DNA from: Rhodothermales bacterium
GTDB lineage: Bacteria > Bacteroidota > Rhodothermia > Rhodothermales > UBA10348
Direction of reading: 5' to 3'
DNA length: 64,000 nucleotides
Assembly (NCBI GenBank): GCA_017643395.1
Contig: JAEPNP010000004.1
Coordinates: 295,745 to 359,744 of the forward strand
Under the pieces are notes generated by a model. The model made no database searches. It saw only the letters and a list, made by a program, of their open reading frames with translations, and was not told the origin of the DNA. The translations under genes and the position numbers were made by a program. This document shows positions 1 to 64,000 of the stretch, piece after piece. The stretch's first letter is position 1. The number at the start of each line of letters is the position of its first letter.

Positions 1-1
1 G

Positions 2-532
2 CTGCGATTCGAGGAAATGCTGGCCGCCGCCAGTGTCGACGATCAGTACGGCCTGAGGCCCCTGGTGCTTGTCGCGGACACGGTCATCTGGTCACCGCGA
101 CCGGCTTTTCCCGAAAAGGCGTTCCCCTGGCCACTTGTGCTCGGCATTGTTGTCGCGGTGGGCGGACTGTGGGCCTCCTTCCGCAGAAAGTCGATGCGGA
201 TCGGTGCCGGTGATCGCTGGCTGCTCGCCGCGCTGGGTGTGCTGGGCCTCTTCCTGCTCTACATGGGCACGATGACTGCGCACCAGGTCACCGAGAGCAA
301 CTTCAACATGTTGTGGGCCGTGCCGGCGCACATCGTCGCAGCGGTTGTGCTCCATCGCCTCTCGAACAGACTTGCAGCCGGATATCTGCTACTCTCCGCA
401 GCACTTGCTGCGCTATCCCTGACCGGCGGCTTCCTCCTGCCACAGCCGCTGCCTGAAGCCCTGGTTCCGATTGTCATCGCGCTGACGACGCACTGGGCCC
501 GACTCGGCTTCAGCCTCCGGCAGGCAGACTAG
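2..532 (+). CDS. C-terminal part of a membrane protein, probably DUF4105/Lnb-like (partial, 5' end outside window)
   Basis: The reading frame is open from the left edge (codons L-R-F-E-E before the first ATG at 17), so the true start lies upstream. The visible 177 residues begin with a soluble stretch ending in RPLVLVADTVIW, which resembles the end of the periplasmic DUF4105 (Lnb N-terminal) domain, where a similar xRPLVAxT pattern is common. About four hydrophobic segments follow, as in DUF4105 proteins whose C-terminus is a small membrane domain; the NFNMLWAVPAHI segment between helices is typical of that tail. DUF4105 proteins are thought to act on the cell envelope, possibly as cysteine-type acyltransferases. 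The catalytic region is not in the window, so the family call is an inference from the tail only. Confidence 0.5.
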   Translation: MRFEEMLAAASVDDQYGLRPLVLVADTVIWSPRPAFPEKAFPWPLVLGIVVAVGGLWASFRRKSMRIGAGDRWLLAALGVLGLFLLYMGTMTAHQVTESNFNMLWAVPAHIVAAVVLHRLSNRLAAGYLLLSAALAALSLTGGFLLPQPLPEALVPIVIALTTHWARLGFSLRQAD

Positions 533-575
533 CGGCAGGCCGCTTGGGCGCGCTGTTCAGAGGGCGAGCAGCCCG

Positions 576-2984
576 TCAGGCCGGCCGGTAGATGCCGGCC
601 TGGGCCGGGGCACCTGGCTGCGGCGCGGCATGCGCGCCACCGTTGCCGTTCTGAAACACCGGCCGGAAAGGCGCAGGTCGGGACCGCATCACCGCGCGTC
701 CGGCCGCAGGACCAAGGCGCTTCTCGCGACCGCTGCCGAATCGGCCGTAGTAGCTGCGATCGTTGAAATATCCGTACGCCTGGCGGGCGTTGAAGCCGTT
801 GAGCACGGCATACGTGTTCCCTGCCCGGGCCTGATCCAGCAGATCCATGGCCTCGCGCAGGTCAGCCTGCTGGGTCTCACCGGCCCGAAGCACGACCAGA
901 ACGGCATCGGCCAGATGAGACAGTGCGACGGTCCGACCGGCTGTGAGCAGCGGTCCCGCGTCAATCACAATGCGTGAGAAGCTCTTGCGCAGGTAGCCGA
1001 CCATCGCACGCAGATCCGGCGAAGCCAGAAAATGTCCGTTGGACACGTCAATGTCTCCCAGCGGCAGCACGTACAGTCCATCGACATCGGTGCCGTGCAC
1101 GCTTTCCCGAACCAGTCGCCCTTCATACAGCACGTTCGAGACGCCCGGTACGGCGGGAGTGCCCAGCATGCGATGCGCCGAAGGGTTCCACGCATTCAGG
1201 TCCAGCAGGAGCGTGCGGTGCCCGGCGGCCGCCATGGTGACCGCCATGTTCGAGGCTACCACCGACTTGCCGTCTCCGTTCGTCCCGGAAGTCACCAGCA
1301 CCGTTTGCACGGGACGACCATTGGAACCCATCTCGACGCTCATGGCGACGCGGGCAAAGGCGTCGGCGGCGGCCGACTGGGGAGCCGTAATGGTTACCAC
1401 CTCGGGTGCGGTCGCCGATCGCATACGCCGACGCTCGCCGGAAACCCGCTTCAGGTCCGGTATCACGCCGGCTACCGGCACGCCCAGGCGGCGCAACTCG
1501 TCGGGCTGGCGCAGACGCTCGTCCACGACCTCCCGGCCAAATACACCGGTCAGGCCCACGGCGAGCCCCAGCAGGGTAGCAAGCGCGAGGATGTAGATCG
1601 GCCGAGGCTCGACCGGCTCGTCCGGCAACTCCGCCACGTCAAGCACACGCACAGTGCCGAACTCCGAGGCCTCTGCGATACGCGCCTCCTGGTAGCGTTC
1701 CTGCAGCCAGTCATACGTCAGCTCCTGCGAGCGGCGAGCCCTCTCCAGACCGGCCAGCGCCACAGACTGTCGGGGAATACGATTGAATTCCTGCTGATCC
1801 CGGCCAATTCTCGAGTCGAGCACGCGGATGCGAGCCCGCAGCCCGGAGGCCTCGATCGTCTTGTCGGCGATCTGCTGGCGGAGCCGACTGACGTTGGCCA
1901 GCGCTCCGGTCAGACCCGCTCCATCTCCAAGACGCCTGGCCATGTCGGGATCCAGGCCGCCGGTGGCGAGCACCTCATCGACCAGACGACGCGCCCGCAT
2001 GGACACCTCGGTCCGAAGGGCCTCAATCTCGCGGATTTCGCGGGCGAATTCGGGCACCGTCTGCTCATTGCCACGCAGTTCGGGATTCCGGGCATAGCGC
2101 AGTTCAACCAGCGCTTCGCGCTCGGCGATCTCCCGTTGCAGCGCCACAATCTCGTTCTCCACACCGGAGGCAACACGCTCGTACAGGTTCGGCTCGATCT
2201 CTTCGACCTGCCTGCGCAGCGAAGCCAACTCTGACTGCACGACCTGCAGCTCCACGGCGGCCTGATCGCGTCGGGCCTGGGTGTCGGCCATGCGGCGAGT
2301 CAGTGCGGCGACCTCTTCGTCCAGGGCGATGGCCCCTTCGCGCTCCTGATAGTCCCGCAATTCCTCCTCGGCCTCGGTCAGGTCGGCCTGCCGGGAGTCG
2401 ATCTGTCCTTCCAGGAACGAGCGCACGCCGGTTGCCTGTTCGCGCGCCCTCTCCAGGTTGCGCGCGGCATACTCGGCAGCGTACGCGTTGGCGATATACT
2501 GTGCCTCCCTGGGAAACTCGCTGCGGGCGAAAATGCGCACCACTCCGACCTCCCTCCGGGCCTGCTCGACATCAATGCGATCCTGCAGTTCCTGGGCCAG
2601 CGCCACCTGCGTCAAAACCGGATCCGAAGCCGCAACTACGGCGGGCCAATCGGCACGCGGTGCCTCGATGCCACCGGCACCCAGGTCCTCGAGCATCGTG
2701 GCAGCCACCCGCTTGGCCAGGTCCAGGGACTCGAGGATTTCGACCTCCACGAGCACGTCCTGGTAGGCACCGACCGGCAGACCCATTACCTCGCCACCCG
2801 CATCGCTGTCGATGATCACGGTGGTCTCGGCCCGAAAGACGGGCTCTTTCCAGTACAGGTAGGCCACCGCGAGCCCAATGAAGAGCAGCAGGCTGGCGAC
2901 AAGGATCCACTTGCCACGCAGTCCGGTCTGGACCACATGACGGACCAGGACCTTGTTCTCGGCCGGAGGAGCAGTCTGAGTCAC
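576..2984 (-). CDS. Wzc-like polysaccharide co-polymerase / tyrosine autokinase
   Basis: A protein of 802 residues combining a Wzz chain-length domain with a cytoplasmic BY-kinase domain, controlling polymer length and export in Wzy-type systems. TM1 is at about 25-44 and TM2 at 462-482. Between them lie a Wzz N-domain, a long coiled coil (about 180-340) and the NRIPRQSVAL proline motif before TM2. The kinase has a P-loop GTNGDGKS (about 567-574), a Walker A'-like LLLDLN (592-597) and a Walker B-like IVIDAG (672-677). Tyrosines are clustered at YGYFNDRSYYGRF near the C-terminus. I chose the GTG at 2984, 19 bases after the stop of the upstream gene; an upstream in-frame ATG at 3167 would overlap that gene by 164 bases and adds non-Wzz sequence. 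Walker A' and B depart from the usual LLIDADxRxP and hhhDxPP, so kinase activity is less certain than the fold. Confidence 0.9.
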   Translation of the reverse strand: MTQTAPPAENKVLVRHVVQTGLRGKWILVASLLLFIGLAVAYLYWKEPVFRAETTVIIDSDAGGEVMGLPVGAYQDVLVEVEILESLDLAKRVAATMLEDLGAGGIEAPRADWPAVVAASDPVLTQVALAQELQDRIDVEQARREVGVVRIFARSEFPREAQYIANAYAAEYAARNLERAREQATGVRSFLEGQIDSRQADLTEAEEELRDYQEREGAIALDEEVAALTRRMADTQARRDQAAVELQVVQSELASLRRQVEEIEPNLYERVASGVENEIVALQREIAEREALVELRYARNPELRGNEQTVPEFAREIREIEALRTEVSMRARRLVDEVLATGGLDPDMARRLGDGAGLTGALANVSRLRQQIADKTIEASGLRARIRVLDSRIGRDQQEFNRIPRQSVALAGLERARRSQELTYDWLQERYQEARIAEASEFGTVRVLDVAELPDEPVEPRPIYILALATLLGLAVGLTGVFGREVVDERLRQPDELRRLGVPVAGVIPDLKRVSGERRRMRSATAPEVVTITAPQSAAADAFARVAMSVEMGSNGRPVQTVLVTSGTNGDGKSVVASNMAVTMAAAGHRTLLLDLNAWNPSAHRMLGTPAVPGVSNVLYEGRLVRESVHGTDVDGLYVLPLGDIDVSNGHFLASPDLRAMVGYLRKSFSRIVIDAGPLLTAGRTVALSHLADAVLVVLRAGETQQADLREAMDLLDQARAGNTYAVLNGFNARQAYGYFNDRSYYGRFGSGREKRLGPAAGRAVMRSRPAPFRPVFQNGNGGAHAAPQPGAPAQAGIYRPA

Positions 2985-3003
2985 GCTGAGGACGGCTTGC
3001 TGG

Positions 3004-4200
3004 TTACTGGGCAGTGACGCCGCGGCGCATAGGGCTGCGGAAGTTGCGGGCACGGGATCCGGTCGCAGCCGGTGCGCGGCGCTGAACCTCGCGGGGTTTC
3101 GCGTCCACACCCTTGCCCACATTGGCGTAGGTCGTGATGTCGAAGTAGCCCAAATCCCAGAGCACAATCATGGCGAGCGCTCCGACCACACCGACGATGA
3201 TGTTCGCACCCACGGTGTCGGCAAAGGCAATCAACAGACCCAGCAGACCCAGCGTGCAGCCGATCAAATAGAAGATGGTGACCGCGCGGGCGTGGATGCC
3301 CCGTGCGCGCTTCAGCATGCGGTGATGCAGATGATCGTGATCGGCCTTGAGCGGGTTGCGCCCCAGGGCCAGACGGCGCACCACCGACATGGCGGTATCA
3401 AGACCGGGAATTCCCAGGATGACCAGAACGGCCATCGCACGATTCGTGGTGGGCTCAGCCTGCACCACGACCAGGGCCAGCACCCCGAGCACATATCCGA
3501 TGAGCAGGCTGCCCGTGTCGCCCATGAAGACGCGGGCAGGCGGCAGATTGTAGCGGAGGAATGCCAGGACCGCGCCCATCAGCGACAGGGCCAGCAGCAG
3601 CGGACCACCCGTCAGGCCACCCAGGATCACAAAGAAGGAAATCGCGATCACCGTGAGGCCGCCAGCGAGACCGTCCAATCCGTCAATCAGGTTGATGGCA
3701 TTCATCACGAACACCATCCAGAAGACAACAGCCGGGTAGGCCACTACCTGAGCCACCACGCCACCGCCGAGCAGCTGGGTAACGGCGCCAATAAATTCGG
3801 GAGAGGCTACCAGCGGAGTAGCAGCGACGATCTGTGCGAAGAGCTTGATGGGGGCTCCGAGGGGACGCGTATCGTCATAAAAGCCGACCAGAGCAGCCAC
3901 CGAACCTCCGGCGAGAATCGCCAGGGCCGTGACCAGGTTGAACGGCAGGGCAAGCAAGCCGACACCAGCACCGGCGCCCGTTGTGAGGAACAGCGAAACC
4001 AGAACGCCGGCCACGATGCCGAACCAGATGGCCACACCGCCGGTGCGGGGCGTGGCGGAGGCGTGCTGCTTGCGGCCGCCATCCGGCTCGTCCACCCAGG
4101 CGCGCTGACGAGCGTAGCGCGTGATGGAGGGCATGAGCAGGTAGGTGACGCCGAAAGCCGTGAGGCCTGCGAGAATGGCGTTTCCGTCTGGGATGTTCAT
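3004..4200 (-). CDS. Undecaprenyl-phosphate glycosyl-1-phosphate transferase, WecA/TagO/MraY family
   Basis: A 398-residue polytopic membrane enzyme that transfers a sugar-1-phosphate (usually HexNAc-1-P) from a UDP-sugar to undecaprenyl phosphate, the first step of repeat-unit assembly. The family signatures are all visible: PRTGG (51-55), the Mg-binding GFYDD (106-110), NAINLIDGLDG (167-177), FMGDTGS (225-231) and the histidine-rich DHDHLHHR loop near 285. About ten transmembrane helices alternate with these loops. It sits between the PglA-like glycosyltransferase (upstream, 11-base gap) and the Wzc-like gene (downstream), which fits an initiating enzyme of the polysaccharide locus rather than MraY of peptidoglycan synthesis. 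Its substrate cannot be read from sequence. Confidence 0.92.
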   Translation of the reverse strand: MNIPDGNAILAGLTAFGVTYLLMPSITRYARQRAWVDEPDGGRKQHASATPRTGGVAIWFGIVAGVLVSLFLTTGAGAGVGLLALPFNLVTALAILAGGSVAALVGFYDDTRPLGAPIKLFAQIVAATPLVASPEFIGAVTQLLGGGVVAQVVAYPAVVFWMVFVMNAINLIDGLDGLAGGLTVIAISFFVILGGLTGGPLLLALSLMGAVLAFLRYNLPPARVFMGDTGSLLIGYVLGVLALVVVQAEPTTNRAMAVLVILGIPGLDTAMSVVRRLALGRNPLKADHDHLHHRMLKRARGIHARAVTIFYLIGCTLGLLGLLIAFADTVGANIIVGVVGALAMIVLWDLGYFDITTYANVGKGVDAKPREVQRRAPAATGSRARNFRSPMRRGVTAQ

Positions 4201-4211
4201 CTAGGTGCGGC

Positions 4212-5435
4212 TTAGCCGGCAAACGCCACGGGGGCGATCGCCTCGTTTGAACGAAAGTCTTTGTCGGCGCGGTCGATGACCACGCGAAGCATGCCCGGCT
4301 CGAATCGGATACCGGACAGCACATGCTCGATGACACGGAGGGTCTGCTTGGCGACGGTGGTCTCGCTGAAGCGACTCTCCACAATGATGCGGCCCTGTCG
4401 ACCGAACTGGCGCCGACGCTCGGCGCACGTGATCAGGGGCTCGAGTGCATCCGCGAGTGCCGCGGCGCTCCGTACCGGCACCAGGGTGCCGTTGACGCCG
4501 TCCGCGACGATTTCGCGGCAGCCCGGCACATCCGTGGCAACCACAGGGCGGGCGCATGAACCCGCTTCGGCGATCACCTTGCCCAGTCCCTCGCGGTACG
4601 AAGGCAGGGCAACCACGTGGCTGTTCGCATAGACCTCAGGCATGTCGTGGCGGTAGCCCCACCACTCGACGACGCCTTCCGAATTCCATGCACGCAGCTG
4701 GTCACGACTGATGCTGGCCAGGTTGCCGGGATCCTCGTCGCCAACCAGTGCAAAGCGTGCGTCGATGCCCCGGGCCCGAATCAGCCGCGCTGCATCCACG
4801 AACTCCTGAACGCCCTTGTGCCAAAGCAAGCGTGCCGGAAGGACCACGATGGGAGTGCCATCCTGTTCGGAAACGGGGTGAAACTCAGCGGTATCCACTC
4901 CCGGGCCGTTGATCACGGCGCTAAGGCTGGACTCGGTCAGTCGGCGATCGAGAAAGAGTTCGCGGTCGTCCTGATTGAGAAACAGGTCGACCCGATTGCT
5001 GTGTCGGATGGCGCGACGATAGATCTTCTCGAGCAGACCGCGCAGCGTGCTGGTGGTCAGCGAGTCATCTATGAATGCGTACCCCAGCCCGGTGTTTGCA
5101 TTGACTACGCCAGGAACGCCTGCAAGCCGCGCCGCTACCGTTCCGTACAGAATCGGCTTCAGCGTGATGTGATAGACCAGGTCCGGAGCGGCGACGCGAT
5201 ACACCCGCACGAGTTCGCGGATGGAACGCACGTCGGCGATCGGCCTCAGTCCACCTCGCGCCATGTGGATGGGCAAGAACGCGAATCCGGCTCGGCGGAT
5301 GCGTTCTGCGCCCGGCCACTCGGGAGCCGCAACAAGCACCGTATGGCCGGCCGCGCGTGCGGCCTCTGCCAGGTGCATGTGCTGGTCCGCGAAGAACGCG
5401 GGGTTGTTGCAAACGAACAGCAGTTTTGCAGTCAT
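4212..5435 (-). CDS. Glycosyltransferase family 4, PglA-like
   Basis: A 407-residue GT-B retaining glycosyltransferase predicted to add the second sugar to the lipid-linked acceptor made by the neighbouring WecA-like enzyme. The N-terminus LLFVCNNPAFFADQH and the segment ITLKPILYGTVAARLAGVPGVVNANTG resemble PglA-type enzymes that work on undecaprenyl-diphospho-sugars (I quote the latter only as a region, about residues 94-120). The donor-site motif of GT4 is present as SYREGLGKVIAEAG. I chose the ATG at 5435; a TTG at 5456 would add seven residues. It is followed after 11 bases by the WecA-like gene, so both are probably one transcript. The 247 bases upstream contain no gene and should hold the promoter. 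Confidence 0.88.
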   Translation of the reverse strand: MTAKLLFVCNNPAFFADQHMHLAEAARAAGHTVLVAAPEWPGAERIRRAGFAFLPIHMARGGLRPIADVRSIRELVRVYRVAAPDLVYHITLKPILYGTVAARLAGVPGVVNANTGLGYAFIDDSLTTSTLRGLLEKIYRRAIRHSNRVDLFLNQDDRELFLDRRLTESSLSAVINGPGVDTAEFHPVSEQDGTPIVVLPARLLWHKGVQEFVDAARLIRARGIDARFALVGDEDPGNLASISRDQLRAWNSEGVVEWWGYRHDMPEVYANSHVVALPSYREGLGKVIAEAGSCARPVVATDVPGCREIVADGVNGTLVPVRSAAALADALEPLITCAERRRQFGRQGRIIVESRFSETTVAKQTLRVIEHVLSGIRFEPGMLRVVIDRADKDFRSNEAIAPVAFAG

Positions 5436-5703
5436 GCGGAAACGAAGGGGTGGCAATCCGCATCCTTTTTGTCAAAGGCAGTGCCAGTCCCGATCCGATA
5501 CGCGATGCAACCGCCGGATCTGCCCTCAAGCCGCCTGAGGGGCGATTCGGCAATCGGTCATCTAGTCTCACTTTCAGACAAGGGGCGCTCACCTGTAGTG
5601 AGAAACGATGTTTTTCTGCGATTTCGGGCGATGGAGCCTTGCCGCAATCACCCCGGTTGCACACGACCTCTAGGTCCGCATGCGCGATGGGCGTACTCCT
5701 TCT

Positions 5704-6693
5704 CTATCCGCGCAGCCCGCGCCTGATCAACTGGCGCATCCGGGGCCAGCTCTCCAGCAACCGGACCCGCACCGCACCCCGCGCCACAACCTGCGTCTCC
5801 ACGTGGGGAAAGTGGTCCGCCCAGGCCCGCTTGTAGGGCTCATCGCCCACCAGAAAATCGAACGTGCTGCGACCGCCCTCGGTAGCCTGCTGCATAAGAT
5901 GGATCAGCAGGTGTTCTCCGGGAGACCAGCGTGCCAACCTGGATCCAGGGTCGAAGGCCAATCCGTACAGGTAGTAGGTGTCCGGATCGTTGATGCCGAA
6001 CGTGAACGCGGCCGGATGACTGCCGACCAGCAGCACGGCCAGATCCAGCGCCCCTTCATCGGCCAGCCTGAGCATCCAGTTTCGCAGGAAGCGCTGTCCG
6101 GGCGCTGTGGTCCACAGCAGGCCCCGCCGCACGCGACTGGCCCGTGCCCGATACAGGGCAAACGCGGCGGGCAGCCATTGCCGAAGTTCGGCCGCGTCCC
6201 TGACGTGTACGATCTCGAGGCGCCCCTCCTGCTCCAGCTTCCGCCGCTTTCTGCGGATCGACGACCACGTTCGGGCAGAGCGCCGGTCTGCAATCGTCTG
6301 CCACCCCGGCCGGAGGTCCAGCATGGGATTGACGTCGTAGGGCACGGATCGCGCATCGTTGGCCGTGCACCATGCGTGCAGAGCCGTGCCCTCGAGCACG
6401 CGCGGGAGAATGAGTCCGCGGTTCGCGGCGGTGTCCAGCGCCGCCTCCAGGTGGTTCCAGTCGGGGGTGGCGTAGTCGGCGGCACCAAACCCTGCCGCAA
6501 CTCCAAAAACTGCCTGACCCAGGGCATGGTGCGCCGGATCAGGATTGAGCCAGCCCGGAGCAACATACTTCCACCAGGGCTGCAGAAAAGAGGTGCGCCC
6601 GAATGGTCCGGGCCATGCCGGGGTCTCCGTCACCTCGCCGTGGTTGCGCGGGCGACGAGCCGGTGCGAGTCGAAGACCAGCTGCGCTCACCAT
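5704..6693 (-). CDS. GNAT/FemAB-like acyltransferase (BcsL/CelD type, Acetyltransf_6)
   Basis: A 329-residue cytoplasmic protein whose C-terminal half carries the double-GNAT hallmarks of the Acetyltransf_6 family: a basic RRKRRKLEQEG helix, the AAFTFGI strand, YYLYGLAFDP, SPGEHLLIHLMQQA and the terminal FDFLVGDEPYKRAWA block. Members in polysaccharide loci are thought to acylate sugars or sugar-nucleotide precursors with acetyl or aminoacyl groups. The ATG at 6693 overlaps the stop of the upstream polysaccharide deacetylase gene by seven bases, so the two are translationally coupled. The N-terminal 100 residues are less conserved in my reading. Substrate is unknown. Confidence 0.8.
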   Translation of the reverse strand: MVSAAGLRLAPARRPRNHGEVTETPAWPGPFGRTSFLQPWWKYVAPGWLNPDPAHHALGQAVFGVAAGFGAADYATPDWNHLEAALDTAANRGLILPRVLEGTALHAWCTANDARSVPYDVNPMLDLRPGWQTIADRRSARTWSSIRRKRRKLEQEGRLEIVHVRDAAELRQWLPAAFALYRARASRVRRGLLWTTAPGQRFLRNWMLRLADEGALDLAVLLVGSHPAAFTFGINDPDTYYLYGLAFDPGSRLARWSPGEHLLIHLMQQATEGGRSTFDFLVGDEPYKRAWADHFPHVETQVVARGAVRVRLLESWPRMRQLIRRGLRG

Positions 6694-7592
6694 GGCGCTA
6701 CGCGATGTACGGCGTTCTTGACCGCGCCCATCCAGTTGTACCAGCCTTCCACCTTCGCCGCGAGGGTAGCGCCGGTGTCCTGCTCCACGACCTCAAGACG
6801 TGGCCATCCGAACGGCGAGGCTCCGGGTCGAACCAGCCCAAGTGTGGTGGTCAGGGCACAGGCCATGCCCTCCTCTCTCGCTATGGTGAGCAGCCCTCGA
6901 TCCACCTGCCCCAGGGACGGATTTCCATAGGGCACCGCAAACAGACGCCGGGGACCACCAAGGTTCTTCTGAAACTCCTCGCGCGCCGCGGCGAGATCTG
7001 TACGGAAGGCTTCAGGCTGCCCGGTATAGTTGTCGTGGGCATGCGTGTGACATCCGACCGTGATGAGTCCGGTGGACTCGGCCTCGCGACACTCCTCCCA
7101 CGTCATCGATCGCCAGGTCTCGGTCGGGGCTTGCGCATGGTGGGTCATGCCCCACATGTCGAAGTGCATGGGCTGCACCGAACCGGCGTACCGGGTCACG
7201 AGGAAAATGGTCGCAGGAATGCCCAGACGCTCCAGCACAGGGACTGCCCAGCGATGCACACCGGCAAAGGCGTCGTCGAAGGTCACCGCGACGGCCCGTC
7301 CGGGAAACGGACGGCCGGACGCGTGCAGATCGAGCAGTTCCTGAAGGGAAACTGGGTGGAATCCGCGCTCCAGCAGGCCCTCCATCTGAAGCCTGAACTG
7401 CGATGGCGTCACGTTGAGTCCGGGCGCTGGAAGTCCTGTGATCTCCGGGGCGATGCGGTGATAAAAGAGGATGCCGGCACCGCCCTGCACCCTGCTTCCC
7501 ATCATGGCCGACATGCCGGCGCCAACCAGCCCTCCTGCGGCCTTGGCGCGGTCTGCCAGGCGTTGACGAAAAGGAGGAACGGGACGTCTCAC
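6687..7592 (-). CDS. Polysaccharide deacetylase family protein (NodB domain)
   Basis: A predicted metal-dependent carbohydrate esterase that removes acetyl groups from polysaccharide. The NodB core is visible: ILFYHRI at the start of the barrel, AVTFDDAFAG (motif 1, with the two aspartates), then VGCHTHAHDNY (motif 2 with metal-binding histidines) and FAVPYGNPS (motif 3). The start is uncertain. The longest frame (TTG at 7703) overlaps the upstream GT2 by 74 bases; I chose the GTG at 7592, and the ATG at 7514 is also possible because the domain begins only shortly after it. No clear signal peptide is seen with any of these starts, so a cytoplasmic or unusual location is possible. Coupled downstream to the GNAT gene. 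Confidence 0.82.
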   Translation of the reverse strand: MRRPVPPFRQRLADRAKAAGGLVGAGMSAMMGSRVQGGAGILFYHRIAPEITGLPAPGLNVTPSQFRLQMEGLLERGFHPVSLQELLDLHASGRPFPGRAVAVTFDDAFAGVHRWAVPVLERLGIPATIFLVTRYAGSVQPMHFDMWGMTHHAQAPTETWRSMTWEECREAESTGLITVGCHTHAHDNYTGQPEAFRTDLAAAREEFQKNLGGPRRLFAVPYGNPSLGQVDRGLLTIAREEGMACALTTTLGLVRPGASPFGWPRLEVVEQDTGATLAAKVEGWYNWMGAVKNAVHRVAPW

Positions 7593-7629
7593 GGGGCTCG
7601 GATGCAGGTATACACCCCGTGTATCGACC

Positions 7630-8523
7630 TCAACCCGTGCGGGATAAGGGGCCGCCCACCAGTTCCCGTGCCTTGCGGACGTGACTCTCGTACACACGCA
7701 CAAGCTCAGGACTCACCATTTCGTTGTTGCGGTGACCTGTGACGAGACCGGTCAGCCCGAGCGCTGCGGCACCCCGCTCAGCCGTGCCCTTGGCGATCTG
7801 CGCCGGGATTCCGTACAGCAGGCGCACGTCCCGGCTTCGCACGGCCTCCCGCGACAGCGACCGCATATAGTGACTGCGAGCCGTCCAGACTGCTTGAGCG
7901 TCCAGAGGGCCCAACCGGTAGGCGTAGTGCACCTCGCGCAGCCGATGAAACCGGCTGGTGCGGTAGGCGCGCAGAATCAGATCATCATCCTCGCAGCGGT
8001 GGGCACGTACGTCGTAGGCAAAGCGTCGAAAGAAGCCTGCCCGCCCCATCCAGGTGGCGTGGTTCAGGTGAAACCCACCCCACGGTTTTGCGGTGATGCT
8101 GCGGTGATCGGCCCCACGCCACCGCTCCCGCCCTGCCGGGGTACCGTCGCAGCCGATGATCAGCATGTCGGTGGCTACCAGGTCAACCAGAGGGTGGCGC
8201 AGCAGAAACCCTGCCTGGCGTTCCAGTCGCCCCGGGAACGCGATGTCGTCTCCGTCCATGCGCGCCAAGAGAGAACCTCGGGCTTCCCGAACCGCCTGAT
8301 TCAGGCGGGCGGGAAGCCCGAGGTTCTCGGTATGCCGCAGCAGTCGGATTCGCTGGTCGGCGATCGCGGCGACGCGATCCGCCGTGTTGTCCGTCGAGCC
8401 GTCGTCAATCACGATCAGCTCCCACTTCCTGTAGGTCTGCGCCAGCACCGACCCGATCGCCAACTCCACAAACGGAGCGGCATTGTAGACCGGCATGAGC
8501 AAACTGACCAGAGGGCGAGTCAT
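7630..8523 (-). CDS. Glycosyltransferase family 2
   Basis: A 297-residue GT-A inverting transferase. The nucleotide-sugar binding region has SLLMPVYNAAP, VIDDGSTDNT and ARMDGDDIAFP (the DXD-like metal motif). The C-terminal half (GGFHLNHATWMGRAGFF, then CEDDDLILRAYRTS) closely matches the second GT2 of this locus at 17409-18281, so the two look like paralogs. The ATG overlaps the stop of the upstream GT4 by four bases (ATGA). There is no transmembrane segment, so it is expected to act at the inner face of the membrane during repeat-unit assembly. Donor and acceptor are not predictable. Confidence 0.88.
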   Translation of the reverse strand: MTRPLVSLLMPVYNAAPFVELAIGSVLAQTYRKWELIVIDDGSTDNTADRVAAIADQRIRLLRHTENLGLPARLNQAVREARGSLLARMDGDDIAFPGRLERQAGFLLRHPLVDLVATDMLIIGCDGTPAGRERWRGADHRSITAKPWGGFHLNHATWMGRAGFFRRFAYDVRAHRCEDDDLILRAYRTSRFHRLREVHYAYRLGPLDAQAVWTARSHYMRSLSREAVRSRDVRLLYGIPAQIAKGTAERGAAALGLTGLVTGHRNNEMVSPELVRVYESHVRKARELVGGPLSRTG

Positions 8524-9806
8524 GTTACCAGCCGGTCCAGTTCACGGGCGAGCAGTTCGGCTCCATTTCGCCGCTCGAGCCCACGCACAAACGCTTCGTC
8601 ACTCTCGGCAATCAGGGTGCCGACCCGCTTGGCCTTGAGACTGTCCCGCAACAAAGCCGCCAGTCCCTGCACGTCACCCGGCCGCACCAGGCGACGGATT
8701 CCGGCGCGCTCCGCCAGTTGCCGCGCGGCCCCATCGCCCGCAATCAGGAGAACGGGACGACGCGTACGCAGGTACTCAAACAGCTTGCCGGTCAGGGCGG
8801 CAGGCACGGAATCGCCCGGAATGGCCACCAGCATATCCGCCTCCAGCATGCGCCGAATGGCCTCTTGGTGGGGCAGCTGGGCGTGCACGGCGGTCGGGCA
8901 CGGGCAGTCGGCCAGCAGCTTTGCCTGGGCAGGATCTATGAGTCCGAACTGATCAATCTGAAGCTGCGCGCGCGTATCGCGGTCCAGGCACGCGACGGCC
9001 TCCGTAAGGGAGCCGATCGAGCGAAAGTCTCCCAGCCAACCCAGATGGACCAGTCGCAGCGGTCCATCCTGGGGCACGCTGCGGGCCCGCCAGGGTACAT
9101 CCCTGAAGTGGGCCTCCACGTATCCGTTCATGACAAGGCGGGCGCGCAAGCCGAGGGCGTGGAGCCGGTCTTCCGTCACCGGACTCACCACTGAGATGCC
9201 CTGTGCACGGCGCAGGCAGGCATGTCCGTACGCGTTCAGCAGCGCCTGATAACTTGCCGTCACGGGCTCTACCAGACGGCGGTCCGCAAAGTCGTCCCGC
9301 AGGTCGATGTGGTGCGGCACTCCCAGTCGCCGTGCGATTGCATGGCCGATGGGCATCATCACGTTGGGAGCCACCACGGTGACAAGCGCCTCGACTCCGG
9401 CCGCCCGGAAGATGCGGAATGCGGCCCGCCACAGGCGCGGATACCAGGACAATTGCCGTTCGATGGGCAACAGCCCTTTCACGGCTCCCAATGCCTTGAG
9501 CCAGGGTGGATTCGCGTCGAGCCGGGAGTCGGCTTCCGTGCTGATCCCTCCCCCGAGTTTGCGCTCGGGCGACGGCACGTGATGCACGCTGACGCCCTCC
9601 GGCATGTGTGGCCACTCCGCCGGCGGGGATGCCGTGACGACCGTCACGTCCCAACCATGCCCGGGCAGATTTTCCGCAAACGACATCGCCCGAATGGAGC
9701 CGCCTATCAGGCTGGTAGACCATTCGTAGACCAGCAGCCCCACCTTTCGACGGGACTGCCGGGAGGGTCCAACTGGGGGCGACGAAGGCAGGACGGCATC
9801 AATCAC
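8520..9806 (-). CDS. Glycosyltransferase family 4
   Basis: A 428-residue GT-B fold protein. The N-terminal domain shows the acceptor-side pattern LPGHGWDVTVVTASP. The C-terminal donor domain contains RLVHLGWLGDF and PAALTGKLFEYLRTRRPVLLI; this PxKLFEYL block is the usual GT4 nucleotide-sugar site in envelope glycan clusters. The start is a GTG at 9806, eight bases inside the end of the Wzy-like gene, giving tight coupling; its own stop overlaps the next GT2 start. It has no membrane helix. It probably contributes one sugar of the repeat unit. Confidence 0.87.
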   Translation of the reverse strand: MIDAVLPSSPPVGPSRQSRRKVGLLVYEWSTSLIGGSIRAMSFAENLPGHGWDVTVVTASPPAEWPHMPEGVSVHHVPSPERKLGGGISTEADSRLDANPPWLKALGAVKGLLPIERQLSWYPRLWRAAFRIFRAAGVEALVTVVAPNVMMPIGHAIARRLGVPHHIDLRDDFADRRLVEPVTASYQALLNAYGHACLRRAQGISVVSPVTEDRLHALGLRARLVMNGYVEAHFRDVPWRARSVPQDGPLRLVHLGWLGDFRSIGSLTEAVACLDRDTRAQLQIDQFGLIDPAQAKLLADCPCPTAVHAQLPHQEAIRRMLEADMLVAIPGDSVPAALTGKLFEYLRTRRPVLLIAGDGAARQLAERAGIRRLVRPGDVQGLAALLRDSLKAKRVGTLIAESDEAFVRGLERRNGAELLARELDRLVT

Positions 9807-11412
9807 GATGCAACCTCAACGTGTCGCCGGGAGCGGGTGGCGCTTGCTCCGGGTGGTGTCCTGTGGACGATGGGACGCTTGCAGTGCTGCCACCCCATCC
9901 CGGAGGCTCCCGGCGCAAGGCTTCCGGCATCCGGTCGTCGGAGAATGCCGGGGGGTGCCTCTTTTTCGATGGGGGCACGCCGGCAATGCGGCGATCCAGC
10001 AGCCGAAGGACATACACCATCACCAGCGGGATCAGTGCGTACCAGAGAATGGGCCGTGTGATGCTCAGGGATTCGCCGCGCGTGAAGAAGATCAGGATGG
10101 GCAGAAAGGCCGCAATGAAGGCCACCCTTGCCGGGTCGATCGCCCGGTCTGCCCACTTCTGAGCTCCGGCGACCAGCGCACCGATGAGGCCTACCATAAC
10201 GGCCCCTCCGAGGAATCCGAAATTCAGGTAGGCTTCGGCCATGAACGAGAATCCCAGCCCGAATCCACCAACTGCGAGCTGTGGGGTCACATGCCACGCC
10301 AGCCAGCTTCCGGCATACCCGTACGCGTCCGGCATCTCCCAGATGGGGATCGCGTTGACCAGCGCCTGCAGGTAGCCGTAGCCCCACTCGAATGGACGCA
10401 CGTCCGGTACCAGTTCGATGGTGAATGCGATCGTCAGCACCGAGCCCGCGAGCTCGGCGATCAGTGACAGTACGGGGTTGTCGGCGCCGGTGTACGCCTG
10501 CCAGATGCTCTCCAGGGACATGCGGTCCGCGCCGGCCATGTCGCGCACTCGGCGCACCAGAGGTGCAACGATCAGAAACAGACCCACGCCAGAAGCCACC
10601 ACCGGAAATACAGGGAGACGGCGAATGCAGCGGTGCCAAACCCATACGAATGCCGCAATCGGGATCAGCGAGAACGCCCTGAATCCGAGGAAGAGATAGG
10701 TCCCCGAATACAGGACCAACGCTGCGAGGGCGACTACCTGACCAAATCGCCGATTCTGACTGCCTGCCAGCAGAAACATGACACCGGGCAGATAGAACTC
10801 GGAGATCAATGCGACAATGCCGGGCATGCCCGAGGGGTCGCGGCCGCCGCCTTCAAACAGGGAGGAGTAACCGCCGGACATCACGGTATCGATGCTGCCT
10901 TTGAGGCGAATCAACAGCGGCACCAGCGAAATGGCGAGCAGCAACCAGCCCACCTGGTAGACCCGCGTGCCGTCGAACACAGGCAGCGGCAGCCCGTCAC
11001 GCTTCTGGCCGGCTGCGCTGACCGCAAGCGCGCCGAAATGCAGCAGGGCATAGCACCCGGTCACGAATGCCAGGGTTACGAGCAACTGCGCTTCGGTCAC
11101 GCTTCCCCGCAGCCAGATCAGGTGGTCCTGATTGATGAGCCTGAGGAATGCGTAGCCCACGTGGAAGGGCATCGATCCGAGAAGGAAGAGCCCGTAGGGG
11201 TTCAACAACTCACCTTCGGCCAGCCACCAGGACAGCGCCAGCCAAACGGACAGGCCCACCAGAATGGCGCTTATCAGGGACAGGGACTCCTGCACACCAA
11301 GCGCGCGCGAGTCTACACCCATCCAGGCCGCCGCCAGGGCGATCAATACGATGATGTGCACCAGCAGCGCCAGAATGGGCTGTCCGCGGCGTGTGGGAAT
11401 GTGGCGTGTCAT
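9799..11412 (-). CDS. Wzy-like O-antigen/oligosaccharide repeat-unit polymerase
   Basis: A 537-residue protein with about 12 predicted membrane helices and a long periplasmic-type loop. The region LFLGFRAFSLIPI, followed by a loop with SLESIWQAYTGADNP and a later GGFGLGFSFMAEAYLNFG segment, matches Wzy-type polymerases, which join lipid-linked repeat units on the periplasmic face. These proteins have little sequence identity; the call rests on topology, the FRAFSL signature and position between heparinase and glycosyltransferase genes. The last 55 residues form a proline-rich, probably disordered tail. The ATG overlaps the stop of the heparinase-like gene (ATGA). Confidence 0.82.
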   Translation of the reverse strand: MTRHIPTRRGQPILALLVHIIVLIALAAAWMGVDSRALGVQESLSLISAILVGLSVWLALSWWLAEGELLNPYGLFLLGSMPFHVGYAFLRLINQDHLIWLRGSVTEAQLLVTLAFVTGCYALLHFGALAVSAAGQKRDGLPLPVFDGTRVYQVGWLLLAISLVPLLIRLKGSIDTVMSGGYSSLFEGGGRDPSGMPGIVALISEFYLPGVMFLLAGSQNRRFGQVVALAALVLYSGTYLFLGFRAFSLIPIAAFVWVWHRCIRRLPVFPVVASGVGLFLIVAPLVRRVRDMAGADRMSLESIWQAYTGADNPVLSLIAELAGSVLTIAFTIELVPDVRPFEWGYGYLQALVNAIPIWEMPDAYGYAGSWLAWHVTPQLAVGGFGLGFSFMAEAYLNFGFLGGAVMVGLIGALVAGAQKWADRAIDPARVAFIAAFLPILIFFTRGESLSITRPILWYALIPLVMVYVLRLLDRRIAGVPPSKKRHPPAFSDDRMPEALRREPPGWGGSTASVPSSTGHHPEQAPPAPGDTLRLHRD

Positions 11413-13670
11413 GCGGTTGATCGGTCTCCGCTGGATGTCTGCCGGCGCGTATTGCGCTCGTCGTCGGCTGCCCGATCGGCCCGATGTCGCCGCGATACCC
11501 GCTCGAGATCGTCCACCGGCCGGTTGGCGGCCTGGTCCGACTCAAACGCAGTCAATCGGCCGTAGCCGGGAGACCACCACGGAAGCGGCTCAACATGGAT
11601 CGGCTGCCCGTTCTCGGACACATCCGTGACCACGACCTCCCGGTCGCGGATCTCAATGAGTCGAAACACCCTGCCCTCCGCAGTCTCTCGCAAACCCACC
11701 AGCCCGCATCCATCGAGGGCGAGCAGCCGGCTTTCCTGGTCCAGCGGCGCAAAGACGGCAGCGCCGTCCTCAGCCGTGCTTTGACCGCGGAGCCGCGGGG
11801 TGCCATGGGCAGCCTCTGACCGAAACTGCGCCCGGCGCCAGGGTAGTGAGGTATACACGTACGCGCCCGGGTCGACGCGCAGGGTCTGTCCATCAAGATG
11901 GAGTTCAAAGGACAACGCGTCGGCGTGGGCATGTCCCCCGTCGCTGCGCCCGGTCCCGCCGCATCGCACGGACAAAAAGAGTCTTTGGGAACGAAACACA
12001 GCCAGGCCGGCATCCGGGAAGAAGTGCTGGTGCACGCCGTCGCGAAGCGAACCCGGGCCGGCCGCTGGAAAGCGCTGGGTGTGCGTGCGGGCCCCCGGGA
12101 TGGACTTGAGCCGGCGGCTCTCGGATTCACTGCGTCCCCGGGTAGAGGTCTCAAGGCCATCCAGCGGCGGCGCATGGGGAAGAGGTCCGGACACCAGTTG
12201 GCACATGGCCGCATGGCTGGCGCTCCCGCCCATGGGGGACGGCAGGTTGCTGACGGCAGCAAGCGTTTCGACGGTACTCCGGTAGTCCAGCGGGTGCTCG
12301 TCCCAGAACACGGAATCGTCTTCAGGCAATTCCCGGAGATTCAGGTAGCGTCTGCGAATCGCTGCGAGCGATGTGGCCTCCGCCATACAGTCCAGTCGCA
12401 GCAGCCGGCCGCTGTCATTGTCCCCCACCTGAAGCAGGAGTCCATCCGGCCGATGCACCGCCAGCAAAAACTGAAGTAGGGGACGGCAAGCCTTCTGAAG
12501 CCCGATCCAACTGCGAGGCTCCACGGCCTCTGCCCTTCTGCGTGCCTCCCGCGGAATGGTCTGCATGGGCGCATCAGAGGGCGCGTCTGCTGCCTTCAGA
12601 ATTGCCAGGGTCCAGGCCACCATTTCGGCCGAGAACGCGTGGTACGCCGTCGAGCCTTCAAAGTGGCTGCCGTCTGCGTTGAACTGATGTGCCAGCTCCC
12701 GGTCCAGCTCACGGCGTGCAAAACACAGCATGGCCCTGGCCTCTGCTCCATCCGGGAGGAACGCCCCGGCGAACGCGAGACCGGCCAGGTTGGCCAAATA
12801 ATGATTGTTGCGTCCATCCAGGTCCCACCAGTCCAGGTGCTGCAACACGTGATGCGCGTGCTCCAGGACGGTCCGATGCATGACTTCCTCGAACGCCTCC
12901 TCAAACTGCGCTCCCGCCGCGCGGAACAGATCATGGGCCACCAGCAGGTTCACCAATCGGATCCCCACGATCATCGCAGTGGACCAGTTGGCGCCATAAC
13001 GAGGTGGATTCATCGCCAGGAAGTCGCAGACCTGGTTGCGGAAGGCCCGGTGGTATTCGGAGGCCAGACAGAATCCGTCTGCGCCCTTGCGCGCAAGTCC
13101 GAATGCGACGGCCAGCCTGGGCAAGTGGTGAAGTCGGGCCAATTCCCACGGCAGTTTGACGTCGGCGCCGCGGCGCCTGCCTATGGGAGTGTCGAGCGTG
13201 TGGCTGGCCGCGTGCCACCGTGCGCCGGACCTGGCGTCCAGTTGCCAGTCAATGGGCTCGTAGGGTCCCGAGACCATCCGCCACAACTTCCTGGCCGCGG
13301 GAAGATTTTTCGTGCTGATGCGGCCGGCCATCCAGTCTCCATCCTCGTCGGCCCGGACCGGGGGCCCGGAGTCATAGCGATGACCTTCCCTTCCGGGTGG
13401 TGCCGCACCATACGTCCACGAAAGCCACCCCGAACCCAGTAGATCGAACCGGCCTGCCATGTAATTGGCCGTCATGCCGGCAAGCGGGATGTACTGATCC
13501 TGCGGCACACTTTCGCTCAAATCGGGCAGGTAGCGCCGGATTTGTCCCGTTTCCCCCACCCGTTCGTGGGTGCTGGAAACCGAGTCCCGGAGCCGGGCGG
13601 CGCGATGCCGGATTCGGCGTCGGAGGGCCCGGGGCACCTTGCGCGCGAACTGGCGAGGCGAGAGGGACAT
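11409..13670 (-). CDS. Heparinase II/III family polysaccharide lyase
   Basis: A 753-residue protein with the two-part structure of this family: an alpha-helical toroid in the first half (MNPPRYGANWSTAMIVG, DLDGRNNHYLANLAGLAF, FNADGSHFEGSTAYHAF) and a beta-sandwich in the second (GGHAHADALSFELHLDG, RVDPGAYVYTSLPW). The conserved histidines and tyrosines of the lyase site fall in these blocks. Lyases encoded inside export loci often trim or clear periplasmic polymer, which may be its role here. No signal peptide is obvious; the N-terminus is strongly basic. I chose the ATG at 13670 (MSLSPRQF); another ATG at 13715 is possible. The next gene on the plus strand starts at 13750, so 13671-13749 is a divergent promoter region. 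Confidence 0.85.
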   Translation of the reverse strand: MSLSPRQFARKVPRALRRRIRHRAARLRDSVSSTHERVGETGQIRRYLPDLSESVPQDQYIPLAGMTANYMAGRFDLLGSGWLSWTYGAAPPGREGHRYDSGPPVRADEDGDWMAGRISTKNLPAARKLWRMVSGPYEPIDWQLDARSGARWHAASHTLDTPIGRRRGADVKLPWELARLHHLPRLAVAFGLARKGADGFCLASEYHRAFRNQVCDFLAMNPPRYGANWSTAMIVGIRLVNLLVAHDLFRAAGAQFEEAFEEVMHRTVLEHAHHVLQHLDWWDLDGRNNHYLANLAGLAFAGAFLPDGAEARAMLCFARRELDRELAHQFNADGSHFEGSTAYHAFSAEMVAWTLAILKAADAPSDAPMQTIPREARRRAEAVEPRSWIGLQKACRPLLQFLLAVHRPDGLLLQVGDNDSGRLLRLDCMAEATSLAAIRRRYLNLRELPEDDSVFWDEHPLDYRSTVETLAAVSNLPSPMGGSASHAAMCQLVSGPLPHAPPLDGLETSTRGRSESESRRLKSIPGARTHTQRFPAAGPGSLRDGVHQHFFPDAGLAVFRSQRLFLSVRCGGTGRSDGGHAHADALSFELHLDGQTLRVDPGAYVYTSLPWRRAQFRSEAAHGTPRLRGQSTAEDGAAVFAPLDQESRLLALDGCGLVGLRETAEGRVFRLIEIRDREVVVTDVSENGQPIHVEPLPWWSPGYGRLTAFESDQAANRPVDDLERVSRRHRADRAADDERNTRRQTSSGDRSTA

Positions 13671-13749
13671 GCTGGGTTCGTGGGAGGATGGAGTTCGGGG
13701 GCACGCTTTGTGCATCCACGTGGGTCAACAACAAAGAACGCGCCATTAC

Positions 13750-14745
13750 ATGCCCCCCTACGGGCACCGCTTTATCCTGGGGAACATGCCGCCTCCCATT
13801 GGCGGCGTGTCCACCTTCATGCGTCGCCATGTGGCGCAGCTGGAGCGCGATGGCGTACCCCATTCGGTCCGGGATTGGACCAAGATGTCCGGCCGCCGCC
13901 GCCTTGCCTGGATGCTGCGTTTGCTGTTGGACCCCAGGCACATGCACGTGGAGTTCAACGCCTATGAGACCTGGACCATGGTTGCGGTCGTGCTGCGACC
14001 CTGGCCGGCGCACGTGCTCCTGCGCGTACACTCGGGAGGGCCGGAATCGCGACTTAACTCCTGGCAGAAGTGGATCTTCGCCCGGTTCCTGAGGGGCGTG
14101 GATCAGCTGGTGCTGGTCGGTGCCCACGTCGAGTCGGTTCTCCGCACTGCGGGCTACCTGCTCCCGGACAGCTGGGCGGTTCAACCAGCCTTTCTGCCAC
14201 CACCTCCGGAGGACCGCCCGTCGGTACTCGCCACCTACGGCGAATCGGGCAGGCGATTCCTGGATGCACACCATCCGCTGCTGGTCTTGCAGGGTTCCAA
14301 TGCTTTCCGGGACGGCGTCGATCTGTACGGGTCGGACATGGCGGTCGATGCGCTCATCGCCCTGCGCACCGAGTTTCCCCGGTTGGGACTGGTGGTCGGC
14401 CGGCCGACTCGTGGAGGCGCAGCTTTCGAGGCCTACTGCGCGGGCCTGGATCGCCGACTTGCAGCCGCAGGCGCTTCAAACCACATGTGGATTCTGGACG
14501 GCGAACGCGAACTCTGGCCGGTCATCGAGCGGGCCGACGTCTACCTGCGTCCGACCCTCTCTGACGGGGACTCGATCGGCGTGCGTGAGGCCCTGCATCT
14601 GGGCACCGCCGTGGTAGCCAGCGATGCCGCACCCCGCCCCGCCGGCGTGCGCACATTTGTCTCCAGAGACCAGCAGGCGTTCAACGAAGCCATCCGCCGC
14701 GCCCTGTCGGACGCTGAGCAACCGAGGGCCTCCGCATGCTCCTGA
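13750..14745 (+). CDS. Glycosyltransferase family 4
   Basis: A 331-residue GT-B-type protein. The N-terminus GNMPPPIGGVSTFMRRH is a classic GT4 acceptor-domain opening (PPxGGVxxH). The C-terminal domain has WILDGERELWPVIERADVYLRPT followed by SDGDSIGVREALHLGTAVVASD, which corresponds to the GT4 donor site with its catalytic glutamate. The frame stays open upstream to 13570, but only the ATG at 13750 (MPPYGHRF) gives a sensible N-terminus. This gene and the flippase downstream form a two-gene plus-strand unit set between minus-strand genes of the same locus, and they overlap by ten bases. Confidence 0.85.
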   Translation: MPPYGHRFILGNMPPPIGGVSTFMRRHVAQLERDGVPHSVRDWTKMSGRRRLAWMLRLLLDPRHMHVEFNAYETWTMVAVVLRPWPAHVLLRVHSGGPESRLNSWQKWIFARFLRGVDQLVLVGAHVESVLRTAGYLLPDSWAVQPAFLPPPPEDRPSVLATYGESGRRFLDAHHPLLVLQGSNAFRDGVDLYGSDMAVDALIALRTEFPRLGLVVGRPTRGGAAFEAYCAGLDRRLAAAGASNHMWILDGERELWPVIERADVYLRPTLSDGDSIGVREALHLGTAVVASDAAPRPAGVRTFVSRDQQAFNEAIRRALSDAEQPRASACS

Positions 14746-15998
14746 GGCTTGCACGCAAAGGCCTGGTCGAACTGATTTCGGCCAACTTCCTCATGCAGTT
14801 CGTGGGGTTCGGATTACTGATCCTGCTGCCGCGCCTTGTAACCGAAGCGGAGATCGGGCAAATCAAACTGCTTCAGACCTGGACCGATCTGCTCGTTATT
14901 GTAGCGGGGTTGGGCATGAACACGGCGATCCTGAAGCTCTGTTCGGACCGCCGTCCTGTGGGCGAGAAGCAGGCCCTGCTGAGATTCGCGTCGGTACGCA
15001 CGGCAGCATGGAGCGTGGCAGTCGTCGCGCTGGTCTGGATGATCGCACAAACCGGTTTGCTCTCCTCCGACCCGGTCGTATCCCGCTGGCTCCCGGTATA
15101 CGCCGTGATTGTGCCGTTCTCTGCGCTCGCGCTCCTTGCCGCAGCGTACCTGCAAGCCCTGAAGGAAATCCGGGCGATGGCGCGCGCGCAGGTCCTTGTC
15201 CGCCTGCAATCGGTAGCCATCATCCTGTTGGCCACCTGGCAGTTTGGTCTCCCGGGGTTTGTGTATTCCAGCCTGGCTGCATTTGCGGCCGCGCTTTGGC
15301 CGTACGTGCGGCTCATCGGCCTGGACTTCCTGCGTATTCCGGCTCAGAAAGCCTCGGCGACATTCCGGGCGATCGCCGGCTGGAGCGTGTTGGGCAACGT
15401 GACGAACACCATCGGCAAGTACGCGGACATTTACGTCCTGGGCCTGTTCGCGTTGGACCCGGTGCAGCTGGGCTACTACTCGCTGGCTACCATCTTCGTG
15501 ATCCCGGCCTCGGTCGTGACGAGTTCCATTCAGACTATCGTCACGCCGTACCTGTCGGAGGGCTCGACGGACAGGACGTGGTTCACCAATTCGCTGGTGC
15601 GCACCCAGCTACAGACCGTGCTTGTGGCCGTCGGCGCGGCACTGCTGGCACGGGCGGCCGCCACCGTGGTCGTATTCACCTTGTACGACCCGGGATACCA
15701 GGCGGTGCTCCCGTTCCTGGATGTGCTTTTGGTCTTTTTCGTGCTGCGCTCCGCGTATTCGGTGGTTGCTTCCGGACACATCGCCCTGGGCCTGACCCGA
15801 TACAATTTCATTGCCAGCGCCATCATGGCCGTGGTGGCCCTCACGCTGACCTACCTGGCGTTGCAGCGCTTCGGCTTCGAAGGCGTCGCCTGGGCCAAGG
15901 TCATTACGGCTGCGTTGATGATCGGCGTGTACGCGCTTCTGGCGCGGCGCGCCGTTCGGCGGATGCCGGAGGCACCGATGGACGGAGGGCCAGCCTGA
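14736..15998 (+). CDS. Wzx-like lipid-linked oligosaccharide flippase (MOP/MVF superfamily)
   Basis: A 420-residue polytopic protein with about 12 to 14 membrane helices and an N-terminal amphipathic start (MLLRLARKGLVELISANFLMQF), as in Wzx proteins. The central segment GWSVLGNVTNTIGKYADIYVLG matches the part of the family that carries conserved charged residues in the channel. It should move the undecaprenyl-diphosphate repeat unit to the outer face for the Wzy-like polymerase. The start overlaps the end of the GT4 gene. Its 3' end overlaps the 3' end of the convergent deacetylase-like gene by 95 bases. Confidence 0.88.
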   Translation: MLLRLARKGLVELISANFLMQFVGFGLLILLPRLVTEAEIGQIKLLQTWTDLLVIVAGLGMNTAILKLCSDRRPVGEKQALLRFASVRTAAWSVAVVALVWMIAQTGLLSSDPVVSRWLPVYAVIVPFSALALLAAAYLQALKEIRAMARAQVLVRLQSVAIILLATWQFGLPGFVYSSLAAFAAALWPYVRLIGLDFLRIPAQKASATFRAIAGWSVLGNVTNTIGKYADIYVLGLFALDPVQLGYYSLATIFVIPASVVTSSIQTIVTPYLSEGSTDRTWFTNSLVRTQLQTVLVAVGAALLARAAATVVVFTLYDPGYQAVLPFLDVLLVFFVLRSAYSVVASGHIALGLTRYNFIASAIMAVVALTLTYLALQRFGFEGVAWAKVITAALMIGVYALLARRAVRRMPEAPMDGGPA

Positions 15999-17412
15999 TC
16001 CGATCCCGGGTGCGCCCGAGCGCGGCGCGCAGCGCGGCGCGGTGGCGCCACCAGTCGGCGGCATCCGAGGGCGTCGTCACCCAGATGTCGCCCCGGGCAC
16101 GTACCGCATCAAGTGCATCGACGAGGGCCGGCCCTGCTCCATGCAGCCGGGTAGGGTTCGACTGCTCAAGATGCCAGTCGAGTACCGCTGCCCCTCCGAG
16201 ACCAAAAACCGTTTGGAGATGCCTTCGGATGGCCGCGCGGCCCTCTGCAGGTTCCGGACCCGTGTAGAACAGGCCGCCGTCCATCAGGGTTGGGGGCACC
16301 TGCAGCAATCCCGTGCCGTTTGGGATAAACGGCCACGCGAGGCCTCGACGGAATCCCGGGGCATCGTTGCTGCCCAGGCTCGAGTCATAGGCGAACCCGG
16401 CGGCATCCTGTGCCCGCCACGTGTGCTCCGGCGCTCCGGGTCGCAGGGCCCAGAAATGATGCCGCACTCCGCGGACTGGAACTCCAATGAGTCGCTCAAG
16501 CATCGCCCGCTCCTCAAGAAAGCGTTCCGGCTCGGCCTGGCACGCGATTGACGCGTGCAGGCCGATCTCCCAGCCGGCCTCGACGGCGGTCCGCATGGCG
16601 GCGACCACTTCAGGGTCCTGCGCGCGATAGGGCACGTCCTGCGGATGTCCGTCCCGAGCGCAAGCCGAGCGCACAGCCACGTAGAAGCAGCCCCGGCCAC
16701 CCAGACTGCGCTCCAGGTCCTGCCAGAATCGGAAGCCGAAGTTGGCGTCTTCTCCTACCGGAAGACTGCGGCCATGTCGGCGGCGCGCATTCAGCCACCC
16801 GCCCATCGCACGCACACCGTCCGAAATGGAGGCCCCGCGCACGGATCGCGCAAGCCGACGCAGATAGAAATCAGAACGAGGACGCCGGTACGGCATGTCA
16901 ACATCATGCGTCAGCATGAGCGCGGCCGACTTGCCGGCAGGCCATCGTGGGATACGGGCGGAAAAATCCCTCACCCGTGACTGGAGTGCATGCGCAAAGG
17001 CCTGGGCCAACTCGCTCAGCACGGGCCTGCGAAGCAACCCTGCAACGGCCTCGGGGCCGGCCAGAAGCGGCACCCCATGCCTGTTTGCCGGAAGGGCGCG
17101 TTCGGCGTCTCCGTCCAGGATGGCTGCAGCTACTGCCAGCACGTCGTCGTGGAGTACGATAGTGCGGCCGTCCTGCGCCAGCTGGTGAACGGCTCCGTCG
17201 ATAACGGCCTCGAAGTGGTCCACTGGCGGCAGGCTGTCGGCGCGACGAACCCAGATGCCCTGCATCCACTCCGGCCGTCGCGCTGTGTGAACCAGCACCG
17301 CTTCGGCCAGATTCTCCACAAGTCGCGCCTGGGCGCCAAGCGCATCGGCCAGGAATTCGATGGCACGGGCGGCGGAGGGCGTGACGCGGTCGGTATACCA
17401 GCGCAGAATCAT
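15904..17412 (-). CDS. Polysaccharide-deacetylase-like protein (NodB-like fold)
   Basis: A 502-residue protein. The first 155 residues are an unassigned N-terminal domain. The NodB-like barrel begins at SAALMLTHDVDMPYRR (about 165-180), continues with GWEIGLHASIACQAEPERF (motif-2 region, with only one histidine) and VRHHFWALRPG, and ends with AVLDWHLEQSNPTR. This architecture is common in Bacteroidota surface-polysaccharide loci, where its function is unclear; some metal ligands of classical deacetylases appear altered, so activity is uncertain. The ATG overlaps the stop of the upstream GT2 (ATGA). The last 95 bases overlap the convergent flippase gene, and the C-terminal 40 residues are rich in R, A and P. 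Confidence 0.75.
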   Translation of the reverse strand: MILRWYTDRVTPSAARAIEFLADALGAQARLVENLAEAVLVHTARRPEWMQGIWVRRADSLPPVDHFEAVIDGAVHQLAQDGRTIVLHDDVLAVAAAILDGDAERALPANRHGVPLLAGPEAVAGLLRRPVLSELAQAFAHALQSRVRDFSARIPRWPAGKSAALMLTHDVDMPYRRPRSDFYLRRLARSVRGASISDGVRAMGGWLNARRRHGRSLPVGEDANFGFRFWQDLERSLGGRGCFYVAVRSACARDGHPQDVPYRAQDPEVVAAMRTAVEAGWEIGLHASIACQAEPERFLEERAMLERLIGVPVRGVRHHFWALRPGAPEHTWRAQDAAGFAYDSSLGSNDAPGFRRGLAWPFIPNGTGLLQVPPTLMDGGLFYTGPEPAEGRAAIRRHLQTVFGLGGAAVLDWHLEQSNPTRLHGAGPALVDALDAVRARGDIWVTTPSDAADWWRHRAALRAALGRTRDRIRLALRPSVPPASAERRAAPEARTRRSSTQP

Positions 17413-18281
17413 CGGCCGTCTCCCTGAGCACGGATGCGTACCAGCAAATCTCTCAGCGTGGCCTCATCAGTCCTGGACAGCGTCAGGGACCGATGGGCCA
17501 GAATGTCTTCCTGTTTGCCTGCGGCGACCGCAAGGCCTTCGCGGAGCAGCTTGGCTCCGTGAATCGCGATGCCGGCCATCGGCCGCACGTCGCGCTGCTG
17601 TTTCGCGGCCTCAAACAGGCTGCGCACGTGATCCCGGCGCATGCGCCGCGCCTTGGACCACGACCAGCGGTCGATGCGGTACGCCAGAAGCAGTTCAGGC
17701 AGGGCAGCGAAACGGGAGTCCTCCACCGCACGAAGCAGCAGGTCCTCGTCTTCGGCGGCCCTGAGGTCCTCCCGGTACCGATACCGTTCAAACCACTCCG
17801 TGCGACCCAGCCAGGTGGGAGAATTGAAGTGGAAACCCAGCCACGGAGTGCGGGCAATCTCCTCGTGCTCGGTCCGCATGCGACGCCATCGTCCCACGTT
17901 GCCCTCGCCGTCGAAGGTCGCCATTCCGGCTGCCAGGAGGTCAACCTCCGGGTGCGCCTCCATGAACGCGACCTGTTTCTCGAGGCGGGTCGGATAGGCG
18001 ATGTCGTCCGCGTCCATGATGGCGAACAACGGTGCCCGTGCCGCCCGAATCATCTGGTTCATACGAACCGGCTTGCCGCGATTGAACCCATCCTTCAGTA
18101 CACGGATACGCGGGTCCTTCCAGCTCTGGGCCAGCGCCGGCGTGCCGTCGCTCGACCCGTCTTCCGCGATCAGGAGTTCCCAGTCGCCGAGCGTCTGCCA
18201 GAGAATGCTCTCGACGGCCTCCACCAGGGTGGTTTCGGCGTTGTAGGCGGCCATGGCGACCGTGACGCGGGGACTATGCAT
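17409..18281 (-). CDS. Glycosyltransferase family 2
   Basis: A 290-residue GT-A transferase with TVAMAAYNAETTL, IAEDGSSDGT and IMDADDIAYPTRLEKQ (metal-binding DXD-like motif). The second half, LGFHFNSPTWLGRTEWF and AEDEDLLLRAVEDSRF, parallels the GT2 at 7630-8523, pointing to a duplication within the locus. No transmembrane helix is visible. The start overlaps the stop of the upstream unknown gene by eight bases and its own stop overlaps the deacetylase-like gene, so the three genes from 19047 to 15904 are one coupled unit. Confidence 0.88.
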   Translation of the reverse strand: MHSPRVTVAMAAYNAETTLVEAVESILWQTLGDWELLIAEDGSSDGTPALAQSWKDPRIRVLKDGFNRGKPVRMNQMIRAARAPLFAIMDADDIAYPTRLEKQVAFMEAHPEVDLLAAGMATFDGEGNVGRWRRMRTEHEEIARTPWLGFHFNSPTWLGRTEWFERYRYREDLRAAEDEDLLLRAVEDSRFAALPELLLAYRIDRWSWSKARRMRRDHVRSLFEAAKQQRDVRPMAGIAIHGAKLLREGLAVAAGKQEDILAHRSLTLSRTDEATLRDLLVRIRAQGDGR

Positions 18282-19047
18282 GGACGACCGTGGCGGGCTC
18301 GCCGGTGCGCTCGCGCCTGTACGCCGGGCGGTCCGGTGCGTGCGGTGCTATCGGGCGTCTCGGTGCATCGCGCCAGATGCGCATCAGGGCTCGTGGCGTG
18401 ATCTCGCGCGCCATCGTGCGAAGCAGGTAGGTGCGCAGCGACTCAGGCAGTGTCTGCACGCTGTAGGCGCGCTCCCAGAATCGGCTTGCCACAAGATCCA
18501 GCGCCTCGTCTCTGTCGAAGGACAGCTCACCCACATCCAGGACCACGACGCGTCCGTGCCGATCCATGCCGTGATTGACGGTAAAGTTGAAGCTGGTTTC
18601 TGCCATACCCGACTGCCAGCCGGACTTGATGGACTGCACGTACCGGTCCAGAACCCATCGCGCATCGAGTCGGCTGAGGGCAAACACATCCTCAAGGGTT
18701 GTCACGCGGTCCTGCGTGTACACACCCCTCTCATTCCTGAAGTTGGCCAGCAGATAGTCGTGGAGCTGACGACGATCGAGCTCCTTCAGCACGGCAGTGC
18801 GCTCCGCCGTCAGTTTGCGCACCTTGGCAACCAGTTTATGCGGACGCAGGAGCAGGCCGGGGTAGCTCCTCAGCACCCGGATCGCCATGCGAAGCGGGGT
18901 GACCGGCACCTTGCGCACTCGCTCTCCTGTGGCGTAGACGTCGAACTGCCAACCGCTGCCAATGTGCTCCATTCGAGACTCAATCGGATACGTGAAACCG
19001 TGAATCGACCGCCCGGCCCCGATTTTCGGGTGTTTGACGGACTGCAC
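18274..19047 (-). CDS. Unknown protein, possibly kinase-like, heading a polysaccharide operon
   Basis: I do not recognise this 257-residue protein with certainty. Near residues 28-44 it has IGSGWQFDVYATGERVRKVP, which looks like a degenerate glycine-rich loop followed by a lysine strand of a protein-kinase fold. Around residues 150-175 it has SFNFTVNHGMDRHGRVVVLDVGEL, which could be a catalytic-loop asparagine followed by a DxG-like DVGEL. That arrangement recalls YrbL/WaaP-type small kinase-like proteins, but this is inference. The protein is basic, soluble and has no signal peptide. It is the first gene of a minus-strand unit with a GT2 and a deacetylase-like gene, so a role in modifying a sugar or regulating synthesis is plausible. 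The 134 bases to the divergent DUF4249 gene at 19182 form the promoter region. Confidence 0.55.
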   Translation of the reverse strand: MQSVKHPKIGAGRSIHGFTYPIESRMEHIGSGWQFDVYATGERVRKVPVTPLRMAIRVLRSYPGLLLRPHKLVAKVRKLTAERTAVLKELDRRQLHDYLLANFRNERGVYTQDRVTTLEDVFALSRLDARWVLDRYVQSIKSGWQSGMAETSFNFTVNHGMDRHGRVVVLDVGELSFDRDEALDLVASRFWERAYSVQTLPESLRTYLLRTMAREITPRALMRIWRDAPRRPIAPHAPDRPAYRRERTGEPATVVHA

Positions 19048-19181
19048 ACCCTATTCCCAACAATGGTGCCCGTCCCGTGGCGGGATCGTGATACATTCGT
19101 GACACGCCGGCCCTAGTTTCGGCGGCTTTGGGACCCTGCCCGTCGCCGTCCGCTCCCTCAAGGACCCCTTACTCTCAGCCC

Positions 19182-20177
19182 ATGCGTGGACTCTTCGTGC
19201 CGGCAGTGCTATTAGGCGCTCTGCTGCTGGCCGCTTGCGAAACCAGCGTCGCCCCTAGGGCCGGCGCGGATCGCCATTTCAGCCTTTACGGCGTGCTGAA
19301 TCCGACCGCGGACAGCCAGGCCGTGCTCGTATTTCCCATAGAAAACGAGTTGCGTGCCCTTCCCGACGAGCCGCTGGGAGTACGCGTCACCACTACAGAC
19401 CTCGCAGCCGGCCAGCAGGTGGTTTGGCAGGACTCTACCCGCATGACGGATGAGGGCGCCGTGCATGTGTACTGGTCGCGATTCCGGGTTGAACACGACC
19501 GCTCATACCGCCTGAACGTGGTCTCGGAGGATGGATCGCGGAACGCCGAGGTCACGGTGCATGTGCCTCCGCAGGCGGAGATCGTGCCGGGGACCATCGT
19601 CGACGGCCTGTGGGTCACGCAGGACATCGAGGTCACGGCGCCCATCGACCGCTTGAACTTTCTCAAGATCCAGTATGTGATCAAGGCCAAGCTGCCGGCC
19701 TCCAACTTGCCGTTTCCCGTGTTGAGCCCCGATCAGCTTCCGCCGTTCGGCACACCCCCTCCTCCCCCCTCGGATGACGACCCGAGTCCGCCGACGGATA
19801 CCCTGATCGTGCAGCGCCTGTTCGTGCCGATCGAGTATTCCGACAAGGCAACCGTGGATGGTGCGGGATGGAAGATCCCGATCAACTACTCGGACGATTT
19901 CCGGGAGATCAGGCGGCGCGTCTCCCAGCGCGGCAACGCCGATCCCATGTTCGGCATCCAGCTTGAGGCCGTGGAAGTGTCCTTTGTGGCGGCCAACGCC
20001 GAATGGCAAGCCCCGGAAGACGTGTATGATGCCGAGGTGCTCGTGCAGCCGGGCACCATGACCAACGTAAGCGGTGGCTTCGGATTTGTGGGTGCCGGCT
20101 ATCCCCTCTCGCACTCGTTCGTGCTCCCCGATGACATTCTGGTCCGCATTGGATTCCGTCTTCCCACCAGCAACTGA
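19182..20177 (+). CDS. DUF4249-type outer-membrane-associated lipoprotein (copy A)
   Basis: A 331-residue lipoprotein. The signal peptide MRGLFVPAVLLGALLLAAC ends in a lipobox (LAAC, Cys 19), which decides the start at 19182; the longer in-frame ATG at 19128 would bury it. The domain begins with HFSLYGVLNPTADSQ and ends with NVSGGFGFVGAGYPL, as in DUF4249 proteins, which are encoded beside TonB-dependent receptors in Bacteroidota and probably serve as partner lipoproteins. A proline/aspartate-rich linker (about residues 190-210, PPPPPSDDDPSPPTD) splits the domain. The receptor gene follows after four bases. Confidence 0.8.
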   Translation: MRGLFVPAVLLGALLLAACETSVAPRAGADRHFSLYGVLNPTADSQAVLVFPIENELRALPDEPLGVRVTTTDLAAGQQVVWQDSTRMTDEGAVHVYWSRFRVEHDRSYRLNVVSEDGSRNAEVTVHVPPQAEIVPGTIVDGLWVTQDIEVTAPIDRLNFLKIQYVIKAKLPASNLPFPVLSPDQLPPFGTPPPPPSDDDPSPPTDTLIVQRLFVPIEYSDKATVDGAGWKIPINYSDDFREIRRRVSQRGNADPMFGIQLEAVEVSFVAANAEWQAPEDVYDAEVLVQPGTMTNVSGGFGFVGAGYPLSHSFVLPDDILVRIGFRLPTSN

Positions 20178-20181
20178 CGCC

Positions 20182-22458
20182 GTGAAGTTTTTTAGCCTCC
20201 TGGCGGCCATGTTGCTGGCCGCACCGCTTGCCTCCGCCCAGTCCGGGTCCATCCGTGGTTTTGTGACCGATGCCGACAACGGTGAATCCCTGGAATTCGT
20301 GAACGTCGTGGCTCGGGCCGACGGAGAGCTCAGGCGCGGGTCCGTCACCGACCTGAACGGGTTCTTTGTGCTTACGAGCATGGCGTCCCGCTCCTACGAG
20401 CTGACGGCGACCTTCATCGGTTACGAGACCTTCATTGACACCGTGTTTGTGCCGACAGGCCAGTCAATCACGGTCAACATCGCTCTTGTGCCCGACCAGG
20501 AGGTCATGGATGAGATCCTGGTTGAGTCCGAGCGGAGCACCGGTGCCGCGCGCGTCACGGCGGGGCAGCAGACGGTGCGCCCGGAAGACATCGACCTGAT
20601 CCCCGCGCCCGATGTTTCGGGTGACCTGGCGACGCTGTTGCGCACGCTTCCCGGTGTGGTCTCCTCCGGTGACCGGGGCGGACAGCTCTTTGTGCGTGGA
20701 GGAGAGCCGTCCCAAAACCAGGCGCTGCTGGACGGAATCCTGCTCTACCAACCGTTCCACATCCTCGGATTCTACAGCGCGTTTCCGGCGGAAATCATCA
20801 ATCGGGCGGACATCTACGCCGGCGGATTCAAGGCCAAGTTCGGCGAGCGCATCTCGTCCGTAATGGACGTCTCCACGCGCAACGGCAATAACCGCCAGTT
20901 CGAAGGTTCGGCCTCCGTCTCTCCCTTTGTCAGCGCGGCCCATCTGGAGGGACCGATCGTGCCCGGCAAGCTGACGCTGTTGACGTCCGTGCGCAAGTCA
21001 CTCGTGGAGCAGGCTGCAGCCGACCTTGTGGGCCAGCCGCTGCCGTTCGACTTCGGCGATGCGTTTGCCAAACTGAGCGCGGTGTTCGACTCCAACCAGC
21101 GCGCCTCCATTACCGCTCTGTCCACTCACGACCGGGGCACGCTCGGCCAGGACCTGGGTTCAGAAGTACAGCCTGAGGAGATTCGCTGGGAGAACCGCGG
21201 AATCGGCGCTCGCTATGTGATTTTGCCAAGGCGATTCCCCGTCTTCTTTGAGGCGAACGTCTCCTATTCCAGCCTGGAGAGTTCGCTTGGCCCGGCAGAC
21301 GATCCGTCCCGTTCCACGTTCATCGAGAACGGGCACGCCATGATCGATCTGCAGTTCTTCCGTGAGCGAACCACATGGAACGGCGGAGCCAGCCTGCGCA
21401 CCGTGCAGCTGCAGAGCGATATGGGCGGGTTGTTCCAGAACTTCGAACGCAGGAGTGACCGGCTGCTGCATTTTGGCCTGTACCTGGAGCCTGAATACGC
21501 CGTCAACCAGCACCTGAAGGTCCGGCCGGGCCTGCGTGCCCAGTTCTTTGACGTGCGTTTTCAGCCGTTTCTGGAGCCACGGCTCCGGATTCTGTACGAG
21601 CGTGGAAACCACGAATTCAGCCTGGCAGGCGGGTACTACGAGCAGGCCGAGATCGGGCTGTACGACCGTCGAGACGCTGCAAGTGTCTTTATGGCATGGA
21701 CCAACGCCATTGCCCGCAGCGAGCGGTTTGAAGAGGTCTCCGAAGGTCGCGTGCAGACCGCCATCCACGGACTGCTTGGCTACCGCACGTCGCTGCCGGC
21801 TGGCATCGAGTTGTCGGCCGAAGCATACGCCAAGCGTCTGAACAACCTGTTTATTTCCGAGTGGACGGCATATCCGCGGTTTACGACCAACCTGCAGCCG
21901 GCAACGGGCCGGAGCTATGGCTTCGATCTCCGGGCGGAGATCCGACGACCCCGATTCTACGGCTATCTGACGTACGGCCTGTCCAACACGCGATATGCCG
22001 CCGAACAGGCGCAATTGCGCCTCTGGTACGGCACGGAGTCGCTCGAATTCAGGCCTCCCCATGACCGCCGGCACCAGGTGAACGCTCTGGCCTCGACCAC
22101 GGTCAAAGAGTTTGACGTGAGCGTGCGATGGGAATTCGGCTCGGGCCTGCCCTTCAGTCGCGTCGTCGGGTTTGACGGGTTTGCCCTGGTCAACGGCGTC
22201 ATCAACCCATTCGAGGTGGACGTCAGTCGCCGTGTGATCTATGAGCGGCCTTTCTCCGGCGAGCTTCCTGCGTATCATCGCATGGACGCATCGGTGGCCC
22301 GCTCCTTCGAAGTCGAGCGTGCCGAAGTAACCCTGCAGGCGTCCGTCATCAATGCGTATGACCGGGCCAACCTGTTCTATCTTGACGTGTTCACGCTTCG
22401 CCGCGCCGACCAGCTGCCGTTCGTGCCCAGCCTGGGCATCAAGGTCGCCTTCAGGTAG
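20182..22458 (+). CDS. TonB-dependent receptor with carboxypeptidase-regulatory-like N-terminal domain (copy A)
   Basis: A 758-residue outer-membrane transporter. With the GTG start at 20182 it has a signal peptide (KFFSLLAAMLLAAPLASAQ), a CarboxypepD_reg-like beta-sandwich (about 20-105: SIRGFVTDADNGESLEFVNV), a plug domain (about 120-230, with TLPGVVSSGDRGGQLFVRGG) and a beta-barrel ending in an aromatic residue (final KVAFR). The in-frame ATG at 20074 lies inside the upstream gene and lacks a signal peptide, so it is rejected. It lies four bases after the DUF4249 gene. It is shorter than SusC-type receptors (about 1000 residues), so a small substrate such as a siderophore or peptide is more likely than glycan. 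Closely similar to copy B downstream. Confidence 0.9.
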   Translation: MKFFSLLAAMLLAAPLASAQSGSIRGFVTDADNGESLEFVNVVARADGELRRGSVTDLNGFFVLTSMASRSYELTATFIGYETFIDTVFVPTGQSITVNIALVPDQEVMDEILVESERSTGAARVTAGQQTVRPEDIDLIPAPDVSGDLATLLRTLPGVVSSGDRGGQLFVRGGEPSQNQALLDGILLYQPFHILGFYSAFPAEIINRADIYAGGFKAKFGERISSVMDVSTRNGNNRQFEGSASVSPFVSAAHLEGPIVPGKLTLLTSVRKSLVEQAAADLVGQPLPFDFGDAFAKLSAVFDSNQRASITALSTHDRGTLGQDLGSEVQPEEIRWENRGIGARYVILPRRFPVFFEANVSYSSLESSLGPADDPSRSTFIENGHAMIDLQFFRERTTWNGGASLRTVQLQSDMGGLFQNFERRSDRLLHFGLYLEPEYAVNQHLKVRPGLRAQFFDVRFQPFLEPRLRILYERGNHEFSLAGGYYEQAEIGLYDRRDAASVFMAWTNAIARSERFEEVSEGRVQTAIHGLLGYRTSLPAGIELSAEAYAKRLNNLFISEWTAYPRFTTNLQPATGRSYGFDLRAEIRRPRFYGYLTYGLSNTRYAAEQAQLRLWYGTESLEFRPPHDRRHQVNALASTTVKEFDVSVRWEFGSGLPFSRVVGFDGFALVNGVINPFEVDVSRRVIYERPFSGELPAYHRMDASVARSFEVERAEVTLQASVINAYDRANLFYLDVFTLRRADQLPFVPSLGIKVAFR

Positions 22459-22480
22459 CCGCCCTCTCCCGCCCGAGCAC

Positions 22481-24742
22481 TTGCTTCGAGAACACGTCGC
22501 CCTCAGGATCAGCTGCATCCTGCTCCTGTTCGGCCTCGTTCTGTTCGCGGCCCCGGCGACCGCCCAGACTCACGCGGTCAGGGGTCTTGTGACGGACGCC
22601 TCGGACGGACGGCCCCTCCCCGGAGCCAACGTGCGGCTGCTCCAGCAGGGCCGGCTGGTTGACGGAGCGGTCAGCCGGGGAGACGGGCTCTATCAGGTGT
22701 CGAATCTTTCGGCCGGCCCCTACCGGGTAGAGGTCACATTCGTCGGTTTTGTAACGCACGTGGATACCGTGCGCCTCGGGGACGCCGACTTCTACACCCT
22801 CAACGTGGCCCTGCGTCCCGCCACCGAAGAGCTGGAAGAAGTCGTTGTTTCCGCCGAGGCAGGCATGGCCGCCACGGACGCCGGTTTACAGGTGGTTCGT
22901 GGCTCGGATCTGCAGCGCATCCCGACTCCCGACGTGTCCGGGGATCTTGCTTCGTACCTGCAGGCCATGCCGAGTGTGGTGTTCCTGGGTGATCGTGGCG
23001 GGCAACTGTACATCCGTGGCGGAACTCCATCGCAGAACCTGGTGCTCATGGACGGGCTGCAGGTGTACCAGCCCTTTCACATCGTCGGGTTCTTTTCGGC
23101 GTTCCCGGAAGAGCTCGTTTCCTACGCCGACGTCTACGCCGGGGGGTTCGGGGCACGCTATTCCGGGCGCCTGTCGGCCGTGGTTGACGTCAAGACCCGT
23201 TCGGGCGATGTGAACAACAGCCGGTCCTCACTGGCCTTCAGTCCATTCCTGATGTCGGCCACGTCCGAGGGCCCGTTGACCCGGGGTGTGACCTCCTGGC
23301 TGGCGTCGGTGCGCAAATCCGTTATCGAGCCTGTCTCTGGCACCTTTTCCGATCAGGCGCTTCCGTTCTCATTCGGCGACATTTTCCTCAAAGTCAACCG
23401 GGCGGACCGCAGCCGGGCCACCTGCTCCTGGACCACACTGCACACCTGGGACAGAGGCCTGATAGATCCCGACGACGAGTCCGATGACGTATTCCGCTGG
23501 AACAACACCCTGACCGGCGGTCGCTGCCTCACGTTTCCTTCGGCCTCCCCCTACCTGTTTGAGCTCACGGGTGGGGTCTCCCATGTGAGCAATGAAGTCG
23601 GGAATCGCGACGATCCGGAGCGCAGTTCGTCCGCGCTTCGAGCGCATTTCGGCATCGACCTCACGCGCTTCCTGAACGAGTCTGAGTTGGGCATGGGGTT
23701 CCACACCTCCATGAGCTGGCTTGGCTTCCGCCTCGGGGAGCAGTTCGGCGTCTTTGAGGAGGAAAACGATCTCCTGTTCGATGTCGGGGGCTACGTCTGG
23801 TCAACCATCGCACTGGGACCAAGGACCTCGGTCAGCCCGGGCCTTGCGGTGACGTTTCGCAAGGATCAACCCGCGTCGTTTGAACCACGGCTTCGCCTAG
23901 CCTGGAACGCACCGTTTGGCGGCGAAGTGACCGGCGCGCTTGGGCGATACACCCAGACTCTCGTAGGCATTTCGGACGAACGCGATGCCGGCAGTGCATT
24001 CATCGCCTGGATGTCGGATCCGTCAGGTGGGGCGCAGGCGCGCGCCATCCATGCATTGGCGGGCTACAAAACCCGACTGGCGTCGCGCTGGCACATCGCA
24101 TCGGAAGTCTTCCACAAGCGCATGCGGGAGCTCCCGGTGCCGATCTGGAGCACGATTGCGAGGTTCACAACGACGCTGGACCTGGTCAAGGCAACGTCTT
24201 CCGGGGCTGACCTGCGGCTTGAATACACCGGTCCCCGCTGGTACGCCTACACCAGCTACGGATTCTCACGCACGCTCTACCGCGCCGAGCAGGAGCAGTT
24301 TTTTGAGTGGTTTGGCGAGCCGGTTCAGGAATACAACCCGCCTCACGACCGGCGCCACCAGGTCCAGGCACTGATCGGATACTCGCTTTCGGGCTTCGAT
24401 CTCAGCGTGCGGTGGCAGTACGGTTCCGGACTGCCGTACACACGGCCCATCGGTTTCGACGAGCAGTTGCAATTCGACCCCCTGGCAGATCCGCGAGAAG
24501 ACTTCGGCACGACTCGCATCCTCTATCGCAAGCCCTATCAGGCACGCCTCCCGGGGTACCATCGTCTGGACGTTTCCGTCGAGCGCCGGGTAACCGGCCG
24601 CAAGGCTCAGCTGACGCTGCGTGGCGGGGTCATCAATGCCTACAATCGCGACAACCTGTTCTATTTCGATCTCTTTACCGTGCGCCGGGTGGACCAGCTC
24701 CCTCTCATCCCGATTCTCGGCATCAAGTTGGACCTGCTGTGA
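22481..24742 (+). CDS. TonB-dependent receptor with carboxypeptidase-regulatory-like N-terminal domain (copy B)
   Basis: A paralog of copy A: signal peptide (RISCILLLFGLVLFAAPATAQ), CarboxypepD_reg-like domain (HAVRGLVTDASDGRPLPGANV), plug with AMPSVVFLGDRGGQLYIRGG and a barrel ending GIKLDLL. The two receptors share the same block order and almost the same C-terminal motif (RRxDQLPxxPxLGIK). The start is uncertain. I chose the TTG at 22481, 22 bases after copy A stops; the in-frame ATGs at 22352 and 22358 lie inside copy A and would place about 45 foreign residues before the signal peptide. The stop overlaps the GTG of the following lipoprotein gene by three bases. Confidence 0.87.
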   Translation: MLREHVALRISCILLLFGLVLFAAPATAQTHAVRGLVTDASDGRPLPGANVRLLQQGRLVDGAVSRGDGLYQVSNLSAGPYRVEVTFVGFVTHVDTVRLGDADFYTLNVALRPATEELEEVVVSAEAGMAATDAGLQVVRGSDLQRIPTPDVSGDLASYLQAMPSVVFLGDRGGQLYIRGGTPSQNLVLMDGLQVYQPFHIVGFFSAFPEELVSYADVYAGGFGARYSGRLSAVVDVKTRSGDVNNSRSSLAFSPFLMSATSEGPLTRGVTSWLASVRKSVIEPVSGTFSDQALPFSFGDIFLKVNRADRSRATCSWTTLHTWDRGLIDPDDESDDVFRWNNTLTGGRCLTFPSASPYLFELTGGVSHVSNEVGNRDDPERSSSALRAHFGIDLTRFLNESELGMGFHTSMSWLGFRLGEQFGVFEEENDLLFDVGGYVWSTIALGPRTSVSPGLAVTFRKDQPASFEPRLRLAWNAPFGGEVTGALGRYTQTLVGISDERDAGSAFIAWMSDPSGGAQARAIHALAGYKTRLASRWHIASEVFHKRMRELPVPIWSTIARFTTTLDLVKATSSGADLRLEYTGPRWYAYTSYGFSRTLYRAEQEQFFEWFGEPVQEYNPPHDRRHQVQALIGYSLSGFDLSVRWQYGSGLPYTRPIGFDEQLQFDPLADPREDFGTTRILYRKPYQARLPGYHRLDVSVERRVTGRKAQLTLRGGVINAYNRDNLFYFDLFTVRRVDQLPLIPILGIKLDLL

Positions 24743-25608
24743 GGTGCATATTCCTGATAGCATTCCTCGGGCTTGCGGTCGCCGCGTGTGACACGGCAAT
24801 CGACCCATTCGATCGGGACGGACTGCAATTCTCGATCCAGGGATACCTGGACGCTCAGGCGGACACACAATACGTGCGGGTCACCCCGCTCAGGGACTCC
24901 CTTGCTCTGAATCTGTTCGAATCGCCGGACTACACCGTGGAGCTCCATCACGAAGTCGATGGGCGCACGGTGCGCATGCAGGACTCCCTCTTCCGTTTCG
25001 TCGGCGGGCGTTTCGCCTACAACTGGTGGGCTTCTGGAGAATTGGAGCACGGTCGGGGCTATCGGCTAACCGTGCAGGGTGCGGACGGGGCCACCAGCTC
25101 GGTCCGGGTCCAGATTCCCGAGTCTATTCCCGAGATGGAGCTGATCATTCCGCGCGACCCCTTCACTCCGCTGCGATTCCTCACGCAGGCCATCAAGATC
25201 CGCAAGGTCGAGAAGCTGGCCGCCCTGCAGCTCAAGTATCGCGTGGTCTTTCCGCCGCAAGTGGAGGCGGAGCCACAGATTGTCAACATGTCAATTCTGC
25301 AGCGCGTCGGACCTATCGGGCCCGACCTCGGAATCGCCTTTTTCCCCTACAAGGACCTCATGGCCCGGTTCGACGGAGCCTGTCCGCTGGTCCTGTCTAC
25401 AGAAGTCATTCTGGCGGCCTCCACGGATGACTGGCCGGACCTGGAGGGCATTGATCCTGAAACCCTCGCGCGGCCGGACGTGATCTCGAATGTGGAGAAC
25501 GGAGTGGGATTTCTCGGCGGCCTGAGCATCACCCGAGAGGACTGGGGCGAGCTCACGCAACTGGCCCAGGGCCTGCAGTTCCAATGTGAACGGGGTACGT
25601 ACTTCTAA
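24739..25608 (+). CDS. DUF4249-type lipoprotein (copy B)
   Basis: A 289-residue lipoprotein whose GTG start overlaps the TGA of the receptor (GTGA). The signal peptide RCIFLIAFLGLAVAAC has a lipobox ending at Cys 17, which fixes this start; the frame is open further upstream but has no signal there. The mature domain opens with LQFSIQGYLDAQADTQYVRV and ends with NVENGVGFLGGLS, paralleling copy A. It is presumably the surface or periplasmic partner of receptor copy B. The 77 bases to the convergent photolyase gene hold no obvious terminator. Confidence 0.8.
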   Translation: MRCIFLIAFLGLAVAACDTAIDPFDRDGLQFSIQGYLDAQADTQYVRVTPLRDSLALNLFESPDYTVELHHEVDGRTVRMQDSLFRFVGGRFAYNWWASGELEHGRGYRLTVQGADGATSSVRVQIPESIPEMELIIPRDPFTPLRFLTQAIKIRKVEKLAALQLKYRVVFPPQVEAEPQIVNMSILQRVGPIGPDLGIAFFPYKDLMARFDGACPLVLSTEVILAASTDDWPDLEGIDPETLARPDVISNVENGVGFLGGLSITREDWGELTQLAQGLQFQCERGTYF

Positions 25609-25685
25609 CGGCGTTTCAATCGGAAGCGGATCGCACCTCGCGCATCTCCGGGGTTAACCGCAGACAGCGCATGGCTTGTCGGGCC

Positions 25686-28091
25686 TCATGTCTGGAAAAG
25701 CGAGCCCTGGGACGCCGGGTACGCACTCAGGCGCTGGTCCCGAAGGAGAAAGCCTGCCGCCGCGATGCCGCTGAGCCAGGCCCCTTCGACCCGGCCACCA
25801 TTCAGCCAGTCGCCGGCAAATGCCAACCGATGCTCGGCGTCGTAGTGGGCGCCACCCGAGAACTCGTCGGCCGATCCCAGCGCATAACGCCACCGGTGCA
25901 CAAACCGGTCGTTGACGGCGGGCCAGGGCTCGCCGAGCACGCGTGCTCCGGCCTGCATCAGATGGGTGGCCACCGCTTCGGGGTCGTCCTCCAGGTGTGC
26001 GGAGGACCACTTCGGGCCCGCCTGAAGTACCCACACAGCCTCGCCCGGCCGCTCTGGTTTACTCGAATTTCTGGCGATCCAGGACAGGGGGCCATCGTTG
26101 ACAAAGACCCCGTCAAACTCCGATGCGTGATCTGCCTCCAGTCGGAGTACCACTGTCCAACAAGGATGCATCCTGGCATCCGGAACGAGGCGCTGATCCA
26201 GCCCCGAAGCCTGCATGAGCGATGAGGCCTGCGGCTGCGGAACGGTCACTATCAGTGCATCAAAGTCCGAACGCGACTCACTCTCGGCGTGCACGGTCCA
26301 CCCGCTGACGGACCGCTCCACACGCCGCACGGTGGAGCCGGTCACTACGTGAAGATCCGCCGCCAGATGACCAGCTACAGCATTGTTGGTTGGTGTGCCG
26401 ACCCAGCGCCTTGGTCCGCCTTGCTTGTCAGTCAGGGTGCCGTTTTCGAACGCGCCGAGGCGTCCCTTCCAAAGGGCCACCACGCCCGCCTCCTCCCAGA
26501 TACGCACCCATCGCTCGAATCGCGGGTCGCGCGCCGTGAAGTATTGAGCACCATGATCGCAATCCGCGCGCGACGCCAGGCGCCCGCCCGGCCGGCTGCC
26601 CTTGTCAAAGAGGCGCACTTCACATCCATTGTCCTGAAGGGTGCGCGCAGCAGCAAGGCCCGAGATTCCGGCTCCGATCACCGCTACGGTCGGTCGGACA
26701 AACCGGGTTCGGATGCGCTGCGCGTAGGCTTCCATGTCCAGCCGGCGCGCGTGCGCCGCGCTGCTTCGCGGGCGCAGCAATCCCAGGACCGGCTTCTCCG
26801 GCGGGAAGGGACGGTCAAACAATCCCATGCACCACAGAAGGCCACCGTAGGAGTTCGGGTCCGAGCCGTCGAGGGCATATCGATTGTTCAGATCGAGGAG
26901 GTAAGCGAGCGCTTCCTCTGGTGTGCGACCCCACTCGACCAGCTTCTTCCCCCACGTCATGCGCAGATTGTTGTGTAGCTCGCCGTTTCGCAGTAGTGAG
27001 GTCTGGGCGAGATTCCAGAGTTCATCGCCCGTACCGGCCCGCTCGATGGCCTCGGCGCTGTACGTGTCGCGAGGATCGTCTCTGTGCTTCTCTAGCGTGT
27101 CAAGGGCCCAGTCAGGCAGTGCCGTGAGGCCCCGCAGACCCCGCGTGTGGTAGCAATAGTTGTGGGCCAACTCCCGCCACACGAACAGCTCGTCCAGATA
27201 CTTCTCGGCCCCCTTCCCACCGGCCGCAGCTGCCTCCCGGGCAAGGCGCATAGGGGACACGCAGCCATAGTGCAGGTAGGCGGACATCCGGCTCACGCCT
27301 TGGGGACTCGGGACGCCAGCGTCATTGCGTTTGCGGGCGTAGCCGCTCAAGCCTTCCTTCAGGAAGCGGTTCCAGCGGCCATAGCCAGCGGCTGACCCTC
27401 CGGGCGTATCCGGGACCGGGCCGACGGAGTGGTCGATGCGGCACCGGCTGACCAGTTCAGGAATCGGCACTGCCCAATCCACGAGGCCTTCTCCCAGTTC
27501 GAGCCCATCGGCCTCCCGCGGCCGATGGCTCGTTTCAGGCCACTGCATGCCCACACGGCGATCGAATTCGGCGCCAACGGCTTGCCTGAACTTGAAGGCC
27601 CGGTCGAATCGTCGGCCGGCAAGTTGCATCGGCACGATGCAGTGGCCGTCCACAGCGACCACTGGTCCCGAAGCGTCATCAAGCAGCCCATCCGTCCACC
27701 TCGGAAACGGCGGCACCGGAAAATCCTCCACGACGGTAAATGCCGCGCGTCGGAACAACCGCCTCAGCGGCGACGGCTCGGAAGGGTCTTCAGGCAGGAA
27801 GAATGCCGCGCAGATCCCGTCGCGGGTCAGCGCCGAATGTACTTCCCGCGCGCTCTCGAGGATGAAGGTGAAGTGCCGGTCATTGTTGTGCGGGTGCTCC
27901 CCTGCAAGGCCCGACCACACCACAAGGGGTTTACCCAGGGTCGCCGCCGCCACCCGCGCGACGTCCAGGGCCGGGTTCTCATGATCCCGCATCGCATGAT
28001 GCATCCAGTACAGCACGAACTCTCCGGTGGAGGCATGACCATCCTGGAGGATGCGCGTTCGTTCCTTGAGATGAGGCGGAAGTTCGATCAT
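25686..28091 (-). CDS. Fusion protein: class II-like DNA photolyase + renalase-like FAD-dependent amine oxidase
   Basis: An 801-residue fusion. Residues 1 to about 460 resemble a class II CPD photolyase: an N-terminal antenna-type Rossmann domain (EFVLYWMHHAMRDHENPALD) and an FAD-binding helical domain with SRMSAYLHYGCVSP, ELFVWRELAHNYCYH, LWNLAQTSLLRNGELHNN, RMTWGKKLVEW and NRYALDGSDPNSYGG. Class II enzymes repair cyclobutane pyrimidine dimers using blue light. From about residue 466 a second flavoprotein starts: VAVIGAGISGLAAARTLQ (dinucleotide-binding), a glycine-rich SRPGGRL, DHGAQYFTARDPRF and a final FAGDWLNGGRVEGAWLSG FAD-contact motif, as in renalase-type NAD(P)/FAD amine oxidases. 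The frame is continuous. I chose the ATG at 28091; a GTG at 28184 would overlap the upstream gene by 14 bases and add a non-homologous 31 residues. Confidence 0.88.
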   Translation of the reverse strand: MIELPPHLKERTRILQDGHASTGEFVLYWMHHAMRDHENPALDVARVAAATLGKPLVVWSGLAGEHPHNNDRHFTFILESAREVHSALTRDGICAAFFLPEDPSEPSPLRRLFRRAAFTVVEDFPVPPFPRWTDGLLDDASGPVVAVDGHCIVPMQLAGRRFDRAFKFRQAVGAEFDRRVGMQWPETSHRPREADGLELGEGLVDWAVPIPELVSRCRIDHSVGPVPDTPGGSAAGYGRWNRFLKEGLSGYARKRNDAGVPSPQGVSRMSAYLHYGCVSPMRLAREAAAAGGKGAEKYLDELFVWRELAHNYCYHTRGLRGLTALPDWALDTLEKHRDDPRDTYSAEAIERAGTGDELWNLAQTSLLRNGELHNNLRMTWGKKLVEWGRTPEEALAYLLDLNNRYALDGSDPNSYGGLLWCMGLFDRPFPPEKPVLGLLRPRSSAAHARRLDMEAYAQRIRTRFVRPTVAVIGAGISGLAAARTLQDNGCEVRLFDKGSRPGGRLASRADCDHGAQYFTARDPRFERWVRIWEEAGVVALWKGRLGAFENGTLTDKQGGPRRWVGTPTNNAVAGHLAADLHVVTGSTVRRVERSVSGWTVHAESESRSDFDALIVTVPQPQASSLMQASGLDQRLVPDARMHPCWTVVLRLEADHASEFDGVFVNDGPLSWIARNSSKPERPGEAVWVLQAGPKWSSAHLEDDPEAVATHLMQAGARVLGEPWPAVNDRFVHRWRYALGSADEFSGGAHYDAEHRLAFAGDWLNGGRVEGAWLSGIAAAGFLLRDQRLSAYPASQGSLFQT

Positions 28092-28170
28092 TGCAGGGGT
28101 ATGCCCACCGGACCGGTCCGTTGCGCGAGCCGTCTGCACAGCCGGCCGGTTGCCGGCGGCTTCCGGCCGG

Positions 28171-29175
28171 TCAGCGAATGGCACCTCCGATCACACGAAG
28201 GGTGTCGGGTGTGGGCGATGCGGGATCCGGCGGCCACACGCCCTCATAACCGCCCGGTAGCTCCTGACGGAGAACCAGCGGGAATTCGAGCGGCCCCGAA
28301 TCTGTCGTACTGCGCGACGCCGCCCGATAGAACCAGGCCGCGCCACCCGAGGAATGCACGCCCAAGGAATCCGCCGAAATAGTGACGGCCACGCCTTCGT
28401 CCAGCCCCAGCCCGTGAATCTCGTCGCGGCTCACCAGGGCCTGGAAGCGCGCCATGAACGCGAGCAGGCGCCCCTCTCGATTGCGCTCGGAAAAATGCGT
28501 GTCCACAAGGATTCCAGCCAGCTCATCCTGCGCCACGGGCGACCGCATAATGGTCACGCCAAGCCCGTCCGGGTCCGCGAGGGCTTCCTGCGAGGTCACG
28601 CTGGCGTTGCGGGCGTCGAATGCGGCCTCTCCCAACACCATCGCGCCGGCAGAAGTACCCCCAATGGCCGCGCCACTGTCGGCCCTGGCCGATATCGCCT
28701 CGTGCAGGGTGTCCGGCCAGCCGCCCAGGTAGCGCCACTGGTCTCCACCAGCGAGCCAGATGGCCTCCGCCCCCCGAACCTTGCACAGTACGCCCGCGTC
28801 GCCGCCCGCCGCGCCGACGGCCTTGATGGTGCGCACCGTGCGCGGCGCGGGGTCCGCGTCCAGTTGCTGCCCGAAATATTCGGGGTAGGAAGTGAGCGAG
28901 CCGGATGCCCGCAGCACCAGCACATCGCCCGCGTTTGCGGCCTCTACAAACCGCCGCGAGGCCGTGTCATGCTCGCGCCCGCCTCCCATGAGCACTATGG
29001 TGCGATGCGGTGCTCGGCGTGCATCGGCCAAACCTCCCGCCAGATCGAATGTCTCCGCGCCGCCGGAAATGGCGGGGCACTCTCGAGGCACCGGGGGATC
29101 TGTGCTCTCCTCCGGAACGACCGGGCTCGAGCCGCAGCCGATCAGGACCGCACCGAGAAGCAGGGCTGATCGCAT
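28171..29175 (-). CDS. Cyanophycinase-like lipoprotein, peptidase family S51
   Basis: A 334-residue protein with a lipoprotein signal (MRSALLLGAVLIGC, Cys 14). The S51 fold is shown by IWLAGGDQWRYLGG, the nucleophile elbow IGGTSAGAMVLGE (serine) and VDTHFSERNREGRLLAF, all hallmarks of cyanophycinase/peptidase E relatives, which cut beta-aspartyl or similar peptides. Members with signal peptides are usually extracytoplasmic; whether the substrate is cyanophycin is not shown here, and no cyanophycin synthetase is in the window. The ATG follows the TAG of the MscS gene with no gap. The photolyase fusion gene follows downstream. Confidence 0.85.
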   Translation of the reverse strand: MRSALLLGAVLIGCGSSPVVPEESTDPPVPRECPAISGGAETFDLAGGLADARRAPHRTIVLMGGGREHDTASRRFVEAANAGDVLVLRASGSLTSYPEYFGQQLDADPAPRTVRTIKAVGAAGGDAGVLCKVRGAEAIWLAGGDQWRYLGGWPDTLHEAISARADSGAAIGGTSAGAMVLGEAAFDARNASVTSQEALADPDGLGVTIMRSPVAQDELAGILVDTHFSERNREGRLLAFMARFQALVSRDEIHGLGLDEGVAVTISADSLGVHSSGGAAWFYRAASRSTTDSGPLEFPLVLRQELPGGYEGVWPPDPASPTPDTLRVIGGAIR

Positions 29176-30039
29176 CTAGCCGACTTGTCTGACCTCAACA
29201 GGGGCAAGCTGAATGGTCTCATACGGCATGTTGATGCCTGCCTCATTCAGCGCCTCAAAGATGCGCTCCCTCAGTTCAAACCGCATTTTGATGTGCTCCC
29301 GCTCATCCTCGATCCAGGCCTGCAACATGACCTCCGTGTTGTAGTCATTGAGGGCCGTGACGACCATGCGGGGCGGCGGCTCCGTCATGAACCCGTCCTG
29401 CTTTCGGACCAGGGCCAGGAGAATCCGTCGCACGTGGTCCAGGTTTTCGCTTACGTCAACCGTGACTGCTACGTCCAGCCGCAGATGCGGGAAGTTGGTG
29501 TACGATGTCACCGTACTGTTGATGATCGTTGTATTGGGCACCGCCAGCATCTTGCCGTCCACGGTCACCACACGCGTGCTGCGCAGGGTGATTTGATCCA
29601 CGCGGCCGTAGTGACCCTCGACTTCCACCAGGTCGCCGATCACGAAGGGGCGGTCCCAGAAAATCAGAATGCCCGAAATCAGGTTGGAAAGGGCATCGCG
29701 AGCCGCAAAACCGATGGTCAGGCCGGCCAAACCGAGACTGGCGACCACGGCACCAGTGTCGATCCCCGTGGCCGCAAGCGCCTGGACAACGCCCAGAGTC
29801 AGCACCAGGAATTTCAACGCGGTCTTGAGGAAGCTGGCGGAGGTTTCATCGATCCGGGAGGACCGCTTGATGATGGACCGAAGCACCAGATCCAGCAGGC
29901 GCCAGACCAGATAGAAGGCCGCAAAAACCGCCATGCCAACCACCAGACTTGCGGCCAGCACGCCGAGTGCCTCGGCGATGGAATCGAGCTGAAACTGCTC
30001 CTGGAGCCGTGTCAGCACACCGTCAACGAATTCGCCCAT
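29176..30039 (-). CDS. Small-conductance mechanosensitive channel, MscS family
   Basis: A 287-residue inner-membrane channel, the same size as E. coli MscS (286). It has an N-terminal amphipathic stretch, two helices, and the pore-lining helix in GAVVASLGLAGLTIGFAARDAL followed by SNLISGILIFWDRPFVIGD, the signature between pore and beta-domain. The cytoplasmic beta domain (GRVDQITLRSTRV, AVPNTTIINSTVTSYT) and the alpha/beta C-domain are complete. It opens on hypo-osmotic shock to release solutes. It sits three bases after the M20 peptidase stop and directly abuts the cyanophycinase-like gene, so the three are probably co-transcribed. Confidence 0.93.
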   Translation of the reverse strand: MGEFVDGVLTRLQEQFQLDSIAEALGVLAASLVVGMAVFAAFYLVWRLLDLVLRSIIKRSSRIDETSASFLKTALKFLVLTLGVVQALAATGIDTGAVVASLGLAGLTIGFAARDALSNLISGILIFWDRPFVIGDLVEVEGHYGRVDQITLRSTRVVTVDGKMLAVPNTTIINSTVTSYTNFPHLRLDVAVTVDVSENLDHVRRILLALVRKQDGFMTEPPPRMVVTALNDYNTEVMLQAWIEDEREHIKMRFELRERIFEALNEAGINMPYETIQLAPVEVRQVG

Positions 30040-30042
30040 GAT

Positions 30043-31341
30043 CTATGAGTTGTCAGATCCGGCCAGGCGCCAGATCAGGATGGCTGCACGCCGGGTCTGC
30101 ATTTCGAGCGTGGGCAGGTCAATCCATTCGTCCACCGTGTGGTCGTCTCCCCCACCCGGACCGAGCCCATCGATGGCCATCTCCACGAGCCCGGCGGTAA
30201 AGGACACGTCCGCCGCACCGGCGTTCCGAGGGTTCACCGGGGCCACCGGTCCGTGGCCGAGGTCACGGCTCACCTCGTCGAACAGGGCCAGCAAACGGTA
30301 GTTGCCCTCCGTCGGTGCCAGCGGCGGATAGCCGTCGTCAAACTCGATGGTGGCCTCGGTCCCCGGTAGATTGTGGCGCGCCACAAAGCGCATGCGCTCT
30401 CTGGTGCGCTCAAGCTGCTCAAGAGAAATAGCCCGCAGGTCCCCGGTGACGATCGCGTGCTCGGCCACCACGTTGTTCTTGCCGAACGCCGTGCCGTCGG
30501 CCGAAAATGCGTCGTGACTGACCTCGGTACCGCCGACAATAAACCCCGGGTTGAAGGTCAGATTCTGCTCCCCGGCCAATGCCTCATAGAACCCGGCCAG
30601 TATGCGCGAGGCCTCGTAGATGGCTCCAGCGCCCACCGTCGGCTGAAACAACTGACTCGAATGCGCAGGTGTGCCCTTGACGGTGAGCTTCCAGCCGGTA
30701 GAGCCCCGACGTGCGACCACGGCTGTACGCGGATTTGAATCTCCGTTTTCGAATGCCAGCGCGATGTCGGCATCTCGGGCCGCATCGATCAGGTCCTTAC
30801 GGGCCGCATCGAGCGGACGGCCGCTGCGCTCTTCATCGCCCGTCAACACCACGGTAAGCGTGATGCCGTCGAGCACCCCTGCTCGCCGGAGTGCTCCGAG
30901 GGCGTGCACAATTACCGTGTTGCCGCCTTTCATATCGACCACGCCCGGTCCGTCCGCACGGTCCCCATCACGTTCAAATCGCTGAAAGGGACTGTCGGGC
31001 TCGAACACGGTATCCAGATGCCCGATCAGAAGCAGATGTGGCCCTGATCCGCTACCCTGGTGGCGGGCAATCAGGTGGCCGGCGCGATCGAACCCGCTGC
31101 CGTCGACCCACTCGGTTTCCAGACCGATCGCGTCGAACTCGCGGGCGTAGAGCTCACCGACGGCACGCACGCCATCAAAGTTCATGGTGCCCGAGTTCAG
31201 GTTGACGGCCGTTTCCAGCAGATCGATGGCGGCATCGGCCCGACTGGCGACTTCGTCTAGAATGCGGTCTTCGGTGGCCGTTGTCTGGGCGGCAACCGGA
31301 GGAGCCAGGAGGAGAATCAGGAGGGGGATCAGCAGGCGCAT
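30043..31341 (-). CDS. M20 family metallopeptidase (glutamate carboxypeptidase-like), exported
   Basis: A 432-residue protein with a cleavable signal peptide (MRLLIPLLILLLAPPVAAQ). Metal ligands of the M20 family are visible in order: LIGHLDTVF (His, Asp), GVVDMKGG (bridging Asp), TGDEERSG (catalytic Glu and ligand Glu) and a C-terminal GGGDDHTVDEWIDL (His). The dimerisation insert lies between about residues 205 and 320. It resembles CPG2-type carboxypeptidases that remove C-terminal residues from peptides or folates; being exported, a role in periplasmic peptide turnover is likely. It is the first gene of a unit with mscS and the cyanophycinase-like gene. Confidence 0.9.
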   Translation of the reverse strand: MRLLIPLLILLLAPPVAAQTTATEDRILDEVASRADAAIDLLETAVNLNSGTMNFDGVRAVGELYAREFDAIGLETEWVDGSGFDRAGHLIARHQGSGSGPHLLLIGHLDTVFEPDSPFQRFERDGDRADGPGVVDMKGGNTVIVHALGALRRAGVLDGITLTVVLTGDEERSGRPLDAARKDLIDAARDADIALAFENGDSNPRTAVVARRGSTGWKLTVKGTPAHSSQLFQPTVGAGAIYEASRILAGFYEALAGEQNLTFNPGFIVGGTEVSHDAFSADGTAFGKNNVVAEHAIVTGDLRAISLEQLERTRERMRFVARHNLPGTEATIEFDDGYPPLAPTEGNYRLLALFDEVSRDLGHGPVAPVNPRNAGAADVSFTAGLVEMAIDGLGPGGGDDHTVDEWIDLPTLEMQTRRAAILIWRLAGSDNS

Positions 31342-31378
31342 GGCAGCAGGGAAGGTGAGTCGGGAATATCGGGCCTGA

Positions 31379-31729
31379 CTAGGCTTGCTGACGCGTCAAT
31401 CTGCCGTCAATCAGGTTGACGACCGCCAGGATGGCCACGGCGATTCCCAGGGCCACCGCACCTTCCTGCGCGAGGTGCGCAGGCACACCATCAGCAGGCT
31501 GCGGACTCAGCCCGGCGTTGTGGATATACAGGTGGTGCACGACACCCAGGGCCAGTCCGATGATGGTGCCGACGACCAACCATCCCATCGCCCCGGCCCT
31601 GGTGGTCCACAGCGCGATCAGCCCCCCGAAGACAGCGGTTGCCGCTGCGATGGGCACCGGGTCCATCAGCTTGTTTGCGACGGCCAACAGCACGAACGCG
31701 GTCAGCAGGCCAACACCAAAGCGCTTCAT
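31379..31729 (-). CDS. Small membrane protein of unknown function
   Basis: A 116-residue protein with four predicted membrane helices (about 5-20, 26-43, 48-66 and 88-106) separated by short loops. The loop HHLYIHNAGLSPQPADGVPAH contains three histidines. I recognise no family. It lies 37 bases upstream of the M20 gene on the same strand and may belong to that unit. The start ATG at 31729 is 73 bases from the divergent S41-like gene at 31803, so this interval must serve both promoters. Codon usage looks like its neighbours, which supports it being real. Confidence 0.6.
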   Translation of the reverse strand: MKRFGVGLLTAFVLLAVANKLMDPVPIAAATAVFGGLIALWTTRAGAMGWLVVGTIIGLALGVVHHLYIHNAGLSPQPADGVPAHLAQEGAVALGIAVAILAVVNLIDGRLTRQQA

Positions 31730-31802
31730 GTCATGCAGGAGTTTCGTCCACCGACCTCATTATACGCGCGCACTCCTGCCCGCAGCCTGCTTTTTCATTG
31801 TC

Positions 31803-33551
31803 ATGCGTGTCGCCCCCATTCTGCTCCTCACGCTTCTGATTGCCGCGCCCACCGCGCAGGCACAGAATGCTCAGTACACCGCCGAAGAGTGGCGATCCGC
31901 CATCGATGCACAGTGGGGAGCGGGAGACGAGACCTCACTCAAGCTGCGCGTCTTCGACGCCTGGTGGAATGAGATCAACCTGAGGTTCGGGGGATTCCAC
32001 GGCATCGATCTCGATATCCAGGAGATGCGCTCTCGCTACCGGCCGGAAGTTCAGGCCGGTGTCAGCGCCGGCAGGTTTTCGGGGATCATGACCCACTTCA
32101 CGTTCGGCCTGAAGGAGCTGCACACCTACCTGTGGGACAACCGGGTGCGCAACACCCCCATGAATCGTGGGGTGCCCATGATGGTGGTGGGTTCGTACGG
32201 CGACAATCGCCGCTTCGGGGCCAACCTGTCTGTGCTGCCAGACTCGACCCTGCTGGTCTATGAGACCGTCCCCAATCATCCAGCCGGTCTGGTTCCGGGC
32301 GATGTGGTCATCGGCTTCGACGGCGAGCGCTGGGTAGACATCTACCCGCGGCTGTTGGATGCCGAACTGCCCCTGTTTCTGAACCCCGTGCACGGCAATA
32401 CGGACGAGGTCAACTACTACTACATCATGCAGGCAGCCGGCCTGAACTGGCACCTGTTTGAGACCATGACCGTGGTCAAGTACTCCAGCGGAGAAACGGT
32501 TCAGATTCCGACCTCTCAATTGGCCGGGCAAACCGCGACCATCTGGGGCAAGGACCAGATCGCTCCTCCCGGTGTGCCGTGGCCGGATCGCGGCGCCGGT
32601 GATCGGGTCGGCTGGGGCGTGATCGACGGCACCAACATCGGGTTGGTCACGGTGACCTCATGGGCGTTCGACGCACAGTTCGATATCCGGGCCCGGTTTG
32701 AGCAGGCTGTGGACGAGATGATGCATGTGCATGACGTGGACGGCATCATCTTCGATTTCCGGTTCAACACCGGAGGCGGTGCGCTGGCACGAGAGGGGCT
32801 GCAGCTCCTCTTCAATACCGAGGTGCCCACGGTTGGCTTCGACCGGCGAGTGGCGGGCGGCGGGCACCTCGAGATGGAGCCCGATCCCAGCCGCAGGGAG
32901 TTCAACCTTGTGATTCGGGGCGATCCTGCTACGTACTTCGACAAGCCCATCGCCATTCTGATCGGACCCGGATCTATTTCGGCCGGCGAACTGGAGGCAC
33001 GGCGGATGTCGTTTCATCCGGAGGCGCGGGTCTTCGGATTACCGGCCGCGGGCGGCAACACCGGCTCCGACTTCATCAGCCTCGGGCATACTCAGTGGTT
33101 CGTTTCCCGGGCCAACAGCGCCCAGTACCTGGTGTCGAATCACGAGTACCTCACACACTCCCCCCTCCTGCCCGACGAGCGAGTCTGGTTTACGCGGGAA
33201 GACGCTGCCAACGGAGTCGACACCGTGATCGAAGCGGCAAAGGGCTGGATACTCACTGAGATGACTGCGATAGAGTTGCCGGCGGACCTGGACATGGACC
33301 TCACCGTGTATCCCAACCCCGCGTCGTCGGTGTTTACCGCGACTCTATCGCTGGAGCAGGCGAGCCGGGTTCAGATGACTCTGTTTGACAGTCTGGGGCG
33401 TCGCGTCGGAGAGTCCTGGAGCTCGGTGTTTCCGGCCGGTGTGCAGCGCCGCGTCTGGCGCAGTGATGTGGCTCTCGGCCCGGGCGTGTATTTCCTGCAC
33501 CTGGAGACGGAGCAGGGGCGGGTTGTGCGGTCCGTGGTGGTTACGCGCTGA
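31803..33551 (+). CDS. S41-like peptidase with T9SS C-terminal sorting domain
   Basis: A 582-residue secreted protein. The start at 31803 gives a clear signal peptide (MRVAPILLLTLLIAAPTAQA); the frame is open upstream to 31416 but there it is antisense to the small membrane protein. A PDZ-like region lies at about 125-180 (NHPAGLVPGDVVIGFDGE). The S41 core contains GIIFDFRFNTGGG (314-326) and GPGSISAGELEARR with the likely nucleophile Ser 393. The usual lysine about 25 residues later is not obvious (GLPAAGGNTG), so the site may be of the Tricorn type or inactive. From about 498 (LTVYPNPASS) to the end is a type A T9SS sorting domain, so export across the outer membrane is expected. Confidence 0.85.
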   Translation: MRVAPILLLTLLIAAPTAQAQNAQYTAEEWRSAIDAQWGAGDETSLKLRVFDAWWNEINLRFGGFHGIDLDIQEMRSRYRPEVQAGVSAGRFSGIMTHFTFGLKELHTYLWDNRVRNTPMNRGVPMMVVGSYGDNRRFGANLSVLPDSTLLVYETVPNHPAGLVPGDVVIGFDGERWVDIYPRLLDAELPLFLNPVHGNTDEVNYYYIMQAAGLNWHLFETMTVVKYSSGETVQIPTSQLAGQTATIWGKDQIAPPGVPWPDRGAGDRVGWGVIDGTNIGLVTVTSWAFDAQFDIRARFEQAVDEMMHVHDVDGIIFDFRFNTGGGALAREGLQLLFNTEVPTVGFDRRVAGGGHLEMEPDPSRREFNLVIRGDPATYFDKPIAILIGPGSISAGELEARRMSFHPEARVFGLPAAGGNTGSDFISLGHTQWFVSRANSAQYLVSNHEYLTHSPLLPDERVWFTREDAANGVDTVIEAAKGWILTEMTAIELPADLDMDLTVYPNPASSVFTATLSLEQASRVQMTLFDSLGRRVGESWSSVFPAGVQRRVWRSDVALGPGVYFLHLETEQGRVVRSVVVTR

Positions 33552-33568
33552 AGCGTAGTTCTCGCCGA

Positions 33569-34534
33569 TCAGGCCCCGCCGAACGTCTGCCGAAACCCCG
33601 TGTCGATCGGCCGCGGATCGTAGCCCAGATCCCGGCGGGCTTTGCTGTTGTCGCCGAAGTACGTGACGCCGGCCGAAGCACGGAGTGTCTCTCCAGCCAT
33701 TTCCGTCGGTAGCGGAATTACGGAGCCGATCACATCCATTACCGGTGCCATCACCCGCAGCACGGTCGGCGGCACCCACATGGCTCGCAGCTTTGCGTCG
33801 CCGACTTTGGCTGCCGTCCTGACCGCCTCTTTGAAGGTGTGTATCGGCCCGTTGATGTTGTACGTCTCGCCCGCAGTGCCCTTCTCCATCGCCAGAATGT
33901 GCGCCTGGGCCACGTCTTCCACGTGACTCCAACACCCGCCTGAGGGCTCATCCGGCAGGGCCACCGGTTTCCCGCGAATGGCATCCTTTAGGATCTGCCC
34001 CAGCTGGCTGGTATCGCCCGGCCCGTAGATGATCCCGGGATTGACGATGACCAGAGGGAGCCCGGCCTTCATCATGGGAATCGCCACTTCGTAGTGGGCA
34101 CGCCACTTGGTCTCCTCATACACGCTCAGGAAGTCCCCGCCCTCGTATCGGTACGACTCGTCCCGAATGGCGCCCTTGGTATCGGAGTTGACGCCAAGCG
34201 TGCTGGTGTAGACGCCCTTCGGAATGCCGAGGTCGCGCATGGTTTCCAGCACATTCCGGGTCCCGCCGACGTTGATGGCGTGGGCGCGGGAGCTGTCGGT
34301 GCCGACCGCGTACCAGGCTGCGCAGTGGAACACGCCGTCGCAACCCTTCATGGGGTCGTGCAGCGACGCATGGTCCGTGATGTCCCCCTGGGCGATGTGC
34401 ACTCCGATCTCCCTGAGCGGCCCGGCCTTTTCAGGCGAGCGGACGAGGGCGATGACGTCGTGGCTTGCGGCGCGAAGTTGGCGGGCCAGTTCGCCGCCGA
34501 GGAAGCCGGTGGCGCCGGTCAGGAAGTAGCGCAT
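33569..34534 (-). CDS. NAD-dependent epimerase/dehydratase, extended SDR family
   Basis: A 321-residue cytoplasmic oxidoreductase. The Rossmann motif GATGFLGG sits at residues 6-13 and the catalytic YxxxK is YEETK within SVYEETKWRAHYE. The lower part has VNPGIIYGPGDTSQ, usual in extended SDRs that bind NAD and act on sugar nucleotides, flavonoids or sterol-like substrates; the closest flavour by eye is the dihydroflavonol-4-reductase-like group. The ATG at 34534 (MRYFLTG) is preferred over the start at 34564. It is convergent with the S41-like gene (17-base gap). The hairpin repeat array lies about 110 bases upstream. Confidence 0.85.
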   Translation of the reverse strand: MRYFLTGATGFLGGELARQLRAASHDVIALVRSPEKAGPLREIGVHIAQGDITDHASLHDPMKGCDGVFHCAAWYAVGTDSSRAHAINVGGTRNVLETMRDLGIPKGVYTSTLGVNSDTKGAIRDESYRYEGGDFLSVYEETKWRAHYEVAIPMMKAGLPLVIVNPGIIYGPGDTSQLGQILKDAIRGKPVALPDEPSGGCWSHVEDVAQAHILAMEKGTAGETYNINGPIHTFKEAVRTAAKVGDAKLRAMWVPPTVLRVMAPVMDVIGSVIPLPTEMAGETLRASAGVTYFGDNSKARRDLGYDPRPIDTGFRQTFGGA

Positions 34535-34641
34535 GGGTCTGGGTGTGAGTGCGGGGACGGCCAATATCGTGTGCGATGAGGAAAGCGCCTCCCCTGATCA
34601 GGCCTCCTCGCCCCTCTTTGGAATGGCCCGGTCGTGGCGGC

Positions 34642-34836
34642 AAAGGTTCTAAAACGGGGGCGTTGTGAACCTTTCAGCGCCCGAAACGCGGGCAGAAGTT
34701 CTAAATCGGGGGCGTTGTGAACCTTTCGGCGCCCGAAACGCGGGCAGAGGTTCTAAATCGGAGGCGTTGTGAACCTTTCAGCGCCCGAAACGCGGGCAGA
34801 GGTTCTAAATCGGGGGCGTTGTGAACCTTTCAGCGC
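34642..34836 (+). repeat. Tandem array of 52-bp hairpin-forming units (about 3.7 copies)
   Basis: Units begin at 34645, 34697, 34749 and 34801 with an exact period of 52 bases. The first three are full and nearly identical (a few substitutions), and the fourth is complete for 36 bases and then diverges. Each unit holds two inverted repeats: GGTTC...GAACC (extended to AAAGGTTC/GAACCTTT in unit 1) with a G-rich loop containing CGGGGGC, and GCCCG-AAACG-CGGGC. There is no unique spacer between units, so this is not a CRISPR array. The array lies between the epimerase gene and the tRNA genes; no long reading frame that looks like a gene crosses it. The strand is arbitrary. Confidence 0.9.
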
Positions 34837-35017
34837 GCCTCGGTTCCGATGGGCGGAGGGAAGCGTGCTTTCGGGGTGCGTCACGCTGGAGTCACCCCGC
34901 GTACGGGATTTACTCCGGGCCCAAGGGGCCCTCCGTCAGTCGCATGCGCACGCTGCGCGTGCTTATAGCTCGTGTGAACCGCTACGGGTTCGAATCCCCC
35001 CATTCCCGAAAATAGCG

Positions 35018-35049
35018 CGCCCCGATCCAGGTTTAGCTGGATCGGGGCG
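35018..35049 (-). terminator. Probable rho-independent terminator of the tRNA operon
   Basis: A perfect 13-bp stem (CGCCCCGATCCAG / CTGGATCGGGGCG) with a 6-base loop begins eight bases after the 3' end of tRNA-Glu. On the minus strand it is followed by CGCTATTTTC, a short U-rich tail. Position and stem strength fit termination of the tRNA-His/tRNA-Glu transcript. Confidence 0.7.
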
Positions 35050-35056
35050 TGCAGAG

Positions 35057-35129
35057 TACCGCGTACGGGATTTGAACCCGTGTTACCGGCGTGAAAGGCC
35101 GGCGTCCTAGACCCCTAGACGAACGCGGC
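35057..35129 (-). tRNA. tRNA-Glu (anticodon TTC)
   Basis: A 73-base cloverleaf on the minus strand: acceptor GCCGCGT/ACGCGGT (one G-U closing pair), D-arm with GTCTAGGGGTCTAGGAC, anticodon loop CTTTCAC giving TTC, and a T-arm ACGGG-TTCAAAT-CCCGT. Its sequence closely follows bacterial tRNA-Glu. The discriminator base is A and CCA is not encoded. It lies 36 bases downstream of tRNA-His. Confidence 0.96.
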
Positions 35130-35165
35130 ATTGAGCCAGCTCCTGTCGGCGGCATGACTCATTGG

Positions 35166-35240
35166 GGTGACCGAGGGGATTTGAACCCCCGACCTCCAGG
35201 GCCACAACCTGGCGCTCTAACCGACTGAGCTACGGCCACC
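35166..35240 (-). tRNA. tRNA-His (anticodon GTG)
   Basis: A minus-strand cloverleaf with the extra G at position -1 that marks tRNA-His, acceptor GTGGCCG/CGGTCAC, D-arm GTAGCTCAGTCGGTTAGAGC, anticodon stem-loop CCAGG-TTGTGGC-CCTGG giving GTG, and T-arm GGGGGTTCAAATCCCC. The discriminator base is C, as expected for His. It is the first gene of a two-tRNA unit with tRNA-Glu. Confidence 0.96.
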
Positions 35241-35253
35241 GTGGAGCAAGACT

Positions 35254-35290
35254 GATAATATATCGTCCGTGAACCCGGAGTCTCCACCTC
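35254..35290 (-). promoter_or_regulatory. Candidate promoter of the tRNA operon
   Basis: Upstream of tRNA-His, on the minus strand, is an AT-rich hexamer TATATT (plus positions 35257-35262) in an otherwise GC-rich stretch, about 17 bases before the mature tRNA end. That is a suitable place for a -10 element with a short leader. I see no convincing -35 element, so the call is weak. Confidence 0.3.
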
Positions 35291-35323
35291 CTCGGGTTGA
35301 GGATTGTTGAAATTGATCCGCCG

Positions 35324-35344
35324 GGCCCGCAGCCAGACCGGGCC
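35324..35344 (-). terminator. Possible terminator hairpin after the PorZ-like gene
   Basis: An inverted repeat GGCCCG/CGGGCC with a 9-base loop lies eight bases beyond the stop of the PorZ-like gene. It is followed on the minus strand by GATCAATTTC, which is only mildly U-rich, so termination is plausible but unproven. Confidence 0.35.
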
Positions 35345-35351
35345 GAAACCG

Positions 35352-37679
35352 CTATCGAATCACCGCCAGCCTGCCGTAGGAAGCGCCCTGCCCATCGTCC
35401 CCGACGGCGATGACGAGGTACATGCCCGTCGGCACCGGGCTTCCGTCCATCGCGCGCCCGTTCCAGCGCGCGCGCCCCCCGCGGGAGGCGAACGCGGCCA
35501 CGGTGTCTCCACTCGGCGTGACGATGCGCACCTGCGCAGACTCGACGAGACCCTCGATGACCACCTCTTCCCCTCCTCGCGCCGGATTAGGGTAGACGAA
35601 CAGGTCACCGGCGGACTCGACCGGCGCAATGGCCCCGCCGTCATAGCTCAAAAGCCCCCTGTCTGTCGCAAAGAACACGCGTCCGCTGGCAGGGTCCACG
35701 GAAACAGACAGCACGTTATCGGAAAACAGCGGCGACGAGTCGGTTGAGAAGTGGTCCACCAGGTCGTACCCACGCTCGACCTCCTCGATCAGCCAGGCGC
35801 CCTCATTGGTCGCCACCCAGAGCCGGTTGGCGGGATCCACGGCCAAATCGTTGACCTGCAGCCCGAAGAGCACATACCCACCCCGACTCCGATCTGCCCA
35901 TCGAGGCCATTGAGCGAAAGCCAAGGGGTCCCGTGCGACCACGCCGGTGTTGACGAAAAACGCCAGGCCCGTGTCAGTGCCGATCCACACACGCCCGTCC
36001 CGATCCTCAACGACCGCCGAGACACGCGGTGAAGGCAGACCTGAACCGTCGGCTCCGGGTGCATCAAAGAACTGGAACGAGTCGTCGGACTCATCATCCG
36101 GCGTGGACCCGGTGTCCAATACCATCAGGCCGCGCACCGCGTTGAAGTTGTTCTCGCTGCGAACAATGATCCATTTCTGATCAAAGGCGTCGACGAAGAT
36201 GTCTGCATAGGCCGTCGCCCGAACCGAGAGCCCATCGCCCACATAGGGCCCAAGCGCCGTCCATTCACCATCCGCGCTGCGCACGTGCAGAGGGCGCGCA
36301 CTGGCGCGCGTGGTGATCCACATATTGTCCTCCGAGTCAGCTGCCAGGCCTCCGACGATCACGAAGTCCGTCGACCCGCTGCTCGGGAGGAGAGACGAGT
36401 TCGAGGGACCGAACCGATCGAGACTTCCGTCCGGAGCAACACGCGCAGCCCCCGCCCCCTCGGACCCGATCCAGCCGTTGCCGGCGGCGTCGGTGGCCAC
36501 GTTCAGCCAACTCCCCGTTCCTGCCAGCTCTGCGACCAACGCGGGCGTGAAGGCCGTCCACGAGCCGTCCGGGCTCAGTCGGTGAAACCCGCTCCCCGCC
36601 TCCGTGGAGCCGCCTGCGAAGAGCGTCCCGTCCGGGGCAATGGCCAGATTTGAGAACTGCGTCTCCCCCGGCCCGTCCGGCACGACAACCTGATCCACGC
36701 TTACCTGCCCCGCGCCCCCCACCGAAACCCGCAGCAAGCCGCCGAACTCGTCGCCGACCCAAGCCGAGGAGGCACCGGTCACGACCACGCCGGTCGGGTC
36801 AATGAACCCGGGGATGGCGAGGATCTGGCCCTGGCCACCGGCCGAAATCTGGAACATATTGAAGCGCTCCACACCGAAGAGGCGATCGCCCAGTACGTCC
36901 ATGCGACGAATTCCGGACGACGACACAAACTTGCGCTCATAGGTGTCCGGCCCGCGACGGGCGTACAGGTCCACCGATGAACCGACGTACAGGAGTCCAT
37001 CGAAATACGCCAGCGCGGTCGCGTCATCCCGCGACCCCATGAAGGCGGACGCTTCGTTTCGCCAGGACGCGGGGTCCTGCAAGTTGAGACCCGCCGCGAG
37101 CGGCGCAAACGCCAACCCTTCATCGGTCGCGGCCCAGATGTGCGCTACACCGTTCTCATCGGGCGCCACCAGCACATCGTTCACCGAAATTGCCGCCGAG
37201 AACGATCCCAATCGCGTGAACGAGTCCCGCACTTCATTGCGCGCCGGGTCAAACACCACGATGCCGAAATCGGTGGCCACCAGCACGGAGTCTCCCAGTA
37301 CGCTCACCCGGTTGATGCCTCGAGCGGCGAACTGGTCGGCCCGTTCGATGTCGCGGAAGGTGGTGACTGCGCCCGTTTCAGGGTCCAGCTTGTCAAATAC
37401 CCCACTCGAATATCCAACCCACACCACGCCGCGCACCGCATCGGCTTCGATGGTGCGGGTTTCCACGCTCGCCAGCCCATCGATCACCGAGTATCGCACG
37501 ACCTCGCCCGACTCGGAAAAGCTGAATACGCCACCTTTGGTCGCAGCCCACAGCGTACCGCCGTCCGCATCAACCGCCAGAATCGAACGATAGGATGTGT
37601 GGGCCTGCCAGCCCGGGCTGACCTGGGCACCGGCTGGAAGCACAACCAGTGCCAGAAGCACCAAGAGGATGGATCGCAT
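35352..37679 (-). CDS. PorZ-like two-propeller protein with C-terminal T9SS-type sorting domain
   Basis: A 775-residue exported protein (signal peptide [19 protein letters not shown]). The body is built of repeated propeller blades of the two-component-regulator type (LWAATKGGVFSFS, VWVGYSSGVFDKLD, HIWAATDEGLAFAP, VWIGTDTGLAFFV, LWVATNEGAWLIEE), enough for two beta-propellers. A C-terminal beta-sandwich starts at LFVYPNPARGGEEVVIEG. Length and layout match PorZ, the T9SS surface component of Porphyromonas (about 776 residues), whose own C-terminal domain is retained. The N-terminal WQAHTSYRSI motif also fits. It may instead be a secreted propeller of unknown role. The ATG overlaps the stop of ribH by one base (TGATG). 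Confidence 0.72.
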   Translation of the reverse strand: MRSILLVLLALVVLPAGAQVSPGWQAHTSYRSILAVDADGGTLWAATKGGVFSFSESGEVVRYSVIDGLASVETRTIEADAVRGVVWVGYSSGVFDKLDPETGAVTTFRDIERADQFAARGINRVSVLGDSVLVATDFGIVVFDPARNEVRDSFTRLGSFSAAISVNDVLVAPDENGVAHIWAATDEGLAFAPLAAGLNLQDPASWRNEASAFMGSRDDATALAYFDGLLYVGSSVDLYARRGPDTYERKFVSSSGIRRMDVLGDRLFGVERFNMFQISAGGQGQILAIPGFIDPTGVVVTGASSAWVGDEFGGLLRVSVGGAGQVSVDQVVVPDGPGETQFSNLAIAPDGTLFAGGSTEAGSGFHRLSPDGSWTAFTPALVAELAGTGSWLNVATDAAGNGWIGSEGAGAARVAPDGSLDRFGPSNSSLLPSSGSTDFVIVGGLAADSEDNMWITTRASARPLHVRSADGEWTALGPYVGDGLSVRATAYADIFVDAFDQKWIIVRSENNFNAVRGLMVLDTGSTPDDESDDSFQFFDAPGADGSGLPSPRVSAVVEDRDGRVWIGTDTGLAFFVNTGVVARDPLAFAQWPRWADRSRGGYVLFGLQVNDLAVDPANRLWVATNEGAWLIEEVERGYDLVDHFSTDSSPLFSDNVLSVSVDPASGRVFFATDRGLLSYDGGAIAPVESAGDLFVYPNPARGGEEVVIEGLVESAQVRIVTPSGDTVAAFASRGGRARWNGRAMDGSPVPTGMYLVIAVGDDGQGASYGRLAVIR

Positions 37680-38140
37680 CAGCCGTCCAGTTGGCGAAGC
37701 AGGTCGACCATTTCAATTGCCGCCACGGCGGCCTCAGCACCCTTGTTGCCCGCCTTGGTCCCGGCGCGCTCGATGGCCTGCTCGATTGTGTCGGTGGTGA
37801 TCACGCCGAAGATGACCGGCACATCGTCGGAGGCGGAGCCCACTCCCTTTGCGGCCTCTCCGGCCACGAAGTCATAGTGCGACGTGGCACCGCGGATCAC
37901 GGCGCCCAGTGCAACGATCGCATCAAAGTTGCCCGAGCGCGCCATGCGCTTGGCTACAAACGGGATCTCGAATGCTCCCGGGCATCGCACGACGGTCACG
38001 GCGTCCATGTCCGCTCCGTGTCGCCGGAGTGCATCCAGTGCACCCTCCAGAAGGCGATCCGTGATGAACTCGTTGAACCTGCTGACTACGATGCCGAAAC
38101 GGGCATCCCCGGGAGCGAGCCGGCCCTCGATCTGCTGCAT
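37679..38140 (-). CDS. ribH: 6,7-dimethyl-8-ribityllumazine synthase
   Basis: A 153-residue enzyme, the normal size for lumazine synthase, which condenses 5-amino-6-ribitylaminouracil with 3,4-dihydroxy-2-butanone 4-phosphate in the penultimate step of riboflavin synthesis. Signatures: [42 protein letters not shown] with the catalytic His, and [24 protein letters not shown]. The start is the ATG at 38140; the frame continues upstream to 38362 but without homology. There is no FMN riboswitch in the short leader. Its stop overlaps the start of the PorZ-like gene. No other rib gene is in the window. Confidence 0.95.
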
Positions 38141-38207
38141 GCCGTGCGCGATTGGTGACCGCGCCCTCACGCGGCCCGGCTCAGCGATGTTCCACGGCTC
38201 AACCAGC

Positions 38208-38244
38208 AAAAAGGCCCGTCCCGCCAATCGGCGAAACGGGCCTT
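38208..38244 (-). terminator. Rho-independent terminator after the choice-of-anchor B gene
   Basis: A stem AAGGCCCGT/ACGGGCCTT (38211-38219 with 38236-38244) with an inner CGCC/GGCG pair is followed on the minus strand by TTTTT. It lies 22 bases beyond the stop at 38266 and before ribH, so it separates these two transcription units. Confidence 0.88.
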
Positions 38245-38265
38245 CTGCATGAGAGCATGAGCAGA

Positions 38266-40578
38266 CTAGGTGTCGATCTCCTTCTGCTTGAGCACAAACA
38301 GCCCGTTTGAGCCGCCGGTCACGATGATCGTACCGCTCTTGAAGTACGGGTAGTTGCTCCACGAACCGCCTGCGCCCCCGACCGGGGAGGTGTCGAAGTA
38401 GGCAATCTCCACCGGTGCCGTGGGATTCGAAATGTCCAGCACGCGGAAGCCCGCACCGTAGTTGGACTGGTACATGATGTTGCCACGGATGTAGAGGTTG
38501 TGATCCGTCTCCGTGGTCGTCGCGATGTGCTCGCCGACCAGCACAGGCTCGTCGAGATCGGCCAGATCCCAGATCAACGTGCGCGTCCCGTCGACAAGGC
38601 CGCGGGGCTCATCGCCCTCATCATTCATGTAGAAGTAGCGATGATCTTCCGTCAGCCAGCCCTGGTGGGCGTACGCCACGTTCGGGTAGGAGGCGATGGA
38701 AATCGAGGTCGGATTCGACTTGTCCGTCACATCCGAGATGGACAGCGCCGTCTCATTGGAGCCGAGGCAGATCTCACGGCCTGCGTAGTCCGCATCCGGG
38801 CCGCGGTAGACCACACACTGTGCGTCGTGCGAGTAGCCCGTGCCGCGACGACCCGAGTTGCCGTCTGCGAAGCAGCCCGCAAACTGCGGATTGGCCGGCT
38901 CGCTGATATCAATCATGTGCAGACCACCGCCGCAGGTTTCGCCACCGGAGCTGTTGCCCACGGCGTACGCAAACCCGGTCTCCTCATTGATCACGATGTT
39001 GTGTGAGCTCGCGATGCCGTCGTAGTAGGCGGTCATCTCGTACTCGATGGGCGTGCCCTCGAAGTCGCGCAGCTGCCGCAGGTCAAACACCTGCATGCCA
39101 TGCTGATTGGCACCGTCTGCCACGATGTACGCGTGGTCCATGTACACCTTCATGTCACGCCAGACGCTCGGGCGTGCCGTGTCCGTGAGCATGAGGGTTC
39201 CAATCAGGACCGGATTCTCCGCGTCAGTCACGTCAACAAATGACGTCTGGTTGGTCAGCCCAACCAGCGCGTACTCGCGACCGGTTTCCGGGTCTTCCCA
39301 GCCCCAGATGTCGTTGGTGCGGATGCCGCGCTGGGCTCCGAGGTCTTCCATGTTCATGAAGGACAGCATGTTCACGTCCTTGCACGGGAACGCGCCAGCC
39401 TGGTCCTCCTCACACTCCACGGTTCCGCCGTACACGGACGCGTACCCCGGCGGGTCATGGTAGAAGTAGTTGCCCTGGTCCCACTGCCCGTCGGCAATCG
39501 CATACGGCACGGCCACACCGGAACGGTTCTCCTGCCCCAGCGCGCCCACAACGGCGACCTGGTCATTGACGGCGATGGTCGAGCCGAACCGTGCGTTCTC
39601 GTCCAGTCCCATTGGACCGATCGTCGTGGAGCCTACGATGTCCTCGTTCTCGACCTTGAATGCGTAGATGGTCCCGCCACCCGGCTCACGCGGCGCGCCG
39701 ATCAGCACGTGATCAGCCCCGTAGGCGATCGTCGAGCCGAACTGCCCACGCGGACCGGAGATAAACGGCGCAAACCGGCCGCCAAACTGCCAGTTGCCTT
39801 CCGGGTCGAGTGCAAAGAACGCTGCCGAACCCATGCCGCCATCGTGCCCCGGCATGCCGACCGTCAGATAGGAGTCGGTCATCATCAGCGCTCCGCCGAC
39901 ACCGGAGCCCTCGCGGGAGAACGGAACCTCGAGGGTGCCCGGATCGCCCCAGGACTCACCGTCGAACTTCCAGGTCCAGACCATGCCCTGCTGGCCGTTC
40001 GCGAACGAGGCGCTGATGGCCAACTGACCCTCCGTCAGCGCAATCGCCGTCGGGAATCCGCGCAGCGGCTCCTCCCCTTCGTACGCCGGCACGAGTTCTC
40101 CAAGCGCCGTCCAGCCATTGTCGTCGCTCCAGCGATAGGCCCAGGCACTGCCCGCGCTGCGGAATCCGCCGGAGACAGCGACCACAAGGTGGTTGCCGAC
40201 CATGGTGACCTGCCCGCCGAATCCATCGACCTCCTCGGTCAACGAGCCCGCCTGGGTCCACATTCCGTCGGCACCTTTCTGGAAGAAGTGCACGGAGTTC
40301 GCGCCTGGGGCGCCGACCGCCATCCAGTCGCCGGTTATCGAGACTGACCGGCCAAACCGGTCACCATCGGCTGCTTCGCTGGCGGAAAGTGCCTGGAATT
40401 GCGTCCAGGTCCCGTCATCTGCCTGGGTGTAGGCATAAAGCATGCCTGGGGAAAGATCGTTTGTCGCGCCGCCGGCGATCACCTGATCGCCGGAGACCGC
40501 AACCGTGGCTCCGAACTGCCCGAAGGCCGGGGCCGCAACCAGCGCTACCAGCGCCAGCAGAGAAAAAAGCCGCTTCAT
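38266..40578 (-). CDS. Choice-of-anchor B family secreted protein with FG-GAP-like repeats
   Basis: A 770-residue exported protein with signal peptide [20 protein letters not shown]. Residues 20 to about 370 contain repeats of the FG-GAP/integrin-alpha kind ([58 protein letters not shown]). The second half is the choice-of-anchor B domain: [60 protein letters not shown] and [18 protein letters not shown]. In other species this domain is followed by a cell-surface anchor; here the protein ends at [10 protein letters not shown] with no sorting domain. The ATG at 40578 is fixed by the signal peptide. A terminator follows the gene. Confidence 0.85.
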
Positions 40579-40659
40579 TGGGTGGGTGCGGTTTAAAAGT
40601 GATAAGCCCAGTAAGGTAGCCACTTCCGGGCGATGGGTACAGAGGCAATCCCACGCCTC

Positions 40660-41481
40660 TCAGGCCCAGATCTGCACCGGGTCCATGAGACGCTCAAGCC
40701 TCGGCGGTGGCGGTTGAAACTGGCCCAGTCGTTCGGCCTCTTCCTCGAACCGCCCGTGGAAGTCGGACCCGCCGCCGCACATCAACCCTTCCCGATCTGC
40801 CAAGTCCTGGTAGTACACCTCCAGATCGACGTCGTGTGAGGGGTGCCTGACCTCGACGGCATCCAGGCCCTGCTCCATAAGTGCAAGGACGGTGCGATGC
40901 GGGGTCCAGTGGCCCGGGTGAGCGAGCACGGATACGCCGCCTGCAGCCCGAATCGCGGCTATCCACTCTTCGGCCGATGGGGCCTGAAGGCGCACGAACG
41001 CCCCGGCACCGCGGGCGAGATACAGGTCAAATGCCGATCGGATATCCGGCACGTGTCCCCCATCCACCAGCGCCGACGCCAGATGCGGCCTGGTGACCAC
41101 GCCACCAGCCTGCGCCTCGACCGATTCCCAATCCACGCCGACTCCGAGCGCGCCCAGCCGGTCCAGAATGGCCTTGGCCCGCTCCTGCCGGCGGGACCGC
41201 ATCGCCCGAATCAACTGCTGCAACTCCGCGCTCTCCGGGTCAATGCCCAGGCCCAGAAGGTGCACGTCATCGGTGCCGACCGAGGCAGAGGTTTCGATCC
41301 CCGCGATCACCCGTACTCCTTGCGCCGCGGCCGCCTCTTTGAGCGCCGAACCGAACGCTCCGGTCGTGTCGTGATCCGTAATGGCCAGGGTGCGCACGCC
41401 CCGACCCGCGGCCGTTCGGACCAGCTCCTCCGGCGAAAGCATGCCGTCCGATGCCGTGGTATGAGCGTGCAGTTCAATCAA
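40660..41481 (-). CDS. PHP-domain phosphoesterase (YciV / RNase AM-like)
   Basis: A 273-residue metal-dependent phosphoesterase. The PHP motifs are complete: ELHAHTTASDG (7-17 region), AITDHDTTGA, the glutamate in IAGIETSA, VLAHPGHW and GGGSDFHG. Family members such as YciV/RNase AM cleave 3',5'-nucleoside bisphosphate and 5' ends of short RNAs. The start is a TTG at 41481 because the first motif begins only four codons later; no ATG is available in that position. It is divergent from the HIT-protein gene with 47 bases between starts. Confidence 0.87.
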   Translation of the reverse strand: MIELHAHTTASDGMLSPEELVRTAAGRGVRTLAITDHDTTGAFGSALKEAAAAQGVRVIAGIETSASVGTDDVHLLGLGIDPESAELQQLIRAMRSRRQERAKAILDRLGALGVGVDWESVEAQAGGVVTRPHLASALVDGGHVPDIRSAFDLYLARGAGAFVRLQAPSAEEWIAAIRAAGGVSVLAHPGHWTPHRTVLALMEQGLDAVEVRHPSHDVDLEVYYQDLADREGLMCGGGSDFHGRFEEEAERLGQFQPPPPRLERLMDPVQIWA

Positions 41482-41528
41482 TTAGTCTGGGCCCGTGGCT
41501 ACCTTGACGCCAGGCAATCACACCCGGA

Positions 41529-42029
41529 ATGGAGCATCTCTGGAGCCCCTGGCGCACGCAGCATGTCGAGGAGTGGTCGCGGAAGCCGGCCGGTGAGAAA
41601 GGATCTCTGTTCGAGCGGCTGGCCGCCGAGGATCGTGACGAGGAGAATCTCATCCTCTGGCGCGGCGAGACCTGCTTCGTCATCATGAACCTGTACCCGT
41701 ACAACAACGGGCACTGCATGATTGTGCCCTATCGGCGTATTGAAGCGTTCAGGGAGATGACGGGCGATGAGCGCCGCGAAGCGTTCGACACCGTCGACCG
41801 TGTGATCGGCTGGCTCGAACAAGCGCTATCGCCGGACGGGTTCAACGTGGGCGTCAACCAGGGCGAGGCGGCCGGAGCGGGCATCCCGGACCATCTGCAT
41901 GTGCACGTGGTGCCGCGGTGGCAGTCGGATACCAACTTCATGCCCACCACTGCGCAGACCAAGGTCATCCCGGAGGCCTTGCGCAGCACCTACGCCAAGC
42001 TGCGCGCGGCGATCGCGGAGGAGGCATGA
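41529..42029 (+). CDS. HIT family nucleotide hydrolase/transferase (Ap4A phosphorylase-like)
   Basis: A 166-residue protein with the histidine triad HLHVHVVPRW near its C-terminus and the N-terminal MEHLWSPWRTQHVEEW, a pattern typical of HIT proteins related to ATP adenylyltransferase (Ap4A phosphorylase) of actinobacteria and Bacteroidota. LYPYNNGHCMIVPYRRI forms the sheet before the triad. These enzymes cleave dinucleoside polyphosphates or nucleotide phosphoramidates. The gene overlaps the DUF72 gene by four bases (ATGA). Confidence 0.9.
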   Translation: MEHLWSPWRTQHVEEWSRKPAGEKGSLFERLAAEDRDEENLILWRGETCFVIMNLYPYNNGHCMIVPYRRIEAFREMTGDERREAFDTVDRVIGWLEQALSPDGFNVGVNQGEAAGAGIPDHLHVHVVPRWQSDTNFMPTTAQTKVIPEALRSTYAKLRAAIAEEA

Positions 42030-43096
42030 GCAGTGAATCGGTCGATGCGCGCCGCGAGCGCATCGCGCAGTTCGACTTCCGGGAGCTGGCGCCGTTTGTG
42101 CGATTCGGCACAGCGAGTGATCGTTATGCCGGCTGGATCGGGCAGATCTACCCGGAGGCGGAGTACGCCACGCGCACTCGAGGCCGAAACCGCAAACTGG
42201 GCGGCAAGACCTTTCGCGAAGAGCAGGTGCCCATCGATTCGGTGCGGCACTACTTCGAGCACTTCGAGGTGCTGGAGCTCGACTTCACGTTTTACAGGCC
42301 TCTGCTGGAAGCGGACGGCACGCCGGGCAATAACCTGGGCGTGCTGAGGGAATACGCGGACAACGCGCCCGAACATGCGCGCTTCCTGCTGAAGGCGCCG
42401 CAGACCTACTTCGTGCGCAAGCTCCGCCGGGGCTCCCCGCCGGTGTGGGAGCCGAATCCGGACTACCTGAACGCCGAGGCGTGCAACGCCCATTTCATCG
42501 ACCCGGCCATCCGGGTCCTGGGGAGTCGGCTGGAGGGATTCATTTTCGAGCAGTCGTACGTGAAGCAGTCGGAGAGCCCATCGCCCGAGGGCAATGTGGC
42601 GGAGTTGGCTGAGTTCTTCGGGGCGCTGGATCGCCGTGTGCAGGCGCATCTGGAGCTCCGGTCTTCGCATCTTCTGGTCGATGCCTACTTCGACTGGCTT
42701 GCGGCCGAGGGTCTCGGGTTCGTCTTTAGCCACTGGTCCTGGCTGCCGCCCATTCGCGAGCAGTGGGCCATGTGCGGCAAGCGATTCAGTGCGGCCAACG
42801 AGCGCGTGGTGGCCCGCCTGCTGACCCCGTTGCGCATGAGCTATGCAGACGCGTACGCGCTTTCGCACCCGTTCGACAAGCCCGCCGAGAAGCTCGAGGG
42901 CTCACGCGGCACGCACCGCATGGTCATGGATGCGACCGCGCTGGCGTATCAGGGGCTCCTGCAGGGGCACACCGTGGACCTGATCCTGAACAACCGGGCC
43001 TACGGCAACTCGCCGATGCTCGGGCAGCTGATTGCAGGGAAGATCCTGGACGAGGAGGTGCGGCGGTTCGTGGAGGGCTCGGGAGGCGCGTTGTAG
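42026..43096 (+). CDS. DUF72 family protein
   Basis: A 356-residue protein starting at the ATG overlapping the HIT gene's stop. DUF72 features are visible: FGTASDRYAGWIGQIYP near the N-terminus, the TFYRPL stretch, ARFLLKAPQTYFVRK, and an LELRSSHLL region in the barrel core. DUF72 proteins have a TIM-barrel-like fold and no established activity; some resemble sugar-isomerase barrels. This copy is longer than the usual 240 to 280 residues because of an extra C-terminal segment with KLEGSRGTHRMVMD and NRAYGNSPMLGQLIAG. Function unknown. Confidence 0.8.
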   Translation: MSSESVDARRERIAQFDFRELAPFVRFGTASDRYAGWIGQIYPEAEYATRTRGRNRKLGGKTFREEQVPIDSVRHYFEHFEVLELDFTFYRPLLEADGTPGNNLGVLREYADNAPEHARFLLKAPQTYFVRKLRRGSPPVWEPNPDYLNAEACNAHFIDPAIRVLGSRLEGFIFEQSYVKQSESPSPEGNVAELAEFFGALDRRVQAHLELRSSHLLVDAYFDWLAAEGLGFVFSHWSWLPPIREQWAMCGKRFSAANERVVARLLTPLRMSYADAYALSHPFDKPAEKLEGSRGTHRMVMDATALAYQGLLQGHTVDLILNNRAYGNSPMLGQLIAGKILDEEVRRFVEGSGGAL

Positions 43097-43102
43097 AAGA
43101 GC

Positions 43103-43222
43103 CCCGCCCGATTCCACTCAGGCCCGCCTTATCACCCGCCGCGAAGTGGACAATGGCGACCGTTTTCCACCCCACAATTGGCGCGAACCAGGGCCGGGTG
43201 GGATAGTCCCGCCCGATTCCAC
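43103..43222 (+). repeat. Direct repeat CCCGCCCGATTCCAC in a non-coding stretch
   Basis: The same 15 bases occur at 43103-43117 and 43208-43222, with further TTCCAC words between them. The 227 bases between the DUF72 gene and the next gene (43324) otherwise show no coding sequence. The ATTCCAC word also recurs near 61065 and 61170. Confidence 0.7.
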
Positions 43223-43323
43223 GTTGACAGCTGGTTGCACCCCGCGGCGACGGTGGGGGGCAACTCTCCCCGAATCACCGGGACCGAAACGTCACCGGCA
43301 TGGACATCACCGTCTTTACCGGC

Positions 43324-43695
43324 TCACCGGCCATCCTGCCCGGTTGGAAGTTCTTTCTGGTATTTCCTATACGATGCCAGAGAGGTCTCCCACATCAGGT
43401 AGCCGAACAGCACGCCGCCGATGGGCCAAATGGCCAGCGAGACGGATAAGTCGCCCAGAACTTCCGTCACCGAGGGGGGCCACGTTCCCAATTCCAGACG
43501 CCACGTGCGCTGACGCCACAGGTCCCAGGCAACCGTAATCACGCCCATCGTGCCGCCCCAGGCGACCATGCCGACCCAGACGATGAAGTGCAACCTGCCC
43601 CGCTCGATCCGGCGTTCCATGCGCTCGATGTTCTCGGGCGTCCATTCCCCGCGCCAGAACCGATCCCAGCGGGACATCTGCTTCTGCTGTGTCAT
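43324..43695 (-). CDS. Small protein with two membrane helices, unknown function
   Basis: A 123-residue protein. An N-terminal basic, charged segment (MSRWDRFWRGEWTPENIER, about 7-25) contains an amphipathic helix that reads like the start of a 2TM domain. Two hydrophobic helices follow at about 37-57 (FIVWVGMVAWGGTMGVIT) and 85-105 (LAIWPIGGVLFGYLMWE). It resembles 2TM-domain proteins of Bacteroidota but I cannot assign it. It is separated from the cupin gene by 48 bases on the same strand. Confidence 0.55.
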   Translation of the reverse strand: MTQQKQMSRWDRFWRGEWTPENIERMERRIERGRLHFIVWVGMVAWGGTMGVITVAWDLWRQRTWRLELGTWPPSVTEVLGDLSVSLAIWPIGGVLFGYLMWETSLASYRKYQKELPTGQDGR

Positions 43696-43743
43696 GCCAG
43701 GATGCTACCGAGCCCCCGCCCTGCCGTCAATGGCAGTTTGACA

Positions 43744-44100
43744 CTATTCCCGCCCGTAGTCGTCCTCAAGCCGCACAATGTCATCCTCATCACACACGCC
43801 CAGCTGCGTCTCGATGATGATGAGGTTCTCATCGCCGTCATTCTGGATACGGTGCACACCGCCCAGGGGAATGAAGAGCGCATCGCCCGGATTGACCCGG
43901 GTCACGGAGTCGTCCAGCGTGAACAGCCCGGTGCCGATCGCAATCGCCCAATGCTCGCTGCGCTTGTGGTGCTTCTGCAAACTCAGCCGCTGGCCGGGGT
44001 GCACGATGATGCGCTTGACGCGGTAGCCGGGTTCGTTGAGATACTCTTCCCAACGACCCCACGGGCGGTCGTCGGCGTCGAGCGGAGTCGATGCGCTCAT
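43744..44100 (-). CDS. Cupin domain protein related to the C-terminal domain of type II mannose-6-phosphate isomerase
   Basis: A 118-residue single cupin. The sequence RPWGRWEEYLNEPGYRVKRI followed by LSLQKHHKRSEHWAIAIGTG and PGDALFIPLGGVHRIQNDG matches the cupin half of bifunctional phosphomannose isomerase/GDP-mannose pyrophosphorylase, with the metal-binding HHxRxEHW. Stand-alone copies may be sugar-phosphate isomerases in GDP-mannose supply. The start is the ATG at 44100, three bases after the NhaC stop, so it is probably the last gene of that operon. A TTG at 44103 is an alternative. Confidence 0.85.
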   Translation of the reverse strand: MSASTPLDADDRPWGRWEEYLNEPGYRVKRIIVHPGQRLSLQKHHKRSEHWAIAIGTGLFTLDDSVTRVNPGDALFIPLGGVHRIQNDGDENLIIIETQLGVCDEDDIVRLEDDYGRE

Positions 44101-44103
44101 CAA

Positions 44104-45984
44104 TCAGGCCGGGATTTCAGGGACGGGCTTGCCGACAAACCGCATGAGGGCAACCAGCAGACCGGCCCCAAGCACGAGACCAATCCAGGGAGGCATACCG
44201 TAGCCGGCTGGCAGGGTACCGAGCAGAATGGCTACGGCACCAACCGCGCCGGCGTACGGCAACTGCGTGCGCACATGGTCGATGTGGTCACAGCCGGAAG
44301 CCATGGAACTCAGAATGGTCGTGTCGGAAATGGGCGAGCAGTGGTCGCCCCATACGGACCCTGCCAGTACACAGGAAACGGTCGAATACAGGATGTGATA
44401 GTCGCTCGAGTCCGTCATGCCGTTGATGGACATCACGGCCCAGGCAAGCGGGACCACCAGAGGCAATAGAATGCCCATCGCCCCCCAGGAAGACCCGGTC
44501 GCGAATGCCGTGGCCGCTGCCAACACGAATACAATCAGCGGCACAAGCTGCGGAGCCAGCGAGTCACCCAGCACCGACACCAGGTAGCCGGCGGTGTGCA
44601 AATCTGTGGTGACCTCGGACAGGGCCCAGGCCAGGATCAGGATCATCATCGCGAACAGCATGGACTTGAGCCCTGCGTACCACGCCTCCACCGTCTGCGC
44701 CAACGTCAGAATGCGCTGGCCGATGGACAGACCGCCCGCCACGAGCACGCTGAGCAGACTCGCCCAAAGCAATGAGATGTAGGAGTCGGATTCCCCGATG
44801 ATCTCGCGCAGTGAACGGCCCTCCTCATAGCCGGTCACGTAGAGGCCGATCAGCACGCCGAACACCAGCGTCGCCACCGGCAGCACCGCGTTGATCATGC
44901 GCGTGGGCTTGTCCGGATCCGGCTGCACATCCTTGCCTTCGACGGCCTCCGAATCGATCTGCGCATCCGGGTCCAGGACCTGTCCGGTGGTGCGCGCGCG
45001 CGTCTCCGCTTTCAGCATCGGGCCGAAGTCTCGCCCGCCGCGCGCGACCACGAACACGAAAAAGATGGCCAGCAGCGGATAGAAACTGTACGGAATGGAG
45101 CCAAGGAACATGCCGTACGGCGACTCCTGGATCTCAGGGATTCTGGCGAGCACATCGCCAATCAGACCCACTTCGTAACCAATCCACGTGGTGACCAGCG
45201 CCAGACAGGCCACCGGCGCAGCCGTGGAATCCACGATGTAGGCCAGTTTCTCCCGTGAGATCCGCAGCCGGTCGGTGACGGGCCGCATGGTGTTGCCCAC
45301 CACCAGCGTGTTGGCATAGTCGTCGAAAAAGATCGCCAGGCCCAGGCCGGCCGTAGCCGTCTGACCGCGCTTGGGATTGGAAGCCCAGCCGACGATGCGA
45401 TTCACAATGCCCTGCATGCCGCCATTTCTGGAGACGATGCCCACCATGCCACCGATCAACAAACTGAACAGGATGATCGATGCGCGGTCCGCATCGGTCA
45501 TGGCCTCCAGCACGTAGGTATCAACAGTGTCCAGCAGCCCCTGCCACACCCCTCCGACCGAGAGCGAGGCCGCAAAAACAGCCCCCACCCACACACCGGC
45601 AAACAGCGACGGAATGACCCGCTTCGAGACAAGCGCCACGCCGATCGCGATCAGCGGCGGCAGAATCGACAGCCACCCGGGAATCATCCGGAATGGCAGG
45701 GACGCCACAGGGCTGCCCTGCCTGAGAAGGTGCACGCTTCCGGGCTCAGCCGCAGTGACGGTTGCCACCCAGTCTCCTTCGGACGCGTCGTACGAAAGCG
45801 GAAACTCCTGGCCCCCGACCTCGACTGAAAAGCCTCCCGGCCACAACGAATCGTAGACAATGGCGCGGACCTCAAACGAGACCCCCGGCAACGCAGTCTC
45901 CGGAGCCGAGAAGGAGTGAACCTGTGCCGAGGCCGGCAGGGCCATGAACACCACCAGCGCGAGGGAAAGCAGTCGTGTCGTCAT
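44104..45984 (-). CDS. NhaC-family Na+/H+ antiporter with a secreted N-terminal beta domain
   Basis: A 626-residue protein. The start at 45984 gives a signal peptide (MTTRLLSLALVVFMALPASAQ), then about 85 residues (22-105) of a predicted beta-sandwich (SVHLLRQG), then the transporter. The antiporter core has GLAIFFDDYANTLVVGNTMRP, DSTAAPVACLAL and AGSVWGDHCSPISDTTILSS, the NhaC signature with conserved acidic residues, plus about 12 helices and a cytoplasmic loop (about 328-360). NhaC exchangers extrude Na+ or exchange organic acids with malate-type anions. The N-terminal extracytoplasmic domain is unusual for NhaC. The gene starts one base after the upp stop. Confidence 0.88.
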   Translation of the reverse strand: MTTRLLSLALVVFMALPASAQVHSFSAPETALPGVSFEVRAIVYDSLWPGGFSVEVGGQEFPLSYDASEGDWVATVTAAEPGSVHLLRQGSPVASLPFRMIPGWLSILPPLIAIGVALVSKRVIPSLFAGVWVGAVFAASLSVGGVWQGLLDTVDTYVLEAMTDADRASIILFSLLIGGMVGIVSRNGGMQGIVNRIVGWASNPKRGQTATAGLGLAIFFDDYANTLVVGNTMRPVTDRLRISREKLAYIVDSTAAPVACLALVTTWIGYEVGLIGDVLARIPEIQESPYGMFLGSIPYSFYPLLAIFFVFVVARGGRDFGPMLKAETRARTTGQVLDPDAQIDSEAVEGKDVQPDPDKPTRMINAVLPVATLVFGVLIGLYVTGYEEGRSLREIIGESDSYISLLWASLLSVLVAGGLSIGQRILTLAQTVEAWYAGLKSMLFAMMILILAWALSEVTTDLHTAGYLVSVLGDSLAPQLVPLIVFVLAAATAFATGSSWGAMGILLPLVVPLAWAVMSINGMTDSSDYHILYSTVSCVLAGSVWGDHCSPISDTTILSSMASGCDHIDHVRTQLPYAGAVGAVAILLGTLPAGYGMPPWIGLVLGAGLLVALMRFVGKPVPEIPA

Positions 45985-45985
45985 G

Positions 45986-46621
45986 TCAGTCCTGGGTTCC
46001 GAATATGCGATCACCGGCATCGCCGAGGCCGGGACGAATGTAGGCGTTGCCGTCCAACTGACGATCCAGCGCCGCCGTGATGATCGGCACGTCGGGATGC
46101 GCCTCGTTGAGACGGGTCACGCCTTCGGGGGCCGCCACAAGGCAGATGAACCGGATGTCGCGCGCGCCGCGTCGCTTCAACACGTCGATCGCGCCGACCG
46201 CGGACCCTCCGGTGGCCAGCATGGGATCCACCACCAGTACGCGGGCCCGCTCAATGAAGCGTGGCGTGCGCTCGTAGTAGCTCACCGGCTCCCGGGTCTC
46301 CTCATTGCGATACATGCCCAGATGCCCGACGCGGGCGTCCGGAATCAGCCTGAGCACCCCATCGACCAGCCCGAGCCCTGCCCTAAGGATGGGCACCACG
46401 ATCACGGATCCGCGCAGCGTGTGCCCCACTGTCTGCTCGAGCGGGGTCTCAATGGTGACCTCGCTCTCCGGCATATCGCGGAGCGCCTCGTAGGCCAGGT
46501 GCCCCGAAATATTCGACAGTGTCGCGCGAAAGGTGCCGTGCGTGGTCTCCTGCCGCCGCAGAATCGTGAGATCGCGGCGGACGATGGGGTGATCAATAAC
46601 GGTGACCTTGGGCGCACCCAC
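45986..46621 (-). CDS. upp: Uracil phosphoribosyltransferase
   Basis: A 211-residue enzyme, the standard size, that converts uracil and PRPP to UMP in pyrimidine salvage. Motifs: VTVIDHPIVRRDLTILR, PILRAGLGLVDGVL, the PRPP-binding loop VLVVDPMLATGGSA and the terminal GDAGDRIFGTQ uracil-binding motif. The start is a GTG at 46621, three bases after the stop of the AGCS gene. The placement between a symporter and an antiporter is unusual, because upp often sits beside uracil permease; here it may simply share an operon. Confidence 0.97.
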   Translation of the reverse strand: MGAPKVTVIDHPIVRRDLTILRRQETTHGTFRATLSNISGHLAYEALRDMPESEVTIETPLEQTVGHTLRGSVIVVPILRAGLGLVDGVLRLIPDARVGHLGMYRNEETREPVSYYERTPRFIERARVLVVDPMLATGGSAVGAIDVLKRRGARDIRFICLVAAPEGVTRLNEAHPDVPIITAALDRQLDGNAYIRPGLGDAGDRIFGTQD

Positions 46622-46624
46622 GGA

Positions 46625-48346
46625 TCAGCCCCGCCGCTTCTTCTCCTCCACGTGGCGCTTGTGCACCTCCGCGTTCTCAACCCACGGCTTCCGCTCGAAG
46701 TACGAGTCGGTGATCTTCTTCAGCAGTCCGCTGAGCAGGATCAGCGTGATGACGTTGGGAAGAGTCACAAGGGACAGCGCCACATCGCCCAGATCCCAGA
46801 TGGTCGTCACCGCAAGCACGGCGCCCAGGAAGTGGAAGCCGAGGAAGACAATCTTGTACGGGATGATGGCTTTCTTGCCGAGCAGGTAATTGGCACACCG
46901 GTCACCGTAGTAGCTCCACGAGATCGCCGTCGAGATAGCGAACAGGAATACGCAGACCAGCACCAGCCAGCGGCCAAGCCAGCCCAGACCAAGCGGCTCC
47001 AGGCCGCGCTCAAAACCAAGCTGCGTCATCGGCGAACTGTTTCGCACCGCGTTGCCGAAGACCACCTCATACTCCTGACCCGAGTCGCTGACGGCCACTG
47101 CTCGGTCCGGGAAGACCGTTCCCGTGAAGAGCTGCGTCTGGTCTTCGTCCGTGTAGAGCTGGTCCACGGCCACATCATAGTACGCGACCTGAATGCCCTC
47201 GGCCGAAGTCACGGCGCCGTCCGTGTACGTGATCTCCGCCGGCGGCGACATATCCACGTTTGAGCCGAATTCGTCAATCATGACGTAGGACGTATTGCCG
47301 TCCGTCAGACTGATCGTCGTCGGAATCTTGGCCTCGAATGCACCCGTGGAGACAATGACCAGACCGGTCATCGTGCAGATCACGATCGTGTCGATGAAGG
47401 GCTCCAGAAGTGCCACAACACCCTCGGAAACCGGCTCATCGGTCTTTGCAGCAGAGTGGGCGATGGGCGCCGAGCCCTGTCCGGCCTCGTTCGAGAAGAG
47501 ACCGCGCTGCACGCCGTACTGGAGCGTGAAGAGGAAGACACCTACGCCTGTGCCGGCCACGCCTGCCGTCGGGTTGAAGGCCTCTGTGATAATGCGGCTG
47601 AAGGCCGGCAGGATCTCGCCAGGGCTCGAGAACAGAATGAGCAGCGCGCCGAGCACGTACAGGCTGGCCATGACCGGAGCGAGCACGCCTGTTACGGCGC
47701 CGATGCGGCGGATACCGCCGATGATGACCGAGCCCACGATGCCGGCGCTTACGAGGCCGGTGATCCACGTGGCGATGCCGAAGTTGTCGGCCATCTGGGT
47801 GGCGATGGTGTTGGCCTGGATCGCGTTGCCCGTCATGAACGACGTCATCATGAGCATGATGGCGAAGAAGACCGCGACCGGCTTCCAATTCCAGCCGTAG
47901 ACCTCCTTGATGCCTCGCTCGATGTAGTACATCGGACCGCCGGCCACAGAGCCTTCCATGGCGGAGTTGCCGTCCATCTGCACCCGGAAGTGCTGCGCGA
48001 GCGTCACTTCCGAATACTTCGTGGCCATACCCAGAAGGGCAGTCATCCACATCCAGAACAGGGCTCCGGGGCCGCCCCAGTGGATGGCCAACGCCACGCC
48101 GGCAATGTTACCGATGCCGACCGTAGCCGACAGCGCCGTCGTCAGCGCCTGGAAGTGGGAGACATCACCCGGCTCGTCCGGGTCGTCGTACTTGCCCGAG
48201 GTCACGGCAAAGCCGTGTCCCAGCCTGCGCAACTGGATGAAACCCAGACGGAGGGTCAGAAACGCACCTGCGCCAAGAAGACCGATGACGAGAATCGGCC
48301 CGAGGAAGTTGTTGGCGATCGAAATAAAATGTTCTAGGGCTTCCAT
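46625..48346 (-). CDS. Alanine/glycine:sodium symporter family (AGCS) transporter with an internal hydrophilic insertion
   Basis: A 573-residue symporter. AGCS signatures: TALSATVGIGNIAGVALAIH, GPGALFWMWMTALLGMATKYSE and ISWSYYGDRCANYLLG. The core is complete with about 10 helices, but residues about 337-440 (beginning at KIPTTISLTDGN, ending before MTQLGFERGLE) form an acidic hydrophilic segment that typical AGCS proteins of about 450 residues lack. It couples uptake of small amino acids to Na+. It is the first gene of the operon with upp, the NhaC-type antiporter and the cupin; linking Na+ import to Na+ export in one unit is sensible but unproved. Confidence 0.92.
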   Translation of the reverse strand: MEALEHFISIANNFLGPILVIGLLGAGAFLTLRLGFIQLRRLGHGFAVTSGKYDDPDEPGDVSHFQALTTALSATVGIGNIAGVALAIHWGGPGALFWMWMTALLGMATKYSEVTLAQHFRVQMDGNSAMEGSVAGGPMYYIERGIKEVYGWNWKPVAVFFAIMLMMTSFMTGNAIQANTIATQMADNFGIATWITGLVSAGIVGSVIIGGIRRIGAVTGVLAPVMASLYVLGALLILFSSPGEILPAFSRIITEAFNPTAGVAGTGVGVFLFTLQYGVQRGLFSNEAGQGSAPIAHSAAKTDEPVSEGVVALLEPFIDTIVICTMTGLVIVSTGAFEAKIPTTISLTDGNTSYVMIDEFGSNVDMSPPAEITYTDGAVTSAEGIQVAYYDVAVDQLYTDEDQTQLFTGTVFPDRAVAVSDSGQEYEVVFGNAVRNSSPMTQLGFERGLEPLGLGWLGRWLVLVCVFLFAISTAISWSYYGDRCANYLLGKKAIIPYKIVFLGFHFLGAVLAVTTIWDLGDVALSLVTLPNVITLILLSGLLKKITDSYFERKPWVENAEVHKRHVEEKKRRG

Positions 48347-48496
48347 CCGATGGAGTTGTGCTGGTAGAACGGGCTGAGGGGATCAGGCCGCCGCGCTGAA
48401 GAGAGTGGGAGGCGCGGAAAAGGCCAGCCGCGAATATAAACCTGTGTGGAAGGGGCGACAAACCACCGGCAGATGCACCGCCCGGCATCACCGGGC

Positions 48497-48603
48497 CGGC
48501 GGGCACCTTGTCGCGGCGGGCACGTCGTCGCACCGGGCACCCTGACGCAGCGGCCCCTTGTCGCCCGCCGCCTAGTCGCAGCGGCACCTCGTCGAAGTGG
48601 CGC
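48497..48603 (-). repeat. Degenerate tandem repeat of 16-17 bp
   Basis: Six to seven short units follow one another: 48497-48513, 48514-48530, 48531-48547, 48548-48563, 48564-48578 and 48579-48594, with the common pattern CGGCGGGCACCTNGTCG. Substitutions and one- to two-base length changes show decay. It lies downstream of ftsE and upstream of the AGCS operon; no stable long hairpin is evident. The 257-base interval 48347-48603 contains no other feature. Confidence 0.75.
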
Positions 48604-49293
48604 CTACTGGTGCAGCGTCTCCGGATCCACCTCCGTCACCGCGCCCTCAGCCACAGCCAGCGTGCGCGCCGGGTACTTCTGTACCAACCGGTAGTCGTGC
48701 GTGGCCATCAGAATCGTCATGCCCTGGCTGTGCAGGTTCAGAAACAGCCGCTGGATATCATCCGCGACGGCGGGGTCCAGGTTGCCGGTAGGCTCGTCTG
48801 CCAGAATGACCCAGGGCTCGTTCACAATCGCCCGGGCAATCACCACCCGCTGCTGCTCCCCGCCCGACAACTCGTGCGGGTACCGCCGTCGCTTGTGGCT
48901 CAGACCCACCCAGCTCAGCACGTGCAGCACGCGATTGCGCACCTCACGACCCTTCTTTCCGGTCACATACAGCGCAAACGCCACGTTCTCATACACGTCG
49001 CGGTCCGGCAGCAGCTGAAAATCCTGGAAGACAATGCCGAGAGAGCGCCGCAGGAACGGAATCTCGGCGTTCTTGATGCGATCGCTGCGGAAGTCCGCAA
49101 CGCGCACCAGCCCTTCCTCCGGCTTTGCGTCCATGTACAGGAGACGCATCAGCGTGGTCTTGCCGGACCCAGTGGGCCCGACCAGATACACCATCTCCCC
49201 GCGCGAGATGAACAGATTCAGCCCCGTGAACACCTGCCTGCACTCACCGCCCGGGAGCGGGTAGGAGGCGGATACGTTGCTGAGTTCGATCAA
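48604..49293 (-). CDS. ftsE: Cell division ATP-binding protein FtsE
   Basis: A 229-residue ABC ATPase. Walker A is GPTGSGKTT, the signature [15 protein letters not shown], and Walker [13 protein letters not shown], with the Q-loop in GIVFQDFQLLPDR. The D-loop and H-loop ATHDYRL are present. It matches FtsE in length and in the PLPGGECRQVF opening, partner of FtsX, which controls septal peptidoglycan hydrolases. FtsX is not adjacent and not in the window. The start is a TTG at 49293. Other MacB/LolD-type ATPases look similar, so confidence in the precise role is moderate. Confidence 0.82.
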   Translation of the reverse strand: MIELSNVSASYPLPGGECRQVFTGLNLFISRGEMVYLVGPTGSGKTTLMRLLYMDAKPEEGLVRVADFRSDRIKNAEIPFLRRSLGIVFQDFQLLPDRDVYENVAFALYVTGKKGREVRNRVLHVLSWVGLSHKRRRYPHELSGGEQQRVVIARAIVNEPWVILADEPTGNLDPAVADDIQRLFLNLHSQGMTILMATHDYRLVQKYPARTLAVAEGAVTEVDPETLHQ

Positions 49294-49320
49294 GGACGGT
49301 ACGGGCTGACTGCGCGCAAA

Positions 49321-50088
49321 CTACGGTCGACGCAGCACCCAGTGAACCCGCTCGGTGCGCTCGGTCACGGGATCCCTGCCAAAGTCCTCAAAGGAGGCGG
49401 CCACTTCGAAGCCGGCCCGGTCGGCGGCAGCTCGGACCTCATCGACCGTATACGCCCGCTGCCTATGCTCCTCCCGGAACTGCTGGTCGAGGGCGTTGAT
49501 CTCGAAGACGGTCGTGTGAATGCGGGATTCCGAGTCGTAGCGCGAGTGGCGCACGTAGCTGAAGCCTTCGGCCTCCCCGGAGTCCTCGAATAGCGTCTCG
49601 TTGTTGATGGAGTTGGCCGGCGTGGACTGATCAAACACAAAGAGTCCTCCGGACCCAAGGGCTCGAAATGCGCACCCGAACAGCTTGTCGAGTTCCTCCT
49701 CTTCCAGCAGATAGTTCATGCCGTCGTAGAGCAGAAGGACCACATCGACGGCCTGATCCACCGAGAAGTTGGTGAAGTCGGCGACTACCCACTGGATGTC
49801 ATGGGCGCCTTCCATCTCCGCCTTGGCCTCGGCCACACGCACCATCTTGGGCGAGCCGTCCGTGGCCAGGTACCGGAACTGCTCGATCTGCCGCAGCGAA
49901 AGCGCAAAGGAACCGGTGCCGCACCCCAGCTCCAGCACGGTTTCAGCCTCCGGATGAAAGTCCGTAATCAGCCCGTGCACGTACGCGGCCCACAGATCAT
50001 AGTCCACGTGCTCCATGACCACGTCATAACCGGCCGCCAGAATGGAGTAGGCCCCGACCTCCTGTCCGGGCGATGGGCTCTTGCTCAT
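49321..50088 (-). CDS. Class I SAM-dependent methyltransferase
   Basis: A 255-residue soluble enzyme. The SAM-binding motif I is VLELGCGTGSFAL, motif II YLATDGSPKMVRVAEAKAEM, and motif III-like VLLLYDGMNYLL. The C-terminal part (YVRHSRYDSESRIHTTVFEIN) resembles the methyltransferases often encoded near PdxA or FtsE in Bacteroidota but with no known substrate. The ATG overlaps the pdxA stop by four bases. Confidence 0.85.
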   Translation of the reverse strand: MSKSPSPGQEVGAYSILAAGYDVVMEHVDYDLWAAYVHGLITDFHPEAETVLELGCGTGSFALSLRQIEQFRYLATDGSPKMVRVAEAKAEMEGAHDIQWVVADFTNFSVDQAVDVVLLLYDGMNYLLEEEELDKLFGCAFRALGSGGLFVFDQSTPANSINNETLFEDSGEAEGFSYVRHSRYDSESRIHTTVFEINALDQQFREEHRQRAYTVDEVRAAADRAGFEVAASFEDFGRDPVTERTERVHWVLRRP

Positions 50089-51044
50089 GCCATGGCCTCC
50101 CGGCGCACCGCGGCCACCTCGATGGCCACTTTCAACGCGTTCATCATCGAGTCCGGCCTCGCCCTGCCGGTGCCGGCAATGTCGTAGGCCGTGCCATGAT
50201 CCGGCGAGGTCCGCACGATCGGCAGGCCCGCCGTGAAGTTGACCCCGGAGTCGAAAGCCAGCGTCTTGAAGGGAATCAGGCCCTGGTCGTGGTACATGGC
50301 CAGTACCGCATCGAACAGCTCCCACCGACGCTCGGCAAAGAACCCGTCGGCTGGAAACGGCCCAAAGGAGGCCACCGGCTGGGCGGCCTCCATGGCCGGC
50401 ATGATCACATCCAGCTCCTCACGCCCCAGCACGCCCCCATCGCCCGCGTGCGGGTTCAGGCCAAGCACGGCGATGCGGGGTTCGGCGATTCCGAAGTCCT
50501 GCTTCAGCGAGCTATCCAGCCTGCGCAGACGCCGAATGACCGACTCCCGTGTGATGGAAGCCGCAACCCGGCCGAGCGGAATATGGCCGGTGACGACGCC
50601 CACGCGCAGCGTGCCCGCCACCATCATCATGATGTGGTCGGCGTCGTCACAAAGACGCGACAGGTACTCGGTGTGCCCCGGCTCGCTGTAGCCGGCCATG
50701 CCGATGGCTTCCTTGGAGATCGGGGCCGTGACCAACGCCGCACAGGTGCCGGACCGGCACAGTCGTACGCCTTCAGCCACGGCGCGCATCGACAGGTCCC
50801 CGCCGCTGGATGTGATGGCGCCAAATCGCACCGTATGCGGCGCCGCACCGCGCACCTCCAGCACGTCAGCCGGCAACTCGGACATGCCGAGCACCCGCGC
50901 GTGCTCCGACAAAACCGCCCTGCTGCCGACGATCACAGGCTCACACTGTGCGCGCAGATCCGGATCCGCCAGACACTTCAGGGTTACTTCGGGGCCGACC
51001 CCGTTGGGGTCGCCCATGGAGACGGCGATACGAGGCCTCTGCAA
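50085..51044 (-). CDS. pdxA: 4-hydroxythreonine-4-phosphate dehydrogenase
   Basis: A 319-residue NAD-dependent enzyme of the DXP-dependent vitamin B6 pathway, oxidising 4-hydroxythreonine 4-phosphate ahead of PdxJ. Motifs: IAVSMGDPNGVGPE, the metal-binding histidines in GYSEPGHTEYL and MYHDQGLIPFK, LNPHAGDGGVLG and RTSPDHGTAYDIAGTG. The start is a TTG at 51044, three bases after the pepA stop, because no ATG precedes the conserved N-terminus. pdxH lies 4 kb away in another unit. Confidence 0.95.
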   Translation of the reverse strand: MQRPRIAVSMGDPNGVGPEVTLKCLADPDLRAQCEPVIVGSRAVLSEHARVLGMSELPADVLEVRGAAPHTVRFGAITSSGGDLSMRAVAEGVRLCRSGTCAALVTAPISKEAIGMAGYSEPGHTEYLSRLCDDADHIMMMVAGTLRVGVVTGHIPLGRVAASITRESVIRRLRRLDSSLKQDFGIAEPRIAVLGLNPHAGDGGVLGREELDVIMPAMEAAQPVASFGPFPADGFFAERRWELFDAVLAMYHDQGLIPFKTLAFDSGVNFTAGLPIVRTSPDHGTAYDIAGTGRARPDSMMNALKVAIEVAAVRREAMA

Positions 51045-51047
51045 CGA

Positions 51048-52547
51048 TCAGCCGCGCTTGCGGTCCGAGTAGTCTCTCAGGTACTCCACCAGCAGACGCA
51101 CACCAAACCCGGTGCCACCGACCGGCTTGTAGGGCTTGGCCTCTTTCAGGAAGCTCGGCCCGGCGATGTCCACGTGGATCCACGGATAGGACGTGAAGTG
51201 CTCCAGGAACTTGGCAGCAGTGATCGAGCCGGCAGCCCGCCCCCCCACGTTCTTGATGTCGGCCACCGTGCTTTTGATCTGCTCACCGTATTCGGCAAAC
51301 ATCGGCAACTGGTGCACCCGCTCCCCGGAGCGCTCACCCGCATCTTTCAGGGGCTGCAGAAGCTCGTCCGCGTCGGGCCCTTCGGGCGTCATGACGGCGG
51401 CCGCGTGGTGCCCAAGGGCAATCACGGCTGCACCTGTGAGCGTGGCAAGGTCAATGCAGACCTCGGGGTTGTACATCTTGGCGTACGACAGTGCATCCGC
51501 CAGAATCATGCGCCCTTCTGCATCGGTGTTCAGCACCTCGACGGTCTTGCCGTTGTGCATCTTGATCACGTCGCCGGGCACGTAAGCGTTCTCTCCCGGG
51601 CGGTTGTCCGTCGCCGGAATGAGGCCGATTACATAGAGCGGAAGCTCCATACGGGCGATGGCCTCCACAGCACCGATAACCGCCGCTGCACCCGCCATGT
51701 CCGACTTCATCGCGTCCATGGAGTTGAGCGTGGGCTTCAGCGAAAGGCCGCCCGTATCGAACACTACGCCCTTGCCGACCAGCACGACCGGTCGCTCGTT
51801 GCGGCGGTTGTCCGGCATCCACTCCAGCACCGTGAAGGTGGGGGGTTCCTGGGAGCCCAGGTTGACGGCCAGCAGGCCACCCATCTGCTCTTCTTCGATG
51901 AGCTCCTTGTCCCAGACGGAAGCGAGATAGTTGTACTTCTTGGCGCTCTTCTCCATGGCCTTTGCCAGGAGCGTCGGCGTCTTGTCGTTGGGCGACGTGT
52001 TGACCAGATCGCGGGCCGTGCCGACGGCCTCGGAGATGATGCGACCCCGCTCGGCGCCGCGGCGTACGGCCTTGTCGTTTTCGCCCGTCTGCAGCACCAG
52101 GCGACTCACGCCGGCCGGCGGCTCCTCTTCGGTCCGATAGCGGTCAAAGCGGTAGGCACCCAGCAGAAACCCCTCCACCAGGGACTGGGCGGTGTATTCG
52201 ACCTCCAGATTCTCCCAAGCGCCCAGGGCGATGCCCACGGTTTCCACCTTGGCCTTGGCCGCCAGGCGTGCACCTTCGGCAGCTGCCTTGCGCAGCGCCT
52301 CGCCGTTCAGCTTCTCGCCGGCTCCCAGGCCCAACAGCGCCACGCGCCGTGCCGATCCGGTCTCTGGATACAGAAGCACGGACGCGTCGGACTCACCGGA
52401 AAAATCGGGAGCTGCGCGACGAACCGAACCGCCGAAACCGGTGGCCAGATCGGCCAGCGTTCCGTCGGCCTGTTCCTGCAGCAGAGGGATCAGCAGCAGG
52501 TCTACGTCCAGTTCGGAAATGGAAATGGTGGTTACAGATACTTTCAT
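51048..52547 (-). CDS. pepA: Leucyl aminopeptidase (M17)
   Basis: A 499-residue cytosolic metallopeptidase. The M17 signature NTDAEGRMILADAL is present with metal ligands also in VGKGVVFDTGGLSLKP and MKSDMAGAAAV. The N-terminal macro-like domain occupies about residues 1-160. It releases N-terminal residues from peptides and forms hexamers. The ATG at 52547 lies nine bases from the nrnA-like gene's stop, and the stop is three bases from pdxA, so all belong to one transcription unit. Confidence 0.95.
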   Translation of the reverse strand: MKVSVTTISISELDVDLLLIPLLQEQADGTLADLATGFGGSVRRAAPDFSGESDASVLLYPETGSARRVALLGLGAGEKLNGEALRKAAAEGARLAAKAKVETVGIALGAWENLEVEYTAQSLVEGFLLGAYRFDRYRTEEEPPAGVSRLVLQTGENDKAVRRGAERGRIISEAVGTARDLVNTSPNDKTPTLLAKAMEKSAKKYNYLASVWDKELIEEEQMGGLLAVNLGSQEPPTFTVLEWMPDNRRNERPVVLVGKGVVFDTGGLSLKPTLNSMDAMKSDMAGAAAVIGAVEAIARMELPLYVIGLIPATDNRPGENAYVPGDVIKMHNGKTVEVLNTDAEGRMILADALSYAKMYNPEVCIDLATLTGAAVIALGHHAAAVMTPEGPDADELLQPLKDAGERSGERVHQLPMFAEYGEQIKSTVADIKNVGGRAAGSITAAKFLEHFTSYPWIHVDIAGPSFLKEAKPYKPVGGTGFGVRLLVEYLRDYSDRKRG

Positions 52548-52556
52548 CGTGATTGT

Positions 52557-53627
52557 TTAGGCCTGGCGCCTTCCCGGGCCGGCCTGAAGCATGGATAGAT
52601 ATTCCTGGTCCTCGTCGGACAGGCCCTGATCGGCGTCCTGGTCCGACATGTCGAGGTGGCGAGGCGCCTGGGCCATCACCATCTCTATGGTCTCCTCGAG
52701 TGGCTTTCGAACGAACGCCCCCGAAGCATTCGGGTGACCGCCGCCACCCAGCGACTGGGCCCACTTGTGCACGTGATCGTCTCCGCGCGAACGAAAACTG
52801 ACCTTCGTACCGCGCTCGGTCTGGGTGAAGAGCATGGTGATGCGCACGCCCTCTACCGCCAGCCCCCAATTCACGTAGCCTTCGGTCTCTTCGATATGCG
52901 CACCGGTCTCCTGCAGCATCGCATTCGTGATCACCGTATAGGAGACGAGCCCGTTCCACTCGATCTGCAGACCCTGCAGCAGGCGAGCGAGCAGTTTCAG
53001 CGAGCCTTCGGATTTGCGGTCGTAGATGGCCGTGTGGATCGCCGATGGGTCAATCCGGCCGTATTCCAGAATCTCCGCAATAGCCCGGTGTAGTTCGGGC
53101 GTGACGTTGGAATACCGGAAACTCCCGGTATCCGTCATGATCGCCGTGTACAGGCACTCGGCGGTGGCGTGATCAATCAGTGCAGGGTCATCGGCGCTAA
53201 TGATCTCATACACCAGCTGCCCTGTACTCGAAGCGCTCTCGCGGGCATACGCCAGATCAAACCAGCCCTCGGGATCTGTGTGATGATCGATGAGCAGCCG
53301 GGTGGCCGTCGCGTTCCGCACACTCGCACCCATGGGGCCCATGCGATTCTGCGCGTTGAGATCCATCACGGCAATCACGTCTGCGTCCGCGATGGCCTGC
53401 ATCTGACGCAACGAGCCGTCATAGACTTGAATGTCCAGAGCGCCGTGCAACCATTCCAGATTGAACGGCGGCGGATCACACGTAATGATGGTTGCCGACT
53501 TCCCTTTTTGCTGCAAATAGCGCGCAAAGCCCAGCACCGAGCCGATGGCATCGCCGTCGGGCTTGGCATGGGTGGTCAGAACGAATCGTTCCGACCGATC
53601 GATAAGAGCGCAGACTTCTTGAAGCAT
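52557..53627 (-). CDS. DHH/DHHA1 phosphoesterase, NrnA-like oligoribonuclease/pAp phosphatase
   Basis: A 356-residue protein with an N-terminal DHH domain (TTHAKPDGDAIGSVLG, VIAVMDLN, LLIDHHTDP) and a C-terminal DHHA1 domain ending GGGGHPNASGAFV. This is the NrnA architecture: Mn-dependent hydrolysis of nanoRNA and of pAp to AMP. Length is slightly over the usual 310 to 330 because of an acidic tail (SDQDADQGLSDEDQEYL). The ATG at 53627 lies on a stretch without Shine-Dalgarno. It heads the unit that continues with pepA, pdxA, a methyltransferase and perhaps ftsE. Confidence 0.93.
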   Translation of the reverse strand: MLQEVCALIDRSERFVLTTHAKPDGDAIGSVLGFARYLQQKGKSATIITCDPPPFNLEWLHGALDIQVYDGSLRQMQAIADADVIAVMDLNAQNRMGPMGASVRNATATRLLIDHHTDPEGWFDLAYARESASSTGQLVYEIISADDPALIDHATAECLYTAIMTDTGSFRYSNVTPELHRAIAEILEYGRIDPSAIHTAIYDRKSEGSLKLLARLLQGLQIEWNGLVSYTVITNAMLQETGAHIEETEGYVNWGLAVEGVRITMLFTQTERGTKVSFRSRGDDHVHKWAQSLGGGGHPNASGAFVRKPLEETIEMVMAQAPRHLDMSDQDADQGLSDEDQEYLSMLQAGPGRRQA

Positions 53628-53753
53628 AAAGAGGCGTTTGCCGGTGGTCGCTCAAAATGAGCACAAAGGCAGCCTCAATTGAACGGGTCCGCGCCAGCAT
53701 TGTTCGGCGCTGCGGTCGGCCCTGGCGCCGCCGGCACCGGGACGGGATTCGGC

Positions 53754-54566
53754 TCAGCCCTGCCCCATCATCAGCGCTGTGAAAAGGCCCGATCCCTGCA
53801 GGTTCATGCCACCGTCCACCACCAGGCGCGTGCCCGTGATGTAGGTCGCGAGCGGCGACGCGAGGAAGACCGCAGCCTGCCCGATGTCGTCCGGCGTGCC
53901 ATATCGGCCGGCCGGAATACTGCGCTTGAACTGCTTGTGGAACGTCTCGCTGTCAGGAGCCAGGCGTGCCATGCCCTCGGTGCCTTCGATCGGTCCCGGG
54001 ACGATGCTGTTGGAACGGATCCCGTGCCGCCCCCACTCCAGCGCCAGATTCTGCATCAGGTTGTCCACGCCCGCTTTGGCCGCTCCGGCGTGCGTCTGCG
54101 CCATGTACGGGATGTAGGCCTGCCCGGCGCTAATGAACAGGATCGTGCCGCCGCCATCGGACAATTGCTCGAACGATGCGCGGGCTGCGTTGAACGAACC
54201 CAGCAGATCGATATCAACGACAGACTTGAACCCGTTGGCACTGAGCATCTCGGCCGGCGCAATGAAGTTGCCCGCCGCCGCCGCGACCAGGTGAGTCACC
54301 CTTCCCAAGGCCTGCCCGGCCGCCGATATGGCCGCCTCCAGCGCGTCGTAGTCCCGCACGTCCGCGGTCTGGGCGAACGTCTCCGCCCCCAGCCCCTGCA
54401 ACTCCTCGCAGGCCTGGTCCAGTTTTTCCTGGGTGCGGCCGCACATGGCCACCGACGCGCCGTGACGGGCGAAGGCCTTGCAGATGCCGAAGTTGATGCC
54501 GCTTCCGCCACCGGTGACAAAAACCGTCTGGCCGGAAAACAGGTCTGAGGGGAGCAGATCCTTCAT
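53754..54566 (-). CDS. SDR family oxidoreductase, 2,4-dienoyl-CoA reductase-like
   Basis: A 270-residue Rossmann enzyme with TGGGSGINFG (cofactor), AAAAGNFIAPAE and NGFKSVVDIDLLGSFNA, patterns of the dienoyl-CoA reductase group. The usual SDR catalytic tyrosine is replaced: the YxxxK position reads ATHAGAAKAG-like with alanine four before the lysine, as in 2,4-dienoyl-CoA reductases where the tyrosine is also absent. It may reduce unsaturated fatty acyl-CoA. The ATG is coupled to the SCP2-like gene (TAATG). Confidence 0.87.
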   Translation of the reverse strand: MKDLLPSDLFSGQTVFVTGGGSGINFGICKAFARHGASVAMCGRTQEKLDQACEELQGLGAETFAQTADVRDYDALEAAISAAGQALGRVTHLVAAAAGNFIAPAEMLSANGFKSVVDIDLLGSFNAARASFEQLSDGGGTILFISAGQAYIPYMAQTHAGAAKAGVDNLMQNLALEWGRHGIRSNSIVPGPIEGTEGMARLAPDSETFHKQFKRSIPAGRYGTPDDIGQAAVFLASPLATYITGTRLVVDGGMNLQGSGLFTALMMGQG

Positions 54567-54895
54567 TACCGCCCCTTGAACAGGCTGTTGAACTTGGTGG
54601 CAAGGGCAATCGAACCCTTCATCTTGAGCTTGCCCGTCATCATCATGGCCATGGGATTGGCGTTGCCGACCGACATGTCGATCCAGTCCCTGGCATCGGC
54701 CATGACACGCACGGTCGGATCTTCGGTCGATCCCTCACGCGTGCTGAACGTCTGATCCTTGAATTCCAGAACCCACTGTCCGCCGCCGTCCCCGGAGAGA
54801 TCCAGCTGCACCGTGCCGTTCACGCCGGCGGCGCGCTCTGGTACAAAGTTGCGCTCGTAGGCGGCGAGAAGCTCCGGAATACTGTCGATGGGCAT
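54566..54895 (-). CDS. SCP2 sterol-binding-domain protein
   Basis: A 109-residue single-domain protein with VNGTVQLDLSGDGGGQW, DPTVRVMADARDWIDM and GNANPMAMMMTGKLKMKGS, a complete SCP2 fold. SCP2 domains bind lipids or fatty acyl-CoA. Its coupling to the dienoyl-CoA reductase-like gene (one-base overlap) suggests a shared role in fatty-acyl handling, which is inference. The ATG at 54895 lies six bases after the end of pdxH. Confidence 0.92.
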   Translation of the reverse strand: MPIDSIPELLAAYERNFVPERAAGVNGTVQLDLSGDGGGQWVLEFKDQTFSTREGSTEDPTVRVMADARDWIDMSVGNANPMAMMMTGKLKMKGSIALATKFNSLFKGR

Positions 54896-54900
54896 GGTGC

Positions 54901-55557
54901 TCAGGGATATAGTCTGTGGGTGGTCCAGTCGTCGCCATCCGGCTCGAAGATCAGTCGGTCATGGAGGCGGCTGGCGCGTCCCTGCCAAAACTCAATACGT
55001 GAAGGCCGAATCCGGTAACCGCCCCAATGATCGGGAAGCGGGACCTCTTGGCCGTCAAACTTGCCGGTGAACTCGGCCACGCGATCCTCCAGGGTTCCGC
55101 GTTCGGGCAATTCGCGACTCTGCCGGGATGCCCAGGCACCGATTTGGCTTCCGCGCGGTCGACTGTGGAAGTAGGCCTCGGACTGCTCGCGGGACACGCG
55201 CTCCACGGTGCCCTCCACGCGGACCTGCCGCTCAAGGGGCGCCCAGTGGAAGGCCACGCTGGCGTGCGGATTCGCATCCAACTCGCCCGCCTTGCGCGAC
55301 TCGTAGTTGGTGTAGAAGACAAAACCCCCGGCGTCGACCTCCTTCAGCAGCACGATGCGCACCGAGGGCTGCCCGTCCGCCGAGGCCGTCGCCAACGCCA
55401 TCGCCTCAGGATGAATCAGGCCCGACTCCTCGGCCTCCCTGAACCACGCCCGAAAGAGTGCATAGGGATCGCCTCCGCCGGCCAACTCGGGATCGATGCC
55501 CCGTGCCACGCCCTTGCCCAGGGTCGTGATGTGTTTGGCGACAGTCTTCAGTTTCAT
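54901..55557 (-). CDS. pdxH: Pyridoxamine/pyridoxine 5'-phosphate oxidase
   Basis: A 218-residue FMN enzyme, the expected length, catalysing the last step to pyridoxal phosphate. Motifs: [68 protein letters not shown] and the terminal WTTHRLYP. It overlaps the upstream lolD-like gene by four bases (ATGA). Together with pdxA, it shows a DXP-type vitamin B6 pathway. Confidence 0.96.
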
Positions 55558-56240
55558 GAGAGCCGGCCTTGCTCCAGCCGCAACACCCGGTCGGCACGCT
55601 CGGCCAGACTCGGGTTGTGGGTTACGATGACGAACGCCTGTCCCATATCCCGGCTCAGGGTCACCAGTTCCTCGTGCAGGCGGCCGCTGGTCTCCGTATC
55701 CAGGTTTCCCGTCGGTTCGTCCGCCAGCACAAGCGCAGGCTGGTTCATGAGCGCCCGAGCCACGGCCACACGCTGCTGCTCACCTCCGGACAATTCAGAG
55801 GGCATGTGCTCGGCCCTGGCATCGAGGCCCATCAGCTGCAGCAACTCCATCGCCCGCGCCCTGGCCTCGGCCATACCGACGCGCCGAATCAGCGCCGGCA
55901 TCGCTACGTTTTCGACCGCGGTGAACTCCGGCAGCAGGTGGTGAAACTGGAAGACGAATCCGATCGATTCGTTGCGGAATCGGGCGAGATCCGCGTCCGA
56001 GCGGCCAAAAACTTCGTTTCCCCGAAACAGCACCGAGCCGTTGTCCGGGCGATCCAGCGCGCCGATCAGGTGCAGCAGCGTGGACTTGCCGCTCCCGCTC
56101 TGACCGACAATTGCGACCACTTCACCTTCCTGCACATCCAGATCTACGCCGGCCAGCACTTCCAAGCGGCCGCCTCCGGCCGTCGGGTACGCCTTGTGCA
56201 GGTCCCGTACCGAAACCAGCGGTGCGTCAGTCGTCGGCAC
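55554..56240 (-). CDS. lolD: LolD-like ABC transporter ATP-binding protein
   Basis: A 228-residue ATPase with [15 protein letters not shown] (Walker A), [18 protein letters not shown] (Q-loop), [15 protein letters not shown] and [12 protein letters not shown]. The [13 protein letters not shown] pattern is typical of LolD, which powers release of lipoproteins from the inner membrane; the membrane partner LolC/E is not in the window. The start is a GTG at 56240, 14 bases inside the end of the NtrC-type gene. It could alternatively serve another MacB-like exporter. Confidence 0.85.
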
Positions 56241-57615
56241 GCTGGATATCGTACTTGTTCATCTTGTTGTAGAGGTGGCTTCTCTGGATGCCGATGGCCT
56301 CGGCCGTCTTGCTGATGTTCCAGTCGAAGTGGCCCAGCTTGTGTTCGATGAACAGCTTTTCGGCCTGGTCGCGGAAGTCGCTGAACTGGTCGAAGCGGTC
56401 CAGCAGGCCGGCCACGGGGTTCGCCCCACCACTTCCGGGACGCACGTAACGATCTACGTCGGCAGCGCCGATCTGATCGCCGTCTGCCAGAATGGTCAGC
56501 CGCTCCACCACGTTGTAGAGTTCGCGCACGTTGCCGCGCCAGTCGAATCGGGACAGGGCTTCCAGCGCTGCCTCCGAGAAGGGGCGCGGCTCCACGCCAT
56601 TTCTCCGGGCGATGCGGTCTGCAATGTGCTGCGTGATGATCGGCACATCGCCGCGGCGCTCGCGGAGCGGCGGTACGTGGATAAGGATGACGCCCAATCG
56701 GTGGTAGAGGTCTTCCCGGAATTCGTTCGCGTCGATCTGCTCCAGCAGGTCCTTGTTGGTGGCCGCAACCACGCGCACATCCACGGGCAGGCTGCGATCG
56801 CCGCCCACACGCGTAATGCGGTTCTCCTGCAGCGCGCGTAGCACCTTGGCCTGTGCGCTGAGGCTCATGTCACCGATTTCGTCCAGAAAGAGCGTGCCCC
56901 CATGGGCCTGCTCAAACTTGCCGATTCGCTGCTTGGTCGCACCCGTAAAGGCACCTTTTTCGTGCCCGAAGAGCTCGCTTTCGATCAGCTCGCTCGGGAT
57001 CGCGGCGCAGTTCACCTCGACGAGCGGGCCGTCCTTGCGAAGCGAGCCGCGGTGGATCCACTTGGCTACCAGTTCCTTGCCGGTGCCTGCCTCACCCGTG
57101 ATCAGCACGCGTGCTTCGGTGGGTGCCACCCGGTCGATCGTGGCCTTGATGCGACCGATGGCCGGGCTGTCTCCGAGAATGGGCGTGATGCCCTCCTCAT
57201 GACGCTCGGCAATGGCCTGCCGCATGCGCCGGTTCTCGTTCTCCAGCTGACCCCGATCCAGACCGTTCCGGATGGTCAGCAGCAGCCGATTCAGATCCGG
57301 CGGCTTCTCAATGAAGTCGTAGGCGCCCAGCTTGGTCGCCTCAACGGCCGTGTCCACGGTGCCGTGGCCGGAGATCATCACCACCGGGACTTCCGGTTGG
57401 GTGTCGGACAGCTTGGCCAGGACCTCCAGGCCGTCCATCTTCGGCATCTTGACGTCGAGCAGGATCAGGTCATAGGCCGAGGACTTGACCTTGTCCAGCG
57501 CGTCGTGCCCGTTCTCGGCCTCGTCGACCGCAAAGTCTTCGTACTCGAGGATTTCGCGCAGCGTGCGACGTATCGCCGCCTCGTCATCGACTACGAGGAT
57601 GGAGGGCACTGCCAT
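56227..57615 (-). CDS. Sigma-54-dependent response regulator, NtrC/AtoC family
   Basis: A 462-residue transcription activator in three parts. Receiver 1-120: [20 protein letters not shown] (phospho-acceptor Asp) and [12 protein letters not shown]+ domain about 145-385: [15 protein letters not shown] (Walker A), [13 protein letters not shown] (the sigma-54 contact loop GAFTGA) and [13 protein letters not shown] (Walker B). Fis-type helix-turn-helix at the C-terminus: [20 protein letters not shown]. It should activate sigma-54 promoters in response to a sensor kinase, but none is adjacent. Coupled to lolD and pdxH. Confidence 0.96.
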
Positions 57616-57618
57616 GGC

Positions 57619-60768
<3,150 letters not shown>

Positions 60769-60776
60769 GGGGTCGC

Positions 60777-60829
60777 GCGGTTCTGGGGCGCAGGCGCGGG
60801 CCGGGCGGTTCTGGGGCGCAGGCGCGGGC
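60777..60829 (+). repeat. Direct repeat of 25 bp with a 28-bp period after pgk
   Basis: A 25-base block with the core GGTTCTGGGGCGCAGGCG occurs at 60777-60801 and 60805-60829 with only three bases between. It precedes the longer repeat that starts at 60832. Confidence 0.85.
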
Positions 60830-60831
60830 GT

Positions 60832-61030
60832 GGCGGCCAATCGGCATCGTCTGGCGCCGCCGCGGGCAGGGCGGTTCGGGCCTGGTGCGAGCGCCGGGCG
60901 CGGGCGCGGGCGCGGCGGCCAATCGTCCCTGTAAGGCTCCGCCGCGGGCAGGGCGGTTCGGGCCTGGGCGAGCGCCGGGCGCGGGCGCGGGCGTGGCGGC
61001 CAATCGTCCCTGTAAGGCTCCGCCGCGGCC
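60832..61030 (+). repeat. GC-rich tandem repeat of 81-82 bp (about 2.4 copies)
   Basis: Units begin at 60832, 60914 and 60995, marked by GGCGGCCAATCG. Copies 1 and 2 are full and the third is cut at about 61030. Each carries an inverted repeat GGCGG/CCGCC around the CCCTGTAAGGCT segment. Reading frames across the block give proline/arginine-rich low-complexity peptides with no sign of selection, so it is treated as non-coding. Confidence 0.8.
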
Positions 61031-61046
61031 ACGAATCCCCCCCTTT

Positions 61047-61071
61047 GTGGAATATGGGCGCCGCATTCCAC
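61047..61071. repeat. Inverted repeat GTGGAAT/ATTCCAC with 11-base loop
   Basis: Perfect seven-base arms at 61047-61053 and 61065-61071 surround the loop ATGGGCGCCGC. The 3' arm belongs to the same ATTCCAC word found in the non-coding stretch at 43103-43222. Confidence 0.8.
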
Positions 61072-61145
61072 CTTTGACCCACCGCAGGCCCCTTGATAGT
61101 CGGAAACGGGGGGTCATTTCCACGTTCGCACAAATTGCCGCGGCC

Positions 61146-61170
61146 TCGAGGGTGTAAAACCGCCCCTCGA
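61146..61170. repeat. Inverted repeat TCGAGGG/CCCTCGA with 11-base loop
   Basis: Perfect seven-base arms at 61146-61152 and 61164-61170 are followed at once by TTCCACGTTCGCGG, so a second hairpin again sits beside an ATTCCAC word. Confidence 0.75.
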
Positions 61171-61313
61171 TTCCACGTTCGCGGAAAACGCGGCGTTTGC
61201 TGACGCTGAGGGACTCCCCGGACACACCAATCAGCCCGGCACAGGCACCAACCGGGCCACCGCCGCCTCGGCCCAAGCGTCTCCCACGCGGCCGCCGCCC
61301 AAGCGAGACGGCC

Positions 61314-61805
61314 CTACCCGCCCAGGAGCTCTGGATTCAGCCGCCACATCGCCCAGCAAAGCGCTGTCGCGAACGTCACCCACGCCAAATAGGGCGCCAA
61401 GAGCCACCCGGCAAGCGGCCGAACACGCCCGAACGCCCGGATGGTCAGGGCGATGAGCGCCCACAGCAGCAGGATCTCGACAAACGCAGCCGCACCCATA
61501 CGCCACGCGAAGAAAAGCCAGGACCACAGCGCGTTCGCAACAAGTTGAGCCCCGTAGAGAACCAAAGCGGTGCGGTTCTGCCGCCAGCCGCCCTCCTTCC
61601 ACACCAGCCAGGATGCAACGCCCATCAGCGCGTATAGCAGCGACCACACAGGGCCGAAGAGCCATCCGGGCGGAGCCCAGTCGGGCCGAACCAACTCGGC
61701 ATAGAACGAACCTGCCGAAGCGGATGCCCAGCCGCCGACGGCCGCGGCGGCAAAAGCCACCCCCAGCGCCACGACCAGGCCGATTATGGTGCGAGTGCGA
61801 TTCAT
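61314..61805 (-). CDS. tspO: TspO/MBR family protein (tryptophan-rich sensory protein)
   Basis: A 163-residue membrane protein with five helices. The family core is clear: RPDWAPPGWLFGPVWSLLY, ANALWSWLFFAWR and PYLAWVTFATALCWAMWRLNP, with the usual tryptophan-rich pattern and length. TspO binds porphyrins and cholesterol-like ligands and modulates tetrapyrrole export or photooxidative stress responses. The start is the ATG at 61805. It is divergent from the ABC ATPase gene with 239 bases between. Confidence 0.93.
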   Translation of the reverse strand: MNRTRTIIGLVVALGVAFAAAAVGGWASASAGSFYAELVRPDWAPPGWLFGPVWSLLYALMGVASWLVWKEGGWRQNRTALVLYGAQLVANALWSWLFFAWRMGAAAFVEILLLWALIALTIRAFGRVRPLAGWLLAPYLAWVTFATALCWAMWRLNPELLGG

Positions 61806-62044
61806 GGTCGCATGCTACCCCGCCGCACGCGGCTCGGCAAGGGAGCCGCTTCAAGGCTGCGGTAACCGGGCAAGGCCCCTGCCGCAAAGGCCCCGACCCA
61901 AAAACCGGCCTCCCCACGCCTCTGCGCGCACCCACCGACCGCGCGCCGGACCTCCACCGAATCCGGCTGCCCTCCCACCCTGCATCCAATCCAGCCGGGC
62001 GCCGTAGGAGGGCACTCGCGCGTACCCCCGACCCCCCTTTCTGC

Positions 62045-62962
62045 ATGTCCGATGTTGTCGTGCACGCCGATTCCCTCGGGAAACGGTATTCCAGTTTTCG
62101 CAGCCGGCCGGTGCAGGCGCTGCAGGACTTCTCACTGACGGTGTCCCGCGGCGAAGTGTTTGGTTTGCTCGGCCCGAACGGCGCCGGCAAGACCACGTTC
62201 GTCAAGGCACTGCTCGGCATCATCAGGCCAACCAGTGGCCGCGCACACTTGCTCGGCCATGCGGCCGGCCACCCCGCATCCCGGGCCCGCGTGGGTTATC
62301 TGCCGGAGCAACACCGGTTTTCCGGACACCTGACGGCCAAGGGCGCGCTCGACATCTACGGTCGCCTGCACGGCTTCGACGCCTCAACACGCGGGGCCGA
62401 AATCGAGCGCCTTCTCAACCGCGTCGGCCTGAAGGACTGGGGGGACGTCAAGGTGAAGAAATTCTCCAAGGGCATGATGCAGCGTCTCGGCCTGGCCCAG
62501 GCGCTCATGGGCGACCCGGAAATCGTATTCCTCGACGAACCCACGGACGGCGTTGACCCCATCGGCCGTAAGGAAATCCGTGAAATAGTGACGTGGCTCT
62601 CCGGCACGGGCACGACCATTTTTCTGAACTCACACCTGTTGAGTGAGGTGGAGATGGTCTGCACGCGCGTAGCGATTCTCAACAAGGGCAAGCTGGTGAG
62701 CCTGGGCAGCGTCGCGGACCTCACCAGGGCGCCGGCGGCCTATGAAGCCGTCGCAAGTCCCATCGCCAATCCTCCGGAAGGTGTGAGCCACGACGGGGGC
62801 GATCCCTGGGCGACCTACCGAATCGAAGCCGACTCGCCCGAGGCCCTGACCGAGAAACTGCGCGCATTGATCGGCGCCGACGCGGTCATCAAGGAAGTGC
62901 GCGAAGGAAAACGGTCGCTGGAGCAGGCCTTTGTCGAAATCGTGACGGAGGAAGCAGCATGA
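62045..62962 (+). CDS. ABC transporter ATP-binding protein (ABC-2 type exporter)
   Basis: A 305-residue ATPase with GPNGAGKTTFVKALLG (Walker A), a FSKGMMQRLGLAQAL signature (the usual LSGG replaced by FSKG, common in ABC-2 exporters), IVFLDEPTDGVDP (Walker B) and NSHLLSEVE (H-loop). An 80-residue C-terminal domain follows, ending EQAFVEIVTEE, as in NatA/NosF-type ATPases. The start at 62045 is the first sensible ATG; the frame is open upstream to 61613 but antisense to tspO. It overlaps the permease gene by four bases. Confidence 0.93.
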   Translation: MSDVVVHADSLGKRYSSFRSRPVQALQDFSLTVSRGEVFGLLGPNGAGKTTFVKALLGIIRPTSGRAHLLGHAAGHPASRARVGYLPEQHRFSGHLTAKGALDIYGRLHGFDASTRGAEIERLLNRVGLKDWGDVKVKKFSKGMMQRLGLAQALMGDPEIVFLDEPTDGVDPIGRKEIREIVTWLSGTGTTIFLNSHLLSEVEMVCTRVAILNKGKLVSLGSVADLTRAPAAYEAVASPIANPPEGVSHDGGDPWATYRIEADSPEALTEKLRALIGADAVIKEVREGKRSLEQAFVEIVTEEAA

Positions 62963-63834
62963 GCATGTCGACCAAACTCTCCGGCTCCCTGCTGCTGACG
63001 TTTCGCGAACTCTGGTCCACCTACGTCACGCTGGGCCTGTTTGCGGTCACGACCCTTGCGTGGGTCCTCGCCTCCTTCGCGATGAACCTGGATGTGGTCG
63101 AAGGCTCCATCGCCGGCCTGCGCATTTTCGGCCTGGACGCTACCCCCAGCGACGCGGTCCAGGATCAGGCCACCGGCGAGTGGTCGCGTGTGGCCATGTC
63201 GCTGGACAATTTCGTCGTGGGCATCCAGAGTTTTGTGGTCGGGGCCGCCTACATGCTCGGCACGCTGCTCGGCGTCTTCGCCACGGCTCCGCTGACGGCC
63301 AACCTGATGAAGGAGCCGCGCATCGGCCTTCTGCTCTCCAAGCCGCTCTCGAGGCATTCTTTCCTGGCCGGCCACGTGCTCGGCGTAATGCTCACCGTGC
63401 TGTCGCTGGCCTCGTACCTGGTGCTCAGCGTCTGGATCGTGCTCTCCCTGAAATCGGGTCTGTGGCACTTCGAATTCCTGCTGTCGATCCCGCTCATCAC
63501 CATCATGTTTCTGGTGATGTACAGCGTGGTTCTACTCGCAGCGGTGACCACCGGCAGTTCCGGATTCGCGCTGGTCGGCGCGTACGGACTCATCTTCGTG
63601 AGCATGATTCTGGCCGGACACGAGGGCATTCTGACTCAACTGAACGAGGTCGGAACAGCCATTTTCATGACGTTCTACTACGTGCTGCCCAACTTCATCG
63701 AGTCGCTCGTGATCACCGTGCAACTCGTCGGAGAACAGTCCGTTGAGTCATGGACCCCCTTCATAGCGTCGGTCGGGTTTGGCCTGGCCGTCTATTTCCT
63801 GGCATTCCGATGGTTCGCTCGAAAAGACTTCTGA
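62959..63834 (+). CDS. ABC-2 type transporter permease
   Basis: A 291-residue membrane protein with an N-terminal helix, a loop on the far side (about 45-80, WSRVAMSLDN) and then five helices. The segment MKEPRIGLLLSKPLSRHSFLAGHVLG is the typical cytoplasmic coupling loop of NosY/ABC-2 permeases. It is predicted to work with the ATPase encoded just upstream (ATGA overlap). Substrate unknown; the downstream lipoprotein may be an accessory. Confidence 0.88.
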   Translation: MSMSTKLSGSLLLTFRELWSTYVTLGLFAVTTLAWVLASFAMNLDVVEGSIAGLRIFGLDATPSDAVQDQATGEWSRVAMSLDNFVVGIQSFVVGAAYMLGTLLGVFATAPLTANLMKEPRIGLLLSKPLSRHSFLAGHVLGVMLTVLSLASYLVLSVWIVLSLKSGLWHFEFLLSIPLITIMFLVMYSVVLLAAVTTGSSGFALVGAYGLIFVSMILAGHEGILTQLNEVGTAIFMTFYYVLPNFIESLVITVQLVGEQSVESWTPFIASVGFGLAVYFLAFRWFARKDF

Positions 63835-64000
63835 CCCCCGTCCTGGCGCTGGCACTGGCCGGCTGTGTGTTCAACGCAGACCAGACCCTGCCCAAGCGTG
63901 TCACCGATGCCACGGACCTCGTTCCGGCGAACGCGCAGGTGGTCGCCTTCGCAGACATGTCGAGTGCACTCGGCACCTTCCAGGAGCTGGTGGCGATGGA
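63810..64000 (+). CDS. Lipoprotein of unknown function (partial, 3' end outside window)
   Basis: An ATG at 63810, 25 bases before the permease stop, opens a frame that runs off the right edge. The visible 63 residues begin with a lipoprotein signal MVRSKRLLTPVLALALAGC (Cys 19), then VFNADQTLPKRVTDATDLVPANAQVVAF. The pattern VPANAQVVAFADMSSAL recalls DUF3352-like proteins, but too little is visible to name it. It is probably the third gene of the ABC exporter operon. Confidence 0.75.
   Translation, partial: MVRSKRLLTPVLALALAGCVFNADQTLPKRVTDATDLVPANAQVVAFADMSSALGTFQELVAM

Follow-up and report, generated by a model that had tools for sequence, protein, structure and literature searches.

A class II-type DNA photolyase is joined in a single chain to a renalase-like flavoprotein domain in a Rhodothermales bacterium, and this join is kept across deep divergence among bacteria. 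The gene lies in a 64,000-nucleotide stretch of genomic DNA, called the window below. We give about an even chance to the reading that the fusion is a bifunctional photodamage-repair protein, which would act on DNA photoproducts and on damaged nicotinamide cofactor, its two flavins exchanging no electrons. The recurrence of the fusion in distant bacteria hints that the bacterial enzyme belongs to the light-damage response, and the fusion, taken together with the co-occurrence of renalase and photolyase genes in other genomes (see below), ties bacterial renalase to light damage. The fusion also represents a natural two-flavin photolyase in which inter-flavin transfer could be measured.

One Open Frame for Two Flavin Enzymes

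The minus strand of positions 25686–28091 is a single open frame of 801 codons that starts with the ATG at 28091 (an alternative GTG start at 28184 would give 832 codons), and the plus strand of the same interval contains stops. The photolyase domain (residues 9–459; 26715–28067, minus strand) and the renalase domain (residues 468–788; 25728–26690, minus strand) are separated by a short junction, the gap of approximately 8 residues between the two matched ranges (residues 460–467; 26691–26714, minus strand). In the 14 fusion proteins compared, 21–24 residues lie between the last photolyase helix region and the first FAD motif. The initial annotation had proposed that a class II-type photolyase and a renalase-like flavoprotein share this chain, with key motifs in both, and profile as well as solved-structure matches bear this out. 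Its further claim, that the gene is neither an assembly join nor a decayed pseudogene, also stands, as both explanations are ruled out by 13 other genomes that show the whole two-domain architecture, with the junction near 26695 recurring in independent genomes and the frame unbroken in all 14, and by the low dN/dS of the renalase half. Elsewhere, either the same domain order or the two genes as neighbors were found.

The Photolyase Half

Residues 9–459 match the NCBIfam profile TIGR00591 (phr2) with 301.4 bits (E 1.6e-89), which is below the curated cut-off of 550.05, and PF00875 covers residues 26–156 with 25.9 bits, short of its cut-off of 26.6, and scores 29.3 bits when the genome is searched. 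The best solved matches of residues 10–459 are the photolyases 8oet and 2xry (E about 1e-62), which we take to be the class II CPD photolyase of Methanosarcina mazei. The fusion resembles that enzyme over these residues, catalytic and dimer-contact residues included, and differs from it by a W431F replacement, by its position in a clade of its own and by the attached renalase domain. Solved-enzyme numbering was transferred by hand onto the window protein via the alignment. All 17 members of the fusion clade (see below) keep R256, E301, W305, W360, M379, W381, W388, N403, W421, D428, R429 and R441, and N257 is kept in 16 of them; W431 is replaced by F in 17 of 17, and is the sole listed lesion, FAD or tryptophan-chain position that is changed throughout. 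W359, W380 and W387 of the window protein (within 26931–27017, minus strand) are the counterparts of the W360/W381/W388 tryptophan chain, which serves photoreduction; each of the three is kept in every clade member and in all 56 stand-alone class II sequences. Of these 56, only 11 have W at position 305, and 43 have E at position 301. R256, N257, E301, W305, M379, W421, D428, R429 and R441 bind the lesion in a solved class II enzyme, and some class II enzymes are reported with F at the W431 position (PMC6126647). Judged by these alignments, the N-terminal half resembles the class II photolyases and keeps their catalytic residues. The organism's genome carries two further PF00875 genes, and whole-protein searches of it gave one match among the candidates scored, the window gene itself.

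The tryptophan chain has a bearing on an electron relay between the domains, which we regard as unlikely. In this scheme, which takes up the flavin recycling suggested in the initial annotation, a dihydropyridine donor would load the renalase flavin, and this flavin would in turn convert the FAD of the photolyase to FADH- in darkness, maybe via the surface end of the chain, and would let repair proceed without waiting for photoreduction. Such a relay would agree with two flavin domains sitting on a short junction of conserved length, with a photolyase clade that is never seen without renalase (15 members fused, 2 cut by contig ends) and with FAD positions that are kept even in fusions lacking the renalase signature. 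However, the chain required for photoreduction is intact in 17 of 17 members, so that a reductase is not obviously needed, no renalase is found in the mostly short flanks scanned beside stand-alone class II enzymes, and the two AlphaFold models of the fusion (single-sequence, mean pLDDT 37.5; three-sequence, mean pLDDT 42.8) are both too poor to measure the flavin distance.

Class II enzymes elsewhere use 8-HDF. CofH has no match in the organism's own genome, which is 98.4% complete (control search: 11 of 14 named genomes, three above the cut-off), so deazaflavin is probably not made there. It is conceivable, and in our estimate very improbable, that the FAD of the renalase half replaces deazaflavin as an antenna, harvesting blue light and handing the excitation to the photolyase FADH-; against this, seven of 15 fusions retain the renalase signature, which argues for catalysis.

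The Renalase Half

Residues 468–788 match the solved renalases 3kkj and 4zcc (the latter entitled 'Renalase'), presumably of Pseudomonas origin, with E about 1e-59, and Pfam finds Amino_oxidase and NAD_binding_8 in this half. The window protein combines a whole-length renalase match with a dinucleotide motif, the signature DHGAQYFTARD (residues 512–522; 26526–26558, minus strand), which is common to the solved renalases and most stand-alone sequences, and a C-terminal GDW motif. The entire C-terminal half is thus like bacterial renalase, with GAQYFTARD in common, and differs in being placed behind a photolyase and in the alteration of the signature in part of the fusions. The signature stretch is kept in seven of the 15 renalase halves compared (with Y517F and R521K once each) and altered in the other eight, which come from two genera of the organism's own family, along with C644, W671 and A673. 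All 15 halves keep GxGxxG, GGR, D512, G514, G760 and E769, which we assume to belong to the FAD fold; 14 keep D761.

Since eight of the 15 halves lack the signature, one substrate for all fusions is not possible. In the two closest fusion pairs, both from the altered-signature set, dN/dS of the renalase half is 0.017/0.216 (~0.08) and 0.075/0.441 (~0.17), values near those of the photolyase half. This purifying selection makes an altered substrate likelier than decay, and the second half of the altered-signature sub-clade has, on these comparisons, probably changed its substrate.

In the bifunctional reading, the N-terminal half would bind cyclobutane pyrimidine dimers, which its FADH-, excited by near-UV/blue light, would split, and the C-terminal half would oxidize the 1,2- and 1,6-dihydro-NAD(P) isomers, expected to come from non-specific reduction, photochemical included, to NAD(P)+. 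Oxygen would be the final acceptor. The two halves would be coupled in that they are supplied together in the light, and the flavins would exchange no electron. Renalases (the human enzyme) oxidize 1,2- and 1,6-NAD(P)H, and such isomers arise from the photochemical reduction of NAD(P)+ (PMC7660482). The bifunctional reading draws on the whole-length matches of both halves to solved enzymes, on the lesion-contact and FAD positions that are kept, on the purifying selection acting on the renalase half, and on the oxidation of photochemically formed NAD(P)H isomers by renalases; the loss of the signature in eight of 15 fusions speaks against it.

Distribution of the Fusion

Complete fusions were found in 14 genomes in total. 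Whole-genome searches covered the organism's own phylum, the phylum of a Desulfobacterales bin and the class of a gammaproteobacterial bin; only part of the first-look candidates was scored and misses are possible, so that all genome counts are lower bounds. In the organism's order, at least 11 of the 114 genomes searched have a complete fusion frame, and four more carry fusion pieces at contig ends (G457, G448, G407 and G404). Matches, cut ones included, occur in 12 of the 27 genomes listed for its family; of the two other genomes of its genus, one has the fusion and the other does not. A draw of 394 genomes from the phylum gave five with the fusion, all within the same order. Among 247 genomes from the phylum to which the Desulfobacterales bin belongs, one has the fusion (a further draw of 118, overlapping this set and not added to the tally, gave none), and among 321 from the class to which the gammaproteobacterial bin belongs, two have it. 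The genome-contig scan returned L004 and L005, which are two of these outside fusions, and L006, in which the photolyase stands alone.

Among plasmids, 37 records match the query, and none reaches 80% coverage in one place. In viral contigs, the one pattern match of the whole protein and the 24 of the renalase alignment gave no confirmed relative, and a viral origin was rejected. Note also that the long frame of L043 is a stand-alone renalase behind an apparent chance open frame, and that L006, L026 and G227, in which the first matches extended beyond residue 500, were rejected as fusions when tblastn showed no renalase.

Descent of the Two Halves

In a tree of 73 photolyase domains, 17 of the fusion kind lie on one side of a branch with an SH-aLRT of 100 and all 56 stand-alone class II sequences fall across it. 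The 17 comprise the 14 complete fusions, L038, in which the contig breaks off within the renalase, and two sequences (L039 and L040) whose contigs end before the renalase and which are presumed fusions by their place in the clade. The photolyase tree leaves out L041 (52 residues) and the renalase tree leaves out L038 (100 residues); L036, a copy of L035, was excluded. Homologs that stop after the photolyase domain, a case considered in the initial annotation, were not seen in this clade (15 fused, 2 cut by contig ends); as stand-alone sequences are among the best matches of the searches, an unfused member should have been seen. The simplest reading of the photolyase tree is one old fusion followed by later transfer between phyla.

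In the renalase tree, seven changes are needed to account for the 15 fused sequences, which are interspersed among stand-alone renalases, mostly from the organism's own phylum; a more careful tree of 33 sequences agrees, with a single fused clade not rejected (AU p 0.084). Renalase halves may possibly have been split off or exchanged. Across the 14 fusions, mean identity is 41.8% for the renalase half and 57.8% for the photolyase half, the former being lower in 90 of 91 pairs.

Both this faster divergence and the mingling would agree with a fusion without joint function, a chance single joining that harmed neither half and left the two independent of each other and of NAD(P)H photochemistry. 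The altered signature in eight of 15 fusions and a window context unrelated to light point the same way. We nevertheless hold this to be rather unlikely, given purifying selection on the renalase half, a clade in which no unfused member was seen and which is spread over three phylum-level groups, and the strong co-occurrence of renalase and photolyase in other genomes.

Gene Neighborhoods

In the window, the fusion gene follows three genes of the same (minus) strand, which encode an M20 peptidase (30043–31341), an MscS-type channel (29176–30039) and an S51 peptidase (28171–29175). These three and the fusion possibly form one transcript, and the three would stand outside the proposed function. 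Ten light-related or linked proteins were sought in the window, and only a short-chain dehydrogenase was matched, with 26% identity and 25 kb away. Neighbors that are peptidases and a channel, with none of the light genes sought lying near, weigh against a bifunctional repair protein.

Around the fusions of other genomes (14 stretches, with L147 and L152 counted as near-copies), DUF429 occurs in nine, a short-chain dehydrogenase in seven, the photolyase-related DPRP in six, FolE in five, a second amine-oxidase-like FAD protein in four, and a B12-binding regulator, PTPS and DUF2256-DUF3253 in three each. L149 has none of these recurring neighbors, and L144 is a short contig with the fusion only.

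The DUF429 gene adjoins the fusion in L141–L143, L145–L148, L152 and L153. The DUF2256-DUF3253 protein, of unknown function, lies near the fusion in three genomes, each of a different and distant group (L140:3869–4348, L150:2357–2881 and L151:7630–8073). The gammaproteobacterial bin has another photolyase gene (L151:10571–12148), which starts divergently right next to the fusion. On the plus strand of the window, the fusion is preceded by two successive pairs of TonB-receptor-like and weakly DUF4249-like genes (19128–25608), of which the second DUF4249-like gene scores under the Pfam cut-off.

Stand-Alone Renalases and Photolyases

In a draw of Pseudomonadota, all 39 renalase-bearing genomes have a photolyase, as against 108 of 260 others. 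Thirty-eight of the 39 are among the 146 photolyase-positive genomes of a set of 298, which we take to be the 299-genome renalase set minus G1315, and the 39th was found positive separately. The Fisher p is 1e-13 for 38 of 38, and 2e-13 after removal of the fusion-bearing genome, with genome size, lifestyle or oxygen use, and kinship uncontrolled. Among the 18 earlier renalase genomes other than G465, the photolyase check covered the three that recur in the 39-genome set.

At the level of gene position, 15 of 54 stretches with stand-alone renalases from Pseudomonadota (18 and 36 pooled; L117, L121, L122 and L130 are shorter than the others) carry a gene for a photolyase, or for a protein like one, at a distance of up to about 8 kb, the background by our own estimate being 0.65% per 17-kb stretch, and the other 39 have no photolyase nearby. 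Eight of the 15 are of one near-kin type with similar spacing, in which renalase and a full photolyase lie 2–3 kb apart, with MerR-like and YbgA-like genes in between in those looked at. In L124 the photolyase and renalase frames overlap, photolyase first as in the fusion, and in L193 they nearly touch in the opposite order. In the organism's own phylum, no photolyase was found near any of seven stand-alone renalases, and no renalase was found alongside any of 58 loci with a stand-alone photolyase, almost all of them class II (flanks mostly about 1.5 kb). The renalase neighbors L027:6890–8116 and L128:6670–7554 are photolyase-like with the FAD-binding domain only, the N-terminal photolyase domain being unmatched.

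The co-occurrence, the proximity in 15 of 54 stretches and the DPRP, FolE and B12-regulator neighbors of the fusions link renalase to light and thereby favor the bifunctional reading; the 39 Pseudomonadota stretches and the seven of the organism's own phylum without a photolyase, and the 58 photolyase loci without a renalase, tell against it. The photolyases that adjoin stand-alone renalases are of other kinds, namely full PF00875+PF03441 proteins and FAD_binding_7-only proteins. Because renalases adjoin non-class-II photolyases and none lies beside the stand-alone, nearly all class II loci, the neighbor pattern is explained by a common role in light stress no less well than by a reductase dedicated to class II enzymes. 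It would be a bolder step, and seems to us quite unlikely to be correct, to view the two flavins as one unit, in which electrons of light-made NAD(P)H isomers, or excitation, feed the photolyase FAD, and bacterial renalase as generally a photolyase partner and not a housekeeping enzyme. If this were true, a by-product of cofactor photodamage would power the repair of DNA photodamage.

Relation to Known Light-Responsive Systems

In the literature covered, mostly outside subscription journals, we found nothing that links photolyase with renalase or describes such a fusion. In Pseudomonas, the pmlR1 region contains phrB, a short-chain dehydrogenase, an FAD-dependent oxidoreductase and ufaM, a second light region contains folE and cryB, and light is reported to raise pmlR1, phrB and ufaM (PMC9758184). 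These regions differ from the fusion in that the genes are separate and the photolyase is of a class other than II, and they resemble the eight near-kin renalase–photolyase stretches, whose genomes may be Pseudomonas, as their gene order suggests. The FAD-dependent oxidoreductase of the pmlR1 region is a candidate counterpart of the renalase. An amine oxidase belonging to the RpoE-ChrR core regulon was rejected as the renalase, as PMC5507510 gives a separate gene.

We also would like to point out two plasmid-borne examples, from five stretches picked by hand out of 20 listed matches (one for its annotated neighbor) and standing outside the 15 of 54. On a Polymorphobacter plasmid (L028), the renalase gene lies near bacteriorhodopsin and carotene dioxygenase genes, and on a Rhizobium plasmid (L030) it lies near genes for a sigma factor and a ChrR-type anti-sigma factor and near folE.
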